From NCBI GenBank assembly GCA_029224465.1, contig JAQXUQ010000008.1, positions 1 through 64,000 of the forward strand: DNA of 64,000 nt, written 5' to 3'. The DNA comes from Bacillota bacterium (GTDB taxonomy: Bacteria > Bacillota > Clostridia > Lachnospirales > Lachnospiraceae). The notes below the pieces were generated by a model. That model saw only the letters and a list, made by a program, of their open reading frames with translations. It was not told the origin of the DNA and did no database searches. Positions 1 to 64,000 of this stretch are shown in pieces; position 1 is the first letter of the stretch, and each line of letters starts with the position of its first letter. The translations under genes and the position numbers were made by a program.

Positions 1-1
1 G

Positions 2-160
2 GCGTTTCCAGACGGGCAAAGTGCCCTGATGCTGGTCTGCGCCGGACTTCGTTATGTAGCGGCTTCGGATTGGGGAACCAAGCGGTATCTCAACATGGAT
101 CATCTGTTCCAGATGGAACTTATGAACAATACTGAAACGGCTGAGGCGTCTGTCGGTTAA
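2..160 (+). pseudogene. 3' end of an IS256-family (mutator-type) transposase
   Basis: The reading frame entering from the left edge ends at TAA 158-160. Its 52 visible residues (SALMLVCAGLRYVA, then a GTKRYLNMDHL stretch) match from memory the extreme C-terminus of IS256-type transposases of Clostridia. The catalytic DDE core lies outside the window, so I cannot tell whether the element is intact. The DNA just after the stop is AT-rich and carries a TTGACA at 204-209, as expected for an IS terminal inverted repeat with an outward -35 box. Family assignment is recalled rather than computed. Confidence 0.6.
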
Positions 161-203
161 CTGCCGGGAATCCGATGGCTGAAATTGAATTTGCGAAAAA
201 ATC

Positions 204-235
204 TTGACACTATCCGAGGTAATTTCGAACTTAAT
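204..235 (+). promoter_or_regulatory. Possible outward promoter at the IS256 end
   Basis: A perfect -35 box TTGACA (204-209) lies about 45 bp after the transposase stop. A weak -10 could be GAACTT (227-232, 17-bp spacer) or CTTAAT (230-235). IS256-type ends are known to form hybrid promoters for neighbouring genes. Here it would drive the AlbA_2-type gene at 251. The -10 is poor, so this is tentative. Confidence 0.3.
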
Positions 236-250
236 GGGGAGGTTGCACAC

Positions 251-1771
251 ATGACGTTAAAAGAAATACTTGCCGGTGAATCGAAGAATCTTGAATTCAA
301 AGTGCAGCGTCCGAAGGACAGCAGTAAGTATATGAAGTCCGTTGTCGCTTTTGCCAATGGCGAGGGCGGCAGGATTATCTTTGGTGTTGATGACAAAACC
401 CATCAGGTAATTGGCATTCCGAAGGAACTTGTTTTTTCAGAGATGGATGCGATCACTGCAGCGATTTCGGACTGCTGCGAGCCAACAATTATTCCGGATG
501 TCTATCTGCAGCAGATCGAGGATAAAGCTGTCATTGTCGTAGAGATCAGTCCGGGAAAACAGCGGCCGTACTATATCAAATCATTGGGAATAAAGGATGG
601 CACGTACATCCGCGTCGCCGGAACTTCCCGGCCTGCGGACCGGGATCTGACGGCCGAAATGTATTATGAGGATGAAGGCCGTTCTTATGACAATGTCGTT
701 CGTCGTGATCTAACTGTAACTGACGAGGAGATCCAGTCGCTCTGCCGACAGATGAAGGAAGTTGCTGTCAGAAATGCAAGGCTGGAAGGACAGAAAGCAA
801 CCGTAAAGGATGTCACAAAGAATCAGCTGCTCTCTTGAAGACTTCTGGAGGAGGGGGAAGATGGCAGGATCCATCCAACCAACGGGTATATTTTCCTGCT
901 CGGCAAAGATTCGTTTCATTCGGTAATCCAGTGCGGCGTATTCAAAAATAACACAAGAAGTGTATTTGTTGATAAAAGGGAGTATACCGGACCGCTCTGG
1001 GAGCAGGTAGAAAAGGCACATGATTATGTGCTTCGTAACATCCACCTTGGGGCAAGGCTTGTTGGAATTTATCGGCAGGATGTCTATGAGCTGCCGCCGG
1101 ACAGTATCCGGGAGCTGATTATAAATGCCGTAATGAACTGCAGCTTCCTGCAGAATTCGCACATTCAGGTTGCTATTTATGATGATCGTCTGGAGATTAC
1201 ATCACCTGGTGGTCTGCTGCCGGGCGTGACAATTCAGAAGATGCAGGAAGGATATTCCAAAATCCGGAACAAGGCATTGGCGCATGCTTTCCTCTATATG
1301 AACATGATCGAGGAATGGGGAAGTGGTATTCCCAAACTCATGCGGGAAATGAAGGAATATGGTCTTCGGGAGCCGGAATTTATTGATATGGAGATTGGAT
1401 TTCGCGTCAATCTATATCGTAAGCAGAATGTGGTCACTAGCCAAGAAACTGACCAAGAAGCCTTTAATACTAGCCAAGAAACAAATATAACTAACCAAGA
1501 AACAAATAAAACCAGCCAAGAAACCAACAATAAACCATACAATACCAGCCAAGAAATGAATCAAGATGAAATCTCTGAAACGGAATTGAACAACACAGAC
1601 AAGATCCGCAATGCAATTGCCGGTAATCCTTCTGTGACACAAAAAGAACTGCAGGAACTGACCGGATTGTCCAGAAGCGGAGTGCGGTATATTCTGCAGC
1701 AGATGCGGGCTGCTGGAAAGCTGGACAGGATCGGATCAACGAAAAACGGCAAGTGGATTCTGAAAGAGTGA
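251..1771 (+). pseudogene. AlbA_2 (Schlafen-type) ATP-binding regulator, broken by an in-frame TGA
   Basis: ATG 251 follows a GGGGAGG ribosome site (236-242). The first half (about 195 residues) is an AlbA_2 domain: ESKNLEFK, then FANGEGGRIIFGVDD and RPYYIKSLGIKDGTYIRVA. TGA at 836-838 interrupts the frame where relatives recalled from memory have Trp (LLSW). The same frame then runs open without any shift from 839 to the stop at 1769-1771. It encodes the GHKL-like ATPase half (IRELIINAV, YDDRLEITSPGG, GYSKIRNKALAHAF, IEEWGSGIP), a linker of TSQETN-like repeats (about 1435-1560) and a C-terminal winged helix (TQKELQELTGLSRSGVRYIL). The simplest reading is one TGG to TGA nonsense mutation. Such proteins are usually called transcriptional regulators; the true role is unknown. 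Confidence 0.75.
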
Positions 1772-1907
1772 TGGAAGATCTGGCGAAGTTCGGATAAGCT
1801 CTAACCTTCACGAGGTGATCTCTCGGCGCACCTGGTGATTTTCCAGCGCGTTCCGTACTGGTCCGCTGTCAAGATTTAGCACAAATTAAAATGAGAAATT
1901 TTCCAGT

Positions 1908-2135
1908 TTAACTCACTAACTTGAGATTTTTGACGATCGCTTTCTCGTACATATGTTCGCATTGATCCGGCGACATGTAATTGCAATGGCTGTGGATCCT
2001 GACCGTGTTGTAGAAGGTCTCGATATACTCCCAGACAAGGGTTTTGGCGGCGTCGAGATTGGCAATACGGAACTGGTTCATCCATTCCCGCTTGATCAGC
2101 GCATGGAAGGACTGTGTTTTGTCAATAAGAAATCC
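1908..2135 (-). pseudogene. C-terminal remnant of an IS3-family transposase (OrfB)
   Basis: On the minus strand, a frame ending at TAA (plus positions 1908-1910) reads IDKTQSFHALIKREW, WEYIETFYNTVRIHSHC and YMSPDQCEHMYEKA. This is the end of an IS3-type integrase core, in which the YIxxYNxxRxHS block is diagnostic. The frame loses similarity upstream of about 2135, where group II intron-like sequence begins. No start codon, OrfA or second inverted repeat remains, so the copy is dead. Confidence 0.7.
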
Positions 2136-2166
2136 CCTTCCGGGTACTTTTATTTTACGCTACACA

Positions 2167-2310
2167 TATGTGGTGAGTATGGATTTAGCATCATACGTTG
2201 ATACCGTGAACCACATCAAGCGCATAGAGGTGCTGTCGCGGACAATCAAGGACGGGCGCGTCCTATCGCTGATACACAAATACCTGAATGCCGGGGTCAT
2301 GGAAGACGGC
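2167..2310 (+). pseudogene. Shard of a group II intron reverse transcriptase (LtrA-like)
   Basis: About 48 residues read YVVSMDLASYVDTVNH, then EVLSRTIKDGRVLSLIHKYL and NAGVMEDG. This matches the region around the first catalytic Asp motif (D-x-x-x-F/Y-F-D) of group II intron-encoded reverse transcriptases; the usual YFD is YVD here. The YADD motif, maturase domain and intron RNA domains V/VI are absent. It directly abuts the IS3 remnant on the opposite strand, which suggests nested insertion followed by deletion. Confidence 0.65.
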
Positions 2311-2539
2311 GGATTAATACTCGGCCAGGTGCTGACAAATGAAATACTGGGAAAGCGGAGCTATCCGTCCATGCTCTCCCGATTATGGCAAGTAATGACC
2401 ACATTGCTCTGCCTATGCATGATATAATCTGACATAAGAACAGAAAAAATAAATCTGTGCATATAGATAGAACTACATACAAAAAAAACAGAAAATATGC
2501 TATATGATAAAAATATCTGCACAAAGGAGGGAATATAGT
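2311..2539. other. Degenerate gap with no recognised gene
   Basis: The reading frame of the reverse transcriptase shard continues to about 2427 without recognisable protein similarity. The rest is A-rich. A TATAAT (2423-2428) lacks a good -35 partner, and a weaker TATGAT-like box lies near 2500. Either could serve the dehydrogenase gene at 2540. I see no further gene or repeat. Confidence 0.4.
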
Positions 2540-3499
2540 ATGAAATTCAACAAGGTAGTCATCATCGGTGGCGGTGTTCTAGGGACACAGATTGCTCTTA
2601 TGAGTGCTTACACCGGTCATGACATAACACTTTGGATGCGAAGCGAGGGAACCATCGGAAGAACAAAACCCAGAATTGCCCGCTACAAGGAGGAAATGAG
2701 CAAGTCGCTTGCCAGCGCAAAGGCACTGGTCGGCAATCCGATGGGTGCTTTTTTGTATCCGAGAGGATTGATCCGTACCTGGGAAGGAATCACGTTAGAA
2801 GATATTGACGTACTCATCCAGCAGGCGCAGAAACGTTTTGAGCAGCTGATCCATCTGGAACTGGACCTTTCAAAAGCACTTGCCGGTGCGGATATCGTTA
2901 TTGAGGCAATGTCAGAGGACCCGAAGGCGAAAATCGCTGTCTATGATAAGATGCGGGATCTGATGGACGAGAAAACAATTCTCTGCACCAATTCCTCGAC
3001 ATTGCTGCCGAGCGCTCTGGCTGCGTATACCGGCCGGTCGGACAGATACTGTGCGCTGCATTTCGCGAATGAAATCTGGAAAAACAATACCGCGGAAATT
3101 ATGGGCCACCCCGGAACAGATGCAAAGGTATATGAAAAGGTAGTTGAATTTGCATCCGAAATGAATATGGTGCCGCTGCAGCTGCACAAAGAGCAGCCGG
3201 GATACATTCTGAATTCGATGCTGGTGCCTTTCCTGTCATCAGCGCAGGCACTTTGGGCAAATGGTGTCGCTGATCCGGAAACCATCGACCTGACTTGGCG
3301 GCTTGCTACCGGCGCCCCGAAAGGACCGTTTCAGATTCTGGATATTGTCGGGCTGGAAACAGCTTACAATATCAATCAGCTGAAGCCGGACGCGCAGAAA
3401 GAGGGGACAACGCTATATAAGATCGGGCAGAGGTTGAAAGAGAAGATCGACCGCGGTGAAACCGGGATTAATGCCGGAAAGGGATTTTATAAATATTGA
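2540..3499 (+). CDS. 3-hydroxyacyl-CoA dehydrogenase family protein
   Basis: A 319-residue protein. ATG 2540 is chosen because AAAGGAGGG (2523-2531) sits at ideal spacing. The N-terminus is a Rossmann NAD-binding fold (VVIIGGGVLGTQIALMSAYTGH, a GxGxxG variant). A central IVIEAMSEDPKAKIAVYDKM and ILCTNSSTLLPSAL match the NAD domain of 3-hydroxybutyryl-CoA dehydrogenases. The catalytic His is probably in ALHFANEIW, followed by a C-terminal dimerisation domain (QPGYILNSMLVPFLSSA, GPFQILDIVGL). An insert of about 30 residues after the first beta-alpha unit (near residues 35-80) separates it from typical FadB/Hbd proteins, so the substrate may not be hydroxybutyryl-CoA. It is the only intact gene within the mobile-element remnants, and no partner thiolase or crotonase is nearby. 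Confidence 0.8.
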   Translation: MKFNKVVIIGGGVLGTQIALMSAYTGHDITLWMRSEGTIGRTKPRIARYKEEMSKSLASAKALVGNPMGAFLYPRGLIRTWEGITLEDIDVLIQQAQKRFEQLIHLELDLSKALAGADIVIEAMSEDPKAKIAVYDKMRDLMDEKTILCTNSSTLLPSALAAYTGRSDRYCALHFANEIWKNNTAEIMGHPGTDAKVYEKVVEFASEMNMVPLQLHKEQPGYILNSMLVPFLSSAQALWANGVADPETIDLTWRLATGAPKGPFQILDIVGLETAYNINQLKPDAQKEGTTLYKIGQRLKEKIDRGETGINAGKGFYKY

Positions 3500-3548
3500 T
3501 GTTTCGATCTGGAGATTGTGAAAAAAGTCTGTAAAAGTTAATAAGCGG

Positions 3549-3581
3549 GGCCTTCTATGATACATTCATTCATAGGAGGCC
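3549..3581 (+). promoter_or_regulatory. Hairpin enclosing the Shine-Dalgarno site of the IS256 remnant
   Basis: A 12-bp stem with one G-U pair joins 3549-3560 and 3570-3581 around a 9-nt loop. The right arm contains AGGAGG (3574-3579), the ribosome site for ATG 3589. Insertion sequences often hide the transposase ribosome site in this way when transcription enters from outside. It could also weakly terminate the upstream dehydrogenase transcript, though no T-run follows. Confidence 0.5.
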
Positions 3582-3588
3582 TTGATTT

Positions 3589-3777
3589 ATGGCAAGAAAA
3601 GTAAAGCAACCCGTTCACCATGTCGTAATGACTGATGGCAAGCGTGCCATTATTATCAAGCCTAATGTTTCTATACTGAACCGGAAACACTCTAAACATC
3701 CGACAGATGAGCTTTTTCAGGTCAAATGCGTCTATGATATATTATTGATGAAGAACCAACTTTTGCCAGGATTTTAG
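3589..3777 (+). pseudogene. 5' remnant of a second IS256-family transposase
   Basis: Translation begins MARKVKQPVHHVVMTDGKR, which I recognise as the conserved start of a mutator-type transposase group common in gut Clostridia. The next residues match nothing I know, and the frame stops at 3777 after 62 codons instead of about 400. A separate stretch in another frame (3738-3830, containing DEEPTFARILGINLKDAQG) looks protein-like but is unidentified and has a stop just before it. The sequence is a decayed 5' end, in a different frame context from the 3' piece at 2-160, and probably belongs to a different element. Confidence 0.55.
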
Positions 3778-3843
3778 GTATCAATCTGAAGGATGCACAG
3801 GGAAGCCCAATGGAGGAGTTGTTACGTTAACAATAAACATGCC

Positions 3844-5097
3844 ATGAATAAAAATAATTCTTATGTTTTAGACAGTGCAGATAACTTAAATTTCCTATAC
3901 GCATGCAGGAACAATCTGCTGAAATTTGGTATTCATTTCCCGGCGCCTTCAGGAAGCTCCTATTGGCTTGGAAGTGACGGAACGCCTTGCACTGACAGAG
4001 AGCGGGAGACCTGGATCACAGCGAGGATGGCGCATGTTTACAGTCTCGCGTCCATGCTTGGCATGGAGGGTGCAAAGGATCTGGCATCGAAGGCGATTTC
4101 TGGACTTTCGAACGAACTGTACGATGAGATCTATGGCGGATGGTATGCAGCCGTTACCCCGAAAGGAACAGGCCATGGGCCAAAACAGTGCTACGCCCAT
4201 GCTTTCGTTATCCTGGCTGCATGCAGCGCAGAACTTGCAGGCATTCCTGGAGCTGCAGAGTTAAGAAAGAGAGCGGAAGCAGTTTATGATCAGTATTTCT
4301 GGCAGGATGAACTTGGGCTTTCGGTCGATAGCTGGAACAGAGAGTTCACTATACTCGATACCTATCGTGGACTTAATGCAAACATGCATACGGTAGAGGC
4401 TTTTCTGGCAGACGCAGATGCAACAGGGCAGATTGTTTATCGTGAACGAGCCGGAAAGATCATCGCTCACGTCATCCGCTGGGCGAAGAATGCAGACTGG
4501 AGAATTCCGGAACACTACAACGAAAAGTGGAGCATTGATAAAGACTTTCATAAGGATCAGCCGGATGATAAGTTTAAGCCGTACGGAGTAACACCGGGAC
4601 ATGGAATAGAATGGGCAAGGTTGATTCTGCAATGGGCATTATCGACTTTTAAAAGTTCAGCTGATTATGAACAGTATCTGGAGGCTTCCATAAATTTATA
4701 TCATAGAGCTATGGAAGATGGATGGAATGTCGATGGAAAACCGGGAATTGTATATACAACTGACTGGAACGGATGCCCTGTCATCCACGACAGGATGCAC
4801 TGGACATTGGCAGAAGCAATTAATACATCTGCGGTACTTTTCCATGTTACACACCAGCAGCGATATGCGGATGATTATTATGACTTTATGAAATATCTGG
4901 ATGAGAAGGTATGGGATCATAATAAGGGATCATGGTTCCACCGGTTAGATAAGGACAACAGGGTGGTAGAGACTGGCTGGTCTGGAAAATGCGATTTATA
5001 TCATGCCACACAGTCAACTCTGATTCCCTTGTATTCTCCGGCAGTGTCGATTGCTGCTGCAGTTCAAAATAAAATGTTCTTCACAGGGATAGGATGA
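3844..5097 (+). CDS. AGE-family sugar isomerase (YihS-like aldose-ketose isomerase)
   Basis: A 417-residue (alpha/alpha)6-barrel protein of the N-acylglucosamine 2-epimerase superfamily. It aligns along its length with E. coli YihS as I recall it: TWITARMAHVYSLAS, YGGWYAAV, KQCYAHAFVILA, YRGLNANMHTVEAFL, TPGHGIEWARLIL and KCDLYHATQ. The two His in TPGH and LYHA correspond to the catalytic pair. YihS interconverts mannose, fructose and glucose and isomerises sulfoquinovose, so the exact substrate is open. ATG 3844 gives a YihS-like length; an in-frame ATG at 3793 would add 17 unrelated residues. Neither start has a good ribosome site, perhaps because the 5' flank was altered by the adjacent IS remnant. 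Confidence 0.8.
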   Translation: MNKNNSYVLDSADNLNFLYACRNNLLKFGIHFPAPSGSSYWLGSDGTPCTDRERETWITARMAHVYSLASMLGMEGAKDLASKAISGLSNELYDEIYGGWYAAVTPKGTGHGPKQCYAHAFVILAACSAELAGIPGAAELRKRAEAVYDQYFWQDELGLSVDSWNREFTILDTYRGLNANMHTVEAFLADADATGQIVYRERAGKIIAHVIRWAKNADWRIPEHYNEKWSIDKDFHKDQPDDKFKPYGVTPGHGIEWARLILQWALSTFKSSADYEQYLEASINLYHRAMEDGWNVDGKPGIVYTTDWNGCPVIHDRMHWTLAEAINTSAVLFHVTHQQRYADDYYDFMKYLDEKVWDHNKGSWFHRLDKDNRVVETGWSGKCDLYHATQSTLIPLYSPAVSIAAAVQNKMFFTGIG

Positions 5098-5143
5098 GGA
5101 TGGAGATACGATCCGCATCAACTTTTGAGCATCAGTCTGGCAC

Positions 5144-5172
5144 TTTTCATCGTATATAATTTATGATATAAA
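5144..5172 (+). promoter_or_regulatory. Probable nudC promoter
   Basis: TTTTCA (5144-5149) and TATAAA (5167-5172) are separated by 17 bp in the AT-rich gap before nudC. A TATAAT at 5155-5160 overlaps but lacks a good -35. No operator is evident. Confidence 0.4.
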
Positions 5173-5240
5173 AGATGTAAAAATTTTCGGGCAAAACAGA
5201 ACGGATTGCCATGTTACTGTCCGCAGAGAGGAGATTTATA

Positions 5241-6119
5241 TTGATTCAGGATATTGCGCCTTATCGTTTCCGCAACGAATTTAAAGATACGCAGGACGTT
5301 GTCATGCAGGACAACGATCCTGTTTTTGCATTCGAGGACAGAACGGTCCTGTGCCGGCAGAACGCAGACGGCACCTATGCGTTTCCGACCGTGCAGGAAT
5401 CCCTGGCAGGCGGCACGGACCCGGAGCTGCTGCTGTACCTGTTCGCGGAAGAGCTGGGAGCGGAAAGGCGGAACTACTATCTGTACCGCTGTCACGACAC
5501 GCAGGAAAGTCTGTCTGTACGTGGCTATACCTATACGAACATTTCAGCCTTCCGCAGCGCCGGCCCGAAGAATGACTGGTTTGCCTGCATGAGCGCATTT
5601 CATCTTTTCTGCTGGTACAAAGATACCCGCTTCTGCGGCAGATGTGGCAGCAGGATGGAGTATTATCATAAAGAGCGCGCCATGATCTGCAGGAAGTGCG
5701 GGAACATTGTGTATCCCAGACTGAATCCCGCGGTCATCGTCGGTGTGACAAAGGGAGATTCGATTCTTTTGACCCGTTACGCCGGAAGAGCCTATGGCGG
5801 AAACGCGCTGGTTGCGGGATTTACAGAGATCGGCGAGACACTGGAACAGACGGTCGCCCGTGAAGTTATGGAAGAGACCGGTATTCATGTGAAAAACATC
5901 CGTTATTACGGCTCACAGCCGTGGGGACTCGCGTCCGATATCCTGATGGGCTTTTACTGCGATGCGGAGGACGGAGAGGACATTCTGATGGATGAGAACG
6001 AGCTTGCTGCCGCGAAGTTTGTCCGGCGGGATGCGCTTGGCGAAGAAAACCGGAATGTTTCTCTTACAGCGGACATGATCATGAATTTTAAAGAAAAAGG
6101 CCGTCTGGTTTTCCAGTGA
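5241..6119 (+). CDS. nudC: NAD(H) pyrophosphatase / NADH-decapping Nudix hydrolase
   Basis: A 292-residue NudC-type protein. It hydrolyses NAD(H) to NMN(H) and AMP and can remove NAD caps from RNA. Features in order: a variable N-terminal domain, a four-Cys zinc ribbon (FCGRCGSRM and MICRKCGN), then the Nudix box GFTEIGETLEQTVAREV followed by MEETGI, then SQPWGLASDILMGF, the family's SQPW motif. I choose the TTG start at 5241 because AGAGAGGAG (5225-5232) lies at proper spacing; ATG 5211 in the same frame has no ribosome site. The stop codon lies in the loop of a terminator hairpin shared with the convergent pyrI. Confidence 0.88.
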   Translation: MIQDIAPYRFRNEFKDTQDVVMQDNDPVFAFEDRTVLCRQNADGTYAFPTVQESLAGGTDPELLLYLFAEELGAERRNYYLYRCHDTQESLSVRGYTYTNISAFRSAGPKNDWFACMSAFHLFCWYKDTRFCGRCGSRMEYYHKERAMICRKCGNIVYPRLNPAVIVGVTKGDSILLTRYAGRAYGGNALVAGFTEIGETLEQTVAREVMEETGIHVKNIRYYGSQPWGLASDILMGFYCDAEDGEDILMDENELAAAKFVRRDALGEENRNVSLTADMIMNFKEKGRLVFQ

Positions 6120-6130
6120 AAACCAGACGG
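6101..6130. terminator. Shared terminator between nudC and pyrI
   Basis: A perfect 13-bp stem (6101-6113 with 6118-6130) has a 4-nt loop. The nudC TGA (6117-6119) straddles the loop and stem. Reading on the minus strand, the stem is followed by CCTTTTTCTTT, so it is best suited to end the pyrB-pyrI transcript; on the plus strand the T-run is weak. Confidence 0.75.
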
Positions 6131-6137
6131 CAATTGT

Positions 6138-6581
6138 TTATAACTCGCCCGAATCATTGGCCTCATACCGCTCGTCGCAGTACCGGCAGCGGTAGATTTC
6201 CTTCTTTTCATCTGCCAGATAGAAAATGTGCGGAAGAGAAGGCTCGACAGAAGTGATGCAGCGGGGATTCTGACAGCGGATGATCCCGCGGATCTCCTTT
6301 GGAAGAGAAACTTTGCGCTTCTCGACAATCTGTCCGCTCTTGATGACATTGATCGTGATGCTGCGGTCAATGAACGCGAGCACATCCAGATTCAGCGTGT
6401 TAATATCACACTCCACTTTCAATATATCTTTCTTGCCCATTGCGTTGCTCCGCGCGTTCTTAATAATGGCGACGGTGCAGTCGAGTTTATCCAGTCCGAG
6501 GTAGTGATAGATTTTCATGGCATTGCCTGCCTTGATATGATCCAGCACGAATCCTTCTTCAATCTTACCAACGTTAAGCAT
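6138..6581 (-). CDS. pyrI: Aspartate carbamoyltransferase regulatory chain
   Basis: A 147-residue PyrI protein. The N-terminal allosteric domain (EEGFVLDHIKAGNAMKIYHYL) binds CTP/ATP in the well-studied enzymes. The C-terminal zinc domain has the expected four Cys (CQNPRC and CRYC), which form the contact with the catalytic chain. ATG 6581 is chosen over an upstream in-frame ATG at 6635 because GAAAGGAGC precedes it. It lies 77 nt downstream of pyrB in the same orientation, as usual for clostridial pyrBI. It implies nucleotide feedback control of pyrimidine synthesis. Confidence 0.93.
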   Translation of the reverse strand: MLNVGKIEEGFVLDHIKAGNAMKIYHYLGLDKLDCTVAIIKNARSNAMGKKDILKVECDINTLNLDVLAFIDRSITINVIKSGQIVEKRKVSLPKEIRGIIRCQNPRCITSVEPSLPHIFYLADEKKEIYRCRYCDERYEANDSGEL

Positions 6582-6658
6582 ATACTGCTCCTTTCTGTAT
6601 CCGGAGGCCGAGGCGCTGAATGCTGCGGTTTTCATAACAATTTCCTTTCGCTTTGTGT

Positions 6659-7579
6659 TCAGTCGACGTGAATACCGAGCAGTGTGAGGATGAGTGCCAT
6701 CCGCACATATACGCCGTACTGAACCTGCCGGAAGTATGCTGCTCTGGGATCGCTGTCCACCTCGGCCGCGATCTCATTGACACGCGGCAGCGGATGCAGC
6801 ACATAGCAGTCTTTCTTCGCGAGCTTCATTTTCTCCGCGTCCAGAATATAGAAATTCTTCAGACGGACATAATCGTCTTCGTTGAAGAAACGCTCTTTCT
6901 GAATTCTTGTCATATACAGGATATCCAGTTTTGAAATCGCGTCTTCCAGCCGTACATGCTCCTCATAGGGGATGCCGAGTTCATCCAGCTTATCCGTAAT
7001 ATAGTCCGGTACTTTCAGTTCCGGCGGGGAGATGAAGACAAAATGGACGTCCGGATAGCGGACCAGTGCATTGATAAGAGAGTGCACTGTCCTGCCGAAC
7101 TTCAGATCGCCGCACAGGCCGATCGTGAAGTGATCCAGATGTCCCTGCAGGGAGCGGATCGTCAAGAGATCGGTGAGGGTCTGCGTCGGATGCTGATGGC
7201 CGCCGTCGCCGGCATTGATGACCGGAATCGAGGCGTACTGCGCGGCTACCATTGCCGCGCCTTCTCTCGGATGACGGATGACCATAATATCGGCAAAACA
7301 GGAGATGACCCTCGCTGTATCCGCAACAGTCTCACCCTTTGTCGCCGAAGAAACACCCGCATCCGGAAAGCCCATGGTCCGGCCGCCGAGATTGAGCATG
7401 GCAGTTTCGTGGGACAACCTGGTTCTGGTACTGGGTTCAAAGAAGCAGGTCGCCATCTTTTTGCCTTCGCAGGCATGCGCGTATTTCGCGGGATGCTCGC
7501 GGATATCATCCGCAAGGTCAAACAGATGATCCAGTTCTTCCACAGTGAAGTCCTGCGGCGTGATCAGGTCTCTTTTCAT
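6659..7579 (-). CDS. pyrB: Aspartate carbamoyltransferase catalytic chain
   Basis: A 306-residue PyrB protein. It condenses carbamoyl phosphate with aspartate, the committed step of pyrimidine synthesis. Signature elements are [14 protein letters not shown] (carbamoyl phosphate loop), [14 protein letters not shown] and HPLPRVNEI. Length matches the family. GGAGGA lies just before ATG 7579, inside the end of the upstream DUF5721 gene, whose stop is only 3 nt away, so translation is probably coupled. I saw no PyrR-type attenuator ahead of it. Confidence 0.95.
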
Positions 7580-7582
7580 AAA

Positions 7583-8083
7583 TTATGTATCCTCCTCAAA
7601 GGCAATGTCTTTGGCGGTCAGAAAACGCCGGATTGTTCTATCCCAGATCTGCTCCGGCGCCCTGTCCACGGTGAATGTCTTCATGGATACGCCGGTGATC
7701 AGATGAATCCTGCCGTTTTCCAGCCGGATATTCAGACAGAATGCCGATACTGCATCCCCGGGAACGCCCTGTGCTTCGAGCGTCTTTTTCATGAATTCCG
7801 GTTTCAGTTCCAGTACCAGCTGCATGGAGACCGGCGCCTTTTTCCCTTTGATGATATCCCGGCAGAAGCGGCGCGCATCGCTCCAGGGCATGAAGTCATA
7901 CGGACGGATGGCAGGATCGTTCCATTCTTCCGACGTGTAGAAATCCTTATTCAGCCTCCCGTCAATATGAAAGGCGGCTGCCATGCGGATGAGTGCTTCC
8001 TCCAGCATAAAGGAGTCAAAACAGTCCGTAGAGAGCAGTTTTGACATAAAAGACGGCAGATTTAAAACGGTACAGGATATCAT
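7583..8083 (-). CDS. DUF5721 family protein heading the pyrBI transcript
   Basis: A 166-residue protein of unknown function. I recognise the DUF5721 pattern from related Lachnospiraceae: FMSKLLSTDCFDSFMLEEA, IDGRLNKDFYTSEEW, then ITGVSMKTFTVDR and IWDRTIRRFL. It is predicted to be soluble with no signal peptide or clear catalytic motif. GAGGTGAT precedes ATG 8083. It sits 3 nt upstream of pyrB and 66 nt downstream of argG, all on the minus strand. The tight link to pyrB suggests a pyrimidine-related or nucleotide-binding job, but this is inference from position only. Confidence 0.75.
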   Translation of the reverse strand: MISCTVLNLPSFMSKLLSTDCFDSFMLEEALIRMAAAFHIDGRLNKDFYTSEEWNDPAIRPYDFMPWSDARRFCRDIIKGKKAPVSMQLVLELKPEFMKKTLEAQGVPGDAVSAFCLNIRLENGRIHLITGVSMKTFTVDRAPEQIWDRTIRRFLTAKDIAFEEDT

Positions 8084-8105
8084 GTATCACCTCGCATGCA
8101 TGCGC

Positions 8106-8140
8106 TGCGGCGGCAGCCGGAAAATCAGACTGCCGCCGCA
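8106..8140 (-). terminator. GC-rich hairpin between argG and DUF5721
   Basis: An 11-bp perfect stem of mainly G-C pairs (8106-8116 with 8130-8140) has a 13-nt loop in the 66-nt gap after argG. No T-run follows on the minus strand, so it is more likely a partial terminator or RNA-stability element than a full stop. Some argG transcripts could continue into DUF5721-pyrB-pyrI. Confidence 0.45.
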
Positions 8141-8149
8141 ACAATGATA

Positions 8150-9400
8150 TCACAGAAGATCCTGCCAGTTCTTCACATTTTCTTTTTTCGCGACTTCCTG
8201 CAGCTTCATTGCGCGGACCTTGGTGGAGAGTCCGAACAGATTGATGAAGCCGTTCGCGTCGGTATGATCGTACATATCGCCGGTCTTGAACGAAGCGATG
8301 GATTCATTGTACATCGAGTACGGAGAAGTCTCGCCGGCGCGGATAACATTGCCTTTGTAGAGTCCGAGCTTTACAGTGCCTGTTACGTAGCGCTGGGTGC
8401 TCTCGATGAATGCCTGCTCGGCCTCCCGAAGAGGAGAGAACCATTTGCCTTCATAAATAAGAGACGCAAACTTCGAGGCGATTTCATTCTTCAGCGCGTA
8501 GGTCTCACGGTCCAGGCAAAGCTCCTCGAGCTGCTGATGCGCTTCATAGAGTATTGTGCCGCCGGGGGTTTCATAGACGCCGCGGCTCTTCATGCCGACC
8601 ACGCGGTTCTCTACGATGTCGACGATGCCGATGCCGTTCTCGCCGCCGAGCTTATTGAGCTTGCGAATGATGTCGGAAAGCTTCATCTTCTCGCCGTTGA
8701 CGGCAACGGGAATTCCCTTTTCAAAATCAATTGTAAGATAGGTCGTCTTGTCGGGCGCCTGCTGCGGTGTCTTCGAAAGAACGAGGAGGTGCTCGTAATT
8801 CGGCTCGTTGGAAGGATCTTCAAGCTCCAGTCCTTCGTGGGAGATGTGCCAGAGGTTTCTGTCACGGCTGTAGCTTTCATCCTGTGAAAAAGGAAGATCG
8901 ATACCATGCTTATGCGCGTATTCGATTTCGGATTCGCGGGAATCCAGTTTCCAGTTCGGATCACGCCATGCGGCAATGATCTTCAGATCCGGTGCAAGCG
9001 CCTTGATTCCCAGTTCAAAACGGATCTGATCGTTGCCCTTGCCGGTCGCGCCGTGGCAGATGGCGACAGCGCCTTCCTTTCTCGCGACTTCCACAAGTTT
9101 CTTGGCAATCAGAGGGCGCGCCATCGACGTCCCGATCAGATATTTGTTCTCATAGACCGCATGCGCCTGAATGCAGGGAGCAACATATTCATCGCAGAAC
9201 TCGTCGATGACGTCGAGAATATAAAGCTTGTCCGCTCCGCAGTATCTTGCGCGCTCCTCGAGACCGTCGAGCTCCTGCTCCTGTCCGACGTTGATGCAGC
9301 AGCAGACAACATCATAATTGTAATTCTCTTTCAGCCAGGGAATGATACAGGTTGTATCAAGTCCGCCGGAGTATGCCAGTACAACTTTCTCTTTTGCCAT
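8150..9400 (-). CDS. argG: Argininosuccinate synthase
   Basis: A 416-residue ArgG. It joins citrulline and aspartate with ATP to form argininosuccinate. The PP-loop ATP motif is [12 protein letters not shown] near the N-terminus, followed by [53 protein letters not shown] and the C-terminal [16 protein letters not shown]. The ribosome site GGAGG lies 8 nt before ATG 9400. It is divergent from the GNAT-argJBD operon across a 223-bp control region with ArgR-like sites, so joint arginine control is likely. No argH is adjacent. Confidence 0.95.
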
Positions 9401-9480
9401 AACGGAAAACCTCCATCTGAATCTTTCCTATCTTTATGAACTACCAAGACTATACATCAGAGGATATACGAATTCAAGCG

Positions 9481-9604
9481 GTAAAATATACATCCCGAAT
9501 GCAAAATATGAATAAATAAAAGCAATATTGCATAATAATCATCTATAAATGCATAATTACTAACTTTGCTGTTGCTTTTCTGCCGGGATGGATGTATATT
9601 TTAC
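9481..9604. promoter_or_regulatory. Divergent argG / argJBD promoters in a perfect inverted repeat
   Basis: A perfect 15-bp inverted repeat (9481-9495 with 9590-9604) has arms 94 bp apart. Each arm supplies the -10 box of an outward promoter. On the plus strand TTGCTT (9572-9577) and TATATT (9595-9600) have a 17-bp spacer. On the minus strand TTCATA (plus 9507-9512) and TATATT (plus 9485-9490) have a 16-bp spacer. This gives argG and the GNAT-argJBD operon identical -10 surroundings. Confidence 0.6.
9507..9563. promoter_or_regulatory. Candidate ArgR (ARG box) operators
   Basis: Between the divergent promoters lie three AT-rich ARG-box-like sites, at about 9507-9524, 9526-9543 and 9548-9563. 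Each has a TGAAT or TGCAT left half followed by an AT core, and the second has the best dyad (TTGCATAATAATCAT). ArgR boxes in E. coli and Bacillus are 18-bp dyads with TGAAT/ATTCA halves, so the match is partial. Placement over both -35 regions fits repression by arginine. Confidence 0.45.
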
Positions 9605-9623
9605 AAAACGTGAGAGGTAGACA

Positions 9624-10088
9624 ATGATGGAAGGCTCCGTTCTGATCCGGCCGATGACCAAAGAAGATTATGATGAGGTGCATGCGCTCTGGCTTACAAT
9701 TAAGGGGTTCGGTATCCGCGCAGTCGACGACTGCCGGGAAGATATTGAAAGATTTATCAGACGAAACCCGAGAACCAGTGTCGTTGCTGTCATGGACGGG
9801 AAGATTGTCGGTTCGATCCTCTGTGGCAATGACGGACGGCAGGGAACGCTGTATCATGTATGTGTAGCGGAGGCGTACCGGCGGCTTGGAATCGGCCGGC
9901 AGATGGTCGGCACATGCATGCGGTCCCTGCGGGAAGAAGGCATCAGTAAAGTTTCACTGGTGGCTTTTACTACGAATAAAGAAGGCAATGCGTTCTGGAA
10001 AGACATCGGATGGAAGAAAAGAGAAGATTTCTTCTATTATGATTTCCTTCTGAATGAAAAGAATATTACCCGTTTTATCGGAGAATGA
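9624..10088 (+). CDS. GNAT-family N-acetyltransferase, first gene of the arg operon
   Basis: A 154-residue GNAT protein. The acetyl-CoA binding motif A is LYHVCVAEAYRRLGIGRQMV, with an FWKDIGW motif B further on. GAGAGG lies before the tandem ATGATG at 9624; either may be used. It is 28 nt upstream of argJ under the arginine-type control region. A short GNAT at this place could be an N-acetylglutamate synthase that primes the pathway, but the sequence could equally be a general GNAT. No argA-type kinase-like domain is fused to it. Confidence 0.8.
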   Translation: MMEGSVLIRPMTKEDYDEVHALWLTIKGFGIRAVDDCREDIERFIRRNPRTSVVAVMDGKIVGSILCGNDGRQGTLYHVCVAEAYRRLGIGRQMVGTCMRSLREEGISKVSLVAFTTNKEGNAFWKDIGWKKREDFFYYDFLLNEKNITRFIGE

Positions 10089-10116
10089 AGCGGCCGGAAC
10101 GGCCGGGGAGGCAGAT

Positions 10117-11343
10117 ATGAAACAGATCAAAGGAGGCGTAGCGGCAGCGAAGGGTTTTTATGCCGCGGCGGCCGCAGCCGGCATTAAATATCAGGGAAGA
10201 GACGACATGGCACTCATTTACAGTGAAGTGCCGTGCGTCTGCGCAGGGACCTTTACATCCAATGTCGTGAAGGCGGCGCCGGTCTTATGGGACCGGAAGA
10301 TTGTCCGCGAGAGCGATAAAACAGTGCAGGCCGTCATCATCAATTCCGGCGTCGCGAATGCCTGCACCGGCGAACAGGGAATGCGGATCTGCAGGGCGGA
10401 GGCAGAAACTGCCGGCAGCGCACTCTCCATTGATCCGGAGGGTGTCCTTGTCGCTTCCACAGGAGTCATCGGAATGCAGATCGACACGGAGAAGATCCGT
10501 GCCGGTATCCATCTGCTGTCCGGACGGAAAGCGCATTCTTTCGAGGCAGGGGACCTTGCGTCGAAGGCGATCATGACGACGGATACGAAGAACAAGCAGC
10601 TTGCTTTTTCGTTTGAAATCGCAGGCAGAACAATTACGATCGGCGGCATGTGCAAGGGCTCCGGCATGATTCATCCCGGCATGTGCACCATGCTTGCGTT
10701 CATCACGACGGATCTTGCAATTGATAAGAAGCTTCTGCAGAAAGCGGTTTCGAGCGTCGTCGAAGATTCCTTCAATATGATTTCGGTCGACGGCGATATG
10801 TCGACAAATGATACGCTGCTCGTCCTTGCAAACGGAGAAGCGGGCAACCCGGTTCTTACGGAGGAAAATGCGGACTACATATGTTTTTACGAAGCGCTGG
10901 AAATGATCTGCAAGTGCCTTGCGAAAGAGATGGCCGGAGACGGCGAAGGCGCGACAAGGCTGATTGAGGCGGCAGTCGTGAATGCGGCAAGTGTGCATGA
11001 CGCAAAGCTCCTTGCGAAGTCCGTGATTCAGTCGAATCTGACGAAGGCGGCGGTTTTCGGCAAAGACGCCAACTGGGGCCGCGTTCTGTGCGCGCTCGGA
11101 TACAGCGGGGCCCAGTTTGACCCGGAGAATGTGGACCTGTATTTTGCTTCCGAAACAAAGAGCATCCTGATTTTTTCGAAGGGCTGTGCGGCGGCATATT
11201 CCGAAGAGGAGGCCTCCCTGATCCTCGGCGGGGAGAAAGTCATCATCCGCTGCGATATGCATATGGGCAGTGCCGGCGCGACGGCATGGGGATGCGATCT
11301 CAGCTATGATTATGTAAGAATCAACGCGGACTACCGTTCCTGA
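10117..11343 (+). CDS. argJ: Bifunctional ornithine acetyltransferase / N-acetylglutamate synthase
   Basis: A 408-residue ArgJ. It recycles the acetyl group from N-acetylornithine to glutamate and in some bacteria also uses acetyl-CoA. ATG 10117 follows GGGGAGG; an upstream in-frame ATG at 10054 lies inside the GNAT gene. The self-cleavage site is in [15 protein letters not shown]: Thr191 is the expected N-terminal nucleophile of the beta chain, and the residue before it is Cys instead of the usual Ala. The oxyanion and substrate motifs ASTGVIG and [16 protein letters not shown] are intact. It lies 62 nt before argB. Confidence 0.94.
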
Positions 11344-11405
11344 GGAAGAGGCGGATGACCGTTCCTGAAGTGATCAGAGGAAAGTGCGGGAAGGAGTTTC
11401 CATAC

Positions 11406-12293
11406 ATGGAAGATTATCAGATCGAAGCGCAGAAAAAGGCGGAAGTGCTGATTGAGGCGCTCCCTTACATTCAGCGGTTTAACCGCAAGATCATTGTTGT
11501 CAAGTACGGCGGCTCCGCCATGTCCGACGAGAAGCTGCAAAAGAGCGTGATCGCCGATGTTACGCTGCTCAAACTCGTCGGATTCAAGCCGATTATCGTA
11601 CACGGCGGCGGAAAGGAAATATCATCCTGGGTCAGAAAAACCGGAAAGGAAGCACGGTTTGTCAAAGGACTCCGGGTAACGGATGAAGAGACCATGGAGA
11701 TTGCCGAGATGGTGCTCGGCCGCGTTTCCAAAAAGCTTGTTACCATGGCGGAGGAGCTCGGCGTCAAAGCCTGCAGCATCAGCGGCAAGGACGGATCGCT
11801 GCTGCATGTGAAGAAAAAGCTCCTTGCAGACGGCACGGACATCGGCTTCGTCGGAGAAGTTACTTCGGCAGATCCGAAAATCCTGTTCGACATGCTCGAC
11901 AACGACTATCTGCCGATCGTCGCGCCGATCGGTCTGGACGATCATTTTGAAACCTATAATATCAACGCGGATGAAGCAGCCTGCGCGATTGCAAAGGCAG
12001 TCGGCGCCGACAAGCTTGTGTATCTGACCGACGTGGAAGGACTCTACAGAAATTTTGAGGACAAAACATCGTTCATCTCGAGAATCAGTGTCGGCGAAGC
12101 GGAGGCAATGATCCGGGACGGCATTGTCGGCGGCGGCATGCTGCCCAAGCTTTCCAACTGCACGGAAGCCGTCCGCGGCGGTGTAAAAAGAGTGCATATT
12201 CTGGACGGGAGAATTCCGCACAGTATCCTGCTTGAAATTTTCACGGACAAAGGAAACGGAACCATGTTTTACATGGATGACGACAAAGACTGA
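11406..12293 (+). CDS. argB: N-acetylglutamate kinase
   Basis: A 295-residue ArgB of the amino-acid kinase family, which phosphorylates N-acetylglutamate. Motifs in order: VVKYGGSAM (phosphate binding), [21 protein letters not shown] (substrate loop) and [12 protein letters not shown] (nucleotide site). The N-terminal helix of about 28 residues ([20 protein letters not shown]) is typical of the arginine-inhibited hexameric form, which suggests feedback inhibition. I choose ATG 11406 because AAGGAG (11391-11396) precedes it; the ATG at 11355 lacks a site. argC, usual in this cluster, is absent here. Confidence 0.94.
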
Positions 12294-12317
12294 ACAGCAG
12301 GCCGGAAGGAGGCAGGT

Positions 12318-13520
12318 ATGGCAGATACAATGAAACAGATGATCGAACAGGCGGAGCAGGATCTGCTGCACACGTACAACCGCTATCAGATTGTCTTTGA
12401 CCACGGCTCCGGTGTTTACCTGTATGATGTGAACGGAAAGAAGTATCTGGATTTCTGCGCGGGAATCGCTGTTTTCGCCCTTGGATACGCGAATAAAGAA
12501 TACAATGACGCGCTGAAGGCGCAGGTCGATAAAATCCTGCATACCTCTAACTACTTCTATAATGAGCCGGCGATCCGGGCGGCACATCTTCTAAAACAGG
12601 CTTCCGGGATGGACCGGGTGTTCTTTACGAACTCCGGCGCGGAAGCAGTCGAAGGAGCGCTCAAGGCTGCCGTGAAGTACGCCTATGAAAAGGACGGGCG
12701 CACAGATCATGAAGTGATCGCCATGGAACATTCGTTTCACGGAAGAACCTACGGCGCCCTGTCGGTGACCGGCAATCCGCATTACAGAGAGGCATTCGGA
12801 ACAATGCCTTGCGGCGCGCGCTTTGCGAAATTCAATGATTTCGCTTCGGTGGAGGCACTCGCGGACGACAGAACGTGTGCGGTGATTCTCGAACCCGTAC
12901 AGGGCGAGGGAGGCCTGCAGCCGGCTGCAGAGTCGTTCCTGCGGGATGTCCGGAACTTCTGTGACGAACGGGGGATCCTTCTGATTTTTGATGAAGTGCA
13001 GTGCGGTATGGGGCGGTGCGGCTCGATGTTCCGCTGGCAGAAGTTCGGAATAAAGCCCGATATCATGACAAGTGCCAAAGCGCTTGGCTGCGGCGTTCCG
13101 GTCGGCGCTTTTCTTCTGACCGAGGAAGTGGCGCAGCATTCGCTGGTGCCGGGAGACCATGGCACAACCTACGGAGGAAACCCGCTTGCGTGCGCGGCTG
13201 TCTGCAAAGTTCTTGAATTATACGAGAAGGACCATATAATAGATCATGTGAACGAAATCGGGCCTTATCTGGAGGCGCAGCTGGACCGGCTTGCTTCGCG
13301 CTATGCATGCATTCTTGAGCGGCGCGGCTGCGGACTGATGCAGGGACTGGTCTTTGATCGTCCGGTGGCGCCCGTCATAAATGCTGCCATGGACAGAGGT
13401 CTTGTGCTGATCAATGCCGGCAGCAATATTCTGCGTTTCGTTCCGCCGCTGATTATTACCAAAGAGAACGTGGACGAAATGATCTCCATTCTGGAACCGG
13501 TCATTGCCGCGCTTCTTTGA
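12318..13520 (+). CDS. argD: Acetylornithine aminotransferase
   Basis: A 400-residue class III PLP aminotransferase that makes N-acetylornithine. Seen: YLDFCAGIAVFALGYAN, FFTNSGAEAVEGALKAA (cofactor phosphate), EPVQGEGGLQPA, IFDEVQCGMGRCG, and the Schiff-base Lys in MTSAKALGCGVPVGAF. GGAAGGAGG lies before ATG 12318, 24 nt after argB. It closes the GNAT-argJ-argB-argD operon. An 8-bp hairpin without a T-run follows at 13523-13544, so some transcription may enter the next gene. Confidence 0.94.
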   Translation: MADTMKQMIEQAEQDLLHTYNRYQIVFDHGSGVYLYDVNGKKYLDFCAGIAVFALGYANKEYNDALKAQVDKILHTSNYFYNEPAIRAAHLLKQASGMDRVFFTNSGAEAVEGALKAAVKYAYEKDGRTDHEVIAMEHSFHGRTYGALSVTGNPHYREAFGTMPCGARFAKFNDFASVEALADDRTCAVILEPVQGEGGLQPAAESFLRDVRNFCDERGILLIFDEVQCGMGRCGSMFRWQKFGIKPDIMTSAKALGCGVPVGAFLLTEEVAQHSLVPGDHGTTYGGNPLACAAVCKVLELYEKDHIIDHVNEIGPYLEAQLDRLASRYACILERRGCGLMQGLVFDRPVAPVINAAMDRGLVLINAGSNILRFVPPLIITKENVDEMISILEPVIAALL

Positions 13521-13522
13521 AC

Positions 13523-13544
13523 TTTCACGCCGGACCGCGTGAAA
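13523..13544 (+). terminator. Weak hairpin after argD
   Basis: A perfect 8-bp stem (13523-13530 with 13537-13544) has a 6-nt loop, starting 3 nt after the argD stop and ending 17 nt before the next ATG. No T-run follows, so it is probably a weak terminator or processing site. Confidence 0.35.
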
Positions 13545-13561
13545 ATCCATGGAGATTGTAC

Positions 13562-14932
13562 ATGAGTATCAGAACCAGAATCGCTTCAGCTGTGACCGCA
13601 ATGATTCTTCTTGCCGCGATCATCGGTTTTTCCATCATGCCGCAGGGCGGTCGGGAAGGCTCGCCCGCGGCTTTCTTTTCGCGCAGAACAACCCTGCATT
13701 TGTGGTATGAGGATGCTGCTCTGACAGATTTTCTGAACTCTGTCACGGTATCCTACAATGACAGGCAGACCCGCTACCGTGTGGAGCCGAAGCTGATTAC
13801 GGATACGGATTATCTGGACAGGATTTACAAAGCTTCGGTCGACAATGACAATCTGCCGGACATTTATGTGCTTGGGAATGATTCCCTGGAGAGAGCTGTT
13901 CTGACGGGCCTTGCGGCGCCGGTCATGGACAGCACGCATTTTACCGATACGAAATACTTCCCGCAGGCGGCTATCGACGCGGTGACGTATGAAGGCGAAA
14001 CCGTAGCGTATCCGTTGTCTTTTGAAACTTCGGCGCTTCTGTACAATGAGGACTATCTGCAGATGATGGCGGACAAAGCCGGGAAGTCACTGGAGGATAC
14101 GGTGCCGAAGACGATTATCGATATCATTTCCCTCTCGAACAGCTTTGACGCGCCGGAAGGCGTCACGGATATCTTCAAGTGGGATGTCAGCGACATTTTC
14201 TATAATTATTATTTCATCGGAAACTATATGAGCGTCGGCGGAAAGGACGGAGACGATCCGAAAAACCTTGACATTTACAACAGCAAGGTCATCCAGTGCC
14301 TGCAGGTTTATCAGCAGCTTAACTCTTACTTTGCGATCAATACGGATACAGATGATTACAGCAGTGTTATCAATGACTTCGCGGACGGGAGGATTGTCTT
14401 TACGGTTGCGACGACAGGTGCGGTGAAAACGCTCCGGGACAAGACAGCGTCCGGAGACAGTACGGTCCGGTACGGCGTCACGATGCTGCCGGATCTTACG
14501 AAAGATCTGAAATCCAAACCGATGTCGGTGACGGACTGTTTTGTTGTAAACGGGTATTCGGAGCAGCAGAATGCCGCGAACAGCTTTATTCAGTATGTAC
14601 TGTACTCGCAGATGTCGGATTTTTACGCGCGGACAGGAAAAGCGCCGGCACTGTCCTCCTATGACTACAGCGCGACGGACGATCACATGACCGGTTTCTG
14701 CAGATCTTATGAAGCGTCCGCGCCGATCACAAAGCTCCGGGAAGCAAGCAATTTCTGGATGCTGATGGAAAATGCCTTCGCGAAGATCTGGGACGGGGCG
14801 GATTCAAACGATACGATGCATGATTTGTACGAACAGCTGATGGTGCAGATCACGGGCGGAAGCGTTACGGTGAACCGGCTGCCGGATCCGGAACGCATTG
14901 ACATCAGCGCGCAGCTTACCGGCGGCGACTGA
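13562..14932 (+). CDS. Orphan extracellular solute-binding protein (MalE-like)
   Basis: A 456-residue family 1 solute-binding protein. An N-terminal hydrophobic segment (IASAVTAMILLAAIIGFSI) serves as signal peptide or anchor; there is no lipobox Cys. The mature part carries the usual pattern for this fold: LHLWYEDAALTDFLNSV, LPDIYVLGNDSLERAVL, VAYPLSFETSALLYNEDYL and YGVTMLPDLTK. ATG 13562 is preceded by GGAG at good spacing. No ABC permease or ATPase genes are near, so it may work with a remote transporter or act as a sensor part. It lies just upstream of comEA, separated by a large hairpin. Confidence 0.8.
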   Translation: MSIRTRIASAVTAMILLAAIIGFSIMPQGGREGSPAAFFSRRTTLHLWYEDAALTDFLNSVTVSYNDRQTRYRVEPKLITDTDYLDRIYKASVDNDNLPDIYVLGNDSLERAVLTGLAAPVMDSTHFTDTKYFPQAAIDAVTYEGETVAYPLSFETSALLYNEDYLQMMADKAGKSLEDTVPKTIIDIISLSNSFDAPEGVTDIFKWDVSDIFYNYYFIGNYMSVGGKDGDDPKNLDIYNSKVIQCLQVYQQLNSYFAINTDTDDYSSVINDFADGRIVFTVATTGAVKTLRDKTASGDSTVRYGVTMLPDLTKDLKSKPMSVTDCFVVNGYSEQQNAANSFIQYVLYSQMSDFYARTGKAPALSSYDYSATDDHMTGFCRSYEASAPITKLREASNFWMLMENAFAKIWDGADSNDTMHDLYEQLMVQITGGSVTVNRLPDPERIDISAQLTGGD

Positions 14933-14978
14933 AATTGACTGACCGGCATTGAAAACAAAGTATATTTAGATTAGAATA

Positions 14979-15022
14979 AATAAGCATAGCGGGGCTCCGG
15001 AAAGGGTATCGCTATGCTTATT
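14979..15022 (+). promoter_or_regulatory. comEA: Large hairpin spanning the comEA start codon
   Basis: A perfect 13-bp stem (14979-14991 with 15010-15022) encloses an 18-nt loop. The comEA ATG (15014-15016) is in the right arm and its ribosome site GAAAGGG is in the loop and loop edge. As drawn, the structure would block initiation. It could instead end the solute-binding protein transcript, but the run after it is only TTATTGAGTTT. Confidence 0.55.
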
Positions 15023-15769
15023 GAGTTTGGAATGCGAATCCGCCTGGCGCTGGATGCTGCCCGCAGGGTGCTTTCGCGGAGGAAGAAAACGGTCACGATC
15101 ACCGCAAAGATCCTTCTGGTGCTGTTTGTCTGTATCTGTTTCAGCGCCTGTTCGAAAGGCGGCGCGCAGGAAACTTTTACTCTGTCTTCGGACGGTGCGG
15201 CGCTGGCGGAAGAGACGCCGGCGGGGCGGGAAGGAGCTTACGAGGCGGTTTCTGCGGATGCCTCACGAACGGATTCGCAGGAACAGAAGCCGCGGGAGAT
15301 TGTTGTCTATGTCTGCGGTGCGGTGAAACATGAGGGTGTATATACGCTGCCGGAGTCTTCGCGCGCGGCAGCAGCCATTGAGGCTGCCGGCGGTTTTTCA
15401 GAAGATGCGGACAGGGCTGCCTTGAATCTTGCGTGCCTGTTAGAAGACGGGCAGAAAATTCTTGTTCCCGGGAAAGGAGAAACAGCACTTTCCGCGGACG
15501 GAGCGTCAGTTTCCACGCAGGGCGGCATTACGTCGGGCTTGAACGGTAACGAAACCGGGAGCGGCGGCGCCACAGGCAAGATCAATATCAACCGCGCGGG
15601 TGAACAGGAGCTGCAGAAGATTCCCGGTGTCGGCAAGGCCAGAGCGGCAGCGATTGCCGCGTACCGGCAGGAACACGGGCCGTTTTCGGCAATTGAAGAT
15701 ATCATGAAGGTTTCCGGCATCAAGCAGGCAGCCTTTTCCGGGATGAAGGACGCAATCTGCGTGGATTAA
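15014..15769 (+). CDS. comEA: ComEA-like DNA-binding competence protein
   Basis: A 251-residue protein. A basic N-terminus and hydrophobic stretch end in FSACSKG, a plausible lipobox, so it may be a lipoprotein. An SLBB domain follows (EIVVYVCGAVKHEGVYTLP, then ALNLACLLEDGQKILVPG), then a Gly/Thr-rich linker, then a C-terminal helix-hairpin-helix pair (ININRAGEQELQKIPGVGKA). In competent Gram-positives ComEA binds double-stranded DNA at the membrane. comEC is 3.3 kb downstream but frameshifted. An alternative ATG at 15032 would escape the hairpin but has a poor ribosome site. Confidence 0.88.
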   Translation: MLIEFGMRIRLALDAARRVLSRRKKTVTITAKILLVLFVCICFSACSKGGAQETFTLSSDGAALAEETPAGREGAYEAVSADASRTDSQEQKPREIVVYVCGAVKHEGVYTLPESSRAAAAIEAAGGFSEDADRAALNLACLLEDGQKILVPGKGETALSADGASVSTQGGITSGLNGNETGSGGATGKININRAGEQELQKIPGVGKARAAAIAAYRQEHGPFSAIEDIMKVSGIKQAAFSGMKDAICVD

Positions 15770-15788
15770 CGCAGCAGGAGTAGTTGTA

Positions 15789-16484
15789 ATGGCGAAGAAG
15801 ATACTGGTCGTAGATGACGAGAAACTGATAGTCAAGGGAATCCGCTTCAGCCTGGAGCAGGACAACTATGCGGTGGATGCCGCCTATGACGGGGAAGAGG
15901 GCCTTGAGAAGGCGAAGAGCGGGCAATATGATTTGATTCTTCTGGACCTGATGCTGCCGAAGATGAGCGGCCTTGAGGTCTGCCAGCAGATCCGGGAATT
16001 TTCGGATGTTCCCGTAATCATGCTGACCGCCAAGGGCGAGGATATGGACAAGATCCTCGGTCTCGAATACGGCGCTGATGATTACATCACAAAGCCGTTC
16101 AATATTCTGGAGCTGAAGGCCAGAATCAAGGCGATTCTGCGGCGCACTTCTCCTGAAAAGGAAAGGAAGAACGCGTCTGTGATCGAGAGCGGGAACCTTC
16201 GCATCGACCGGGAGAACCGGCGCCTGTCCATCAGCGGAAGAGAGATCAACCTGACGAGCAAGGAGTTCGAGCTTCTGGATTTTCTCGTGGCCAATCCCGG
16301 GAAGGTATACAGCAGAACCGAGCTGCTTCATATTATCTGGGGGAAGACAGATAAGAGCGATGAACGTACCGTCGATGTTCATGTGCGGCGGCTTCGTGAA
16401 AAGATTGAGCCGAATCCTTCGGAACCGGTCTACGTTCAGACAAAATGGGGTGTAGGATACTTTTATCAGGAGCACCACGCTTAA
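15789..16484 (+). CDS. OmpR/PhoB-type response regulator
   Basis: A 231-residue two-domain regulator. The receiver has the acidic pair in LVVDDEKL, the phosphorylated Asp in LILLDLMLPKMSG, Thr in VIMLTAKGEDMD and Lys in YITKPFNILEL. The C-terminal winged helix has LTSKEFELLDFLVANPG, DERTVDVHVRRLREKIE and the wing VQTKWGVGYF. It lies 6 nt before its histidine kinase and 19 nt after comEA, so it may share the comEA transcript. It resembles WalR/MtrA-type regulators of cell-wall homeostasis, but targets cannot be read from sequence. Confidence 0.9.
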   Translation: MAKKILVVDDEKLIVKGIRFSLEQDNYAVDAAYDGEEGLEKAKSGQYDLILLDLMLPKMSGLEVCQQIREFSDVPVIMLTAKGEDMDKILGLEYGADDYITKPFNILELKARIKAILRRTSPEKERKNASVIESGNLRIDRENRRLSISGREINLTSKEFELLDFLVANPGKVYSRTELLHIIWGKTDKSDERTVDVHVRRLREKIEPNPSEPVYVQTKWGVGYFYQEHHA

Positions 16485-16490
16485 AGATTC

Positions 16491-18104
16491 ATGGAAAAGA
16501 CCGGAAACAAAACTTCTTCGAAACTGCACGTGTTTCTTATGAAGGCTCCGTTCCTGCGGAGTCTGAAACTGCGTATTTTTCTTATTACATTTCTTTTCGG
16601 GATGATTCCCGTATCTGTTATGAGGTACGGGATCCTGTCGAATTACGAGACCCGCGTCGTGAACGTCCGTACCAGTGAGGCACAGACGCAGCTGCGGATA
16701 CTGGCAAACCATCTGATTACGTATAATTACCTGAAAAATCCGGATTCTGTTATTGTCAATGCGGAGCTTTCCCAGTTCTCCTCGTTTTATGACGGCCGGG
16801 TGCTGATCATTGACGACGCGCTTCGTATTGTCAAAGACACCTACGATATGTCTGCCGGCAAAATCATTGTATCGCAGGATGTCGTCCGGTGTCTTCGGAA
16901 TGGAAGCAAGGCTGTTTCATCAAATTATGTCCGAAAAGACGGCTACATCGAGGTGATCATTCCGATCAGCGAGACAAGATCACTGGAAAGCGGCGATTAT
17001 TCCGCAGGAAGTGAAAAGGAAGAGGAGACTGTTTACGGTGTCATTCTGGCAAGCGTTTCCACGGACTCCATCAATGCGACGATTGACATTCTCGACCGGA
17101 GAGCTTCGCTCCTGGAAGTAATCCTTCTGCTCTTTGTCTTTTCACTCGGACTTCTGCTTTCGGGAGAGCTGGTCCGGCCGTTCGAAAAGCTCACCAGGGA
17201 GATTCAGGACGTAAAGGCGGGGTTCAGCAGCGCGCCTGCTTCTGTCAATGATTATCTGGAAACCGAAAACATGGTGGACGCGTTCAACCAGGTGCTCGGC
17301 AGAATGCGCGCGCTCGATGAATCCAGACAGGAATTCGTATCCAATGTCTCGCATGAGCTGAAAACACCGATGACTTCGATGAAAGTTCTTGCGGATTCCC
17401 TGCTGCAGCAGGGCGATGCGGTACCGGCCGAGATGTACAGGGAATTTTTGCAGGATATCGACAATGAGCTCGACCGCGAGAACAAGATGATCAGCGAGCT
17501 TTTGAATCTTGCCAAAATGGACCGGCGGCAGGTGACGATGAATATTTCTCAGGTCAATGTCAATGACCTGCTGGAGATTATATTGAAGCGTGTCCGGCCG
17601 CTTGCAATGCAGCGGGATATCGAAATGACGCTGGTCAGCGAGCGGGAGGTTACCGCGGAAATCGATGAAGTGAAGATGACAATGGTGTTCACGAACCTGA
17701 TCGAAAACGCGGTGAAATATAACAAGGATCATGGGAAAGTCAAAGTCACTGTAAATTCGGATCACAAGAATGTGATTGTTACGGTTGAAGATACCGGCAT
17801 CGGAATACCGGAGAAATCGATCGGACGGATCTATGAACGTTTTTACCGCGTAGACAAATCCAGATCGAGGGAAATCGGCGGAACGGGGCTGGGACTGTCG
17901 ATTACAAAGAGCGCGATTCTGCTGCATAAAGGGCAGATCGATGTAGAAAGCAAAGAGAATGTCGGGACGAAGTTTACGGTTACAATTCCGATCAAACATT
18001 CTCCGGAACAGGCGCCTGCGCGGATTTCCGCGCAGGATGTCATGAAGAAATATATTGGAGAGCTGAAGCTGCCGCATGGACATGAAGAGAAGAAGGTCAA
18101 CTGA
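16491..18104 (+). CDS. Membrane sensor histidine kinase
   Basis: A 537-residue kinase partnered with the preceding regulator. Order: a TM helix near residues 25-45 (FLITFLFGMIPVSVM), an extracellular sensor of about 160 residues, a second TM (VILLLFVFSLGLLLSGEL), HAMP, a HisKA domain with the phosphorylated His in FVSNVSHELKTPMTSM, and a HATPase domain with N box NLIENAVKYN, DTGIGIPEKSIGRIYERF and GGTGLGLSITK. No PAS domain is evident, unlike Bacillus WalK. The end overlaps the following GerMN lipoprotein gene by 29 nt, pointing to coupled translation. Confidence 0.9.
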   Translation: MEKTGNKTSSKLHVFLMKAPFLRSLKLRIFLITFLFGMIPVSVMRYGILSNYETRVVNVRTSEAQTQLRILANHLITYNYLKNPDSVIVNAELSQFSSFYDGRVLIIDDALRIVKDTYDMSAGKIIVSQDVVRCLRNGSKAVSSNYVRKDGYIEVIIPISETRSLESGDYSAGSEKEEETVYGVILASVSTDSINATIDILDRRASLLEVILLLFVFSLGLLLSGELVRPFEKLTREIQDVKAGFSSAPASVNDYLETENMVDAFNQVLGRMRALDESRQEFVSNVSHELKTPMTSMKVLADSLLQQGDAVPAEMYREFLQDIDNELDRENKMISELLNLAKMDRRQVTMNISQVNVNDLLEIILKRVRPLAMQRDIEMTLVSEREVTAEIDEVKMTMVFTNLIENAVKYNKDHGKVKVTVNSDHKNVIVTVEDTGIGIPEKSIGRIYERFYRVDKSRSREIGGTGLGLSITKSAILLHKGQIDVESKENVGTKFTVTIPIKHSPEQAPARISAQDVMKKYIGELKLPHGHEEKKVN

Positions 18105-19062
18105 ATACAGAACACGCAGCCTGTGCATCTGTCTCGTTCTGTGCGTCATTCTCACCGTGTGCGGCTGTTCTTCCGGGCGGAAAAACAAAGAGGACGAAGC
18201 GCATGGCGCGTTCTGTCTGTATTATGTGAGCAAAGACGCGGATGCCGTCATTCCTGTTGATTATGACCTGCAGACGCCGGATGAAAGAGAAAAGTCCGTG
18301 CGGGAAATACTGGATAAGCTTTCTCAGCAGCCGGATTCAGTGGATTACAGGGCGCCGATCCAGGGTTTTACCGTCAGCTCATATAAGCTGTCCGGCCGGA
18401 CACTGACCATTGACTTTTCGGCGGATTACCGCTCACAGGATCAGGTGCGGGAAATCCTTGCAAGGACGGCGATTGTGAATACGCTCTGTCAGATTCCCGG
18501 CATCGAAAAGGTTACTTTTACATCGGAAAACACACCGCTTTCCGATGCGGACGGCACATTGCTTACGAACATGAGCGAAGATCAGTTTATCAACAATTCG
18601 GGAAGCGAGATCCGGGGGTATGAGAGAATCCGTCTGCATTTGTTTTTCGCGAATCAGAAAGGAGACCGGCTCGTCGATACTTACCGGAATGTCGTCTATA
18701 ACAGCAACATCGCGCCCGAGAGACTGATCGTCGAGCAGGTGCTCAAGGGGCCGAACAGCGATGCTGTCTATCCGACACTTAATAAAGACACAAAAGTGCT
18801 TTCTGTCACGACGCGTGACGGCGTCTGCTATGTAAATCTGGACAGCACGTTTCTTACAGAGCCGTACAATGTAACGCCGCAGGTTGCGGTCTATTCCCTG
18901 GTCAATTCGCTGACGCAGCTTTCTACGGTCAGCAAGGTGCAGTTTTCCGTTGAAGGTAAAACAGCGGATTCTTTCATGGAGACCATGAGCCTGCAGAACA
19001 CTTACGAAGAAAATACTGATCTGACGTCTGCCTACGAAGAATCCGGCAGTTCGGAGCAGTAA
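18076..19062 (+). CDS. GerMN-domain lipoprotein
   Basis: A 328-residue lipoprotein (lipobox LTVCGCSS) with two GerMN-type repeats. The first covers about residues 50-170 (FTVSSYKLSGRTLTIDFSADY); the second about 190-310 (IRLHLFFANQKGDRL, VYVNLDSTFL-like YVNLDSTFLTEPY). GerMN domains occur in spore germination protein GerM and in actinobacterial LpqB. It overlaps the kinase gene by 29 nt, so the trio regulator-kinase-lipoprotein resembles MtrA-MtrB-LpqB, in which LpqB tunes the kinase. ATG 18076 and ATG 18082 are both possible starts. Confidence 0.8.
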   Translation: MDMKRRRSTEYRTRSLCICLVLCVILTVCGCSSGRKNKEDEAHGAFCLYYVSKDADAVIPVDYDLQTPDEREKSVREILDKLSQQPDSVDYRAPIQGFTVSSYKLSGRTLTIDFSADYRSQDQVREILARTAIVNTLCQIPGIEKVTFTSENTPLSDADGTLLTNMSEDQFINNSGSEIRGYERIRLHLFFANQKGDRLVDTYRNVVYNSNIAPERLIVEQVLKGPNSDAVYPTLNKDTKVLSVTTRDGVCYVNLDSTFLTEPYNVTPQVAVYSLVNSLTQLSTVSKVQFSVEGKTADSFMETMSLQNTYEENTDLTSAYEESGSSEQ

Positions 19063-19099
19063 ATGAAATGATATTCCGAAAACGAAAGAGGTGAGCCTT

Positions 19100-21329
19100 A
19101 TGCGCCGTCCGCTCTGTGCGCTTGCACTGGCTGTAACGGCGGTCATGTATCTGGTTTTGCGGTTTCTGCCACCGGTGCTGCCGGACTATGAAGAGTTTGA
19201 CGGCAGAACCGTGCGGCTGCAGGGAAGAGTCCTTTCGAAAGAGTACCGCGTATCACAAAGCGGTAGTATCTCCCTTCTTTTCACTTTGGGCAATATTCAG
19301 TGTCTGTCCGGACCCTCCACGAAAAACCATGTCCTTGTGAGGGTTCCTGTTACCGAGAATGACAAAAAAACTGAATATGCAGGCAGTACGGCGCGTGCTC
19401 CCGGGGGAATCCCTGGGGCGCCGGAAGATGACAGGGCGCCGATCGGCGCGCTTATCTGTGTTACCGGAAAGATGCGCGCTTTTGAAACCGCACGCAATCC
19501 CGGCGAGTTTGACGCCCGGCTCTATTACCGGACGCTGGGGTGTGATTTTTCACTCTCCGGCGCACGGGTCACGGCAGTGAACGGGCAGAGAAGGGTGATC
19601 GCGGACACTTTGTACAGACTCCGGAGAGCAATGGCCGCGATATTTGACCGGTGTCTTTCAAAGGAAGATGCTTCTGTCATGAAAGCACTGCTTCTTGGTG
19701 AAAAGGGATGGCTGGATCAGGAAACGAAGGATTTGTACAGGAGAAGCGGGATTATCCATATTCTGGCGGTTTCAGGCCTTCATATCTCACTTGTCGGCCT
19801 TGGCATTACAGGACTTCTGCGCCAAATACATGCGCCGAAATTTCTGCAAAGGCTCCTTGCGCCTCTTATTGTCACCATCTACTGCCTGATGGCCGGCCTC
19901 GGGCCTTCCTCTGTCCGCGCTCTGATCATGTACCTGACCGGCGCTTTGGGATACCGGATCGGAAGGACGCCGGATTTCCTGACAAGTCTCTCGCTTGCGG
20001 AAATCTTTCTTCTGATCCGTCAGCCGCTGTATCTTTATCATACAGGCTTTTTGTTTTCGTTCGCAGCGGCGCTTTCGATCGGCGCTCTGATGCCGGTGCT
20101 GCCCGGGAAAGCCGGAAAAGCTCTGGCCATCCCCGCGCTTACACTTCCTGTATATATGGTCAGCGGATATACGTTTCCTCTTGCAGGTGTTTTCCTGAAC
20201 TTTCTTGTTCTGCCCTTTATGCAGACATTGATGATTTCCGGGGGAGTCGTTCTTGCCGCAGGAACCCTGTCCGTGCGTGCCGGCAGGCTGAGCGCACTTT
20301 TCTGCCACATTATACTGTATTTTTATAAAGCGCTCTGCACAATTTCGCAGACAGCCGCGGCGCGGCAATTTGCGGTCGGCCACGCGCAGCCTGCCAAGCT
20401 GCTGATATACCTTGCCATCATTGCCGGAATTACCGCATTTTCGCGGCGGATCCCCGGACGGCTTCGAAGCTTGTGCCTGCTTGCGTCGATGCTGTTTCTT
20501 ATAACGCGCCATGCGGGGAATTTTCGCCTGTTTTTCCTGGATGTAGGGCAGGGAGACGGCATTGTTCTCGAATATCGGGGACATGCGATACTGATCGACG
20601 CAGGAAGCTCCGATCGAAACGCGCTTGAAGAGTACACGGTGGAGCCGTATCTGTTTTACGAAAAAATAGAGGCGCTTGACTTTGTGGTGGTTACGCATCC
20701 GGACCAGGACCACTGCGGAGCAGTGAAGGAGCTGCTGGAGAGACAGGGTTCAGGGGCGCCGAAGGTTCGGATGCTGCTTCTGCCTTCCTGCAAAGAAAGC
20801 GCCAGAGAAAAAGCATACAGGGAGCTTCTTGACGCAGCCGCCCGCGCCGGCGTCCCCGCAGGATATCTTGAGACGAATAGGAGCCTTCGCGCAGGCGGTC
20901 TTATGATCACCTGCCTGCATCCGGAAAAGGACAGCGCTTATCAGGAAAGCAACGCCATGTCTGTAACGCTGCTGGTTTCCTATGGAAAATTCCGGGCGCT
21001 TTTAACAGGAGATCTGGACGGAGAAGGCGAAAAACACTGCCTCTCCGTGATTCGATCCCAATACGGCGATACGCTTTCCGGTCACGGTTTTAAAAGCCGC
21101 GCACCACGGGTCATCGGGAGCTACATCGGAAGATTTCCTGACAACTCTGCGGCCCTCCTGGACTGTGATCTCCTGCGGAAGAAATAATCCGTACGGACAT
21201 CCGCACAAAGAGACCATCCGGAGACTTCGAAAGTGCGGCAGCCGGATTCTGGATACCAGAGAGTGCGGGGGGATTTGTTTTGAAACCGATGGAAACCGCG
21301 TCTTCATCAGCAGAACGCAAAAACCATGA
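19100..21329 (+). pseudogene. comEC: DNA uptake channel ComEC with a frameshift near the 3' end
   Basis: Order: an N-terminal DUF4131-like region, the competence membrane domain (HILAVSGLHISLVGLGITG, multiple TM helices) and a C-terminal metallo-beta-lactamase domain (LFFLDVGQGDGIVLEY, VVVTHPDQDHCGA, ALLTGDLDGEGE). In the start frame translation ends at 21187 after an unrelated tail. In the +1 frame from 21081, the expected ending appears intact: VTVLKAAHHGSSGATSEDF, SCGRNNPYGHPHKETIRRLR and ICFETDGNRVFISRTQKP, stop 21327-21329. One extra G in the GG at 21080-21081 explains it. The HHGS metal-site motif is thus lost in the natural frame. ATG 19100 follows AGAGGTG. Mutation and sequencing error are both possible. 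Confidence 0.85.
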
Positions 21330-21354
21330 CAAGACGGCGGGCGGATTGTATAAT
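21326..21354 (+). promoter_or_regulatory. Probable holA promoter
   Basis: ATGACA (21326-21331) and a consensus TATAAT (21349-21354) are separated by 17 bp, overlapping the last codons of the frame-corrected comEC and 19 bp before holA. This allows holA, an essential gene, to be expressed independently of the broken comEC. Confidence 0.6.
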
Positions 21355-21372
21355 GAATAGACAGGTATTCCT

Positions 21373-22422
21373 ATGGCAGTGAAAAAGAACGAACAAAAAT
21401 ATGCGGACAGCGTCCGCCTGCTGGAACAGCAGATCTCGCGCGGTGAATTTCAGAGAGTATATCTTCTGTACGGGGATCAGGCGTATCTGCGGCTGCAAAA
21501 CCGGGACAAAATCACGGACGCGGCATTGCCCGGCGGCCGGGGGATGAACTATTCGTACTTTACAGGTACGGGCTTTACTACAGAAGAAGTGATTGATATC
21601 GCGCAGACGCTGCCGTTTTTCGCGGACAGGCGGGTGATCGCGATCGAGAACTCGTGGCTTTTCGAAAAGACCGGAGAGGCACTGGACCTGCTCACGGATT
21701 TTATTTCGAAGCTGCCGGAAACGACCGTGCTGATTTTCTCTCAGGAGGAAGTAAACCGCACGACAAAGCTGTATAAAGCGATCAGCCGGAACGGATTTGT
21801 ACTGCCTTGCACGGAGCCGGATGAAAGGCTCTGCAGGAAGCTTTTGACAGACAGGTGCAAAGAGGCGGGGCTTACACTTACAAACGAAGCGTTTTCCCTG
21901 CTTTCGGAGTACGCGGGAAGCGACCTTATGAACGCCGTCAACGAGACGGACAAGGTCATCGGTTACTGCTTCGGAAGGTCCGAGATCACAGCGGAGGATG
22001 TGCGCGCGGTTTGCAGCGAACGCATTCAGGACAGTATTTTTGATCTGATTGCCGCAGTCATGCGAAGCGATGCTGATACGGCGTTCGCACTATATCATAA
22101 CATGCTGCTTCTGCAGACCCCGCCGCAGCAGATTCTTGCTCTTATGATCCGGCAGCTCAACCAGCTTCTCGAAGTCGGAGAACTGATCCGGCAGGGTAAG
22201 CCGGATCAGGAAATTGCTTCGGTCACCGGACTGAATTTCTATGTGCTGACGAAAAAAATCCGCCCCTCGCTGCGCGGACATACGCTGCGCGGACTCATGG
22301 ATGCGCTGCAGCGCTGTGTGCAGGCGGACTATGAATACAAACGCGGGAAGATCGGGGACAGGCTTGCCGTGGAGGTGCTGATTGCCGAAATCACACGGAA
22401 AGCGGAGGCACCCCGGACATAG
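21373..22422 (+). CDS. holA: DNA polymerase III delta subunit
   Basis: A 349-residue clamp-loader subunit that opens the sliding clamp. The N-terminal AAA+-like domain carries FQRVYLLYGDQAYLRLQ in place of a functional P-loop, as in known delta subunits. This is followed by LPFFADRRVIAIENSWLF, then the lid and the C-terminal collar (DLIAAVMRSDADTAFALYHN, QQILALMIRQLNQLLEV). Length is typical. holA after comEC is common in Firmicutes. rpsT, which often follows, is absent here. The ribosome site before ATG 21373 is weak. Confidence 0.88.
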   Translation: MAVKKNEQKYADSVRLLEQQISRGEFQRVYLLYGDQAYLRLQNRDKITDAALPGGRGMNYSYFTGTGFTTEEVIDIAQTLPFFADRRVIAIENSWLFEKTGEALDLLTDFISKLPETTVLIFSQEEVNRTTKLYKAISRNGFVLPCTEPDERLCRKLLTDRCKEAGLTLTNEAFSLLSEYAGSDLMNAVNETDKVIGYCFGRSEITAEDVRAVCSERIQDSIFDLIAAVMRSDADTAFALYHNMLLLQTPPQQILALMIRQLNQLLEVGELIRQGKPDQEIASVTGLNFYVLTKKIRPSLRGHTLRGLMDALQRCVQADYEYKRGKIGDRLAVEVLIAEITRKAEAPRT

Positions 22423-22502
22423 ACCGGACGGGAAGGCGGGGGCCGCCTGAATTTACAGGGAAGCCGCGCCGGTTTTACCGGGCGATGGAAGGAAGATGAA
22501 AA

Positions 22503-23063
22503 ATGGAGACTAGAAAAGTAAAGATACTGGGCCGGTACAGACATTTCAAGGGAAAGCTTTATCAGGTGCTTCTTATCGCTTGCGAGGAGGCTACCGGACG
22601 GAGAGTCGTGGTTTATCAGGCATTGTATGGTGATTACGGTTTTTTTGTGCGCCCGGAAGACGAATTCCTCAGTGAAGTGGATCATGTCAAATACCCCGGT
22701 GCTGTTGCCCGCTACCGCTTTGAGGAAGTGGAAGACGGGGAACAGGAGGAGAAAATGCCACAGGAACAACCTGCAGCAGAAAAGGCACAGGTATATGTGA
22801 ACGCGGCACCGGAAGATTCGACACTTGATCCTCTGGTTGAAGCTTTTCTCGACGCGAAGGACATGCAGGAGAAGCTGGACGCACTGACAGCACTCCGTCC
22901 GAGGATTACGAATGATATGATCGACACGATGGCAGTCGCAGCCGGCCTTGAGATCGGACCCGGTGATGTACAGAAAAGATATGAGGATCTGCGTGACTGT
23001 CTTCTTACCATCGACCGGTACGAGCCGCCTCGTGGCAGGCTTCGCGGAAATCCGGAGAAATAA
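22503..23063 (+). CDS. DUF1653 domain protein with a C-terminal extension
   Basis: A 186-residue protein. The first 75 residues are a DUF1653 domain (GRYRHFKGKLYQVLLIACEE, VVVYQALYGDYGFFVRPEDE). A variable Glu-rich linker follows (about 75-100), and then a helical C-terminal part (LDPLVEAFLDAKDMQEKLDAL) that is not part of DUF1653. Function is unknown; no signal peptide or TM helix. GGAAGG lies before ATG 22503. The 80-bp gap after holA contains two short GC hairpins (22434-22448, with loop GGG, and one near 22470) without T-runs. Confidence 0.75.
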   Translation: METRKVKILGRYRHFKGKLYQVLLIACEEATGRRVVVYQALYGDYGFFVRPEDEFLSEVDHVKYPGAVARYRFEEVEDGEQEEKMPQEQPAAEKAQVYVNAAPEDSTLDPLVEAFLDAKDMQEKLDALTALRPRITNDMIDTMAVAAGLEIGPGDVQKRYEDLRDCLLTIDRYEPPRGRLRGNPEK

Positions 23064-23125
23064 GTTCTGCGGAGCCGGTCTTTATGGCAGTGCGGCGCAA
23101 TAAAATAAGCTGGAAGGGCTGAAAA

Positions 23126-24157
23126 ATGAAATTATTATCGATCTGTGTACCTTGCTACAACTCGGAAGCGTATATGTCCAGATGCATTGACTCGCTTCTT
23201 GCAGGAGGCGAAGATGTGGAAATCATCATTGTGGATGACGGCTCCAAAGACCGGACCGCGGAGATCGCGGACCGGTATCAGGTGCTGCATCCCAATCTCG
23301 TCCGTGTCATTCACAAAGAGAACGGAGGACACGGCAGCGCGGTCAATACCGGAATCGAAAATGCGACCGGTGTGTTTTTCAAGGTGGTTGACAGTGACGA
23401 CAGGCTTAAACAGAGCGCGTATCTGAAGGTGCTGGACAAGCTCAGGGAACTTTCGGGAGCAAGCCCGCAGCTGGATATGCTGCTATGCAATTACGTCTAT
23501 GACAAGGAAGGCGAAAAAAAACATAAGGTCATCCACTATCGCAGCACACTTCCGACCGACAAAATGTTCACATGGGAAGATGTCGGACATTTCCGGAAGG
23601 GACATTATATTCTCATGCATTCGGTGATCTTCCGGACAAAGCTTCTGCGTGAGTGCGGCGTCCGCCTTCCGGAACACTGCTTCTATGTGGATAACATCTA
23701 TGTTTTTGAGCCGCTGCCGTACGTACGGAACATGTACTACATGGATCTGAATCTGTATTACTATTACATCGGCCGCGTGGATCAGTCCGTCAACCAGAAA
23801 GTCATGATTTCCAGAATTGACCAGCAGCTGCGCGTCAACAAGCTGATGATCGATTATTATACGGATAAGGAAAATCAGCCGAAGATCAACGCGCACCCGC
23901 AGCTGCGCAAATATATGTACAATTATCTGGAGATTATCACGACGATTTCCTGCGTGCTTGCGATTCTGGCCAACACACCGGAAGATCTGAAGAAGAAAGA
24001 CGATTTGTGGAAGTATCTGCGGAGCAAGGATTATTTCCTGTATCTGCGTCTGCGCAACGGCATCTTCGGCCTTGGAGTGAATCTCCCCGGCAGAGGCGGC
24101 CGTGCTCTGACAGCGGGCGGATATAAGATTGTACGTCATTTCTTCCAGTTCAATTAA
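23126..24157 (+). CDS. Family 2 glycosyltransferase
   Basis: A 343-residue GT2 enzyme with a GT-A fold. Seen: LSICVPCYNSEAYMSRCIDS, IIIVDDGSKDRTAEI (first Asp of the nucleotide site), NGGHGSAVNTGIENA, and FKVVDSDDRL, the SDD metal-binding motif. The rest of the protein is helical and Tyr-rich, with no clear TM helix. Such enzymes decorate cell-wall or exopolysaccharide chains; donor and acceptor cannot be deduced. A strong bidirectional terminator follows 16 nt after the stop. Confidence 0.85.
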   Translation: MKLLSICVPCYNSEAYMSRCIDSLLAGGEDVEIIIVDDGSKDRTAEIADRYQVLHPNLVRVIHKENGGHGSAVNTGIENATGVFFKVVDSDDRLKQSAYLKVLDKLRELSGASPQLDMLLCNYVYDKEGEKKHKVIHYRSTLPTDKMFTWEDVGHFRKGHYILMHSVIFRTKLLRECGVRLPEHCFYVDNIYVFEPLPYVRNMYYMDLNLYYYYIGRVDQSVNQKVMISRIDQQLRVNKLMIDYYTDKENQPKINAHPQLRKYMYNYLEIITTISCVLAILANTPEDLKKKDDLWKYLRSKDYFLYLRLRNGIFGLGVNLPGRGGRALTAGGYKIVRHFFQFN

Positions 24158-24173
24158 CCGCATCGAAAGTTCA

Positions 24174-24217
24174 AAAAACCTGCTGGATTTCCGAATCGGG
24201 AAATCCGGCAGGTTTTT
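24174..24217. terminator. Bidirectional terminator
   Basis: A 19-bp stem with one G-U pair (24174-24192 with 24199-24217) has a 6-nt loop, an A-run on the left and TTTTT on the right. It serves the convergent glycosyltransferase (plus) and PAP2 protein (minus) genes. Confidence 0.9.
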
Positions 24218-24247
24218 AGTGGGGTGCGCCCGGCGGCGCACGTTTCC

Positions 24248-24955
24248 TTATTCGCCCTGCAGCGGTTCCTGCTTACCCGTATTGCCGCGCAGCAGTATGC
24301 TGCTGACATGGTAGCGGAAAACAGCAAGGTAGCTGACATACGAAAGCGCGAATGCGGCAGCGACATCGAGAACCGAGTGCTGCTTGATGAACATCGTGGA
24401 AAGGATAATCAGAATACCGATGATATTCATCGGAATCCGGAAAGCCTTTCTGTGCATCGAAGAATCTGTCCTCCAAAGGCCCAGCATGACAGCGACGGTA
24501 TTGTATACGTGGATGCTGGGACAGATATTTGTCGGTGTATCCGTCTTATACAGGTGCGCAACCATGCGGGTGAACAGATTGTCCCGCGGCATTACCTGCG
24601 GACGCAGATACTGTATATTCGGAAAAACAAACGAGACCACCAGCATCACAGTCATCCCGATCATCAGGAAGACTGAAATTCCGAGATAAGTCCTGCGGTC
24701 TTTCAGATACAGACTGATCATGTTGAACGCGATGTAGCCGAACCACATGAAATACGGAATCACAAAGTACTCGCAGAACGGGATCATGTCATCCAGAGGA
24801 GAGTGGATGACCGTGTAATGCAGTCTTGTCGCCTTTTCGAGCAGCGAAAAGATCAGTATATACATCAGCATGAAAATCAGCATCGGCCAGGAATCCCTGG
24901 AGATGTCGCGCAACCATAAGAGCTTCTGCTTCGTTGTTTTCTTCTCCGTATTCAT
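24248..24955 (-). CDS. PAP2-superfamily membrane phosphatase
   Basis: A 235-residue protein with about six TM helices. The PAP2 motifs are partly visible: NICPSIHVYN (PSxH, with the catalytic His) and IKQHSVLDVAAA (HxxxD). The first motif (KxxxxxxRP) is reduced to KATRLHY or YLRPQVMPRDN. Members dephosphorylate lipid phosphates such as undecaprenyl diphosphate or make inositol-phosphate lipids. This form resembles the bacterial group sometimes compared with inositol phosphorylceramide synthases. The exact substrate is unknown. Confidence 0.8.
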   Translation of the reverse strand: MNTEKKTTKQKLLWLRDISRDSWPMLIFMLMYILIFSLLEKATRLHYTVIHSPLDDMIPFCEYFVIPYFMWFGYIAFNMISLYLKDRRTYLGISVFLMIGMTVMLVVSFVFPNIQYLRPQVMPRDNLFTRMVAHLYKTDTPTNICPSIHVYNTVAVMLGLWRTDSSMHRKAFRIPMNIIGILIILSTMFIKQHSVLDVAAAFALSYVSYLAVFRYHVSSILLRGNTGKQEPLQGE

Positions 24956-25086
24956 AATACATTCTCATATAATGATATCATTGTTATAATTACCAAAATC
25001 ATACACTCCGGATTGTGGTGTTTTACATCAGTACGATAGTACACCGGCCTTTTTCAGGACGCAATATCCAATGTGTGAAAATTGGA

Positions 25087-25115
25087 TGATTTTTCAATAA
25101 ACGGCATGCTATAAT
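25087..25115 (+). promoter_or_regulatory. glyA promoter (extended -10)
   Basis: A consensus TATAAT (25110-25115) is preceded by TGC (25107-25109), an extended -10. The best -35 at 17 bp is TGATTT (25087-25092), which is weak. It leaves a leader of about 75 nt before glyA; I see no glycine riboswitch in it. Confidence 0.55.
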
Positions 25116-25196
25116 GAACGAAAACTTTGACGAATCTGATGCAGAGGTGTTCTTGTACCGGTTCAGCAGACAGGCAGCGGCGAGGAGGCGCGGATC

Positions 25197-26435
25197 ATGT
25201 ATTCACTGGATGAAGTAAAAAGGGAAGATCCTGAAATCGCGGAAGCGATCGTGCAGGAGATGCAGCGGCAGAATGATCATATTGAACTGATCGCTTCGGA
25301 GAACTGGGTCAGCAAGGCGGTCATGGCAGCGATGGGCAGTCCGCTGACGAACAAATACGCGGAGGGATATCCCGGACACCGCTATTACGGCGGCTGCCAG
25401 TGCGTGGACGTCGTGGAAACGCTTGCCATTGAACGCGCGAAGAAGCTTTTTGGCTGCGAATATGCCAATGTGCAGCCGCATTCCGGCGCGCAGGCAAACC
25501 TTGCGGTGGAATTCGCTGTCCTGAAGCCCGGCGATACCCTGATGGGCATGAATCTGAATCAGGGAGGGCATCTGACACACGGATCGCCCGCGAACATCTC
25601 CGGAACATATTATAACGTCATTCCTTACGGCGTCGATGAAAACGGCTTCCTTGACTATGATGAAATGCTGCGCCTCGCCAAAGAGCATCATCCGAAGATG
25701 ATCATTGCCGGCGCTTCGGCATACGCGAGGACCATCGATTTTAAAAAATTCCGTGAGGCAGCGGATGCCGCCGGCGCTGTTCTGGTCGCGGACATCGCGC
25801 ATATCGCGGGACTGGTTGCGGCAGGACTGCATCCCAGCCCGTTCCCGTGGTGCGATATCGTCACAACAACAACACATAAGACGCTGCGCGGACCCAGAGG
25901 CGGTCTGATTCTGGCGAATCAGGAAGCAGCGGACAAGTATAAACTGAACAAGGCGGTCTTCCCCGGCATTCAGGGCGGCCCGCTTGAGCACGTAATCGCA
26001 GCGAAGGCTGTCTGCTTCAAAGAGGCCCTGGATCCGTCCTTCAAGGTCTATCAGCAGAGGATACTGGATAACGCGAAGGCACTCTCGAAGGGCCTCATGG
26101 ACAGAGGAGTGCAGATTGTATCCGGAGGTACGGACAACCACCTGATGCTGATTGACCTTACAAACTTTGACCTGACCGGCAAGGAAGTTGAAAAATGGCT
26201 CGATGACGCGCATATTACAGCGAACAAGAATACAATTCCGAATGAAAAGAGATCGCCGTTTGTAACAAGCGGCATTCGTCTAGGAACGCCTGCCGTGACG
26301 ACACGGGGCATGGATCCACAGGATATGGATCAGATTGCCGAAGCAATTGCCAGCGTGATCCGGCAGAAAGAGGAAGGCATTCCGAAGGCCAGAGCAATCG
26401 TTGCCGGTCTTACGGAAAAGTATCCTCTTATTTAA
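25197..26435 (+). CDS. glyA: Serine hydroxymethyltransferase
   Basis: A 412-residue PLP enzyme interconverting serine and glycine with tetrahydrofolate, the main source of one-carbon units. Seen: [45 protein letters not shown], the cofactor Lys in [16 protein letters not shown], and [24 protein letters not shown] lies before ATG 25197. It is flanked by its own promoter and a strong terminator (26493-26546), so it is monocistronic. Confidence 0.96.
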
Positions 26436-26492
26436 GACACACGGATTTTGAATAAGTGTCTGAATTGACAACAATATTACGAATATACAGAT

Positions 26493-26546
26493 AAAATAAT
26501 ACCATGCAGATAGTTGATTGACAAATTATCCGCATGGTGTTATTTT
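26493..26546 (+). terminator. glyA terminator
   Basis: A long stem pairs 26493-26512 with 26527-26546, with one mismatch and one G-U pair, ending in TTATTTT. It begins 57 nt after the glyA stop. Confidence 0.85.
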
Positions 26547-26931
26547 AAAATCAGCAAAGAGATAAGAGATCAGGAAAATGAAGATGAGAGGTCAGCTCTC
26601 ATGACAGGACCCCGATCGGACAAGAGCTTCAGGGGAATTTTACAGGAAGGAGGTACGGACCACCCGAATAGTTAAGTTCCACAGAAGTATAATTGTTCAT
26701 CTCAGACTCGTTGATGCAAGTACATGAAGGATGTGATGAAATCTTTGACGGGATCAAGGGATGCCCGCCAGGAACTGATCGAACGTGGATCAGGCTGCCC
26801 GGTGAAGACTTTGGTTCAGGATCAGGACACCACAGTACAATCAGTACAAAGACAGAGGATGGAACGCGGATACGGGAAAGGCAAAGTTCAGATCCAGAGG
26901 AGGTTTAGTCCATTGGACAACGAACAGCAGT
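26547..26931 (+). other. Non-coding stretch, possibly a small transcript or decayed gene
   Basis: No protein family is recognisable in any frame. One frame is open from ATG 26724 to TAA 26933 (69 codons, beginning MKDVMKSLTGSRDARQELI). It has no ribosome site and an unusual Gln/Arg-rich tail. Upstream are a 7-bp hairpin near 26585-26605 and a stray AAGGAGGT (26646-26653) with no start codon after it. A terminator hairpin follows directly at 26932. A structured RNA, a small protein gene or a worn-down insertion are all possible. Confidence 0.35.
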
Positions 26932-26969
26932 AAAGGGACATCAATCGTAAAGAAGGTTGATGTCCCTTT
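26932..26969 (+). terminator. Strong hairpin ahead of a T-rich tract
   Basis: A perfect 13-bp stem (26932-26944 with 26957-26969) has a 12-nt loop. On the plus strand TTTTTTGCTTTTTATT follows about 9 nt later. It begins at the stop codon of the 69-codon frame, and lies beyond the end of the large minus-strand gene, so it may act for either side. Confidence 0.65.
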
Positions 26970-26989
26970 CCTCATGTCTTTTTTGCTTT

Positions 26990-29900
26990 TTATTCGTCTT
27001 CCCTGCGCATATTGTTCTGCGCTCCCGCAAGCAGAAGCTTGATCCGGTTCAGCTGGTTTACTTCCGATGCGCCCGGGTCATAGTCAATTGCCGCAAGATT
27101 CGCCTGCGGATAAAGCTGGCGGACTTTCTTCGCAACACCCTTTCCTACAACATGGTTCGGCAGGCACCCGAACGGCTGAATACAGATAATGTTCGGAACG
27201 CCGGATTTAATCAGCTCCACCATTTCTCCCGTCAGGAACCAGCCCTCGCCGGTCTGGTTGCCGATGTCGACAATCGGCTCCGCATAGGAAACCAGCGTAT
27301 AGATGCTCGAAGGCGCCTCGAAATGCCTGCTCTTGTCATAGGCCTTGTAAATCGGACGCAGAAGTACTTTCTCGATCACAAAAATCGCTGCGCGCATCGC
27401 TGCGGCAGTCTTCTTGCTTGTCCCCAGATACTCCGCTTTGTAAATCTGGTTATAGAAGCAGTAGAGCATAAAGCCCATCAGATCCGGAACGACGGCTTCA
27501 GCGCCTTCATTTTCCAGTGTTTCCACAAGATGGTTGTTGGCAGCGTAAGAGTACTTGACCAGTATCTCGCCGACAACGCCGACTCTCGGCTTTTTGAGGT
27601 CTTCCCGGACCGGAACCGCGTCAAATTCCCGGATCATCTGAATGCACATTTTCTGGACTTTCCGGATCGGGAGTCCTTTCATATTCACAAGGAATTCCGT
27701 GCATGTTTCAAGCCACTTCTGATGCAGCGCTTCGACAGAGCCTTTTTCTTTTTCGTACGGACGCATTCTGTAAACGCACTTCATCATGACATCGCCGAAC
27801 ATGACCGCGAACGCAAGCCTCGCAAGGAGCTTCATTGAAATCTTGAACCCGGGGTTCCCTTCCAGACCTGACAGGTTGGCGGAAATAACCGGAATCTGCT
27901 CCATGCCGGCTTTTTTGAGCGCTCTTCTGATAAAGCCGATGTAGTTTGAAGCGCGGCACCCGCCGCCTGTCTGCGACATGATGATCGCCGTATGGTCCGG
28001 ATCATACTGACCGGATTCGAGCGCCTCCATGAACTGTCCCACAACATACAGGGAAGGGTAGCAGGCGTCGTTGTTTACATACTTCAGGCCGTAGTCGACT
28101 GCTTTCCGGTTGTCGTTCTTTAAAACAACCAGATTATAGCCGCAGGATCTTGCCGCCGGTTCGATCAGATCGAAATGAATCGGCGACATCTGCGGGCACA
28201 GAATCGTATACCTCTCTTCGAACATTTTTTCGGTGAAAGGCACCTTTTTAATCGCGCTTGAGCGTATGGTACGCTTTGTTTTTCTGCGTTCGCGGATCCG
28301 GATCGCGGCAATCAGGGAGCGGACGCGGATTCTTGCGGCGCCCAGATTGTTGACCTCATCGATCTTGAGGCAGGTGTAGATCTTGTCGGAGCCGGAGAGA
28401 ATATCATTAACCTGATCCGTCGTGACCGCGTCCACGCCGCAGCCGAACGAATTGAGCTGGATCATATCCAGATCATCCCGCGTTTTGACATAGCTCGCAG
28501 CTGCGTACAGACGGGAATGGTACATCCACTGATCCAGTACGACAAGGGGCCGCTCGGGCGAGGCCAGATGGGATATACTGTCCTCGGAGAGAACCGCGAA
28601 GCCGTAGGAACTGATCATCTCCGGGATGCCGTGATTGATCTCCGGGTCGAGATGGTACGGACGCCCTGCGAGCACGATGCCGCGGACGTGATTTTCCTGC
28701 ATATAGCGCAGCACCCGCTCACCCTCCGCCTGAATGTCTTTTCTGGTCTTTGCGAGCTCGTCCCATGCGTCCGATGCCGCGGCGATCACTTCCTTCTCCG
28801 GCAGTTCTTTAAACTCGCGCGTAAGGCCTTCCGTGATGGTTTTAAGATCAGTAAATGCCATAAACGGATGGCGGAAAACAACGCTCCCGTTCATGATTTC
28901 CTCTACGTTGTTCTTGATGTTCTCCGGATAGGAGCTGACGATCGGGCAGTTATAATGATTGTCCGATTCGCCAAATTCCTTCCTCTCGTAGAATAAAGAC
29001 GGATAGAAGATGAAGTCGACGCCGTGCTGAATCAGCCACTGGATATGTCCGTGCGTGATTTTGGCGGGATAGCAGGCGGACTCGGACGGAATGGATTCAA
29101 TTCCCATCTCGTAAATCTTATGTGTGGAAGGCGGCGACAGAACAACACGGTATCCGAGCTTTGTAAAGAACGTATACCAGAACGGATAGTTCTCGTACAT
29201 GTTCAGAACGCGGGGGAGCCCAACCGTGCCGCGGGCGGCCTGCGCAGCAGGAAGCGGACGGTAACCGAAAATTCTGCGCATCTTATACTTGTAAAGGTTC
29301 GGGATGCCGTTATCGGTTTTTTCAAGGCCGAGGCCTCTTTCACAGCGGTTGCCGGAGATAAACTGCCTTCCGTCGCTGAAATGGTTGATGGTCAGTCTGC
29401 AGTTGTTATTGCAGCGGCCGCAGTTTGAGAGCGTTGTCTCGAACGTCAGATTTTCCATCTCTTCAAAAGAGAGCATGGAAGTCGGACGACTCTCGTCATA
29501 GCGCTCCCGTGCGATCAGGGCGGCGCCGAACGCGCCCATGATACCGGCAATGTCCGGCCGGATCACCTGGCCGTCCGCGATTTTCTCGAGCGCGCGCAGA
29601 ACCGCGTCGTTGTAGAAAGTTCCGCCCTGAACGACAATATTTTTACCGAGTTCCTCCGCGGAGGAAACCTTCATAACCTTGAACAGTGCGTTTTTAATGA
29701 CAGAGTACGCAAGACCGGCGGAAATATCGGAGACTTCTGCGCCTTCCTTCTGCGCCTGTTTGACTCTGGAATTCATAAAAACAGTGCAGCGTGTGCCAAG
29801 GTCTATAGGATGCTGCGCAAAAAGAGCGGCCTTCGCGAAATCCTGAACCGAGTAGTTCAGGGATTTCGCGAATGTCTCGATAAAGGATCCGCAGCCGGAA

Positions 29901-31240
29901 GAGCATGCTTCGTTCAGCGTGACGGAATCCACAGCGCCGTTCTTGATCCGGATACATTTCATATCCTGTCCGCCGATGTCGAGGATACAGTCGACCTGCG
30001 GATCAAAATAAGACGCGCCGTAATAGTGCGCGATCGTTTCCACCTCTCCGTGATCGAGCTTGAACGCGGATTTTAAAAGCGCTTCACCGTAACCGGTAGA
30101 GCAGCTGCCGGCGATCGAAGCGCCCTCGGGCATCTTTCGGGCAAGCTCCGTGATTCCGCGGATCGCTGTTTTGATCGGAGAACCGTTGTTGGAAGAATAG
30201 AAAGAGTACAGCAGCTCGCCGTTTTCGCCGACAAGCGCGAGCTTGGTTGTCGTCGAGCCCGCGTCGATGCCGAGGAACGTACGCCCTCTGTAATTTCTGA
30301 TATTGCCGGTTTTAACCTTATGCTTCGCGTGCCTTGCACTGAATTCGTCATATTCTTGTCTGGTCGCGAAGAGCGGGTCCATTCGGTGGACTTCGAACTC
30401 CATCCTCATGGGTCTTGACGTCTTGCCGATCAATTCATCCAGAGAAAAGACAACGTCTTCATGCGCATTAAAAGCACTGCCCATCGCGGGAAACAGGTGA
30501 GAATTCTCAACATCAATGATATGCTCATCGTCGAGCTTCAGTTCCCGGATAAAAGCCGTCTTCAGCTCTGTCAGGAAATGGAGCGGTCCTCCAAGGAATG
30601 CAACGTGTCCGCGGATCGGTTTACCCTGCGCGAGTCCGGAAATTGTCTGGATGACAACAGCCTGGAAAATGGACGCGGCAAGGTCTTCTTTACGCGCGCC
30701 GTCGTTGATCAGGGGCTGAATGTCCGATTTTGCGAAAACGCCGCAGCGCGCGGCTATGGTATACAGCGACTGGTAATGTTTCGCGTACTCGTTCAGGCCT
30801 TTGGCGTCCGTCTGCAGAAGAGAAGCCATCTGGTCGATAAAAGAACCTGTGCCGCCAGCGCAGGTTCCGTTCATTCTCTGCTCGACGTTGCCGTTTTCAA
30901 AATAAATGATCTTGGCATCTTCGCCGCCAAGTTCAATCGCAACATCGGTTTTCGGAGCGATCTTCTTAACGGCAGCTGCCTCCGCGACAACTTCCTGCTC
31001 GAACGGGATGCCGAGATGATTCGCGAGCGAGAGGCCGCCGGAACCCGTGATCACGGGATGAACCTGTATATCTCCGAGCTTTTCCTTCGCTTCGACAAGC
31101 AATGTGTAAAGTGTCTTCCGGATTTCGGCGTGGTGGCGGCGGTATTCACCGAATGCCAGATTGTCCGACGGATCCATGACTGCGATTTTGACGGTTGTAG
31201 AACCGATATCAATGCCTAAAGTGTAGTCTTTCGAACGCAA
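26990..31240 (-). CDS. Two-activase acyl-CoA dehydratase-type fusion protein
   Basis: A 1416-residue protein. Residues about 5-290 and 325-600 are two BadF/HgdC-type ATPase activase domains (LGIDIGSTTVKIAVMD, GTCAGGTGSFIDQMA; LGIDAGSTTTKLALVG, EACSSGCGSFIETFA). Each carries a Cys suited to a bridging [4Fe-4S] cluster. A Cys-rich block follows (NCGRCNNNCRL, GNRCERGLG), then DUF2229 and HgdB-type regions (ESACYPAKITHGH, NSFGCGVDAVTTDQ, NNDACYPSLYVVGQ, TGGGCRASNYIGF, QPFGCLPNHVVGKG). By family knowledge it should couple ATP hydrolysis to very low-potential electron transfer onto an Fe-S protein. Its natural substrate is unknown. I choose a TTG start (plus 31238-31240) because AGGAG precedes it by 8 nt. 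It stands alone. Confidence 0.85.
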   Translation of the reverse strand: MRSKDYTLGIDIGSTTVKIAVMDPSDNLAFGEYRRHHAEIRKTLYTLLVEAKEKLGDIQVHPVITGSGGLSLANHLGIPFEQEVVAEAAAVKKIAPKTDVAIELGGEDAKIIYFENGNVEQRMNGTCAGGTGSFIDQMASLLQTDAKGLNEYAKHYQSLYTIAARCGVFAKSDIQPLINDGARKEDLAASIFQAVVIQTISGLAQGKPIRGHVAFLGGPLHFLTELKTAFIRELKLDDEHIIDVENSHLFPAMGSAFNAHEDVVFSLDELIGKTSRPMRMEFEVHRMDPLFATRQEYDEFSARHAKHKVKTGNIRNYRGRTFLGIDAGSTTTKLALVGENGELLYSFYSSNNGSPIKTAIRGITELARKMPEGASIAGSCSTGYGEALLKSAFKLDHGEVETIAHYYGASYFDPQVDCILDIGGQDMKCIRIKNGAVDSVTLNEACSSGCGSFIETFAKSLNYSVQDFAKAALFAQHPIDLGTRCTVFMNSRVKQAQKEGAEVSDISAGLAYSVIKNALFKVMKVSSAEELGKNIVVQGGTFYNDAVLRALEKIADGQVIRPDIAGIMGAFGAALIARERYDESRPTSMLSFEEMENLTFETTLSNCGRCNNNCRLTINHFSDGRQFISGNRCERGLGLEKTDNGIPNLYKYKMRRIFGYRPLPAAQAARGTVGLPRVLNMYENYPFWYTFFTKLGYRVVLSPPSTHKIYEMGIESIPSESACYPAKITHGHIQWLIQHGVDFIFYPSLFYERKEFGESDNHYNCPIVSSYPENIKNNVEEIMNGSVVFRHPFMAFTDLKTITEGLTREFKELPEKEVIAAASDAWDELAKTRKDIQAEGERVLRYMQENHVRGIVLAGRPYHLDPEINHGIPEMISSYGFAVLSEDSISHLASPERPLVVLDQWMYHSRLYAAASYVKTRDDLDMIQLNSFGCGVDAVTTDQVNDILSGSDKIYTCLKIDEVNNLGAARIRVRSLIAAIRIRERRKTKRTIRSSAIKKVPFTEKMFEERYTILCPQMSPIHFDLIEPAARSCGYNLVVLKNDNRKAVDYGLKYVNNDACYPSLYVVGQFMEALESGQYDPDHTAIIMSQTGGGCRASNYIGFIRRALKKAGMEQIPVISANLSGLEGNPGFKISMKLLARLAFAVMFGDVMMKCVYRMRPYEKEKGSVEALHQKWLETCTEFLVNMKGLPIRKVQKMCIQMIREFDAVPVREDLKKPRVGVVGEILVKYSYAANNHLVETLENEGAEAVVPDLMGFMLYCFYNQIYKAEYLGTSKKTAAAMRAAIFVIEKVLLRPIYKAYDKSRHFEAPSSIYTLVSYAEPIVDIGNQTGEGWFLTGEMVELIKSGVPNIICIQPFGCLPNHVVGKGVAKKVRQLYPQANLAAIDYDPGASEVNQLNRIKLLLAGAQNNMRREDE

Positions 31241-31483
31241 AATTGATCTCCTGAAAGCACAAAGCCGCCGGCCGGAACCGGAGCTTTCTTATTTAATAGT
31301 GTAAACTGATCGAATCACTATCGGATTCTAAATCGCGCGCAATTTAAAGTCAACAAACCCACGTACCTCAAAAAATGAAAATTGTCTTAAATGTCACCGG
31401 GGGCGGGCCGGCGTTCGTTTACTTTTACGGGTGCGGATGCTATTCTAAAATCCGGTTGAACTAAAAAAGAAAGGAAAAACCAC
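31241..31483. other. Divergent intergenic region
   Basis: Between the large minus-strand activase gene and the plus-strand rhomboid-like gene. The activase leader contains a GAAAGC/GCTTTC pair (31253-31258 with 31283-31288) around a GGCCGG-rich core. The middle is AT-rich. The plus-strand promoter is listed separately. No gene is visible. Confidence 0.5.
31418..31446 (+). promoter_or_regulatory. Promoter of the rhomboid-like / sigma-like unit
   Basis: TTTACT (31418-31423) and TATTCT (31441-31446) have a 17-bp spacer, with TGC directly before the -10 as an extended element. It lies 37 bp upstream of ATG 31484, whose ribosome site is AAAGAAAGG. Confidence 0.55.
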
Positions 31484-32533
31484 ATGAGCTGGTTCGAAAA
31501 GAAATTTTCAAGATACGCGATCCGAAACCTGTCACTGGTTCTGATCCTGTGCTATGCATTCGGATATCTGATTCAGATGATCAATCCTTCTTTTATTCTG
31601 TATCTGACACTGAATCCTTACGCGATCCTGCACGGTCAGATCTGGAGGATTTTTACATGGCTGATCATTCCGCCGGAGCAGACAAACCTGATCTTCGTCC
31701 TGATCATGCTTCTGTTTTATTATTCTATCGGAACGTCGCTCGAGCGTACATGGGGGACCTGGCGTTATAATGTCTATATGTTCGCCGGATTTTTATGCAC
31801 GATCGCCGGTGCGTTTCTGATGATGGGATACGCTTATCTCTTTCATGCGGGCATGATTGAAAGACTCGGCGCTGCCGCGTTCTTTGCGGGAGTCAGCCCG
31901 GCGTTCAGCACATACTATATTAACATGTCTATTTTTCTCGCGTACGCGGCGACTTTCCCGGACGCTGTCGTGCTATTGATGTTCATACTGCCGGTCAAGG
32001 TGAAATGGCTCGGGTTTGTCTATGCTGTACTGCTCGGTGCTGATTTTGTTCAGGCAGCGGCCGCAGGACAGTTCTATCTTTGCTTTGCCATGCTGGCATC
32101 GCTTCTGAATTTCCTGATCTTCTTCCTTCAGAGGAAGAATCCGGCTTTTCTGCACCCGCAGGAGGCAATGAGAAGGGCCCGTTTCCGGAAGGAAATGTCG
32201 TCCGGAAGGGATACGGCCGCAGGACCTTCGCAGTCTCCTTCTGCAGCCGCGCAGGCAGCGCGCAGTGAACGGAATGCGGGAGAAAACATGAGAAGAAAGA
32301 TGGCCGCGAGACATCGCTGCGCCATCTGCGGAAGAACCGAGCTGGATGATCCGACACTGGAATTCCGCTACTGTTCCAAATGCGACGGGACCTATGAATT
32401 CTGTCAGGATCATCTGTTTACGCATGTTCACGCAAAGGGCGGAATGGGACCGGTGCCGTTGGCTTCCGTGACAGGCAGTCAGGAAACAGAGCATAAGGAA
32501 TCCTCTGGACAGGATCCGGATATTGGAAAGTAG
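31484..32533 (+). CDS. Rhomboid-like membrane protein with C-terminal zinc ribbon, catalytic motif absent
   Basis: A 349-residue protein. About six TM helices fill residues 12-215 in a rhomboid-like pattern (LNPYAILHGQIWRIFTWLIIP, LFYYSIGTSLERTWGTWRYN, FPDAVVLLMFILPVKVKWLG). The catalytic GxSG motif and the matching His of active rhomboids are not visible, so it is probably a pseudoprotease. A polar Ala/Ser-rich linker (about 225-275) leads to a cytosolic Cys4 zinc-ribbon (CAICG, then YCSKC) and FCQDHLFTHVH. It is the first gene of a three-gene unit with the sigma-like protein 8 nt downstream. Role unknown; membrane anchoring or recognition of a partner is plausible. Confidence 0.7.
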   Translation: MSWFEKKFSRYAIRNLSLVLILCYAFGYLIQMINPSFILYLTLNPYAILHGQIWRIFTWLIIPPEQTNLIFVLIMLLFYYSIGTSLERTWGTWRYNVYMFAGFLCTIAGAFLMMGYAYLFHAGMIERLGAAAFFAGVSPAFSTYYINMSIFLAYAATFPDAVVLLMFILPVKVKWLGFVYAVLLGADFVQAAAAGQFYLCFAMLASLLNFLIFFLQRKNPAFLHPQEAMRRARFRKEMSSGRDTAAGPSQSPSAAAQAARSERNAGENMRRKMAARHRCAICGRTELDDPTLEFRYCSKCDGTYEFCQDHLFTHVHAKGGMGPVPLASVTGSQETEHKESSGQDPDIGK

Positions 32534-32541
32534 GGTGAGGT

Positions 32542-33291
32542 ATGGACGAAATCAGCCGTGAAGAAAGTTTTGTCAGGATGCTGCAGGCATTGATCACAAG
32601 TGCGCAGAAGAACAGAGGCGTTGTGACGAGCAGACAGATCGAGAAAGCGTTCGATGGTATGCAGCTCTCCAAAGAGCAGCTCCTGCAGGTAAAGAACTAT
32701 CTGAAAGACAATAAAATCGGCATTGACGAGCCGCTTGACGCGGATGAGAGGATGAGCCGGGAGGATCATGATTATCTTGCGGATTATCAGGAAACCGTGG
32801 CTTCCATCGAGCAGCCTTCGGACGGCGTATTCGACGCGATCAAGCTGAACGCGATGGCGGGGGACAAAGAGGCGCAGCAGGAGCTTGCCGAGCTGATGCT
32901 GCCCAAGGTTGTAGATATCGCGAAACTTTATGCCGGTCAGGGGGTTTATATGGAGGATCTGATCGGCGCCGGCAATATGGCGCTGGTACGCGGAACCAAG
33001 CTGCTCGGCCCTCTCGAAAAGCCGGAAGAAGTGGAGCCGGACCTTGCGCAGAGAATCATGAAAGCCATGGAAGATCTGATCGAACAGGAGCTGGAAGAAC
33101 ACGCGACCGCGGCGGATGCCGCCGAAAAATCCAATAAGGTGCTGGACAAAGCGAATGAGCTTTCGGCGGCGCTCGGAAGAAAAGTCACGGTTGGAGAGCT
33201 GGCAGCGGAAGGCGAGCTTTCGGAAGAAGAGATCATGGATGCCATCAGGATCACCGGTAACCATATTGACAGCATTGATTACAAATCGTAG
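32542..33291 (+). CDS. Sigma-70-like protein lacking promoter-recognition regions
   Basis: A 249-residue protein. Residues 8-55 resemble sigma region 1.1 (NRGVVTSRQIEKAFDGMQLS). Residues about 105-150 resemble regions 1.2-2.2 (AGDKEAQQELAELMLPKVV, IAKLYAGQGVYMEDLIGAGN), the part that in true sigma factors contacts the beta' clamp. Residues about 205-245 resemble region 3 (LGRKVTVGELAAEGELSEEE). Regions 2.3-2.4, needed to melt and read the -10 box, are replaced by an acidic helical stretch, and region 4 is missing. It could bind RNA polymerase without directing it to promoters. Recognition is by eye and from memory. Spacing to neighbours is 8 and 19 nt. Confidence 0.6.
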   Translation: MDEISREESFVRMLQALITSAQKNRGVVTSRQIEKAFDGMQLSKEQLLQVKNYLKDNKIGIDEPLDADERMSREDHDYLADYQETVASIEQPSDGVFDAIKLNAMAGDKEAQQELAELMLPKVVDIAKLYAGQGVYMEDLIGAGNMALVRGTKLLGPLEKPEEVEPDLAQRIMKAMEDLIEQELEEHATAADAAEKSNKVLDKANELSAALGRKVTVGELAAEGELSEEEIMDAIRITGNHIDSIDYKS

Positions 33292-33310
33292 GGTGGAAAG
33301 TCGAAAGTCT

Positions 33311-33730
33311 ATGGAAACGCAGGGGAATGATTATAAGTACATCATGGAAGGCCTCACGGACATTGCGGTGGGTGCCAGATATACCTATGCCGAGCTGGAA
33401 GATAATCCGGAGCTGAGCTATAAATTCCGCTGCATTATCAAACGGTTTTTTGAGCAGGAAGTAGGACGGGAGACAAGCCTTGAGAGCCATCTGTATTATA
33501 TGAAGCCGGAAGATGAAAGCTGCAGAATTTACACACAGATCAAGGCAAAGGTCCGCGTATACTGCCCTGTCACCAGCAAATCGTCCGGCAGAACAAAGAC
33601 GATCTACAAGGAACAGACTCTGGCGGCGGATGAACTCTCTAAGATACCGCTTTCGGAAAAGAACCGCCGCGGCATGATCGTGCATGAACTGCAGCTCTCG
33701 AAGCTCGGTCTTATGACATTTGCCATGTAG
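33311..33730 (+). CDS. Conserved-looking protein of unknown function
   Basis: A 139-residue soluble protein, last in the rhomboid-like/sigma-like unit. ATG 33311 begins METQGNDYKYIMEGLTDIAVG. Basic and acidic residues are mixed through the sequence (ELEDNPELSYKFRCIIKRFF, VYCPVTSKSSGRTKTIYKEQ), with no signal peptide, TM helix or known motif. The frame is open upstream inside the sigma-like gene, but that part is a shadow. A clear terminator follows 16 nt after the stop. I do not recognise the family. Confidence 0.6.
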   Translation: METQGNDYKYIMEGLTDIAVGARYTYAELEDNPELSYKFRCIIKRFFEQEVGRETSLESHLYYMKPEDESCRIYTQIKAKVRVYCPVTSKSSGRTKTIYKEQTLAADELSKIPLSEKNRRGMIVHELQLSKLGLMTFAM

Positions 33731-33745
33731 CGGCATAGCTTTTTT

Positions 33746-33779
33746 AAATCCGCCGCACGATACGTCCGGTGGATTTTTT
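33746..33779 (+). terminator. Terminator of the rhomboid-like / sigma-like unit
   Basis: A 10-bp stem with one G-U pair (33746-33755 with 33767-33776) is followed by a run of T to 33779. It isolates the unit from recA. Confidence 0.85.
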
Positions 33780-33923
33780 AATGCCGCCGGCATATAATGA
33801 ATGCATGACCTGCAGCAGGCAGCGCGGTGAACCCGGACGCGCGCAAAAGCGTCCGCATATCTTACTTCAAATCGTGCCAACCGGCGGCATTTTCTGCAGC
33901 CGCGTCTTCATGTATCCTCGTTC

Positions 33924-33952
33924 TTGCAATCAAAAGAAGCGGATGCTATACT
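33924..33952 (+). promoter_or_regulatory. recA: recA promoter
   Basis: TTGCAA (33924-33929) and TATACT (33947-33952) with 17-bp spacing and TGC before the -10. The predicted start of transcription falls just before the LexA operator at 33962. The 140 bp upstream of it hold only short GC hairpins. Confidence 0.8.
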
Positions 33953-33961
33953 ACAAAACAA

Positions 33962-33973
33962 GAACACATGTTC
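33962..33973. promoter_or_regulatory. LexA (SOS box) operator
   Basis: GAACACATGTTC is a perfect GAAC-N4-GTTC dyad, the Gram-positive LexA (DinR) core. It sits at about +3 to +14 of the recA promoter, where bound repressor would block RNA polymerase. This predicts SOS induction of recA-recX. Confidence 0.85.
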
Positions 33974-34011
33974 TGTTTTGCTCGTTTCGTAAAGAAAGGA
34001 TTTATTATATT

Positions 34012-35091
34012 ATGGCTATGAATCGGGAAGACCGCGAGAAGGCATTAAGCGCTGCCGTATCGCAGATCGAGAAGGAGTTTGGCAAGGGCGCGATCATGAA
34101 GCTCGGAGACCCTTCCAACAATATGAATGTGGAGACTACGCCGACCGGTTCGCTGTCTCTGGATATTGCCCTGGGACTGGGCGGAATCCCGAAGGGAAGA
34201 GTTGTCGAGATCTACGGACCGGAATCTTCCGGTAAGACAACATTGACCTTACATATGGTTGCGGAGGTGCAGAGGCGCGGCGGTATCGCGGGATTCATTG
34301 ATGCGGAACACGCGCTGGATCCTGTCTATGCGCGCAATATCGGCGTTGACATTGACAATCTGTATATTTCCCAGCCGGATTCCGGTGAGCAGGGACTTGA
34401 GATCGCGGAGACAATGGTGCGTTCCGGCGCGATCGACATTGTCGTTATCGACTCTGTTGCGGCTCTTGTGCCGAAGCAGGAAATTGACGGCGAGATGGGA
34501 GATTCCCATGTCGGTCTGCAGGCGAGACTGATGTCTCAGGCGCTGCGCAAGCTGACAGCGGTCATTTCCAAGACAAACTGCACGGTCGTATTCATCAACC
34601 AGCTGCGTGAGAAGGTAGGTGTCATGTTCGGCAGCCCGGAAACGACAACCGGCGGACGCGCACTCAAGTTTTATTCGTCCATCCGCATGGATGTGCGCAG
34701 AATCGAGGCGATTAAGCAGAACGGAGAGGTCATCGGCAACCGTACCAGAGTCAAGGTTGTGAAGAACAAGATCGCGCCGCCGTTCAAGGAAGCCGAATTC
34801 GATATCATGTTCGGAAGAGGGATTTCGTATTCCGGCGACGTACTGGATCTTGCAGCAGGCGCGGACATCGTCAACAAGAGCGGCGCTTGGTACAACTATA
34901 ACGGCGACAGGATCGGACAGGGGCGCGAGAACGCGAAGAAGTACCTGGAAGATCATCCGCAGCTTCTGTATGAGATTGACAGAAAAGTGCGGGAGCACTA
35001 CGGACTCGATCCGGATGGCGCGAGGACGCCTGCGCCGGAGGTTACTGCGGCAGAGGACACCGCACAGGAAGCCGCTGTCGTTCAGGAATGA
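34012..35091 (+). CDS. recA: Recombinase A
   Basis: A 359-residue RecA. It forms filaments on single-stranded DNA for strand exchange and triggers LexA self-cleavage. Seen: Walker [27 protein letters not shown], Walker [12 protein letters not shown], loop L1 [30 protein letters not shown] and an acidic C-terminal tail. Two ATGs are possible, 34012 (MAMNRED) and 34018. AAAGAAAGGA lies upstream. recX follows 44 nt later, the usual partnership. Confidence 0.97.
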
Positions 35092-35135
35092 GAGACCGGC
35101 GCGGCGGGACGCCGCTGCCGTGAGGTGGAAGAAAC

Positions 35136-35750
35136 ATGCTGATTACATCGATGACGAAGGCGGGCAGGACAAAGACCAGAATTACAATCGACGAAGATCT
35201 CACCATGGCCCTTTCGAATCGTGTAATCAGCATTTATGACTTTCACGAGAACAAGGAAATATCCGAAGAGATTCTCGAAAATCTGCTTGCGCAGCTGCGG
35301 CAGGATGCAGTCAGGAAGTGCGGCGACCTGCTTTCCCGTTCGGATTATTCCGAGAAAGGCCTTCGGGACAAGCTTCTGCAGGCCGGTTATCCGGGTGTTG
35401 TGGCGGATGAAACGGTCCTTCGGATGAAAGAAGCACATTACGTTGATGACCGGCGGATGGCGGAGAGCTATATCCGCTATCATGCAAAGGACAGGAGCCT
35501 CCTGCGCATCCGGATGGATCTGCAGAAAAGAGGAATCCGGGAAGATCTGATCCGGGAACTCATCGAAGAGGCCGGGAAAAACATGGGAGAGGAAATCCGG
35601 GAACTCGAGCAGGTGCAGATCCGCGTTTACATGAGGAAGAAACATTTTGATCCCGAAACTGCCGATCCGGCCGCCAGACAGAAAATGACCGCATTTCTGC
35701 TGCGCAAAGGCTACACGCAGGAAGCGGTCAGAAGAGCATTCCGCGGTTGA
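35136..35750 (+). CDS. recX: RecA regulator RecX
   Basis: A 204-residue RecX, made of three-helix repeats: LLSRSDYSEKGLRDKLLQAG, YVDDRRMAESYIRYH and AAFLLRKGY-like MTAFLLRKGYTQEAVRRAF. It modulates RecA filaments by direct binding. GAGGTGGAA lies before ATG 35136. It is co-transcribed with recA, so both should rise in the SOS response. Confidence 0.85.
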   Translation: MLITSMTKAGRTKTRITIDEDLTMALSNRVISIYDFHENKEISEEILENLLAQLRQDAVRKCGDLLSRSDYSEKGLRDKLLQAGYPGVVADETVLRMKEAHYVDDRRMAESYIRYHAKDRSLLRIRMDLQKRGIREDLIRELIEEAGKNMGEEIRELEQVQIRVYMRKKHFDPETADPAARQKMTAFLLRKGYTQEAVRRAFRG

Positions 35751-35892
35751 CATCCGCGCCGATTATGTTTAATATTTATTTGTTGTAAAACGTCAATCAG
35801 AATGCGGGATAGCAAGCTTTTCTTTCGTCTGGAAAAGATTTCGCATTCGCATTGTGCGATACAATATAACTGAATAAGGAGGTGCTCCTGTC

Positions 35893-37440
35893 ATGCTGGT
35901 TACGATCATTGCGGTGATTGTTACCCTTGCGATTGCGGTTCCCCTCAGTGTATTTCTCACGAACAGCCGGCGGAATGATGCCGACCGAAAGAAAGTGCAG
36001 AGTGCCGGGGATGAAGCGAGAGCAATTATTGACAAGGCCATTTCCGATGCTGAGAACAAGAAGCGGGAAGCTCTTCTGGAGGCTAAAGAGGAGAATCTCA
36101 AGGCCAGAAATGATCTGGAGAAGGAGATTCGGGACAGAAGGGCAGAGGTTTCACGCAACGAGAGAAGACTTCAGCAGAAGGAAGAGGCGCTCGACAAGAA
36201 GTCGGACGGACTGGAACGGAAGGAACAGTCCTTGTCATCAAGGGAAGATTCACTGCGCAAGAAGCAGGAAGAAGTTACGAAGCTCGGTGAACAGCGTACA
36301 CAGGAACTCGAACGAATTTCAGGCCTGACTACTGAACAGGCAAAAGAATACCTTTTAAAACTTGTTGAAGAGGATGTGAAACACGATTCCGCTGTCATGA
36401 TCAAGGAAGCGGAAGCGCAGGCAAAGGAAGAGGCGGACAAAAAGGCGAAGGAATATGTCGTCAGCGCAATTCAGAGGTGTGCCGCGGACCATGTCGCGGA
36501 AGCTACCATTTCGGTTGTGCAGCTGCCGAATGATGAGATGAAGGGCAGAATCATCGGCCGCGAGGGACGGAATATCCGTACGCTCGAGACGATGACCGGC
36601 GTGGATCTGATTATTGATGACACACCGGAAGCCGTCGTTATCTCGGGCTTTGATCCGATCCGCCGTGAAGTGGCGCGTATCGCTCTGGAACGTCTGATCG
36701 TCGATGGCCGGATTCACCCTGCCAGAATCGAAGAGATGGTCGAGAAGGCCAAGAAGGAAGTCGAAGCCACAATTAAGGAAGAGGGTGAAGCCGCGACGCT
36801 GGAAGTCGGTGTCCATGGCATTCATCCGGAGCTGGTAAGACTCCTTGGAAAAATGCGTTTCCGTACGAGCTACGGACAGAACGCGCTCAAACATTCGATT
36901 GAGGTTGCGCAGCTCTCCGGACTTCTTGCCGGCGAGCTGGGACTGGATGTACGCATGGCGAAGCGCGCGGGTCTTCTGCATGATATCGGAAAGGCAGTCG
37001 ATCATGAGATGGAAGGCTCCCATGTACAGCTTGGCGCGGAACTGTGCCGCAAGTACAAGGAATCGCCGATTGTGATCAACGCGGTTGAATCCCATCACGG
37101 AGATGCCGATCCGACCAGTCTTATCGCGTGCATTGTGCAGGCCGCGGACACGATTTCCGCAGCTCGTCCCGGTGCCAGAAGAGAAACGCTTGAGACTTAT
37201 ACAACAAGGCTCAAACAGCTTGAAGAAATCACCAACAGTTTTAAAGGGGTCAGCAATTCTTACGCTATTCAGGCGGGCAGAGAAGTTCGCGTAATGGTAG
37301 TTCCTGAAAAGATCAGCGATACCGATATGGTACTGCTTGCCCATGATATCTCCAAGAAGATTGAAGACGAGATGGAGTATCCGGGCCAGATCAAGGTCAA
37401 TGTAATCCGTGAATCAAGAGTGACGGATTACGCGAAGTAA
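35893..37440 (+). CDS. rny: Ribonuclease Y
   Basis: A 515-residue RNase Y, the membrane-bound endonuclease that starts bulk mRNA decay in many Firmicutes. An N-terminal TM helix ([20 protein letters not shown]) is followed by a charged coiled coil (about 30-160), a KH RNA-binding domain ([19 protein letters not shown]) and an HD metal phosphohydrolase domain with [12 protein letters not shown] and [23 protein letters not shown] is a near-perfect ribosome site before ATG 35893. A likely -10 box TACAAT (35860-35865) lies upstream, with a weak -35. Confidence 0.95.
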
Positions 37441-37459
37441 CTTGTTTGCTGTAAGCTGT

Positions 37460-37490
37460 AAAGGCGGAAACGCGGTGCGCTTCCGCCTTT
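37460..37490 (+). terminator. rny terminator
   Basis: A 10-bp stem (AAAGGCGGAA pairing with TTCCGCCTTT, 37460-37469 with 37481-37490) has an 11-nt loop and ends in TTTT. It lies 20 nt after the rny stop. Confidence 0.8.
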
Positions 37491-37532
37491 TAACATATCC
37501 TGATATTTTTTACGCACGAAGGAGCGGAAGAT

Positions 37533-38069
37533 ATGGCAAACGGTAAATATGAGAGAATCGGCCGCGAACTTGTAAAACACGGTTCCATCATTGATATCTA
37601 TTCGGACAGGATGTCTCTGCCGGACGGGCGCGAAGAAAACTGGGATTTTATTGATCACCTCGGCGCTGCCGCAGTTGTGGCAGTCCGTGATGATGGCTGT
37701 ATTCTGATGGTTCGCCAGTTCAGGACAACGGTTTCGGATTATACACTGGAACTGCCTGCAGGCAAACGGGACAGAAAAGGAGAAGCGTCCTCGGAAATCG
37801 CGGCGCGTGAGCTTTCCGAGGAGACAGGTTATACAGCGGATAAGCTCGAGCTGCTGGTCGGTTTTTATACAACAATTGCTTTCTGCAGCGAACAGATTGA
37901 TGTCTACCTTGCCACCGGACTGCATAAGGGAGAGCAGCATCTGGACAGCGATGAATTCTTAAGCGTGGAAGCTTATACGCCGGAGGAACTGGAACAGATG
38001 ATCTACAGCGGTAAAATCATTGACGCCAAGACAACAGCGGGTATCCTTGCATACCTTCGGAGGAAATAA
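37533..38069 (+). CDS. Nudix hydrolase, ADP-ribose pyrophosphatase type
   Basis: A 178-residue enzyme of the ADP-ribose pyrophosphatase group, cleaving ADP-ribose to AMP and ribose 5-phosphate. The Nudix box is in LPAGKRDRKGEASSEIAARE then LSEETGY, with one residue more than usual between the first Gly and Glu. The upstream VRQFRTTVSDYTLELP is the family's substrate loop. GAAGGAGCGGAAG lies before ATG 37533. The DAHP synthase gene starts 3 nt after its stop, so the two are co-transcribed. Confidence 0.85.
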   Translation: MANGKYERIGRELVKHGSIIDIYSDRMSLPDGREENWDFIDHLGAAAVVAVRDDGCILMVRQFRTTVSDYTLELPAGKRDRKGEASSEIAARELSEETGYTADKLELLVGFYTTIAFCSEQIDVYLATGLHKGEQHLDSDEFLSVEAYTPEELEQMIYSGKIIDAKTTAGILAYLRRK

Positions 38070-38072
38070 GCC

Positions 38073-39101
38073 ATGTCATTCACATTTGTACAGGCGCTGC
38101 CGACGCCGGCGGAAATCCGGGAGGCATACCCGCTTCCGGCCGCTTTCGCAAAACTCAAGGAGAAGCGGGATCAGGAGATCAAGGACGTCCTGGCGGGAAA
38201 AGACCCCAGATTCCTGATGATTATCGGGCCCTGTTCGGCAGACAATGAAAGCGCGGTGTGCGAATATGTCTCCCGCCTTGCGAGAGTCAACGACCGGGTC
38301 TTAGAGAAGCTGCTTCTGATTCCCAGAATTTACACAAACAAACCGAGAACAACCGGCGAAGGATATAAAGGAATTACTTCCCAGCCGGATCCGCAGGGGC
38401 GAACGGATTTCAAGGCGGGCCTCATTGCCATGCGCAAGATGCAGATTCACGCAATTGAAGTGTCCGGACTGACCGCTGCTGATGAAATGCTGTATCCGGA
38501 TAACTGGGGATACGTGCAGGACATCCTGAGCTATGTCGCGATCGGGGCGCGCAGCGTTGAGGATCAGCAGCACCGGCTTGCTACGAGCGGCTTTGATGTA
38601 GCCAGCGGCATGAAAAATCCGACGAGCGGAGATTTCAATGTGATGCTGAATTCTGTTTTCGCGGCACAGCACCCGCACGAGTTCACCTATAGAGGATACG
38701 AGGTGCGTACGGACGGCAACCCGTATGCCCACTGCGTGCTGCGCGGCGCCGTCAATAAACGCGGCAATAATACGCCGAACTATCACTACGAAGACATTGT
38801 GCGGCTGATCGATCTGTATGAGAAACGGGATCTGAAAAACCCCGCCTGCGTCATCGATACAAACCACAGCAATTCCAACAAGCAGTTCCGTGAGCAGATC
38901 CGTATCTCCAAGGAAGTGCTGCAGAACAGAAAATCCAACCCGGCGATCCGGGAAATGGTCAAAGGCCTGATGATTGAAAGTTATCTGGAGGAGGGCTGCC
39001 AGAAGATCGGAGAAGGCATTTACGGCAAGTCAATTACCGACCCGTGCCTTGGCTGGGAAGACACTGAAAAGCTGATCCTGGAGATCGCGGAAATGGTGTG
39101 A
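38073..39101 (+). CDS. 3-deoxy-7-phosphoheptulonate synthase, class I alpha (AroF/G/H type)
   Basis: A 342-residue DAHP synthase. It joins phosphoenolpyruvate and erythrose 4-phosphate, the first step of aromatic amino acid synthesis. Seen: FLMIIGPCSADNE, LLLIPRIYTNKPRTTGEGYKG, GARSVEDQQHR, LRGAVNKRGNNTPNYHYED and VIDTNHSNSNKQF (metal-site residues). The E. coli-like alpha form includes the N-terminal extension used for feedback inhibition by an aromatic amino acid; which one cannot be read safely. No other shikimate genes are near. Confidence 0.93.
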   Translation: MSFTFVQALPTPAEIREAYPLPAAFAKLKEKRDQEIKDVLAGKDPRFLMIIGPCSADNESAVCEYVSRLARVNDRVLEKLLLIPRIYTNKPRTTGEGYKGITSQPDPQGRTDFKAGLIAMRKMQIHAIEVSGLTAADEMLYPDNWGYVQDILSYVAIGARSVEDQQHRLATSGFDVASGMKNPTSGDFNVMLNSVFAAQHPHEFTYRGYEVRTDGNPYAHCVLRGAVNKRGNNTPNYHYEDIVRLIDLYEKRDLKNPACVIDTNHSNSNKQFREQIRISKEVLQNRKSNPAIREMVKGLMIESYLEEGCQKIGEGIYGKSITDPCLGWEDTEKLILEIAEMV

Positions 39102-39107
39102 GTCTGA

Positions 39108-39136
39108 TTGCCGCCATCATGAATCGGGGGTATAAT
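39108..39136 (+). promoter_or_regulatory. glgA: glgA promoter
   Basis: TTGCCG (39108-39113) and TATAAT (39131-39136) are separated by 17 bp, 36 bp before the glgA ATG. Confidence 0.75.
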
Positions 39137-39172
39137 TTATTTGTGTTTGCAGCCACAAGGGGGTAAAGCTCT

Positions 39173-40621
39173 ATGAAAAACATTCTGTTCGTAGCTTCGG
39201 AAGGCGTTCCTTTCATCAAGACAGGCGGACTTGCAGATGTCGTAGGTTCTCTGCCGAAGGAAATTGACAAGAATTATTATGATGTCAGGGTATTCCTTCC
39301 CAAGTATTCCTGCATGCGGCAGGAGATGAAAGACCGCATGGAATACATTACCAGCTTCTACATGGACTTCGACTGGAAGAGCATGTATGTCGGCATCCTG
39401 AAAGCGGAAGCGAATGGCGTTATCTATTACTTCATCGATAATGAAGAGCTTTTCAATACCTACAAACCGTACACGGATGACGCGCTTTTTGAAATCAAGC
39501 GTTTCTCCTTCTTCTCGAAGGCGGTTCTTTCCGCTCTGCCGACGATCGGTTTCCGCCCGGATCTGATTCACTGCCATGACTGGCAGACAGGACTTGTTCC
39601 GGTTTATCTGAAGGAACGTTTTCAGGAGAATGAGTTCTACCGCGGCATCAAGACGGTGATGACAATTCATAACCTTCGTTTCCAGGGCAAATGGAATGTC
39701 CGGGATGTCGAGAATATCACCGGCTTATCCGGGTATTATTTCACACCGGATAAGCTGGAGGCATACAAGGATGCGAATCTGTTAAAGGGCGGCATTGTGT
39801 ACGCCGACGCGATTACGACGGTCAGCCCGACCTATGCGGAAGAAATCAAGACGCCGTATTACGGGGAGGGTCTCGACGGTATTCTGAACGCGAGAGCGCA
39901 TGATCTCCGCGGAATCTTAAACGGCATTGACTATGACGAGTTCAATCCGGAAACCGATAAACGCATACCGCACCCGTATAACGCTTCCAATTTCCGCAAA
40001 GAGAAGATCCGGAACAAAATGGAACTGCAGAAGGAACTGGGGCTGCGGCAGGATGAGAAGTGCTTCATGATCGGCATTGTCTCCCGGCTGACGGATCAGA
40101 AGGGCTTTGATCTGATTGCCTATGTGATGGAAGAGATGCTGTCTCTCGATGCCATTCAGGTCGTTGTCCTGGGAACGGGAGAGGAACGCTACGAAAATAT
40201 GTTCCGGTATTTCGATGAAAAGTATTCGGACAAGCTCGCTGCAAACATTTATTATTCGGAAGATATGTCGCACAAGATTTATGCGGCAAGCGATGCTTTT
40301 CTGATGCCGTCTTTGTTTGAGCCCTGCGGACTCAGCCAGCTGATGGCTCTGCGCTATGGTACGGTTCCGATCGTCCGTGAAACCGGCGGCCTCAAGGATA
40401 CCGTTTCTCCTTACAATGAGTTTGAACAGACCGGTACCGGATTTACGTTCAGCAACTATAACGCGCATGAGATGATGCATGCCGTGCGCTATGCGGAGCG
40501 GATTTTCTACGACAAGAAGAGAGACTGGAATCATATCGTCGACAGAGATATGGCGGCAGATTTTTCGTGGAAGGTATCGGCGGGCAAGTATCAGCTGATG
40601 TATGACTGGCTGATCGGATAA
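39173..40621 (+). CDS. glgA: Glycogen (starch) synthase
   Basis: A 482-residue GT5 enzyme that extends alpha-1,4-glucan from ADP-glucose. The N-terminal KTGGLADVVGSLP loop binds the donor. LIHCHDWQTGLVPVYL, AITTVSPTYAEEI, IVSRLTDQKGFDLI and MPSLFEPCGLSQLMALRYG follow in the expected order. AAGGGGGT lies before ATG 39173. Other glycogen genes (glgC, glgB) are not in the window. The flippase gene follows 16 nt later, an unusual partner probably reflecting a shared transcript only. Confidence 0.94.
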   Translation: MKNILFVASEGVPFIKTGGLADVVGSLPKEIDKNYYDVRVFLPKYSCMRQEMKDRMEYITSFYMDFDWKSMYVGILKAEANGVIYYFIDNEELFNTYKPYTDDALFEIKRFSFFSKAVLSALPTIGFRPDLIHCHDWQTGLVPVYLKERFQENEFYRGIKTVMTIHNLRFQGKWNVRDVENITGLSGYYFTPDKLEAYKDANLLKGGIVYADAITTVSPTYAEEIKTPYYGEGLDGILNARAHDLRGILNGIDYDEFNPETDKRIPHPYNASNFRKEKIRNKMELQKELGLRQDEKCFMIGIVSRLTDQKGFDLIAYVMEEMLSLDAIQVVVLGTGEERYENMFRYFDEKYSDKLAANIYYSEDMSHKIYAASDAFLMPSLFEPCGLSQLMALRYGTVPIVRETGGLKDTVSPYNEFEQTGTGFTFSNYNAHEMMHAVRYAERIFYDKKRDWNHIVDRDMAADFSWKVSAGKYQLMYDWLIG

Positions 40622-40637
40622 GCCTCACAGGAGTTTT

Positions 40638-42305
40638 ATGACAGACAATTCCAGACGGACTTCGGACGGAGTGCTGGTACAGGCCGGGATTCTCGCGGCA
40701 GCAAGTATGATCGTGAGAATCGTCGGCCTTTTATACCGGGCTCCGTTAACCGCCATTATCGGCGATGAAGGCAATGGCTATTACGGCACTGCCTATAACA
40801 TCTATACCATCATTCTGATGGTTTCTTCTTATAGTATTCCATCCGCTATTTCCAAACTGATCGCGCAGAAAAGGGCAGTCGGAGAATACAAAAACGCGCA
40901 CAGAGTCTTCCTCTGCGCGGTTCTGTACGGTCTTGGCGTCGGGATCCTCGGAAGCGCACTGTTATACTTCGGCGCCGGAGCGCTTGTTCCCGCGGTCGCG
41001 GTGCCGGTTCTTCGCGTCTTTGCGCCGACCATCATATTCTTCGGAATTCTGGCAGCTCTTCGCGGCTATTTTCAAGGACATGGATCGATGGTGCAGACAT
41101 CGGTATCCCAGATCCTTGAACAGCTCGCGAATGCGGTCGTTTCGATCGGTGCAGCCGCGGTTTTAATCAGGATCGCCGCTGCAAACGGAGCGGATACAAC
41201 GAAGAAGGCACAGATGGGCGCGTCGGGCAGCGCTCTCGGGACCGGCGCGGGTGTACTGGCCGCGCTCGTTTTCATGGCAGTCTGCTACCTGAAAGGCCGC
41301 GGTAAGATCAGAAGATCGCTGCAGGAAGATCAGACGGGCAGGTTAGATACGTACGGCCATATCCTGAAAGAAACGGTTCTTGTCATTACGCCGTTTATGC
41401 TCAGCGGCTTTATTCTGAATCTTACAACATCGCTGAATCAGACGATCTATTATAAAATCATGATCAATCTGCGCGGCATGGACGAAACGCTTGCGACGAC
41501 GCTGTACGGGATTTTCTCGAACAAGGCGGTCGTAATTTCCAATATCCCGATCTCAATCGCAACGGCAGTGTCCTCGGCGATTATTCCCGGCATTTCGGCT
41601 TCGTTTGCAAAAGGAGATCTCGAGGATACGAAACGGCGCGTCACGAACGCAACAAGAATTACCGCGATGATTGCGATTCCCTCGTTCGCGGGTCTGCTGA
41701 CGCTCGCAAGACCTGTGACGATGCTGATGTTTCCGCAGATGGAGTCTCTGCCGATGGCATCGCGGCTTCTGTCGCTCCTTTCTGTCACGGTCGTGTTTTA
41801 TTCGATTTCGACGATTACAAACGCGGCGCTGCAGTCGATCGGCAAGATGAGCATGCCTCTGGTTTCGGCGGGGATCGCGCTGATCGTGCAGACAGCAGCG
41901 CTGTGTCTGATTCTTGTGACAACAAACACGGATATTTATGCCCTTGTAATCGTGAGCGTGCTGTATTCCTTCATGATTTTTATCGTGAATGAGCTGTTTT
42001 TGAAGAAATATCTCGGAATCCGGCGGGATCTGAAGTTGCTGTTCATCCGTCCGCTTTTATGTGCGGCGGTGATGGGAGCCGCGGCATGGATTGTCTATCA
42101 TGCGGTTTGTCTCCTTGTTTCGGCAGCCGGACTGCACCGCGCGTATTTCGTGAATCTGACAGGCACTGCGGCAGGACTTCTTACCGCCGTAATTGTTTAT
42201 TTCTTCCTGCTCATAAAGAGCCGTACTATGACGGAAGAGAATCTGCGGAGCCTTCCGAAAGGAGAGAAGATCGTCCGGTTTCTCCGGAAATTCAAATGGC
42301 TTTGA
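40638..42305 (+). CDS. MATE/MOP-type lipid-linked oligosaccharide flippase (SpoVB/MurJ-like)
   Basis: A 555-residue membrane protein with about 14 TM helices. The start (GVLVQAGILAAASMIVRIVGLLYRAPL) and GNGYYGTAYNIYTIILMVSS are typical of the SpoVB/YtgP branch of the MOP superfamily, which moves lipid II or related undecaprenyl-linked sugars. Helices alternate with short loops, and the C-terminal tail is basic. Whether it is the main MurJ function or a sporulation or exopolysaccharide flippase cannot be decided. AGGAG lies before ATG 40638. Confidence 0.85.
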   Translation: MTDNSRRTSDGVLVQAGILAAASMIVRIVGLLYRAPLTAIIGDEGNGYYGTAYNIYTIILMVSSYSIPSAISKLIAQKRAVGEYKNAHRVFLCAVLYGLGVGILGSALLYFGAGALVPAVAVPVLRVFAPTIIFFGILAALRGYFQGHGSMVQTSVSQILEQLANAVVSIGAAAVLIRIAAANGADTTKKAQMGASGSALGTGAGVLAALVFMAVCYLKGRGKIRRSLQEDQTGRLDTYGHILKETVLVITPFMLSGFILNLTTSLNQTIYYKIMINLRGMDETLATTLYGIFSNKAVVISNIPISIATAVSSAIIPGISASFAKGDLEDTKRRVTNATRITAMIAIPSFAGLLTLARPVTMLMFPQMESLPMASRLLSLLSVTVVFYSISTITNAALQSIGKMSMPLVSAGIALIVQTAALCLILVTTNTDIYALVIVSVLYSFMIFIVNELFLKKYLGIRRDLKLLFIRPLLCAAVMGAAAWIVYHAVCLLVSAAGLHRAYFVNLTGTAAGLLTAVIVYFFLLIKSRTMTEENLRSLPKGEKIVRFLRKFKWL

Positions 42306-42349
42306 GAAAAATCAAAGAGTCCCGGTAAAAATTACCCGGCTCTGAAGGG

Positions 42350-42386
42350 AAAGGACTGCGCCTTATTCTATCAGGCGCAGTCCTTT
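42350..42386 (-). terminator. rqcH terminator hairpin
   Basis: A perfect 13-bp stem (42350-42362 with 42374-42386) has an 11-nt loop containing the rqcH stop. On the minus strand it is followed by TTTCCCTTC. A weaker hairpin near 42317-42344 lies between it and the flippase stop and may serve the plus strand. Confidence 0.6.
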
Positions 42387-44165
42387 GATATCTGCCTTCG
42401 CGGTCAGAGAATAATTGCTGTGGTAAATGACAAAGCCCGGTCTTGCGCCGGAAGGCTTTTTAACGCCTTTGCGTTCGAGGTAGTCAATCTCCACGCGGCC
42501 GGCTTCTCTTCCCTGAGAGTAGTAGGCGGCAAGCGAAGCGGCCTCCTCAAAAGCTCTGTCAGGGATCTGTTCGAACGGCTTTCCGCCGGTGCATAAAATC
42601 ACGTGAGAGCCGGGAACATCGTTCGCGTGAAACCAGATGTCCGTGGGCTTTGCGAAATGGAAAGTCAGCTCATCGTTCTGGGTGTTGTTTTTCCCGACAT
42701 ACAGGTCATAACCGTCAGACGAGACATAGTGCAAGGGCCTTCCTTTCTGCACTCTGGAACTTCCTTTTCCGGAGCCCTTCTGCGGCTTCGCGTGGATAAA
42801 ACCGGATTCTTCCAGTTCCCTGCGGATTTGCGCCAGATCCCCTTCCGTTGTTGACAGGTCCAGCGAAGTGCGGATGCTCCGGAGCTGACTGATTTCGGAT
42901 TTTACCTGTTCTGTCAGCTGCGTGAGCGCCTCGGCGGTACGCTTCTGCTTCATATATTTGTCAAAATAGCGCTGCGCGTTCTGCTGCGGCGTTCTGGCAG
43001 GATCAAGAGGAACCTTTACCGTCTCTCCGGTATAATAATTCTCAAGCTGCGCGCTTTCCGCACCTTCCGGAATATTGTATCCGTAGGTGTTTAACAGCTC
43101 GCCGTACAGACGGTACTTTTCTCTTTTCTGTGTATCTTTGAGCTGTTTGCTCTGCAGGTCGTATTTGTGCACATCTCTTTCCAGAATGGTCTGCACAATC
43201 CGGCGGAGGTCCTGCGACTTCTGCCGGATTCTGGTGACGGCATTCTTTTCCTGATAGTAGTTTTCGATCAGAGCGGAGATGGAATCGTAAGTTCCGGATG
43301 GAAGATCCCGGTACATCGTAAGCGGAACCGCGCTGTATTCGACCGGCTCTCCCTGCGATAACGTGCCCGCCGCACCGAGATGGTAATACACCGTCGGCGT
43401 AAAATCTCCGTTCCGCACATAACCGAGCATCGTTTCAAAGGTGTTGTAGAAGAGCTCCTGCTCGTCCTCTGAGAGCTCCGATACGCTGCGGTCCTGACCA
43501 AGCCTTGCCCTGAAAACAGTCTCTTCGGCAATGATATTCGAAAAACCGGTAAAACTGCGGACCAGAAATGCCGCAGCCGGCACATGCTCTCCCTGTAATG
43601 CTGCAATGAAATTTTCCTTTGTCTCCGTAAGGGGATTCCTTTTTCCCTGCGTTTCCGGAATAAAGTATTCCCGGCCCGGTAGAACTTCCCGCACGGAACT
43701 GACCATCGCGGAGACATGTTTGATACTGTCCACAATGTGCGTATGCTCCTTGTCATCCAGAAGAATGATGTTGGAGTGCTTGCCCATGAGCTCGATGACG
43801 AGGACATGACGGCACAGATCCCCCATTTCATTCATATGTTCGATTTCAAACCGGATGCTGCGCTCGAGCCCGGGCTGCGTAACGGAAACGATTTTCCCGT
43901 TCTGCAGATATTTGCGCAAAAGCATGCAGAATGCAGGTGCGCTGGCAGGCGCCTGCCTGTTCGCATCTGTCAGATAGCAGAGCGGAAGAGACGGGTCCGC
44001 GCTAAGGCAAAGGCGTACCTGACCACCGCCTTTTTCCATCATAGGTTTTAATGTAAGAAGCAGTTCATCACTTTCCGGCATGATGACGCGGAAAATTCGC
44101 GCGCCGGTGAGTCGGTCAGAAAGTTCGTTTGCAAGAGCCGCTGTTGTAAATCCGTCAAATGCCAT
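42363..44165 (-). CDS. rqcH: Ribosome quality control factor RqcH (NFACT family)
   Basis: A 600-residue NFACT protein, formerly called fibronectin-binding protein. In Bacillus RqcH binds stalled 50S subunits and adds C-terminal Ala tails to nascent chains. Order: NFACT-N (MAFDGFTTAALANELSDRL), a helix-hairpin-helix region, a long coiled coil (about 280-430) and the C-terminal NFACT-R domain (DLYVGKNNTQNDELTFHFAK, DIWFHANDVPGSHVI). I choose ATG 44165 because GGAGGC precedes it; the open frame runs about 140 codons further but that part is not protein-like. It is divergent from yicC. Confidence 0.9.
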   Translation of the reverse strand: MAFDGFTTAALANELSDRLTGARIFRVIMPESDELLLTLKPMMEKGGGQVRLCLSADPSLPLCYLTDANRQAPASAPAFCMLLRKYLQNGKIVSVTQPGLERSIRFEIEHMNEMGDLCRHVLVIELMGKHSNIILLDDKEHTHIVDSIKHVSAMVSSVREVLPGREYFIPETQGKRNPLTETKENFIAALQGEHVPAAAFLVRSFTGFSNIIAEETVFRARLGQDRSVSELSEDEQELFYNTFETMLGYVRNGDFTPTVYYHLGAAGTLSQGEPVEYSAVPLTMYRDLPSGTYDSISALIENYYQEKNAVTRIRQKSQDLRRIVQTILERDVHKYDLQSKQLKDTQKREKYRLYGELLNTYGYNIPEGAESAQLENYYTGETVKVPLDPARTPQQNAQRYFDKYMKQKRTAEALTQLTEQVKSEISQLRSIRTSLDLSTTEGDLAQIRRELEESGFIHAKPQKGSGKGSSRVQKGRPLHYVSSDGYDLYVGKNNTQNDELTFHFAKPTDIWFHANDVPGSHVILCTGGKPFEQIPDRAFEEAASLAAYYSQGREAGRVEIDYLERKGVKKPSGARPGFVIYHSNYSLTAKADIKGLRLIE

Positions 44166-44216
44166 AATTGCCTCCGGGAAGATTCTGCGTCCTCTTAGGA
44201 TACAGCAAAAACAGCC

Positions 44217-44245
44217 TTGATACAACATACCCGCAAAGCTATAAT
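44217..44245 (+). promoter_or_regulatory. yicC-gmk promoter
   Basis: TTGATA (44217-44222) and TATAAT (44240-44245) with an ideal 17-bp spacer, one base from full consensus. Transcription should start near 44252. Confidence 0.88.
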
Positions 44246-44285
44246 GATTCTGTATGTGTGGAAACGGACAGAAAGGGGGCCTGTT

Positions 44286-45164
44286 TTGGCGAAAAGCATG
44301 ACGGGATACGGCCGGAGCGAGCTTGGAGAAAATGGCCGTAAATTCACGGCGGAAATCAAATCGGTAAATAACCGGTATCTGGACATTAATATCCGCATGC
44401 CGCGACAGTTCAATCCTTTCGAGGCGCAGCTGCGGACATTGCTCAAGGGCTATATTACGCGCGGAAAGGTGGATGTCTTCATTACGTTTGAAGACCTTTC
44501 GGGAGAATCCGTCTGTGTGACTTATAACCGCGCGCTCGCGGGGCAGTATCTGGAGAGGCTTTCGGAGCTTGCGCAGGATTATCATCTGCAGAACAACATG
44601 ACGGCAGACAGGCTTTCAAATTATCCCGGTGTTTTCACGGAGCAGGAAGTGGAGCCGGATGAATCGCAGCTTTATGAGCCGCTGCAGCGCTGCCTTCTTG
44701 ATGCCGCACAGCAGTTTCTGGAGGCCAGGGTCAAGGAGGGCAGATTCATTGAAGGCGACCTTTTGAAGAAGCTGGACGATATTCAAAAGCTTGTTGACTT
44801 TATTGCCGACAGGGCGCCTTCGATTGTGGAAGCGTATCAGAAAAGGCTCAAGGAGAAGATGACCGAGCTTTTGTCGGACGCGAATATTGATGAGACAAGA
44901 ATCCTGCAGGAAACCGCGCTGTATTCTGACAAGGTCTGTGTTGACGAAGAACTGGTACGGCTGAGGAGCCACCTTAAGGCAACGAGGGACGCACTCTCTT
45001 CCGAAGAAAGCGTGGGAAGAAAACTCGATTTCCTCGCGCAGGAAATGAACCGGGAAGCGAATACAATTCTTTCGAAGACCGATGACGCACAGTCCGCGGC
45101 TGCGGCAATTGAACTCAAGACAGAGATCGAAAAAGTCCGGGAACAGATTCAGAACCTGGAATAA
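44286..45164 (+). CDS. yicC: YicC-family endoribonuclease
   Basis: A 292-residue YicC protein. It starts with the family hallmark KSMTGYGRSEL, followed by EIKSVNNRYLDINIRMP, and ends with the DUF1732-type region (VGRKLDFLAQEMNREANTI, SKTDDAQ). The family has been linked to RNA cleavage. A TTG start at 44286 is chosen because AAAGGGGG ends 6 nt upstream and no ATG gives a family-like start. It lies 40 nt ahead of gmk; the remA gene that often separates the two in Firmicutes is absent. Confidence 0.9.
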   Translation: MAKSMTGYGRSELGENGRKFTAEIKSVNNRYLDINIRMPRQFNPFEAQLRTLLKGYITRGKVDVFITFEDLSGESVCVTYNRALAGQYLERLSELAQDYHLQNNMTADRLSNYPGVFTEQEVEPDESQLYEPLQRCLLDAAQQFLEARVKEGRFIEGDLLKKLDDIQKLVDFIADRAPSIVEAYQKRLKEKMTELLSDANIDETRILQETALYSDKVCVDEELVRLRSHLKATRDALSSEESVGRKLDFLAQEMNREANTILSKTDDAQSAAAAIELKTEIEKVREQIQNLE

Positions 45165-45204
45165 TCATGATGGAAGCAATGACAGGAAGGAGAGCTGCAA
45201 ACGA

Positions 45205-45861
45205 ATGGAGAACTGGACGAACAGAGGAAGCCTGACGGTGATTTCCGGCTTTTCCGGAGCCGGAAAGGGAACAATCATGAAGGAACTGCTGAAGGCGCAT
45301 CCGGAGTATGTTTTGTCCGTATCCGTTACGACAAGAAAACCGCGCGATGGTGAAGAGGAAGGCAAAAGCTACTTCTTCATTTCCAAAGAGGAATTCGCCC
45401 GCATGGTCAGAGAAGACGAGCTTTTAGAGCATGCGGATTACGCCTCGTGCAGTTATGGTACTCCCCGCGCTTTTGTCGAGAAGAAGATTGCGGAAGGAGC
45501 GGACGTGATTCTGGAAATTGAATCGCAGGGTGCGGCCATCGTCAAGTCCAAATGCCCCTCGGCGATCATGATTTTCGTCATGACACCGTCGGCACAGATG
45601 CTGAAGGAACGACTGATCGGCCGGGGAACCGAGACCATGGACAAGGTCAGAGAGCGGCTTCTGCAGGCGCAGACCGAGTGCGGCAGAATCGGTCAGTATG
45701 ATACGGTTATCATCAACGAGGCGGGGAAGGCAGAGGAAGCAGCCGAACGCGTGCATGAAGCGATTCAGGCGCAGAAAAGATCACCGGAACGGATCCGCGA
45801 TTTTGTTGAAAAGTTCGGAGAAGATCTGCAGGTAATCAATGCTTCGCAGGAAACATTCTGA
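45205..45861 (+). CDS. gmk: Guanylate kinase
   Basis: A 218-residue kinase that converts GMP to GDP. P-loop ISGFSGAGKGTIM; GMP-binding VSVTTRKPRDGEEEGKSYFF; LIGRGTETMDKVRERL lid; ILEIESQGA Walker B region, where the common Asp-Gly is Ser-Gln-Gly. ATG 45205 follows AGGAAGGAGAG by about 11 nt; the open frame extends upstream into yicC without similarity. Confidence 0.93.
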   Translation: MENWTNRGSLTVISGFSGAGKGTIMKELLKAHPEYVLSVSVTTRKPRDGEEEGKSYFFISKEEFARMVREDELLEHADYASCSYGTPRAFVEKKIAEGADVILEIESQGAAIVKSKCPSAIMIFVMTPSAQMLKERLIGRGTETMDKVRERLLQAQTECGRIGQYDTVIINEAGKAEEAAERVHEAIQAQKRSPERIRDFVEKFGEDLQVINASQETF

Positions 45862-45871
45862 ATTCTTCCTT

Positions 45872-45899
45872 TTGTACCGATCCGGTTTTATGGTACAAT
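45872..45899 (+). promoter_or_regulatory. rpoZ promoter
   Basis: TTGTAC (45872-45877) and TACAAT (45894-45899) with a 16-bp spacer, 11 nt after the gmk stop. The -35 and -10 regions form an inverted repeat, TTGTACC with GGTACAA. The leader is about 55 nt. Confidence 0.65.
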
Positions 45900-45960
45900 A
45901 ACTCTTCGCAATATACAGGACAACGAAAAGTGCGCCGGCACTTGAAAGGAAAGGTGTTAT

Positions 45961-46347
45961 ATGATTCATCCTTCTTATGTAGATCTTATGAATGTGGTTA
46001 ATAAAGGCGTTGAAGAAGGCGAAACGCCGGTCATCAACAGCCGCTACTCCATCGTCATGGCGACAGCCAAGAGAGCGAGACAGATCGTGGACGGCGATGA
46101 GCCGATGGTAGATGACGCCGAAGGGAAAAAGCCGCTCTCGATCGCGATTGAAGAGCTTGAAAAGGAAAAGCTGCAGATCATTCCGACCGATGAGATCGAG
46201 CTTGAAAAGGCAGAAGACGCAGCGCTTGCCAAGGCAAGAGCGCTGGAAGAGAATTTTGCGGACGATATGCTCGAGGAGTCCGCAGACGAAGACACGGATT
46301 ACGAGATCGGAGATTCGGATTCCGAAGAAACGGACGACAACGAATAG
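45961..46347 (+). CDS. rpoZ: RNA polymerase omega subunit
   Basis: A 128-residue omega subunit. The first 65 residues are the conserved core (INSRYSIVMATAKRARQIVDG, KKPLSIAIEEL), which clamps the beta' C-terminus. The rest is a strongly acidic tail (ADEDTDYEIGDSDSEETDD) that is longer than in most Firmicutes. GGAAAGG lies before ATG 45961. rimO begins 3 nt after its stop. Confidence 0.9.
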   Translation: MIHPSYVDLMNVVNKGVEEGETPVINSRYSIVMATAKRARQIVDGDEPMVDDAEGKKPLSIAIEELEKEKLQIIPTDEIELEKAEDAALAKARALEENFADDMLEESADEDTDYEIGDSDSEETDDNE

Positions 46348-46350
46348 TAT

Positions 46351-47700
46351 ATGAAGGTAGTTTTTATCTCTCTTGGCTGCGACAAGAATACCGTGGATAC
46401 GCAGCAGATGGCAGGCTTGCTCCAGGACAGCGCGGCGCAGTATACCTTTACAGATGATGAAGAGGAAGCCGATATCGCGGTTGTCAATACCTGCGCGTTT
46501 ATCAATTCCGCGAAGGAGGAGAGCATCGGACAGATTCTTTCTCTTGCGGAGCGCAGGAAGAACGGGCAGCTGAAAGCTCTGATTGTGACAGGGTGTCTTG
46601 CGCAGCGATATCAAGAAGAAATCGGGAAAGATATTCCGGAGGTGGACGCCGTCCTCGGAACGACGGCCGAAGATCAGCTGGGCGTTGTCCTTGATGAGAT
46701 TCTGCATGGAAAGAGCGCACCGAAGGTTCTGACCGCGGACCTGGATAAAGTCCCGGCAAAACAAAGCGCGCCGGTCCTTTCCCTCGAAAGCCCGGTCGGG
46801 TATCTGAAAATTGCGGAAGGCTGCAATAAATGCTGCAGCTACTGCGTCATCCCCTCGCTCCGCGGCCATTACAGAAGTGTTCCGATCGAACAGGTGCTCG
46901 AAGACGCGAAAACCCTGCTGGCCGGCGGCGTCCGCGAGCTGATTCTTGTCGCGCAGGAGACGACGCTGTACGGCGTGGACCTGTACGGGAAGAAGATGCT
47001 GCCGGAGCTGCTTCGAAGGCTCTGTCTTCTTGGCGGCGTCCGATGGATCAGGATTCTGTACTGCTATCCGGAAGAAATTACGAAAGAGCTGGTAGAAGTC
47101 GTCCGGAGCGAGCCCAAGATCGTTCCTTACTTTGACATGCCGATCCAGCACGCATCGGACAGAATTCTGAAGGCGATGGGAAGAAGGACGAACCGGAAGG
47201 AGCTCGAAGAGATCATCGGATACATCAGGGAGCAGATTCCGGATGTCTGCCTCCGGACGACGCTGATCACGGGCTTTCCCGGAGAGACGGAAGAAGATCA
47301 CAGGGAACTGCTTTCGTTCGTCCGCAGAATGAAATTTGACAGGCTCGGTGTTTTCACTTATTCAAAGGAAGAAGGGACGCCGGCTGCGGCGATGAAGAAC
47401 CAGGTGCATCCTTCCACAAAAAAGAGAAGACAGAAGGAGCTGATGCTTCTGCAGCAACAAATCGCGTTTGAAGCCGCGGAAAAGATGAAGGACAAAGTTC
47501 TGGATGTCATCATCGAAGGTAAAATCGCGGATGAAGATGTCTATGTCGGACGGACATATAAAGATATTCCGGGTGTGGACAGCAATATTTTCGTGGAAAC
47601 AAAACGTGAACTGATGACCGGCGATTTTATCAAAGCCAGGGTCACCGGCGCGGACGGCTATGATCTGATAGGAGAAATATATTATGAATCTGCCCAATAA
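46351..47700 (+). CDS. rimO: Ribosomal protein S12 methylthiotransferase
   Basis: A 449-residue radical SAM methylthiotransferase that modifies a conserved Asp of ribosomal protein S12. Order: the UPF0004 domain with three cluster Cys (ISLGCDKNTVD, NTCAFI, VTGCLAQRY), radical SAM CNKCCSYCVIP (CxxxCxxC), and the TRAM domain (YVGRTYKDIPGVDSNIF), which separates RimO from MiaB by the acidic GVDS-type context. Start ATG 46351 has no strong ribosome site and probably depends on coupling to rpoZ. It overlaps pgsA by 17 nt. Confidence 0.92.
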   Translation: MKVVFISLGCDKNTVDTQQMAGLLQDSAAQYTFTDDEEEADIAVVNTCAFINSAKEESIGQILSLAERRKNGQLKALIVTGCLAQRYQEEIGKDIPEVDAVLGTTAEDQLGVVLDEILHGKSAPKVLTADLDKVPAKQSAPVLSLESPVGYLKIAEGCNKCCSYCVIPSLRGHYRSVPIEQVLEDAKTLLAGGVRELILVAQETTLYGVDLYGKKMLPELLRRLCLLGGVRWIRILYCYPEEITKELVEVVRSEPKIVPYFDMPIQHASDRILKAMGRRTNRKELEEIIGYIREQIPDVCLRTTLITGFPGETEEDHRELLSFVRRMKFDRLGVFTYSKEEGTPAAAMKNQVHPSTKKRRQKELMLLQQQIAFEAAEKMKDKVLDVIIEGKIADEDVYVGRTYKDIPGVDSNIFVETKRELMTGDFIKARVTGADGYDLIGEIYYESAQ

Positions 47701-48223
47701 GCTGACAATGTTCCGGATCATCCTGATTCCGTTCTTTGTAGTCTTTCTGCTTGCGCAGCCTGTGGGCGCCGCAAGCCGCTGGATCGCGCTTGTGATTTTC
47801 ATTGTCGCAAGCCTGACGGACCTTCTGGACGGCAAGATTGCCAGAAAGTACCATCTCGTTACCAATTTCGGCAAATTCATGGATCCGCTTGCGGACAAGC
47901 TTCTTGTATGCTCCGCGATGATCTGCCTGATTCAGCTCGGACAGATTCCGGCCTGGATTGTCTGCATTATTATCGCGAGGGAGTTTGCCATCTCCGGATA
48001 CCGCCTCATCGCCGCAGAAAAGGGCTCTGTCATTGCCGCGAATTATTGGGGAAAGTTCAAGACAACCTTCCAGATGATTATGGTCATTCTGATGATCGCG
48101 GATATTCCGCAGCTGCGGATATTGACTTCGGTCATCATGTGGATCGCTCTTGCGCTTACCGTAATTTCGCTCGTTGTTTATGTTGTGCAGAATAAAGACA
48201 TTCTGAAGGATACAAACGAATGA
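47684..48223 (+). CDS. pgsA: CDP-diacylglycerol-glycerol-3-phosphate 3-phosphatidyltransferase
   Basis: A 179-residue inner-membrane enzyme of phosphatidylglycerol synthesis. The CDP-alcohol motif DGxxARxxxxxxxxGxxxDxxxD is complete across DLLDGKIARKYHLV and FGKFMDPLADK. About five to six TM helices. AGGAGAAAT lies before ATG 47684, inside the end of rimO. The stop overlaps the cinA start by 4 nt. Confidence 0.92.
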   Translation: MNLPNKLTMFRIILIPFFVVFLLAQPVGAASRWIALVIFIVASLTDLLDGKIARKYHLVTNFGKFMDPLADKLLVCSAMICLIQLGQIPAWIVCIIIAREFAISGYRLIAAEKGSVIAANYWGKFKTTFQMIMVILMIADIPQLRILTSVIMWIALALTVISLVVYVVQNKDILKDTNE

Positions 48224-48714
48224 AAAAGGACAGAGCTGCACTGGCGGTTCATCAATTGAAAGCGCAGGGACTGACACTGGCAACCTGCGAGTCGTTGACC
48301 GGCGGAATGCTCGGAGAAGCAGTTACCGCGGTCCCGGGCGCGTCCGCTGTTTACCGTGGAGGCTTCATCACTTATACAAATGAGATGAAGCACGAACTGG
48401 CGGCGGTGCCGGAAGAAGTACTTGCAGAGAAAGGTGCTGTCAGTAAGAAGTGTGCGGCTGCCATGGCGGAAGGAACAGCCGCCGCGGCGCACGCGGACAT
48501 CGCGGTTTCCACAACAGGAAACGCGGGACCCGAGCCGTCAGAAGGCAAGCCGGTCGGCCTTGTCTATATCGGCATCCGCGCGTTCGGAAATACGCGTGTC
48601 AGAAAATGCAGCTTTGAAGGAAGCCGCGCGTCTATACGGAAACAGACTGTCGAAACGGCTCTGAAAATGCTGTGCAGGGAACTCAAGAGGAATTGTTTTG
48701 AAAAAATTAATTGA
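48220..48714 (+). CDS. CinA C-terminal amidohydrolase domain (PncC-type)
   Basis: A 164-residue stand-alone CinA C-terminal domain. PncC members convert nicotinamide mononucleotide to nicotinic acid mononucleotide. Seen: LATCESLTGGMLGEAVTAVPG, VYRGGFITYTNEMKHELA, GAVSKKCAAAMAEG and STTGNAGPEPSEGKPVG. The N-terminal MoCF-like domain of full-length CinA is missing, as is usual in this genomic setting. It overlaps both neighbours (4 nt and 17 nt). I avoid the symbol cinA since only half the protein is present. Confidence 0.85.
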   Translation: MKKDRAALAVHQLKAQGLTLATCESLTGGMLGEAVTAVPGASAVYRGGFITYTNEMKHELAAVPEEVLAEKGAVSKKCAAAMAEGTAAAAHADIAVSTTGNAGPEPSEGKPVGLVYIGIRAFGNTRVRKCSFEGSRASIRKQTVETALKMLCRELKRNCFEKIN

Positions 48715-49123
48715 TCAGATTCTGAAATTCGGGATTGTCGGCGTAATCGCTTTCTTTGTGGACTTCGGTGTTTATACTGCCTGCAACTTCGCCGGCGTGC
48801 CGTACCTGCTGTCCGGCTTTCTCGGCTTCACTATTTCTGTTGTCGTAAACTATCTTCTGAGCATGAAGTATGTTTTCGTCCGACGGGATGACCTCTCGAG
48901 GACGAAAGAGTTTACGATTTTCGTGATCCTCAGCGCGTTTGGCCTTCTGATCAACGAACTTGTGCTGTACATCTGCCTCGGGCTCATTTATCCGCACTGG
49001 GCGTGGCTGCGGCAGACCTTTGGCGTACATACAGTCGAGACACTGGCAAAGCTCGGCGCAACCGGCATTGTCATGATCTACAATTTCATTTCCCGAAAGG
49101 TTTTTCTGGAAAAACATGAATGA
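48698..49123 (+). CDS. GtrA-family membrane protein
   Basis: A 141-residue protein with four TM helices in GtrA order (FGIVGVIAFFVDFGVYTACN, LGFTISVVVNYLLSMKYVF, FVILSAFGLLINELVLY, and a C-terminal IVMIYNFISRKVFL). GtrA-like proteins are thought to flip polyprenyl-linked sugars together with a GT2 partner, here the next gene. A TTG start at 48698 is supported by AAGAGG 7 nt upstream, inside the CinA-domain gene. Confidence 0.85.
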   Translation: MKKLIDQILKFGIVGVIAFFVDFGVYTACNFAGVPYLLSGFLGFTISVVVNYLLSMKYVFVRRDDLSRTKEFTIFVILSAFGLLINELVLYICLGLIYPHWAWLRQTFGVHTVETLAKLGATGIVMIYNFISRKVFLEKHE

Positions 49124-50123
49124 CATTCTGTATTTTGTAATTCCTTGTTATAACGAAGAGGAAGTTCTGCCGGAGACGGCAAGGCGGCTGCGGGAAAAGA
49201 TGCACGCGCTCATAAAATCCGGCAGGATCTCCGATCGGAGCAGAGTCGTTTTTGTCAATGACGGTTCCAGAGATAAAACATGGGATATTATCTGTTCTCT
49301 GCATGCGGAGGACCCTTTGTTTTCCGGCATCAATGAGAGCAGGAACCGGGGCCACCAGAACGCTCTGCTGGCAGGACTCATGACAGTCCGCAGTTACTGT
49401 GACATGGCGATTTCGATGGACGCGGATCTGCAGGACGATATCAATGCCTGTGACGAAATGATCGAAAAGTATGATCAGGGGTGTGATATTGTATACGGCG
49501 TCCGGAACGCGAGAGATACCGATTCGTTTTTCAAACGGACGACAGCGCTTGGCTTTTACAGGCTGATGGACCAGATGGGCGCGAACACGGTATACAATCA
49601 CGCGGACTACCGGCTGATGAGCAGAAGAGCACTGGAAGGACTGTCCGAATTTGGCGAGGTCAATCTGTTTCTTCGCGGCATTGTGCCGATGATCGGTTAT
49701 CCGAGCGCGGTTGTATATTATGAAAGAGCGGAGCGGTTTGCAGGTGAGAGCAAATATCCGCTCAAAAAGATGATTTCCTTCGCGGTGGAAGGCATAACGT
49801 CACTGTCGACGAAACCGATCCAGATGATTACGAATCTGGGAATTATTATTTTCCTTGTCAGTATCGGAATTCTGATTTATTCCCTGATCCGGCACGCGAT
49901 CGGCGCGACTGTTGTCGGCTGGACTTTCCTTGCCGTATCGGTCTGGGCGATCGGAGGCCTGATTCTGCTCGCTCTTGGTGTCATCGGAGAGTATATCGGG
50001 AAGATTTACCTGGAGACAAAGAAAAGGCCCCGCTATATCATCGAGCAGTTTCTTGACGCGGAGCACGGCTTTACCACAAGAGATCTGACTTTGCGGAAAA
50101 ACATGGAAGAAGAGAATCAATAA
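49116..50123 (+). CDS. DPM1-like family 2 glycosyltransferase with C-terminal TM helices
   Basis: A 335-residue enzyme of the GtrB/polyprenyl-phosphate glycosyltransferase type. The catalytic half has YFVIPCYNEEEVLPETA, VVFVNDGSRDKTW, ISMDADLQDD (metal motif) and GVRNARDTDSFFKR. Two TM helices near residues 235-295 hold it at the membrane. It overlaps gtrA by 8 nt, so a GtrA/GtrB pair that loads and flips one sugar is likely, for example to glycosylate teichoic acid. A terminator follows. Confidence 0.9.
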   Translation: MNDILYFVIPCYNEEEVLPETARRLREKMHALIKSGRISDRSRVVFVNDGSRDKTWDIICSLHAEDPLFSGINESRNRGHQNALLAGLMTVRSYCDMAISMDADLQDDINACDEMIEKYDQGCDIVYGVRNARDTDSFFKRTTALGFYRLMDQMGANTVYNHADYRLMSRRALEGLSEFGEVNLFLRGIVPMIGYPSAVVYYERAERFAGESKYPLKKMISFAVEGITSLSTKPIQMITNLGIIIFLVSIGILIYSLIRHAIGATVVGWTFLAVSVWAIGGLILLALGVIGEYIGKIYLETKKRPRYIIEQFLDAEHGFTTRDLTLRKNMEEENQ

Positions 50124-50134
50124 ATAGAATTACG

Positions 50135-50169
50135 GCTGTGAAACGAAGAGATCGCTTCACAGCTTTTTT
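50135..50169 (+). terminator. Terminator of the rpoZ-GT2 operon
   Basis: Stem GCTGTGAA with TTCACAGC (50135-50142 and 50156-50163), with a few further pairs inside, followed by TTTTTT. Confidence 0.85.
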
Positions 50170-50187
50170 AAATAACGGGAGCTGGTC

Positions 50188-50835
50188 ATGGGGAAATGCA
50201 TCATCATGTGCGCCGGAGAGTTTGAACCGCTGCAGATCGAGCGAGACGAGGATGATTTTGTGATCGCCGCGGATAACGGACTTTCGTATCTTCTGGAGCT
50301 GGGAATTCTGCCGGATTATGTCATCGGGGATTATGATTCGCTGTCGCCGGAAGGGCAGCGTACACTACGGGAACTCGAAGAGTCGCAGCCTGAACGCGTA
50401 GCGCACCTGCCGGTGGAAAAAGACGATACGGATACGATGGCAGCAGTACGTGAAGGGCTCTCCAGAGGGTATGATACTTTCTATCTGTATGCCGCGCTCG
50501 GCGGACGGCTTGATCATACGCTGGCCAATATTCAGACGCTCGCCTTCATCCGCTCGAACGGCGCGAAGGGGTATATCATGTCCGCGGACAGTATGATGTT
50601 CGTTCTTATGAATGAAACGAGAGAGTTTGCACAAGGCTTTCGCGGCGGGTTTTCACTGTTCAGCCTGAGTGATTGCTGCCGCGGCGTAACCATCCGCGGA
50701 ATGAAGTATGAACTTGAAGACGCGGAGATTACGAACACATTTCCGATCGGTGTGTCCAACTATGTTCCGGGAGACCGGAAAGCCAGTGTGATGATCCGCG
50801 AAGGTATGGCGCTGGCTTATGTCAGCTGGAGATAA
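50188..50835 (+). CDS. thiN: Thiamine pyrophosphokinase
   Basis: A 215-residue enzyme that turns thiamine into thiamine pyrophosphate. Seen: FVIAADNGLSYLLELGILP, YVIGDYDSLS, PVEKDDTDTMAAV (metal and ATP Asp residues) and ALGGRLDHTLANIQTL, then the C-terminal jelly-roll that binds thiamine (IGVSNYVPGDRKASVMI). Length is typical. It starts 65 nt after the preceding operon, beyond a terminator, with GGGAGC near ATG 50188. It suggests thiamine salvage. Confidence 0.9.
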   Translation: MGKCIIMCAGEFEPLQIERDEDDFVIAADNGLSYLLELGILPDYVIGDYDSLSPEGQRTLRELEESQPERVAHLPVEKDDTDTMAAVREGLSRGYDTFYLYAALGGRLDHTLANIQTLAFIRSNGAKGYIMSADSMMFVLMNETREFAQGFRGGFSLFSLSDCCRGVTIRGMKYELEDAEITNTFPIGVSNYVPGDRKASVMIREGMALAYVSWR

Positions 50836-50872
50836 AACCGGTACTGTGAAAAAGACGGTCTGCGGCTGTAAA

Positions 50873-52045
50873 TTATGCCTTTGACGGCGCGTAATGATCC
50901 ACCGATACGATAACTCTTGCGCCCGGCGCGGCTTCATGAAAACGGTCTTTGAGGTATGCGGTTACTTCCTGATCGGAGAGCCGGAAACCGTACGGAACCG
51001 CGACGTCAAAGAGAATCCGGAAATGCGGTTTTTCATGGACCGCCCGGAAATCATGATAATGAACGTCCGGCCCCAGTTCTTTCAGGAACGATTCCAGATC
51101 TTCCCTGAGTTTCTGCGTTAAAACATCGCTGGTATCCACCGGATCGACATGGATTACAGTTTCGATGCCATATTCACCGGACAGGCGCTGCTCGATGCGG
51201 TCGGCGAGTTCGTGCGCGTCTTCGAGTGTCATTGTGTATGGCACTTCCAGATGCAGAGACATCATCCGGCGTCCGGGGCCATAGTCATGGATCATCAGAT
51301 CGTGCATGCCGAGAACATTTTTATTGTTCATTACGGATGCGGTTATGTTATTGACAAGATCCTTGTCAGGTTCCTGCCCAAGCAGCGGATTTACCGTTTC
51401 GATAATGGAGCCGAAGCCGGAAATCATAATGAAAACCGCAACGCCAAGACCCAGCCACGCATCTATTCTTATATGAAAGAAATACCCTGCAAGCTGTCCC
51501 AGCAGAACGAGAGAGGTCGTAATCGTGTCATTCCTTGAATCGAGCGCTGTGGATTCAAGCGCGACACTCTGCAGATCCCTCGCGAACCTTCTGTTGTAGC
51601 GGAACATATACAGTTTAACCGCAATGGACAGAATGAGGATCAAGGCTGTGACAGAAGTGAAAGAAGTATCCTGCGGATGCAGAATTTTGCCTAGTGATTC
51701 CCGCGCGAGCGAAAAGCCCATGATGCAGATCAGCGTTGAAACCAGCATGCCGGTAATGTATTCGATCCTTCCGTGTCCGAACGGATGATCTGCGTCCGCT
51801 TTGTGCCCGGCCAGCCGGAAACCGATCATCGTGATGATGCTGGATCCCGCGTCGGAGAGGTTGTTGAACGCGTCGGCAACAATCGCGATTGATTTTGACA
51901 GAATGCCTGCGATGAGTTTGGCCGCAAACAACAGCAGATTAAAGAAGATTCCGACCGTGCCCGAAAGAACGCCGGCGGCAGTACGAACGGCGACGTTGTT
52001 CTCCGGGTAGTCCGGTATGAATTTTTTCACAAGAAAGTCCATCAT
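50873..52045 (-). CDS. Cation diffusion facilitator metal exporter
   Basis: A 390-residue CDF transporter with six TM helices in residues about 25-215. Metal-site motifs are IVADAFNNLSDAGSS (TM2) and LDSRNDTITTSLVLLG (TM5), with the cytosolic HPFGHGRIEYITG loop. After the usual cytosolic dimer domain (residues about 225-305), the protein has an extra domain of about 85 residues (VHYHDFRAVHEKPHFRILFD) that looks like a second copy of that fold. Metal could be Zn, Mn or Fe. The start is MM at 52045; the ribosome site is weak. Confidence 0.88.
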   Translation of the reverse strand: MMDFLVKKFIPDYPENNVAVRTAAGVLSGTVGIFFNLLLFAAKLIAGILSKSIAIVADAFNNLSDAGSSIITMIGFRLAGHKADADHPFGHGRIEYITGMLVSTLICIMGFSLARESLGKILHPQDTSFTSVTALILILSIAVKLYMFRYNRRFARDLQSVALESTALDSRNDTITTSLVLLGQLAGYFFHIRIDAWLGLGVAVFIMISGFGSIIETVNPLLGQEPDKDLVNNITASVMNNKNVLGMHDLMIHDYGPGRRMMSLHLEVPYTMTLEDAHELADRIEQRLSGEYGIETVIHVDPVDTSDVLTQKLREDLESFLKELGPDVHYHDFRAVHEKPHFRILFDVAVPYGFRLSDQEVTAYLKDRFHEAAPGARVIVSVDHYAPSKA

Positions 52046-52193
52046 GCCATCAGTCTAGTCATGGAGACGCGGGATAGTCAAGCGTAACCGGAAAGACAGA
52101 TGTTCCGCCTAATATTTTCTGTAACATCCGTCTTTTGTGTGATATGATGCAGAAGTATTCCGGAAAAGCAAAAACAGCAGAAAGGAACAGCCT

Positions 52194-53648
52194 ATGCAGA
52201 AAATTGGAGAAGAGTGCGGCGTATTCGGAATCTGGTCTCCGGTAAAACAAAATCTCGCGTTCACCGCTTACTACGCGTTGTTTGCTCTGCAGCACAGAGG
52301 GCAGGAAGCGGCCGGCATTGCCGTCAATGATGACGGCGTTTTCCGTTATCACAGAGATCTGGGGCTTGTTCACGAAGTATTCGATAAAGAAGAGCTGGAC
52401 CGTCTCGGCGGAGGGAATATTGCGGTCGGCCATGTCCGCTATTCGACAAGCGGGGTTTCCAACAGAAGCAACGCCCAGCCGGTTGTCGTCAAACATATCA
52501 AAGGCAGTATGGCACTCTGCCACAACGGCAATCTTGTCAATTCCTATGAGCTGCGCAGTGCCCTCGAGAACGACGGCTGCATTTTCCATTCCACGACCGA
52601 TACCGAGGTCATTTCTTATCTGATTACGAGAGAACGTCTGCATACCGCCAGCATCGAAGAGGCGGTCAACAACGTGATAGATAAGATCCACGGCGCGTTT
52701 TCTCTTGTCATGATGTCTCCAACCAAGCTGATCGCGGTCCGCGACCCGCACGGTTTCCGCCCGCTCTGCTATGGAAAGTGCGCGGACGGCTCGATTGTTT
52801 TCGCGTCGGAAAGCTGTGCCCTCGACGCGGTAGGCGCCCGGTTTGAACGGGATCTTCAGCCGGGCGAGATCATGATCGTCGATCAGAACGGCATCCGTTC
52901 GATCAAAGACCACTGCGGCAAGGTGAAGCCTTCCATGTGTGTTTTTGAGTATATTTATTTCGCACGGCCGGATTCCATTATTGACGGTGCGTCCGTGCAT
53001 GAAGCGAGAATGCGGGCCGGCGCATTTCTGGCGCTCGAGCATCCCGTGCAGGCGGATGTCGTTATCGGCGTTCCGGACTCGGGGCTCGACGCGGCACTCG
53101 GCTATGCCAGACAGTCCGGCATTCCGTACGGCATCGGACTTCTGAAAAACAAATACATCGGAAGAACATTCATCTCCCCCGGCCAGGCGGCAAGAGAAGA
53201 CCTTGTCAAAATCAAGCTGAATCCGATTGCGGAGACGATCAGAGGGAAGAGAGTCGTTCTGATCGATGACTCGATTGTCCGCGGCACAACGTCGCAGAGG
53301 ATTGTAAAGCTTGTGCGGGACGCAGGGGCGAAGGAGATCCATTTCCGGGTTTCGGCACCGCCGTTCCTCAATCCCTGCTACTACGGCACGGATATCGATT
53401 CCAGGGACAACCTGATTGCATGCCATCATTCTGTCAGTGAAATCGCGGAAATTATCGGCGCGGATACGCTGGGCTATCTTTCCGTAGACAGTGCGATGAA
53501 GCTGGCGCAGGGTTCGAACGGGTGCGGGAGTTACTGCGCGGCTTGTTTTGACGGTAATTATCCGACCGAAATTCCGGAGAACGGCAAAGACCGCTTCGAA
53601 CAGAAGATACCGAAAGAATGGTTGGACCGCCACACAAAACAGGAATAA
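52194..53648 (+). CDS. purF: Amidophosphoribosyltransferase
   Basis: A 484-residue PurF, the first committed enzyme of purine synthesis. The short propeptide MQKIGEE precedes Cys8, the expected N-terminal nucleophile after cleavage (ECGVFGIW). The glutaminase domain has GQEAAGIAVND, VGHVRYSTSG and CHNGNLVNSYEL. The PRPP site is VVLIDDSIVRGTTSQRIV. Cys in NPCYYG and in SYCAACFDGNYPTE match the ligands of the Bacillus-type [4Fe-4S] cluster. No other pur genes are adjacent. AAAGGAACAG precedes ATG 52194, and a strong terminator follows. Confidence 0.96.
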   Translation: MQKIGEECGVFGIWSPVKQNLAFTAYYALFALQHRGQEAAGIAVNDDGVFRYHRDLGLVHEVFDKEELDRLGGGNIAVGHVRYSTSGVSNRSNAQPVVVKHIKGSMALCHNGNLVNSYELRSALENDGCIFHSTTDTEVISYLITRERLHTASIEEAVNNVIDKIHGAFSLVMMSPTKLIAVRDPHGFRPLCYGKCADGSIVFASESCALDAVGARFERDLQPGEIMIVDQNGIRSIKDHCGKVKPSMCVFEYIYFARPDSIIDGASVHEARMRAGAFLALEHPVQADVVIGVPDSGLDAALGYARQSGIPYGIGLLKNKYIGRTFISPGQAAREDLVKIKLNPIAETIRGKRVVLIDDSIVRGTTSQRIVKLVRDAGAKEIHFRVSAPPFLNPCYYGTDIDSRDNLIACHHSVSEIAEIIGADTLGYLSVDSAMKLAQGSNGCGSYCAACFDGNYPTEIPENGKDRFEQKIPKEWLDRHTKQE

Positions 53649-53669
53649 AACAGAACAATCATCTGCAGG

Positions 53670-53697
53670 GAGCGCGGCAGGTCCGCGCTCTTTTTTT
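53670..53697 (+). terminator. purF terminator
   Basis: GAGCGCGG (53670-53677) pairs with CCGCGCTC (53683-53690) around a 5-nt loop and is followed by seven T. Confidence 0.95.
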
Positions 53698-53698
53698 A

Positions 53699-53727
53699 TT
53701 GCAATTTCGACCCGCGCGGAATAGAAT
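53699..53727 (+). promoter_or_regulatory. Promoter of the HlyD-type export operon
   Basis: TTGCAA (53699-53704) and TAGAAT (53722-53727) with 17-bp spacing, starting right after the purF terminator T-run. Predicted transcript start is near 53734, inside the operator-like palindrome. Confidence 0.6.
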
Positions 53728-53730
53728 AAC

Positions 53731-53760
53731 TGTATTAATACATGCAGTACACTTAATACA
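53731..53760. promoter_or_regulatory. Palindromic operator at the hlyD-type promoter start
   Basis: A perfect 12-bp palindrome TGTATTAATACA (53731-53742) is followed by TTAATACA (53753-53760), which is also the inverse of the first eight bases. The site covers the likely transcription start. The YtrA-like GntR regulator encoded at 58045 is the nearest candidate to bind it; this is inference. Confidence 0.5.
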
Positions 53761-53815
53761 GAAAGCGCTGCAGAGGAATCAAAGATCTAATGCACCGGGC
53801 AGGGGAGAAATTGCG

Positions 53816-55930
53816 ATGCGCAAAGCAGACAAAACCAGACGCACAGGTAAAAAGAAGCATGGAAAACGGATCATTGCGGTGGTGCTGATCCTGGCTGCGG
53901 CGGCGGTGGCCGGCTTTTTCCTGTACAGACATTTTCATCAGCAGGAAGAGATGCCGGCCGATACGCAGCCCGCGCCGGAACAGGTGATCCGCACCGATCT
54001 GGAGAATATCTACAGCGCATCCGGCAGCGTTATCAGCGCGGATGAAGATAACGCGAATCCGCAGAGCTTCGGCGATACCACATATCCGATCAACGAAGTG
54101 TTTGTCAAGGTAGGGGACAGCGTGAAGGCAGGAGACCGTCTGTATACGCTGGATATGACCGACGTTGAAAATGATATCGCGCTTGCGCAGAAAAAGCTTT
54201 CGATCGAACAGCAGCAGAATGCGATTGATCAGGCGGCTGCCGGAAGAGCGGTCCGGTCCGCGCAGGAGACATCCGCGCAGCAGTACGAGGACGCAACGAG
54301 AACGCTGACCGAGCAGGCGGAAGATACCAATAAAGCCATTCTGGAGCAGGTGCATTCACAGCAGGATGTCGACAGATTCATCAGGGCGGAATCCGACGCG
54401 AAGGCGGCGCTCGATGCCGCGCAGAAAGCAGCGGATGCGGCTGATCAGAAGTACGCAGGGCTGCAGAGCGCTGTCAGTAACGCGCAGAGGGCCTCCAATG
54501 ACGCTTCGCAGGCGGCCGCGTCGGCGCCGGATATTTCAAAGCTGACGCCGCCCGCAGAGCCTGCATTGCCGCAGGAGCCGGTGGCACCGACAGCCCCTGC
54601 TGTGCCTGTCAAACAGGACGGTGAAACGCAGGAGCACTATGATGCGGTAATGGGAGAATATGCGGACGCCAAGCGAAAGTATGATCAGGATCAGGCGGCA
54701 TATGAGAATGCCCTCAAGGCTTATAACGAGCAAAAGGATCAGCTGATGGCTGATTATAATAAAGCGAAAGCGGAATATGACAAGCAGGTTGCAGATTACA
54801 ACGCTGCAAAGGCGAAATCCGGGGAAAGCGCGCAGAAAGTAACCGACGCCTCTTACGCGCTCACGCAGGCACAGCAGAATCTTTCGGATTATTCCGCGGA
54901 GCATGACAAAACCTCTGCCGCGCTGTCCAAAGCGCAGAGCGACTATGACGCGGCAAAGTCCGCGAGGGAAGCCGCGGAAGCAGCTTTGAAGACCGCGCAG
55001 CAGGGTGTTACCAGCAGCGTCCGCTCTCTGGAGCAGCAGGGCTCTGCCACAAAAACCGCAAACCGCTCGACTTATGAAAGCGAGCTTTCCGCGAAAGACA
55101 GCGCTGCCAAGCAGGCGCTTGCAAATCAGGCCGGAACGCTGGACGCGCAGGATACTTTGAAAAGGGCGAAACAAAAACTCGAAAACGGTACGGTCTACGC
55201 GGAGATGGACGGTACGGTTACCGCGGTCAACATCGTGCCGGGACAGTCTTATTCCGGCGCGGGCGCAGTCGTGATCAATAATCTCGGCCAGATGAAAGTG
55301 ACGGTCAATGTCGACGAAGGCCACATCGCGGATCTGCATGTCGGGACGCCGGTCCGCATCAAAACAGACTCCACGGGGGAAGAAACGCTGACGGGTAAGG
55401 TCTGTTTTACCGCGCTGACACCGGTTTCGGATACGGAAACACCCTCGGATCCGAAGGCGGGCAGCGGCAGCAGTACCTCTTCTCAATCGTCGCAGAGCGG
55501 CACCGGCCAGAACAAAGGAAAAGCGCAGTACCGTGTCGACATCTCGCTGGATCAGGCAAACGAGCGCCTGCGCCTTGGTATGACCGCGAGGATCGACTTT
55601 GTCCTTGCCAGTGAAAAGAATGTGCTGGCCGTGCCTACGTCCTGCATAACAACAGATCCGGACGGCAGCTCTTACGTAACTGTTCTTCGCGGCGCGTCTC
55701 CCGAAGCCGCAGAGGCAATGACCGGGGCAGCGGAAGATGCCGGATCAGCGGACAGCGCGCCGGGAACGGATGATCTGGGGCAGAGCATGCAGATCCCTGT
55801 TGAAACCGGCATTTCCAACGACTATTACACCCAGATTACGTCGGGCGATCTGAGGGAAGGAGATCAGGTTCTGCCGGCGGCTTCTTCCGGGGGCTCCGAA
55901 GACGGGATGCTGAGCGGCATCTACGGCTGA
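53816..55930 (+). CDS. HlyD/RND-type membrane fusion (adaptor) protein with long coiled coil
   Basis: A 704-residue adaptor. A basic N-terminus and one TM helix (IIAVVLILAAAAVAGFFLY) anchor it. The first lipoyl half is INEVFVKVGDSVKAGDRLYT; the second is GTVYAEMDGTVTAVNIVPGQ. Between them is an unusually long Ala/Gln/Asp-rich coiled coil (about residues 125-460), broken near 240-270 by a Pro-rich hinge (PAEPALPQEPVAP). Beta-barrel parts follow (VTVNVDEGHIADLHVGTPVR), then a Ser/Gly-rich loop, then VPTSCITTDPDGSSYVTVL. It works with the ATPase and permease encoded 13 nt downstream, as in MacA-MacB. ATG 53816 follows GGGGAG. Confidence 0.85.
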   Translation: MRKADKTRRTGKKKHGKRIIAVVLILAAAAVAGFFLYRHFHQQEEMPADTQPAPEQVIRTDLENIYSASGSVISADEDNANPQSFGDTTYPINEVFVKVGDSVKAGDRLYTLDMTDVENDIALAQKKLSIEQQQNAIDQAAAGRAVRSAQETSAQQYEDATRTLTEQAEDTNKAILEQVHSQQDVDRFIRAESDAKAALDAAQKAADAADQKYAGLQSAVSNAQRASNDASQAAASAPDISKLTPPAEPALPQEPVAPTAPAVPVKQDGETQEHYDAVMGEYADAKRKYDQDQAAYENALKAYNEQKDQLMADYNKAKAEYDKQVADYNAAKAKSGESAQKVTDASYALTQAQQNLSDYSAEHDKTSAALSKAQSDYDAAKSAREAAEAALKTAQQGVTSSVRSLEQQGSATKTANRSTYESELSAKDSAAKQALANQAGTLDAQDTLKRAKQKLENGTVYAEMDGTVTAVNIVPGQSYSGAGAVVINNLGQMKVTVNVDEGHIADLHVGTPVRIKTDSTGEETLTGKVCFTALTPVSDTETPSDPKAGSGSSTSSQSSQSGTGQNKGKAQYRVDISLDQANERLRLGMTARIDFVLASEKNVLAVPTSCITTDPDGSSYVTVLRGASPEAAEAMTGAAEDAGSADSAPGTDDLGQSMQIPVETGISNDYYTQITSGDLREGDQVLPAASSGGSEDGMLSGIYG

Positions 55931-55943
55931 AACGGAGACGCGT

Positions 55944-56645
55944 ATGGACAGCATCATTCATCTTGAGAAAATTATTAAGAAATATTATATCGGCACCGAG
56001 AATGAACTCGAAGTTCTGCATGGAATCGACCTCGATGTGGAGGAAGGCGAGTTCACCTCGATCGTCGGAGAATCCGGCTCCGGCAAGAGCACGCTCATGA
56101 ACATCATCGGGATTCTGGACCGGCCGACCGAGGGAAACTATGAGCTTCTGGGAATTGATATCGGAAGTCTCTCCGACGACGCCTGCGCGGCGATCAGGGG
56201 GAAACAGATCGGGTTTGTTTTTCAGACCTATAACCTGATCCCCAGAATGAGCGCACGTGAGAACGTGGAAGTTCCGCTTCTGTACGCGGGCATGCCGCCG
56301 GCGCAGCGGAAGGAACGCGCCGAGTATCTTTTAGAGCTCGTCGGTATGCAGGACCGGATGGATCACAGTCCGGATGAACTCTCCGGCGGACAGAAGCAGA
56401 GAGTCGCGATTGCGAGGGCTATGGCAAATGATCCGGCGATGATCCTCGCGGACGAACCGACCGGCGCTCTCGACTCCGCGACAAGCCGGATGATCATGGA
56501 TATCTTCCACAGGCTTCACACAGAACAGGGAAAGACGATCCTGCTGATCACGCATTCGCAGAATCTTGCGGAGGAAACGCCCAGAATTCTGACACTGATG
56601 GACGGAAGGATCACGGGGGAAAGGAGAGGCGCGCATGCTGGGTGA
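55944..56645 (+). CDS. ABC transporter ATPase (MacB/LolD type)
   Basis: A 233-residue ATPase of the export family that pairs with MacB/FtsX-fold permeases. Walker [17 protein letters not shown]-loop [17 protein letters not shown], signature [14 protein letters not shown], Walker [13 protein letters not shown]-loop ITHS. The end overlaps the permease gene by 11 nt. It powers the mechanotransmission export system formed with the adaptor before it and permease after it. Confidence 0.95.
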
Positions 56646-57933
56646 GAATGTAAGGCTTGCTTTTAAAAGCATGGCCGCCAATAAACTACGGACTTTCCTT
56701 ACCATGCTGGGCATCATCATCGGCATTGCCGCGGTCATCGCGATCATGACCGTGGGAAACTCCCAGACTGCCGAAAACGAACGCCAGAATTCGATGTACG
56801 GTGTCAACACCATGAATGTCTACATGTGGCTGAAGGACGGAATCCAGCTGGATGAGAACACCGACATGAGCCGCTATCAGCCGCAGTTCACGAAGGAAAT
56901 GATGCAGAAGATGGTGGACAACTACAGTGACAAAATTGAGGCGGTCGCGGTCACGAGCTGGGCAGGCAGCGGGACGGCTTACCCGGACAAGGCAAAAGAT
57001 GAAAAGGTCTACGCGAACTTTGATCTGCAGGGCGTGAACCCCGGGTATTTTACGGTCAATGCCGGCATGGTGCCGCTGCAGGAGGGAAGAGTTTTTGCGG
57101 ACAATGAGCTCAAGGGCGACAGCTATGTCTGCGTTGTTTCCGATCTTTTTGCGAAGAGCCTGTACGGGGAAGATGTCAGCGCGGCGCTCGGGAAAAGGGT
57201 AAGCTGCACAATCAACGGAGAAGCTGGTTATACTTATACAATCATCGGCGTATACTCTGTCAACATGGGCGATATGGGTCAGATGGACGCCTCGTCTCTC
57301 AAGGACATGTCCACAACCATGTATATTCCGTACCGGAACGCGGTTACGATGGCGCTTGTAAACGACAAAACTGCGGACAAGATCAGCTATTTCGATATCG
57401 GCGCGGTCCCCGGAACCGATGTGATCAGTTTCAGTCAGGAGCTGCAGGATTATCTGACATCGCTTCTGCCTGCGGACTCGAATTTCCAGATCAACGTGTA
57501 CAACAATCAGGAGTGGATCAAGCAGGCAAATGAGAACATGAAACGCCAGACGCTGACCATCACGTTAATCGGCGCGATCGCGCTCCTTGTCGGCGGTATC
57601 GGTGTCATGAACATCATGACCGTATCGATCACCGAAAGAACGAGAGAGATCGGAACCAGAAAAGCACTCGGAGCGAGGAAGCGGGATATCCGGCTGCAGT
57701 TCATCACAGAAGCCGTTATTCTGAGCCTTACGGGAGGCGTTATCGGTATTGCCGCCGGTATTCTGACGGGCCTGCTTGTATGCAGGTTTGTACAGGGAAT
57801 CCCGCCGGTTGTTTCTCCTGCGAGTGTTGTGATCTCGTTTCTGTTTTCCATCGCGGTCGGAATCTTTTTCGGATTTTATCCGGCCAGCCGCGCGGCAAAA
57901 CTGGATCCGATCGAAGCGCTTCGTTATGAGTAA
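56635..57933 (+). CDS. MacB/FtsX-fold ABC permease
   Basis: A 432-residue permease. TM1 is near residues 18-42 (LRTFLTMLGIIIGIAAVIAIM). A large extracellular domain (about 45-300) follows, then three TM helices at the C-terminus, with the FtsX motif TERTREIGTRKALGARKRDI and the ending PASRAAKLDPIEALRYE. Such systems export peptides, toxins or lipoproteins, or give resistance to antimicrobial peptides; the substrate here is unknown. Its gene overlaps that of the ATPase. Confidence 0.93.
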   Translation: MLGENVRLAFKSMAANKLRTFLTMLGIIIGIAAVIAIMTVGNSQTAENERQNSMYGVNTMNVYMWLKDGIQLDENTDMSRYQPQFTKEMMQKMVDNYSDKIEAVAVTSWAGSGTAYPDKAKDEKVYANFDLQGVNPGYFTVNAGMVPLQEGRVFADNELKGDSYVCVVSDLFAKSLYGEDVSAALGKRVSCTINGEAGYTYTIIGVYSVNMGDMGQMDASSLKDMSTTMYIPYRNAVTMALVNDKTADKISYFDIGAVPGTDVISFSQELQDYLTSLLPADSNFQINVYNNQEWIKQANENMKRQTLTITLIGAIALLVGGIGVMNIMTVSITERTREIGTRKALGARKRDIRLQFITEAVILSLTGGVIGIAAGILTGLLVCRFVQGIPPVVSPASVVISFLFSIAVGIFFGFYPASRAAKLDPIEALRYE

Positions 57934-58002
57934 CGCGCCGCAGGCGGACGGGACGCAAGCCCTGTGTAACGTGCCGCGCTCAGACGGGGTGCTGCCAGCC
58001 GC
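57931..58002 (+). repeat. Imperfect 36-nt tandem repeat
   Basis: The gap after the permease gene holds two related units 36 nt apart: TAACGCGCCGC (57931-57941) and TAACGTGCCGC (57967-57977), each followed by GACGGG at the same offset. The first unit includes the permease stop codon. No T-run terminator is evident. Confidence 0.5.
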
Positions 58003-58044
58003 AGGAAACGCACTGAAGCCAGATGAAAGAGGTTGAAATGGTTT

Positions 58045-58428
58045 ATGAACATAATTGATTATCAGGACGCCCGGCCGATCTACGAACAGATCTGCGACGG
58101 ATACAAGACGCTGATCCTGAAGAAAGTGATGCTTCCGAATGATCCGATGCCGTCGGTACGCAGTCTTGCCGTGGATTTGTCGACGAATCCCAACACCGTG
58201 CAGCGCGCCTTTTCGGAACTCGAACGGCAGGGGTTCATTTATACGGTGAAGGGTAAGGGCAGTTTTGTAAACGGCGATGCGCCGCTTCTGGAAAACAAGA
58301 AAAAAGAGCTGATTAACCGGCTTGTCCTGTGGATGAAAGAGGCGGGAGAGCTAGGCTTTGACGCGGATCAGCTTTATCAGGCGGCACTGGCTCTGAAAAC
58401 CGGCAGCAGTGGAGGGATGATCCAATGA
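58045..58428 (+). CDS. GntR-family (YtrA-type) transcriptional regulator
   Basis: A 127-residue regulator. The winged helix starts ARPIYEQICDGYKTLIL and includes MPSVRSLAVDLSTNPNTVQRA (recognition helix) and GFIYTVKGKGSFV (wing). The short C-terminal helical part is the YtrA type, not the large effector domain of other GntR groups. YtrA proteins repress neighbouring ABC transporter genes and respond to cell-wall antibiotics in Bacillus. I choose ATG 58045, since the family starts near that point; ribosome site AAAGAGG is 12 nt away. It overlaps the ATPase gene by 4 nt. Confidence 0.88.
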   Translation: MNIIDYQDARPIYEQICDGYKTLILKKVMLPNDPMPSVRSLAVDLSTNPNTVQRAFSELERQGFIYTVKGKGSFVNGDAPLLENKKKELINRLVLWMKEAGELGFDADQLYQAALALKTGSSGGMIQ

Positions 58429-59345
58429 TTGAAACAATGCATCTTACGAAAAAATTCCGCGGCGAGGGAAAGAGAGTCGTTACCGCGGTCAATGATGTCT
58501 CCCTGAAACTGGAAGACGCGAAAGTGTTCGGGCTTGTCGGAACCAACGGCGCCGGTAAGTCCACGCTGCTGCGCATTCTTTCCGGGGTTATGAAGCAGGA
58601 TGACGGCATGGTCTGCATCGACCGGGAACCGGTTTATAATAATCCGGAGAGCAAGGCAAAGCTCTTCTTTGTCCCTTCCGACTCATATTTTTTCAGCGCG
58701 GGCTGCCCGATGGACATGGGCGTTTATTATCAGTGTGTCTATGACACTTTTGATATGCAGAAATATCTGAAGCTTTTAAAAAGCTTCAATCTGGACCCGG
58801 AGCGGCGGATCAGCGAGTTTTCCAAAGGCATGAAGAAGCAGCTGTCGATCCTTCTTGCGCTCAGCGCAGGGACCAGATATGTTTTGCTCGACGAGACCTT
58901 TGACGGGCTCGATCCGCTCGTGCGTCAGGCAATGAAAAGCCTTTTCGCGAATGAAATCGTAAGCCGGGGGCTCACACCGGTCCTGTCCTCGCATAATCTC
59001 AGGGAAATCGAGGATATCTGCGATTCGATCGGGCTGCTGCACCAGGGAGGACTTCTGCTTTCCAGTGATATTGAAGATATGAAGCTTGGTATGCAGAAGA
59101 TTCAGGTCGTATTCGCGTCCGAAGACGACCGTAAAAACGCGGAGGCAATGCTGCATATTCTGACGCATGAGAGCAGAGGACGGCTGCATACCTATACAGT
59201 CAGTGCCTCGAGAGAAGAAGCAGAACAAAAATTCAGAGGGGTTTCAACAGTATTTTTTGAAGTGCTGCCGCTGTCTCTGGAAGAAATCTTTATCAGTGAA
59301 ACGGAGGCTTCGGGATATGACATCCGCAAAATCATCCTCAATTAA
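58425..59345 (+). CDS. ABC transporter ATPase (YtrB-like)
   Basis: A 306-residue ATPase. Walker A LVGTNGAGKSTLLRIL, a divergent signature FSKGMKKQLSILLAL in place of LSGGQ, Walker B YVLLDETFDGLDP, H-loop LSSHNLRE. The C-terminal 80 residues form a regulatory extension. GntR-ATPase-permease order and overlaps mark a YtrA-type operon. It overlaps the permease gene by 29 nt. Confidence 0.9.
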   Translation: MIETMHLTKKFRGEGKRVVTAVNDVSLKLEDAKVFGLVGTNGAGKSTLLRILSGVMKQDDGMVCIDREPVYNNPESKAKLFFVPSDSYFFSAGCPMDMGVYYQCVYDTFDMQKYLKLLKSFNLDPERRISEFSKGMKKQLSILLALSAGTRYVLLDETFDGLDPLVRQAMKSLFANEIVSRGLTPVLSSHNLREIEDICDSIGLLHQGGLLLSSDIEDMKLGMQKIQVVFASEDDRKNAEAMLHILTHESRGRLHTYTVSASREEAEQKFRGVSTVFFEVLPLSLEEIFISETEASGYDIRKIILN

Positions 59346-61470
59346 TACCTTTTCCGGCATGCAGAAGCTGCTCTTCAAGAGAAGCTTCTGGCTGGCTGCT
59401 TTGAATGTGCTGTATCTTCTGCTGTATTATCCGGCAGGCACGATCATACAGCTTGTCAGAATCGATATGATCAATGAGGAGCAGCCGCTTGCGGCGCAGC
59501 TCCAGGCAAGATTTTGTGAAGTCAGCACCTGGCTCGGCATCCGCTCCTCCCGGCTGTTTCCTGTCGTACTGCTTGGCATCATCACAGGGCTGCAGGCGTT
59601 TGGATATCTTTTTTCCATGGTTAAGATGGATTTCTATCAGAGCCAGCCGGTCTCCGGAAAAAGAGTGTTCTTCGGGAAATTTGTGCATGGTATTCTGCTG
59701 TTTGAGCTGCCTCTTCTTGTCATCGGAGGTCTCACGATTCCGGTGCTTTATTTCATGCACTCTCTGAACGGAGCGGGCACGCTGGAGATACTCCTGCAGA
59801 TGGCGCGGATGAGCATCTATTTCATCAGCGGATACTGCGTTACGATCTTCGCGGCCATGGTAACAGGCAATCTTCTGGTAGCAGCAGGCGTTTCCGTCTT
59901 TATAAATTCGATGGATATCATCTTCCGGAAGCTCCTCCTGTCCTATGAACAGCAGTTCTTCAAAACCTTTGTCGGCATGTATGATCTTCCGGAGAAGTAT
60001 TACGGAATCTTTCCTCTCGGAAACGCATTTTTCGGATCAGAACTGGTCTCAAGCGGACAATATATGTCGGATTCCTATTCGCCGATGAGTCTGCAGCTGA
60101 TGGGGACCCTTTACAGCCGGATTTTTCCTGCGGACGCAGCCGTCGTTCTGACAGGCCTTGTCTGTTTTATCGCAGGCTATTGCCTTTTTAAGGAACGGAA
60201 GGCAGAGTCGGCAGGAAAGTCCGTCATTTTCGCGTCTGTCCGCGGATTGATCAAATTTATCGCAGGGACAGCTGCGGGACTGGGAATCGGCATCCTGATT
60301 TTTGATGTTTTCAATGTTTCCTCCGATGCCGGCAAAAACGGAAATGCGACGATGCTGATCGCGGCAGGTGGAATCCTGTGCAGCGCGTTTCTGGTATCCT
60401 CCCTGATCGAATGTATCTACGAACAGAGCATCCGCGGATTCTTTAAGAATCTGTGGCAGACAACCATCATCTGCGCGGCCGCTGTTCTGATCATGCTGAC
60501 TTTCCGGCATGATATCTTCGGATATGACCGGTTTGTGCCGGATGCATCCAAAGTCGCGTACGCGCAGCTGACGCATTATCCCGAGCTCGACAGCAATTAC
60601 AGTCCGGCTGGCAATCAGAACCTGCAAGGCAGCTTTAGCTCATTGATGGATTTGCAGAGGCAGAATATGAAGCTGACGAATATTCCCGCCGTGATTGATA
60701 TCGCGAAGGAAGGGCAGGCAGCGCTCGTGCAGTCAGAGGATGACGAAAGCGGCTTTTCGGCGCAGGTCACCTATTACATGAAAAACGGGAGAATCATCAG
60801 CAGAAACCTGCTGATTCCTTATTCGATGGAGAAAAAGAAACTGGATGCTGTCTGGAAATCCGAAGAATACAGAGAAGGTTACTTCCCTGTATACCACGAT
60901 GAGGAACGGGTACAGCAGCTGGAAAACTGGGATCTGCAGTATCTAAACGGGGTTGCCGGGAAGAAGGGACCGCAGGGACTTTACCGGAAGATCGCGCAGG
61001 CTTACCGCGAAGATCTTGCGCGGTATGATGCCGCTGCAGCAATGGCGACTCCGATCGGCATTATCCGGTTTGACGCGGCATGGCCGGTCACCAAGGATTC
61101 GACCGGCACAATTTCCCTGGCGGTTTATCCCGGATTTAAAAACACAATTGCGTTACTTAAAAAAGAGAATCTCTGGCTGGATCCGGCGGCGGACTGCGCG
61201 GACCGGATCGAAAAGATCACGGTAAGTTATTATGGTGATGACGGACAAAACGCGTCGCGGACATATACGGATTCCGGCAAAATAGAGGAAATCCTAAGAC
61301 ACATGAAACCGGATGATCTTGGCGGCGAACTTACGAGGACGGATGATATGCGGTGGGATGTCAGCATCAATATTATTCCGAAAGACGAATCCGGAAGTCC
61401 TACGGGTAATTTCCCGAAAGATGATATTCCGTCTTTTATCGTAAATGATCTGCAGCTGCCGAAAGAGTGA
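59317..61470 (+). CDS. Large ABC permease (DUF6449-type)
   Basis: A 717-residue membrane protein. About ten TM helices lie in residues 15-420 (LAALNVLYLLLYYPAGTII, LLVIGGLTIPVLYFMHSL, IYFISGYCVTIFAAMVTGN, and others). A C-terminal domain of about 290 residues outside the membrane (SPAGNQNLQGSFSSLMDLQR, GYFPVYHDEERVQQLENWD) fits what I remember of DUF6449, found on permeases beside YtrA-type regulators. Substrate is unknown; lantibiotic or cell-wall stress response is plausible from the regulator. ATG 59317 follows GGAGG by 9 nt. Confidence 0.8.
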   Translation: MTSAKSSSINTFSGMQKLLFKRSFWLAALNVLYLLLYYPAGTIIQLVRIDMINEEQPLAAQLQARFCEVSTWLGIRSSRLFPVVLLGIITGLQAFGYLFSMVKMDFYQSQPVSGKRVFFGKFVHGILLFELPLLVIGGLTIPVLYFMHSLNGAGTLEILLQMARMSIYFISGYCVTIFAAMVTGNLLVAAGVSVFINSMDIIFRKLLLSYEQQFFKTFVGMYDLPEKYYGIFPLGNAFFGSELVSSGQYMSDSYSPMSLQLMGTLYSRIFPADAAVVLTGLVCFIAGYCLFKERKAESAGKSVIFASVRGLIKFIAGTAAGLGIGILIFDVFNVSSDAGKNGNATMLIAAGGILCSAFLVSSLIECIYEQSIRGFFKNLWQTTIICAAAVLIMLTFRHDIFGYDRFVPDASKVAYAQLTHYPELDSNYSPAGNQNLQGSFSSLMDLQRQNMKLTNIPAVIDIAKEGQAALVQSEDDESGFSAQVTYYMKNGRIISRNLLIPYSMEKKKLDAVWKSEEYREGYFPVYHDEERVQQLENWDLQYLNGVAGKKGPQGLYRKIAQAYREDLARYDAAAAMATPIGIIRFDAAWPVTKDSTGTISLAVYPGFKNTIALLKKENLWLDPAADCADRIEKITVSYYGDDGQNASRTYTDSGKIEEILRHMKPDDLGGELTRTDDMRWDVSINIIPKDESGSPTGNFPKDDIPSFIVNDLQLPKE

Positions 61471-61596
61471 ATGCGCAGCCGGGAAGCCCTGGAATTTCAT
61501 TTTGTGTGTAGATCCGCTTTTGTGTGTTATATTAGTACGTATATCGGCGCTCGGCGCCGCATTACGGAATATATTTTTATGCAAAGAGGTAACTGA

Positions 61597-63444
61597 ATGG
61601 CTGAATCCGGCATAAATCAGGAAAAAGCGGAAAACATTCCGCAGCAAAGAATCCGCAATTTCTGCATCGTTGCGCATATCGATCACGGAAAGTCAACGCT
61701 TGCGGACAGGATGATCGAAAAGACCGGTGTTCTGACCGCGCGGGAGATGCAGGATCAGGTCCTTGACAATATCGAGGTTGAAAGAGAACGCGGCATCACG
61801 ATCAAGTCGCAGGCTGTCCGGCTGATTTACAAGGCAGAAGACGGCCTCGAATATATGTTCAATCTGATCGATACACCGGGCCATGTGGATTTCAACTATG
61901 AAGTCTCACGTTCGCTTGCCGCCTGCGACGGAGCGCTGCTCGTTGTAGACGCGACGCAGGGTATTCAGGCGCAGACGCTCGCGAACGTCTATCTGGCGAT
62001 GGAACACGACCTGGATGTTTTTCCGGTCATCAATAAAATTGATCTGCCGAGCGCCCGACCGGAAGAGGTCAAGCAGGAGATCGAGGATGTCATCGGCATT
62101 GAAGCGATGGACGCGCCGGAGATTTCCGCGAAGAACGGCATCAACATCGAAGAGGTGCTCGAGGATGTCATTAAGAAGATACCGGCGCCGGGGGGAGATA
62201 AAGACAAGCCGCTGCAGGCTCTCATCTTTGATTCACTGTATGATTCTTATCGCGGAGTCATTGTTTTTATCCGTCTGATGAACGGTAAAATCCGGAAAGG
62301 AACCAAAGTCCGTTTCATGGCGACCGGCGGCGTTTCTGAAGTCGTGGAAGTCGGCTATTTCGGACCGGGCCGTTTCATTCCCTGCGAGGAGCTTTCGGCA
62401 GGCATGGTCGGTTATTTCACGGCGTCAATCAAGAATATCCGGGAAGCGCGGGTCGGCGACACCGTTACGGAGGACGAGCGGCCTTGCGACAAGGCACTGC
62501 CCGGTTACAAAAAGGCGCAGTCTATGGTTTTCGCGGGGCTCTACCCGCAGGATACCGCCAAGTATCCGGATCTGAAGGACGCGCTGGAAAAGTTCCAGCT
62601 ATCGGACGCATCCCTATCATTTGAACCGGAGACGTCGCTTGCTCTCGGCTTTGGTTTCCGCTGCGGGTTCCTGGGGCTCCTGCATATGGAAGTCGTTCTC
62701 GAGCGGCTGGAGCGCGAATATGATCTCGATATAATCTCGACCGCGCCGGGCGTTATCTACAAGATTTACAAGAACGACGGCACGGTGATGGAACTGACCA
62801 ATCCCGCGAATCTGCCGGATCCTTCCGTGATCGAGCATATGGAAGAGCCGGTGGTCGAGGCAAGGATCATGGTCACCAGTGAATATATCGGCCCCATCAT
62901 GCAGCTCTGTCAGGAGCGGCGCGGCGTATATCAGGGGACGGATTATATTGAAGCCGGCCGGGCTGTCCTTAAATATGACCTGCCGCTCAATGAAATCATT
63001 TATGACTTCTTCGACGCGCTTAAATCGAGGTCGAGAGGCTACGCGTCGATCGATTATGAGCTCAAGGGATATGTGCCCTCGAAGCTCGTGAAGCTGGATA
63101 TTCTTGTTAACAAAGAGCCGGTTGATGCGCTTTCATTCATCGTTCCGGAAGAAAGCGCGTATGAGCGCGGCAGCAAAATGTGCGAAAGGCTAAAGAACGA
63201 GATCCCGAGACAGCTGTTCGAGGTGCCGGTGCAGGCGGCGGTCGGAGGAAAGGTCATCGCGAGAGAAACCGTGAAGGCATACCGTAAGGATGTCCTTGCC
63301 AAGTGTTACGGCGGTGATATCAGCCGCAAGAAGAAACTTCTGGAAAAACAAAAAGAAGGAAAGAAGCGCATGCAGATGGTCGGAAATGTCGAAATTCCGA
63401 AGGAAGCGTTCATGAACGTTTTGAAGCTGGGCGATGAAAAGTAA
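61597..63444 (+). CDS. lepA: Elongation factor 4 (back-translocase LepA)
   Basis: A 615-residue translational GTPase. G1 [16 protein letters not shown]2 region [13 protein letters not shown]3 [10 protein letters not shown]4 INKIDLPSA, then EF-G-like domains II, III and V, and the unique C-terminal domain ([35 protein letters not shown]). AAAGAGG lies before ATG 61597. A weak promoter with TATATT at 61528-61533 lies upstream. The end overlaps hemW by 11 nt. Confidence 0.97.
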
Positions 63445-64000
63445 CGGGGAGAGGCAGGAACTGCCGCAGCAGGAAGCGGTCCGGCTGTATGTGCACATTC
63501 CGTTTTGTGTGCAAAAATGCAGATACTGTGATTTCCTTTCCGGGCCTTCCTGCGCGGAAGAACGGCGGCGGTATCTTGACGCGCTCGAGTGTGAAATTGC
63601 GAATACACGGCAGGAAGGAGCGTATGTCAGCAGTATCTTTATCGGCGGCGGGACGCCATCGGTTCTCGAAACAGGACAGATGGAGCAGCTGTTTTCCCTG
63701 CTGCATCAGCATTTCCGGATACTTCCGGACGCCGAAATCACAATTGAATGCAATCCCGGAACCGCGGATCAGGAGAAGCTGAGAGCATACAGGGAGATGG
63801 GAATCAACCGCCTGTCGCTGGGTGTGCAGTCGTTTCATGATCCGCAGCTGCGGCTTCTCGGAAGAATTCATACCGCGAAGCAGGCGCGGGAATGTTTTGA
63901 GATGGCAAGAGCGGCAGGCTTTCGCAATATCAATCTGGATCTGATGTCGGCGCTGCCGGGGCAGAGCTTTGCGGACTGGATGGACAATTTAAAGGAGGCG
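63434..64000 (+). CDS. hemW: HemW-type radical SAM protein (cut by window end)
   Basis: The first 189 residues are visible. The radical SAM motif is [11 protein letters not shown] (CxxxCxxC). [22 protein letters not shown] and [21 protein letters not shown] follow as in HemW and HemN relatives. HemW inserts heme into targets and lacks the coproporphyrinogen oxidase activity of HemN. lepA-hemW is the standard Firmicutes order, which favours HemW. Start ATG 63434 lies inside the end of lepA, with the ribosome site also within it. Confidence 0.88.

Follow-up and report, generated by a model that had tools for sequence, protein, structure and literature searches.

Proteins of the rhomboid superfamily have in common a fold of six helices whose loops carry a WR motif and an E-x3-G-type motif. 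The eukaryotic Derlins, represented by DER1 and DUF1751, are rhomboid-like proteins that lack the catalytic residues, and we know of no Derlin with a zinc module of the kind described below. On the transcription side, zinc anti-sigma factors (ZAS) carry the motif H-x3-C-x2-C, and the two-part sigma factor RsoA-SigO includes a sigma-like protein without region 4. According to PMC7231995, YqgP (GluP) of Bacillus subtilis is a rhomboid protease and also an FtsH adaptor, its dead form still serves as adaptor for the degradation of MgtE, and its cytosolic domain binds Mn and Zn. Membrane control of a sigma factor is described for sigma-32, which SRP delivers to the membrane (PMC3866087). Here we analyzed a locus of a Lachnospiraceae bacterium in which a rhomboid-like gene and a sigma-like gene stand side by side; it lies within positions 1 to 64,000 of contig JAQXUQ010000008.1 (assembly GCA_029224465.1), and this whole stretch of 64,000 nucleotides is referred to as the window. 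The unit consists of the following features:

31418..31451, + strand: promoter-like site of sigma-70 type, weak (TTTACG-16-TAAAAT at 31424-31451, 9/12)
31484..32533, + strand: gene A, 349 aa; rhomboid-like membrane protein, probable pseudoprotease, with a C-terminal zinc-type module
32542..33291, + strand: gene B, 249 aa; sigma-A offshoot with regions 1.1, 2.1-2.2 and 3.0-3.1
33311..33730, + strand: gene C, 139 aa; small protein, seen only at this A-B-C locus
33746..33779, + strand: intrinsic terminator (fold z -4.4)

Genes A, B and C are co-directional on the + strand (31484-33730), with intergenic gaps of 8 nt between A and B and 19 nt between B and C. The terminator hairpin has a folding energy of -18.5 kcal/mol that was equalled by 0 of 200 shuffles. 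A reading made earlier from the sequence alone (hereafter the sequence-only reading) had described three close genes with these gaps followed by a terminator, and both the coordinates and the z score of -4.4 confirm it. A consensus terminator scan did not list the hairpin, probably because of the loop limit of the scan. The single promoter proposed in the same reading at 31418-31446 is present as a site, but a weak one: it matches at 9 of 12 positions, and the promoter scan of region 30000-35000 gave 6 matches against 3.5 +/- 2.2 in shuffles, no clear excess. The near relative L003 has exactly the same sequence here, while the three further relatives in the alignment differ. The dN/dS values against L003 are low for A (0.111), B (0.031) and C (0.070), so that all three look like real genes; in the comparisons with L004 and L046, dS is near saturation and gene C is not scorable. 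Across 47 fetched A-B loci, the two genes lie on one strand with a median gap of 15 nt (range -56 to 158 nt), and in most of 38 loci there is no space between B and C or the two overlap (median -2.5 nt), all these gaps being approximate as they come from a simple longest-frame caller with starts picked by rule and the first residue set to Met. The overlap between B and C suggests coupled translation. No known RNA family was found in the window at gathering scores. From this arrangement, A, B and C almost certainly form one operon.

The three genes differ in how far they are distributed. Of 299 Lachnospiraceae genomes, 286 have a match to the A profile (E <= 1e-8), as do 53 of 281 genomes of other Clostridia (63 of 291 in total, 10 being Lachnospiraceae); by hand count, the listed match extends into the tail of A in about 23 of these 53. 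B adjoins A in 48 of the 299 genomes (hand count among the matches listed), and a B-like frame of less than 350 aa lies away from A in about 64 further genomes, a hand count among matches listed to E ~2e-56 and mixed with SigA-length frames, which includes one contig-end piece, so that the true number may differ. Outside Lachnospiraceae (190 of the 196 genomes searched), no B-length gene was present among the matches listed down to E ~3.5e-44, all being of SigA length. The C profile matches 38 of the 299 genomes (E <= 1e-6), and outside the family it gave only two marginal matches, with E of 1.6e-4 and 2.3e-4. All 38 finds of C are beside A or B and 37 of them adjoin B; in genome G037, C is on a contig that carries the end of B. 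A scan for B among titled genome contigs yielded 14 loci, all Lachnospiraceae by title and some from animal gut, the nearest being RUG304, whose B is 97% identical (the prefix RUG presumably stands for rumen). In these loci A is upstream of B in 14/14, C follows in 13, and recA is downstream in 12, whereas other relatives have a gene for an M16C peptidase or a different gene downstream; in one of the 14, L015, the contig ends just behind B. The sequence-only reading had expected the genes to stay together in relatives, and the neighborhoods of C and the A-B adjacency among the matches listed agree with it.

For a closer comparison we used 84 A loci, 47 B-linked and 37 without an adjacent B; they were selected by the quality of their A or B match, include the near-identical L007-L011 and are no random sample. 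In the window, a large frame at 26990-31240 on the - strand is divergent from A, and its relative in L070 matches DUF2229 and BcrAD_BadFG (CoA-enzyme activase). This activase gene is upstream of A in 31 of the 47 B-linked loci and in 10 of the 37 others. Since the activase has no obvious link to the unit and also keeps its place by A, a conserved gene order says little by itself about joint function. In one rival reading, A and B share a transcript and do separate jobs, A as a general adaptor in membrane-protein quality control and B regulating transcription alone. The finding that most of the 299 Lachnospiraceae genomes, and other Clostridia, have A with no B next to it speaks for this reading, as do 29 aligned loci where B is alone, but the close one-strand spacing of the 47 A-B loci and the restriction of C to this locus do not, and we regard it as rather unlikely. 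Two loci have SRP-type neighbors, which may be chance. In L106, a genome rated 69% complete, an FtsY-type GTPase (Pfam SRP54) lies between A and C in the order A - GTPase - C (4125-6399), and no B was found between them; in L054, an SRP54-type gene similar to this GTPase is two genes behind C. Sigma-32 shows that a sigma-type protein can be controlled at the membrane (PMC3866087), as would hold for B in the reading given below, but it is a full sigma factor, and SRP genes occur at only these two loci here.

Concerning the membrane part of A, no rhomboid match was obtained for the window protein in Pfam. Among 38 A members, DER1 and DUF1751 were matched by one each (E 0.0056 and 0.0042, respectively), and the A profile searched against solved structures gave GlpG at E 0.021 and Derlin-1 at E 7.3; ribosomal zinc ribbons, starting at E 0.18, came close to the GlpG score. 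An HHalign comparison of the membrane part with 9 rhomboids of relatives, those passing a motif filter out of 17 candidate frames in 30 loci, covered 182 columns with E 0.00033 and a probability of 16.7%; two controls with reversed sequence reached E of 0.69 and 0.70. W54, R55 and G91 are invariant in the 38 members, E87 is nearly so, and the stretch GT.LE..WG is conserved; we take W54-R55 and this stretch to recall the rhomboid motifs. The membrane part contains neither a Ser nor a His that all 38 share, and A was therefore rejected as an active rhomboid protease with a GxSG serine and a histidine. The rhomboid family PF01694 finds a gene other than A in the source genome. Of the fold without catalytic residues claimed in the sequence-only reading, the missing residues stand, and the fold itself has weak profile matches only. 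Taken from these comparisons, A is probably a pseudo-rhomboid.

The weak matches and the common lack of catalytic residues place A near the Derlins and DUF1751, but a zinc module like that of A is not known from these. With YqgP, as described in PMC7231995, A would share a rhomboid-superfamily membrane part and a cytosolic domain of metal-binding type, and the link of YqgP to a divalent-metal transporter can be set against the CorA-type gene found beside A. However, YqgP has protease activity, and its metal-binding domain is N-terminal (PMC7231995), whereas A has a C-terminal Cys/His module and no invariant Ser/His. Of the 84 fetched loci, 14 (L108, L112, L113, L114, L119, L121, L123-L125 and L127-L131) have a CorA-type metal transporter gene directly in front of A and in the same orientation; one of these assignments was checked by Pfam and the others were made by clustering. 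By analogy, this neighborhood recalls YqgP and the Mg transporter MgtE.

The C-terminal tail of A is its best defined part:

32312..32431, + strand: zinc-type motif of A, residues 277-316, with five Cys and four His invariant in 38/38

The motif of the window protein reads H-x-C-x2-C-x14-C-x2-C-x6-C-x2-H-x3-H-x-H, and H277, C279, C282, C297, C300, C307, H310, H314 and H316 are invariant in all 38 members, so that the cytosolic Cys4 ribbon assigned earlier to A is in fact a 5-Cys/4-His module. These conserved residues suggest that the tail binds zinc. DUF7577 is matched by 17 of the 38 members and spans the tail in the window protein. A is not a ZAS-type anti-sigma factor, as its motif differs, with an H-x-C-x2-C inside a nine-residue Cys/His set. 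The full motif was also found in 17 of 20 hand-picked A loci outside Lachnospiraceae, 17 of these having been picked for a match extending into the tail and 3 for a match that stopped short of it. L188-L204, from other Clostridia families, have A homologues with nearly the same motif, and no B or C matches were found in the fetched stretches. Within Lachnospiraceae, the motif is present in 47/47 fetched B-linked A and equally intact in 37/37 A without an adjacent B, which argues against the holding of B as the primary function of A. This bears on the proposal of the sequence-only reading, a membrane-linked modulator of RNA polymerase such as a holder or decoy for core enzyme, which is taken here to mean that A would hold B at the membrane and B would act as the decoy. 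The operon does join a membrane protein to a sigma-like protein with core-facing parts, and B has kept these and lost the promoter parts as a decoy would, but A and its motif are more widespread than B and the holding of B as the main job of A is not supported; we consider the proposal as a whole highly unlikely.

The sigma-related parts of B are arranged as follows:

32581..32733, + strand: sigma region 1.1-like part of B (PF03979, E 5.8e-5)
32851..33003, + strand: sigma 2.1-2.2 part, the best conserved of B, with DLIGAGN at 32956-32976
33004..33099, + strand: place of sigma 2.3-2.4, where the promoter-melting aromatics are not kept
33100..33261, + strand: sigma 3.0-3.1 part, by Pfam match and alignment with SigA

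The window B matches the RpoD model of NCBIfam with E 8.8e-12 and its best PDB chain is a SigA (E 1.3e-9); in Pfam, regions 1.1 and 3 were matched, and region 2 weakly (E 0.018). At E 0.01, region 3 was found in 34, region 2 in 22 and region 1.1 in 19 of 39 A-linked B. The protein is acidic (pI 4.47) and has no Trp. Pfam and the SigA alignment thus concur with the sequence-only reading, in which B resembled sigma regions 1.1, 2.1-2.2 and 3 only. Compared with SigA/RpoD, regions 2.1-2.2 and 3.0-3.1 of B align and region 1.1 resembles, but SigA has in addition the 2.4 tryptophans, region 3.2 and region 4. All four promoter-melting aromatics (F, Y, W, W) are present in 20/20 SigA, against 0/39 A-linked and 0/29 unlinked B. 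The two W places have a Trp, at one or the other, in 1/39 A-linked and 0/29 unlinked B, and an aromatic residue remains at the Y place in at least 14/39 and at least 16/29, respectively, which points to a partial and not a total loss there. Region 4, which recognizes the -35 element, has no aligned residue in 39/39 A-linked B, and region 3.2 is also gone. More than 20 residues align to region 4 in 2 of the 29 unlinked B, and a few of these proteins may therefore be less truncated. B-like offshoots (L076-L105) stand alone in many Lachnospiraceae, in varied surroundings and mostly with QEGN in the 2.1-2.2 motif.

As the 2.4 tryptophans and region 4 are not kept, B was rejected as a plain working sigma factor. 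With the parts that melt the -10 and read the -35 lost, B is hardly a working sigma, and we are nearly certain, judging from its residues, that the A-linked B is a sigma offshoot that cannot work as one. B could instead be part of a split sigma that obtains region 4 from another protein in the style of RsoA-SigO. It holds regions 1.1 to 3, ends near where 3.2 would begin and lacks region 4 as the sigma-like protein of RsoA-SigO does; however, the region 2.4 tryptophans are gone too, and the operon offers no region 4 partner, since Pfam gave no sigma-region match for A or for C. Such an arrangement is barely credible.

The fate of the core-facing part is less clear-cut. In the DLIQEGN motif of 2.1-2.2, compared with 20 SigA, the D, L, G and N are kept in 39/39 A-linked B and the E in 29/39, and the Q is replaced by G in 39/39, whereas the Gln is kept in 26/29 unlinked B. 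This replacement could spoil core binding, and B may not bind polymerase. The simple core binding by B assumed in the sequence-only reading is thus favored by the core-facing parts that are kept and opposed by the Gly; we give RNA polymerase binding by B an even chance. In a tree of 133 columns obtained by a quick search, all 39 A-linked B come out together (SH-aLRT 99), as do the SigA proteins (100), and the unlinked B do not form a single group. When three more A-adjacent B were added, L138 joined the A-linked group, and L113 and L139, which have QEGN, fell outside it at a position in the tree that is not settled. This leaves two histories for the adjacency of A and B, repeated origin or an early origin followed by frequent loss. 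One explanation of these data is that B has left RNA polymerase altogether, its sigma-2/3 fold serving now as a protein-binding module with A and C at the membrane, and that the change from Gln to Gly marks the switch. The contrast in this residue between A-linked and unlinked B, and the single tree group of the former, would fit, but the rest of the motif is kept in all 39, 2.1-2.2 is the best conserved part of the protein, and L113 and L139 are next to A with QEGN outside the group. We consider this explanation somewhat unlikely.

The alignment of C (33 sequences) has one invariant column and four nearly invariant ones. At E 0.1, no Pfam family was matched by more than 2 of the 33 members; solved structures gave no match up to E 10, and the phage (phrog) and defence comparison gave nothing for C. 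A phage or defence origin of the unit was likewise rejected: B matches over the shared sigma stretch only (phrog_351, E 0.00023), A has weak matches over the tail only (phrog_3794, E 0.00083; phrog_6739, E 0.019), and B is not a full-length MzaA of the MZA anti-phage system, the similarity being confined to the shared sigma stretch at B residues 97-151 (E 2.4e-5 and 5.1e-4). Among the listed titles and abstracts of open-licence PMC papers, none mentioned this three-gene unit.

The reading that we favor, tentatively and short of calling it probable, is that A is a Derlin/YqgP-like adaptor and B a promoter-blind modulator on the polymerase side, set at the membrane through one operon. It starts from the gene order, the co-inheritance, the sigma parts lost and kept and the conserved Cys/His residues; contact among A, B and C, polymerase binding and a role with FtsH are what we infer from them. 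A, as a rhomboid-superfamily membrane protein without the catalytic dyad and with a zinc-type tail, would have a docking or adaptor role, acting by analogy as dead YqgP does for FtsH or Derlins do in ERAD. B, having kept the core-facing sigma parts, would be a modulator or competitor on the polymerase side and not a sigma. Since B is produced together with A and C, its level or location would be set at the membrane, which would tie transcription to the membrane or metal state. That B touches A has slightly less than an even chance. This membrane-set, polymerase-side modulator is favored on account of the tight operon, the restriction of C to this locus and the conservation of B, which is highest in 2.1-2.2; the main points against it are the Gly in place of Gln and the wide occurrence of A without B. 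A bolder version, decidedly unlikely, would be a membrane-coupled transcription brake of Lachnospiraceae, in which the promoter-blind B occupies core and a zinc-sensing A, as a bacterial Derlin, sets the supply and hands B or its rivals to FtsH.

A natural pseudo-sigma without its promoter-reading parts and a natural family of bacterial rhomboid pseudoproteases would each be of interest, and here they occur in one operon. A would be a direct test case for Derlin-like adaptors in bacteria, and a function found for it would apply across a large gut family, given the reach of its profile in the Lachnospiraceae. The operon hints at a possible link between membrane upkeep and gene expression in these bacteria.
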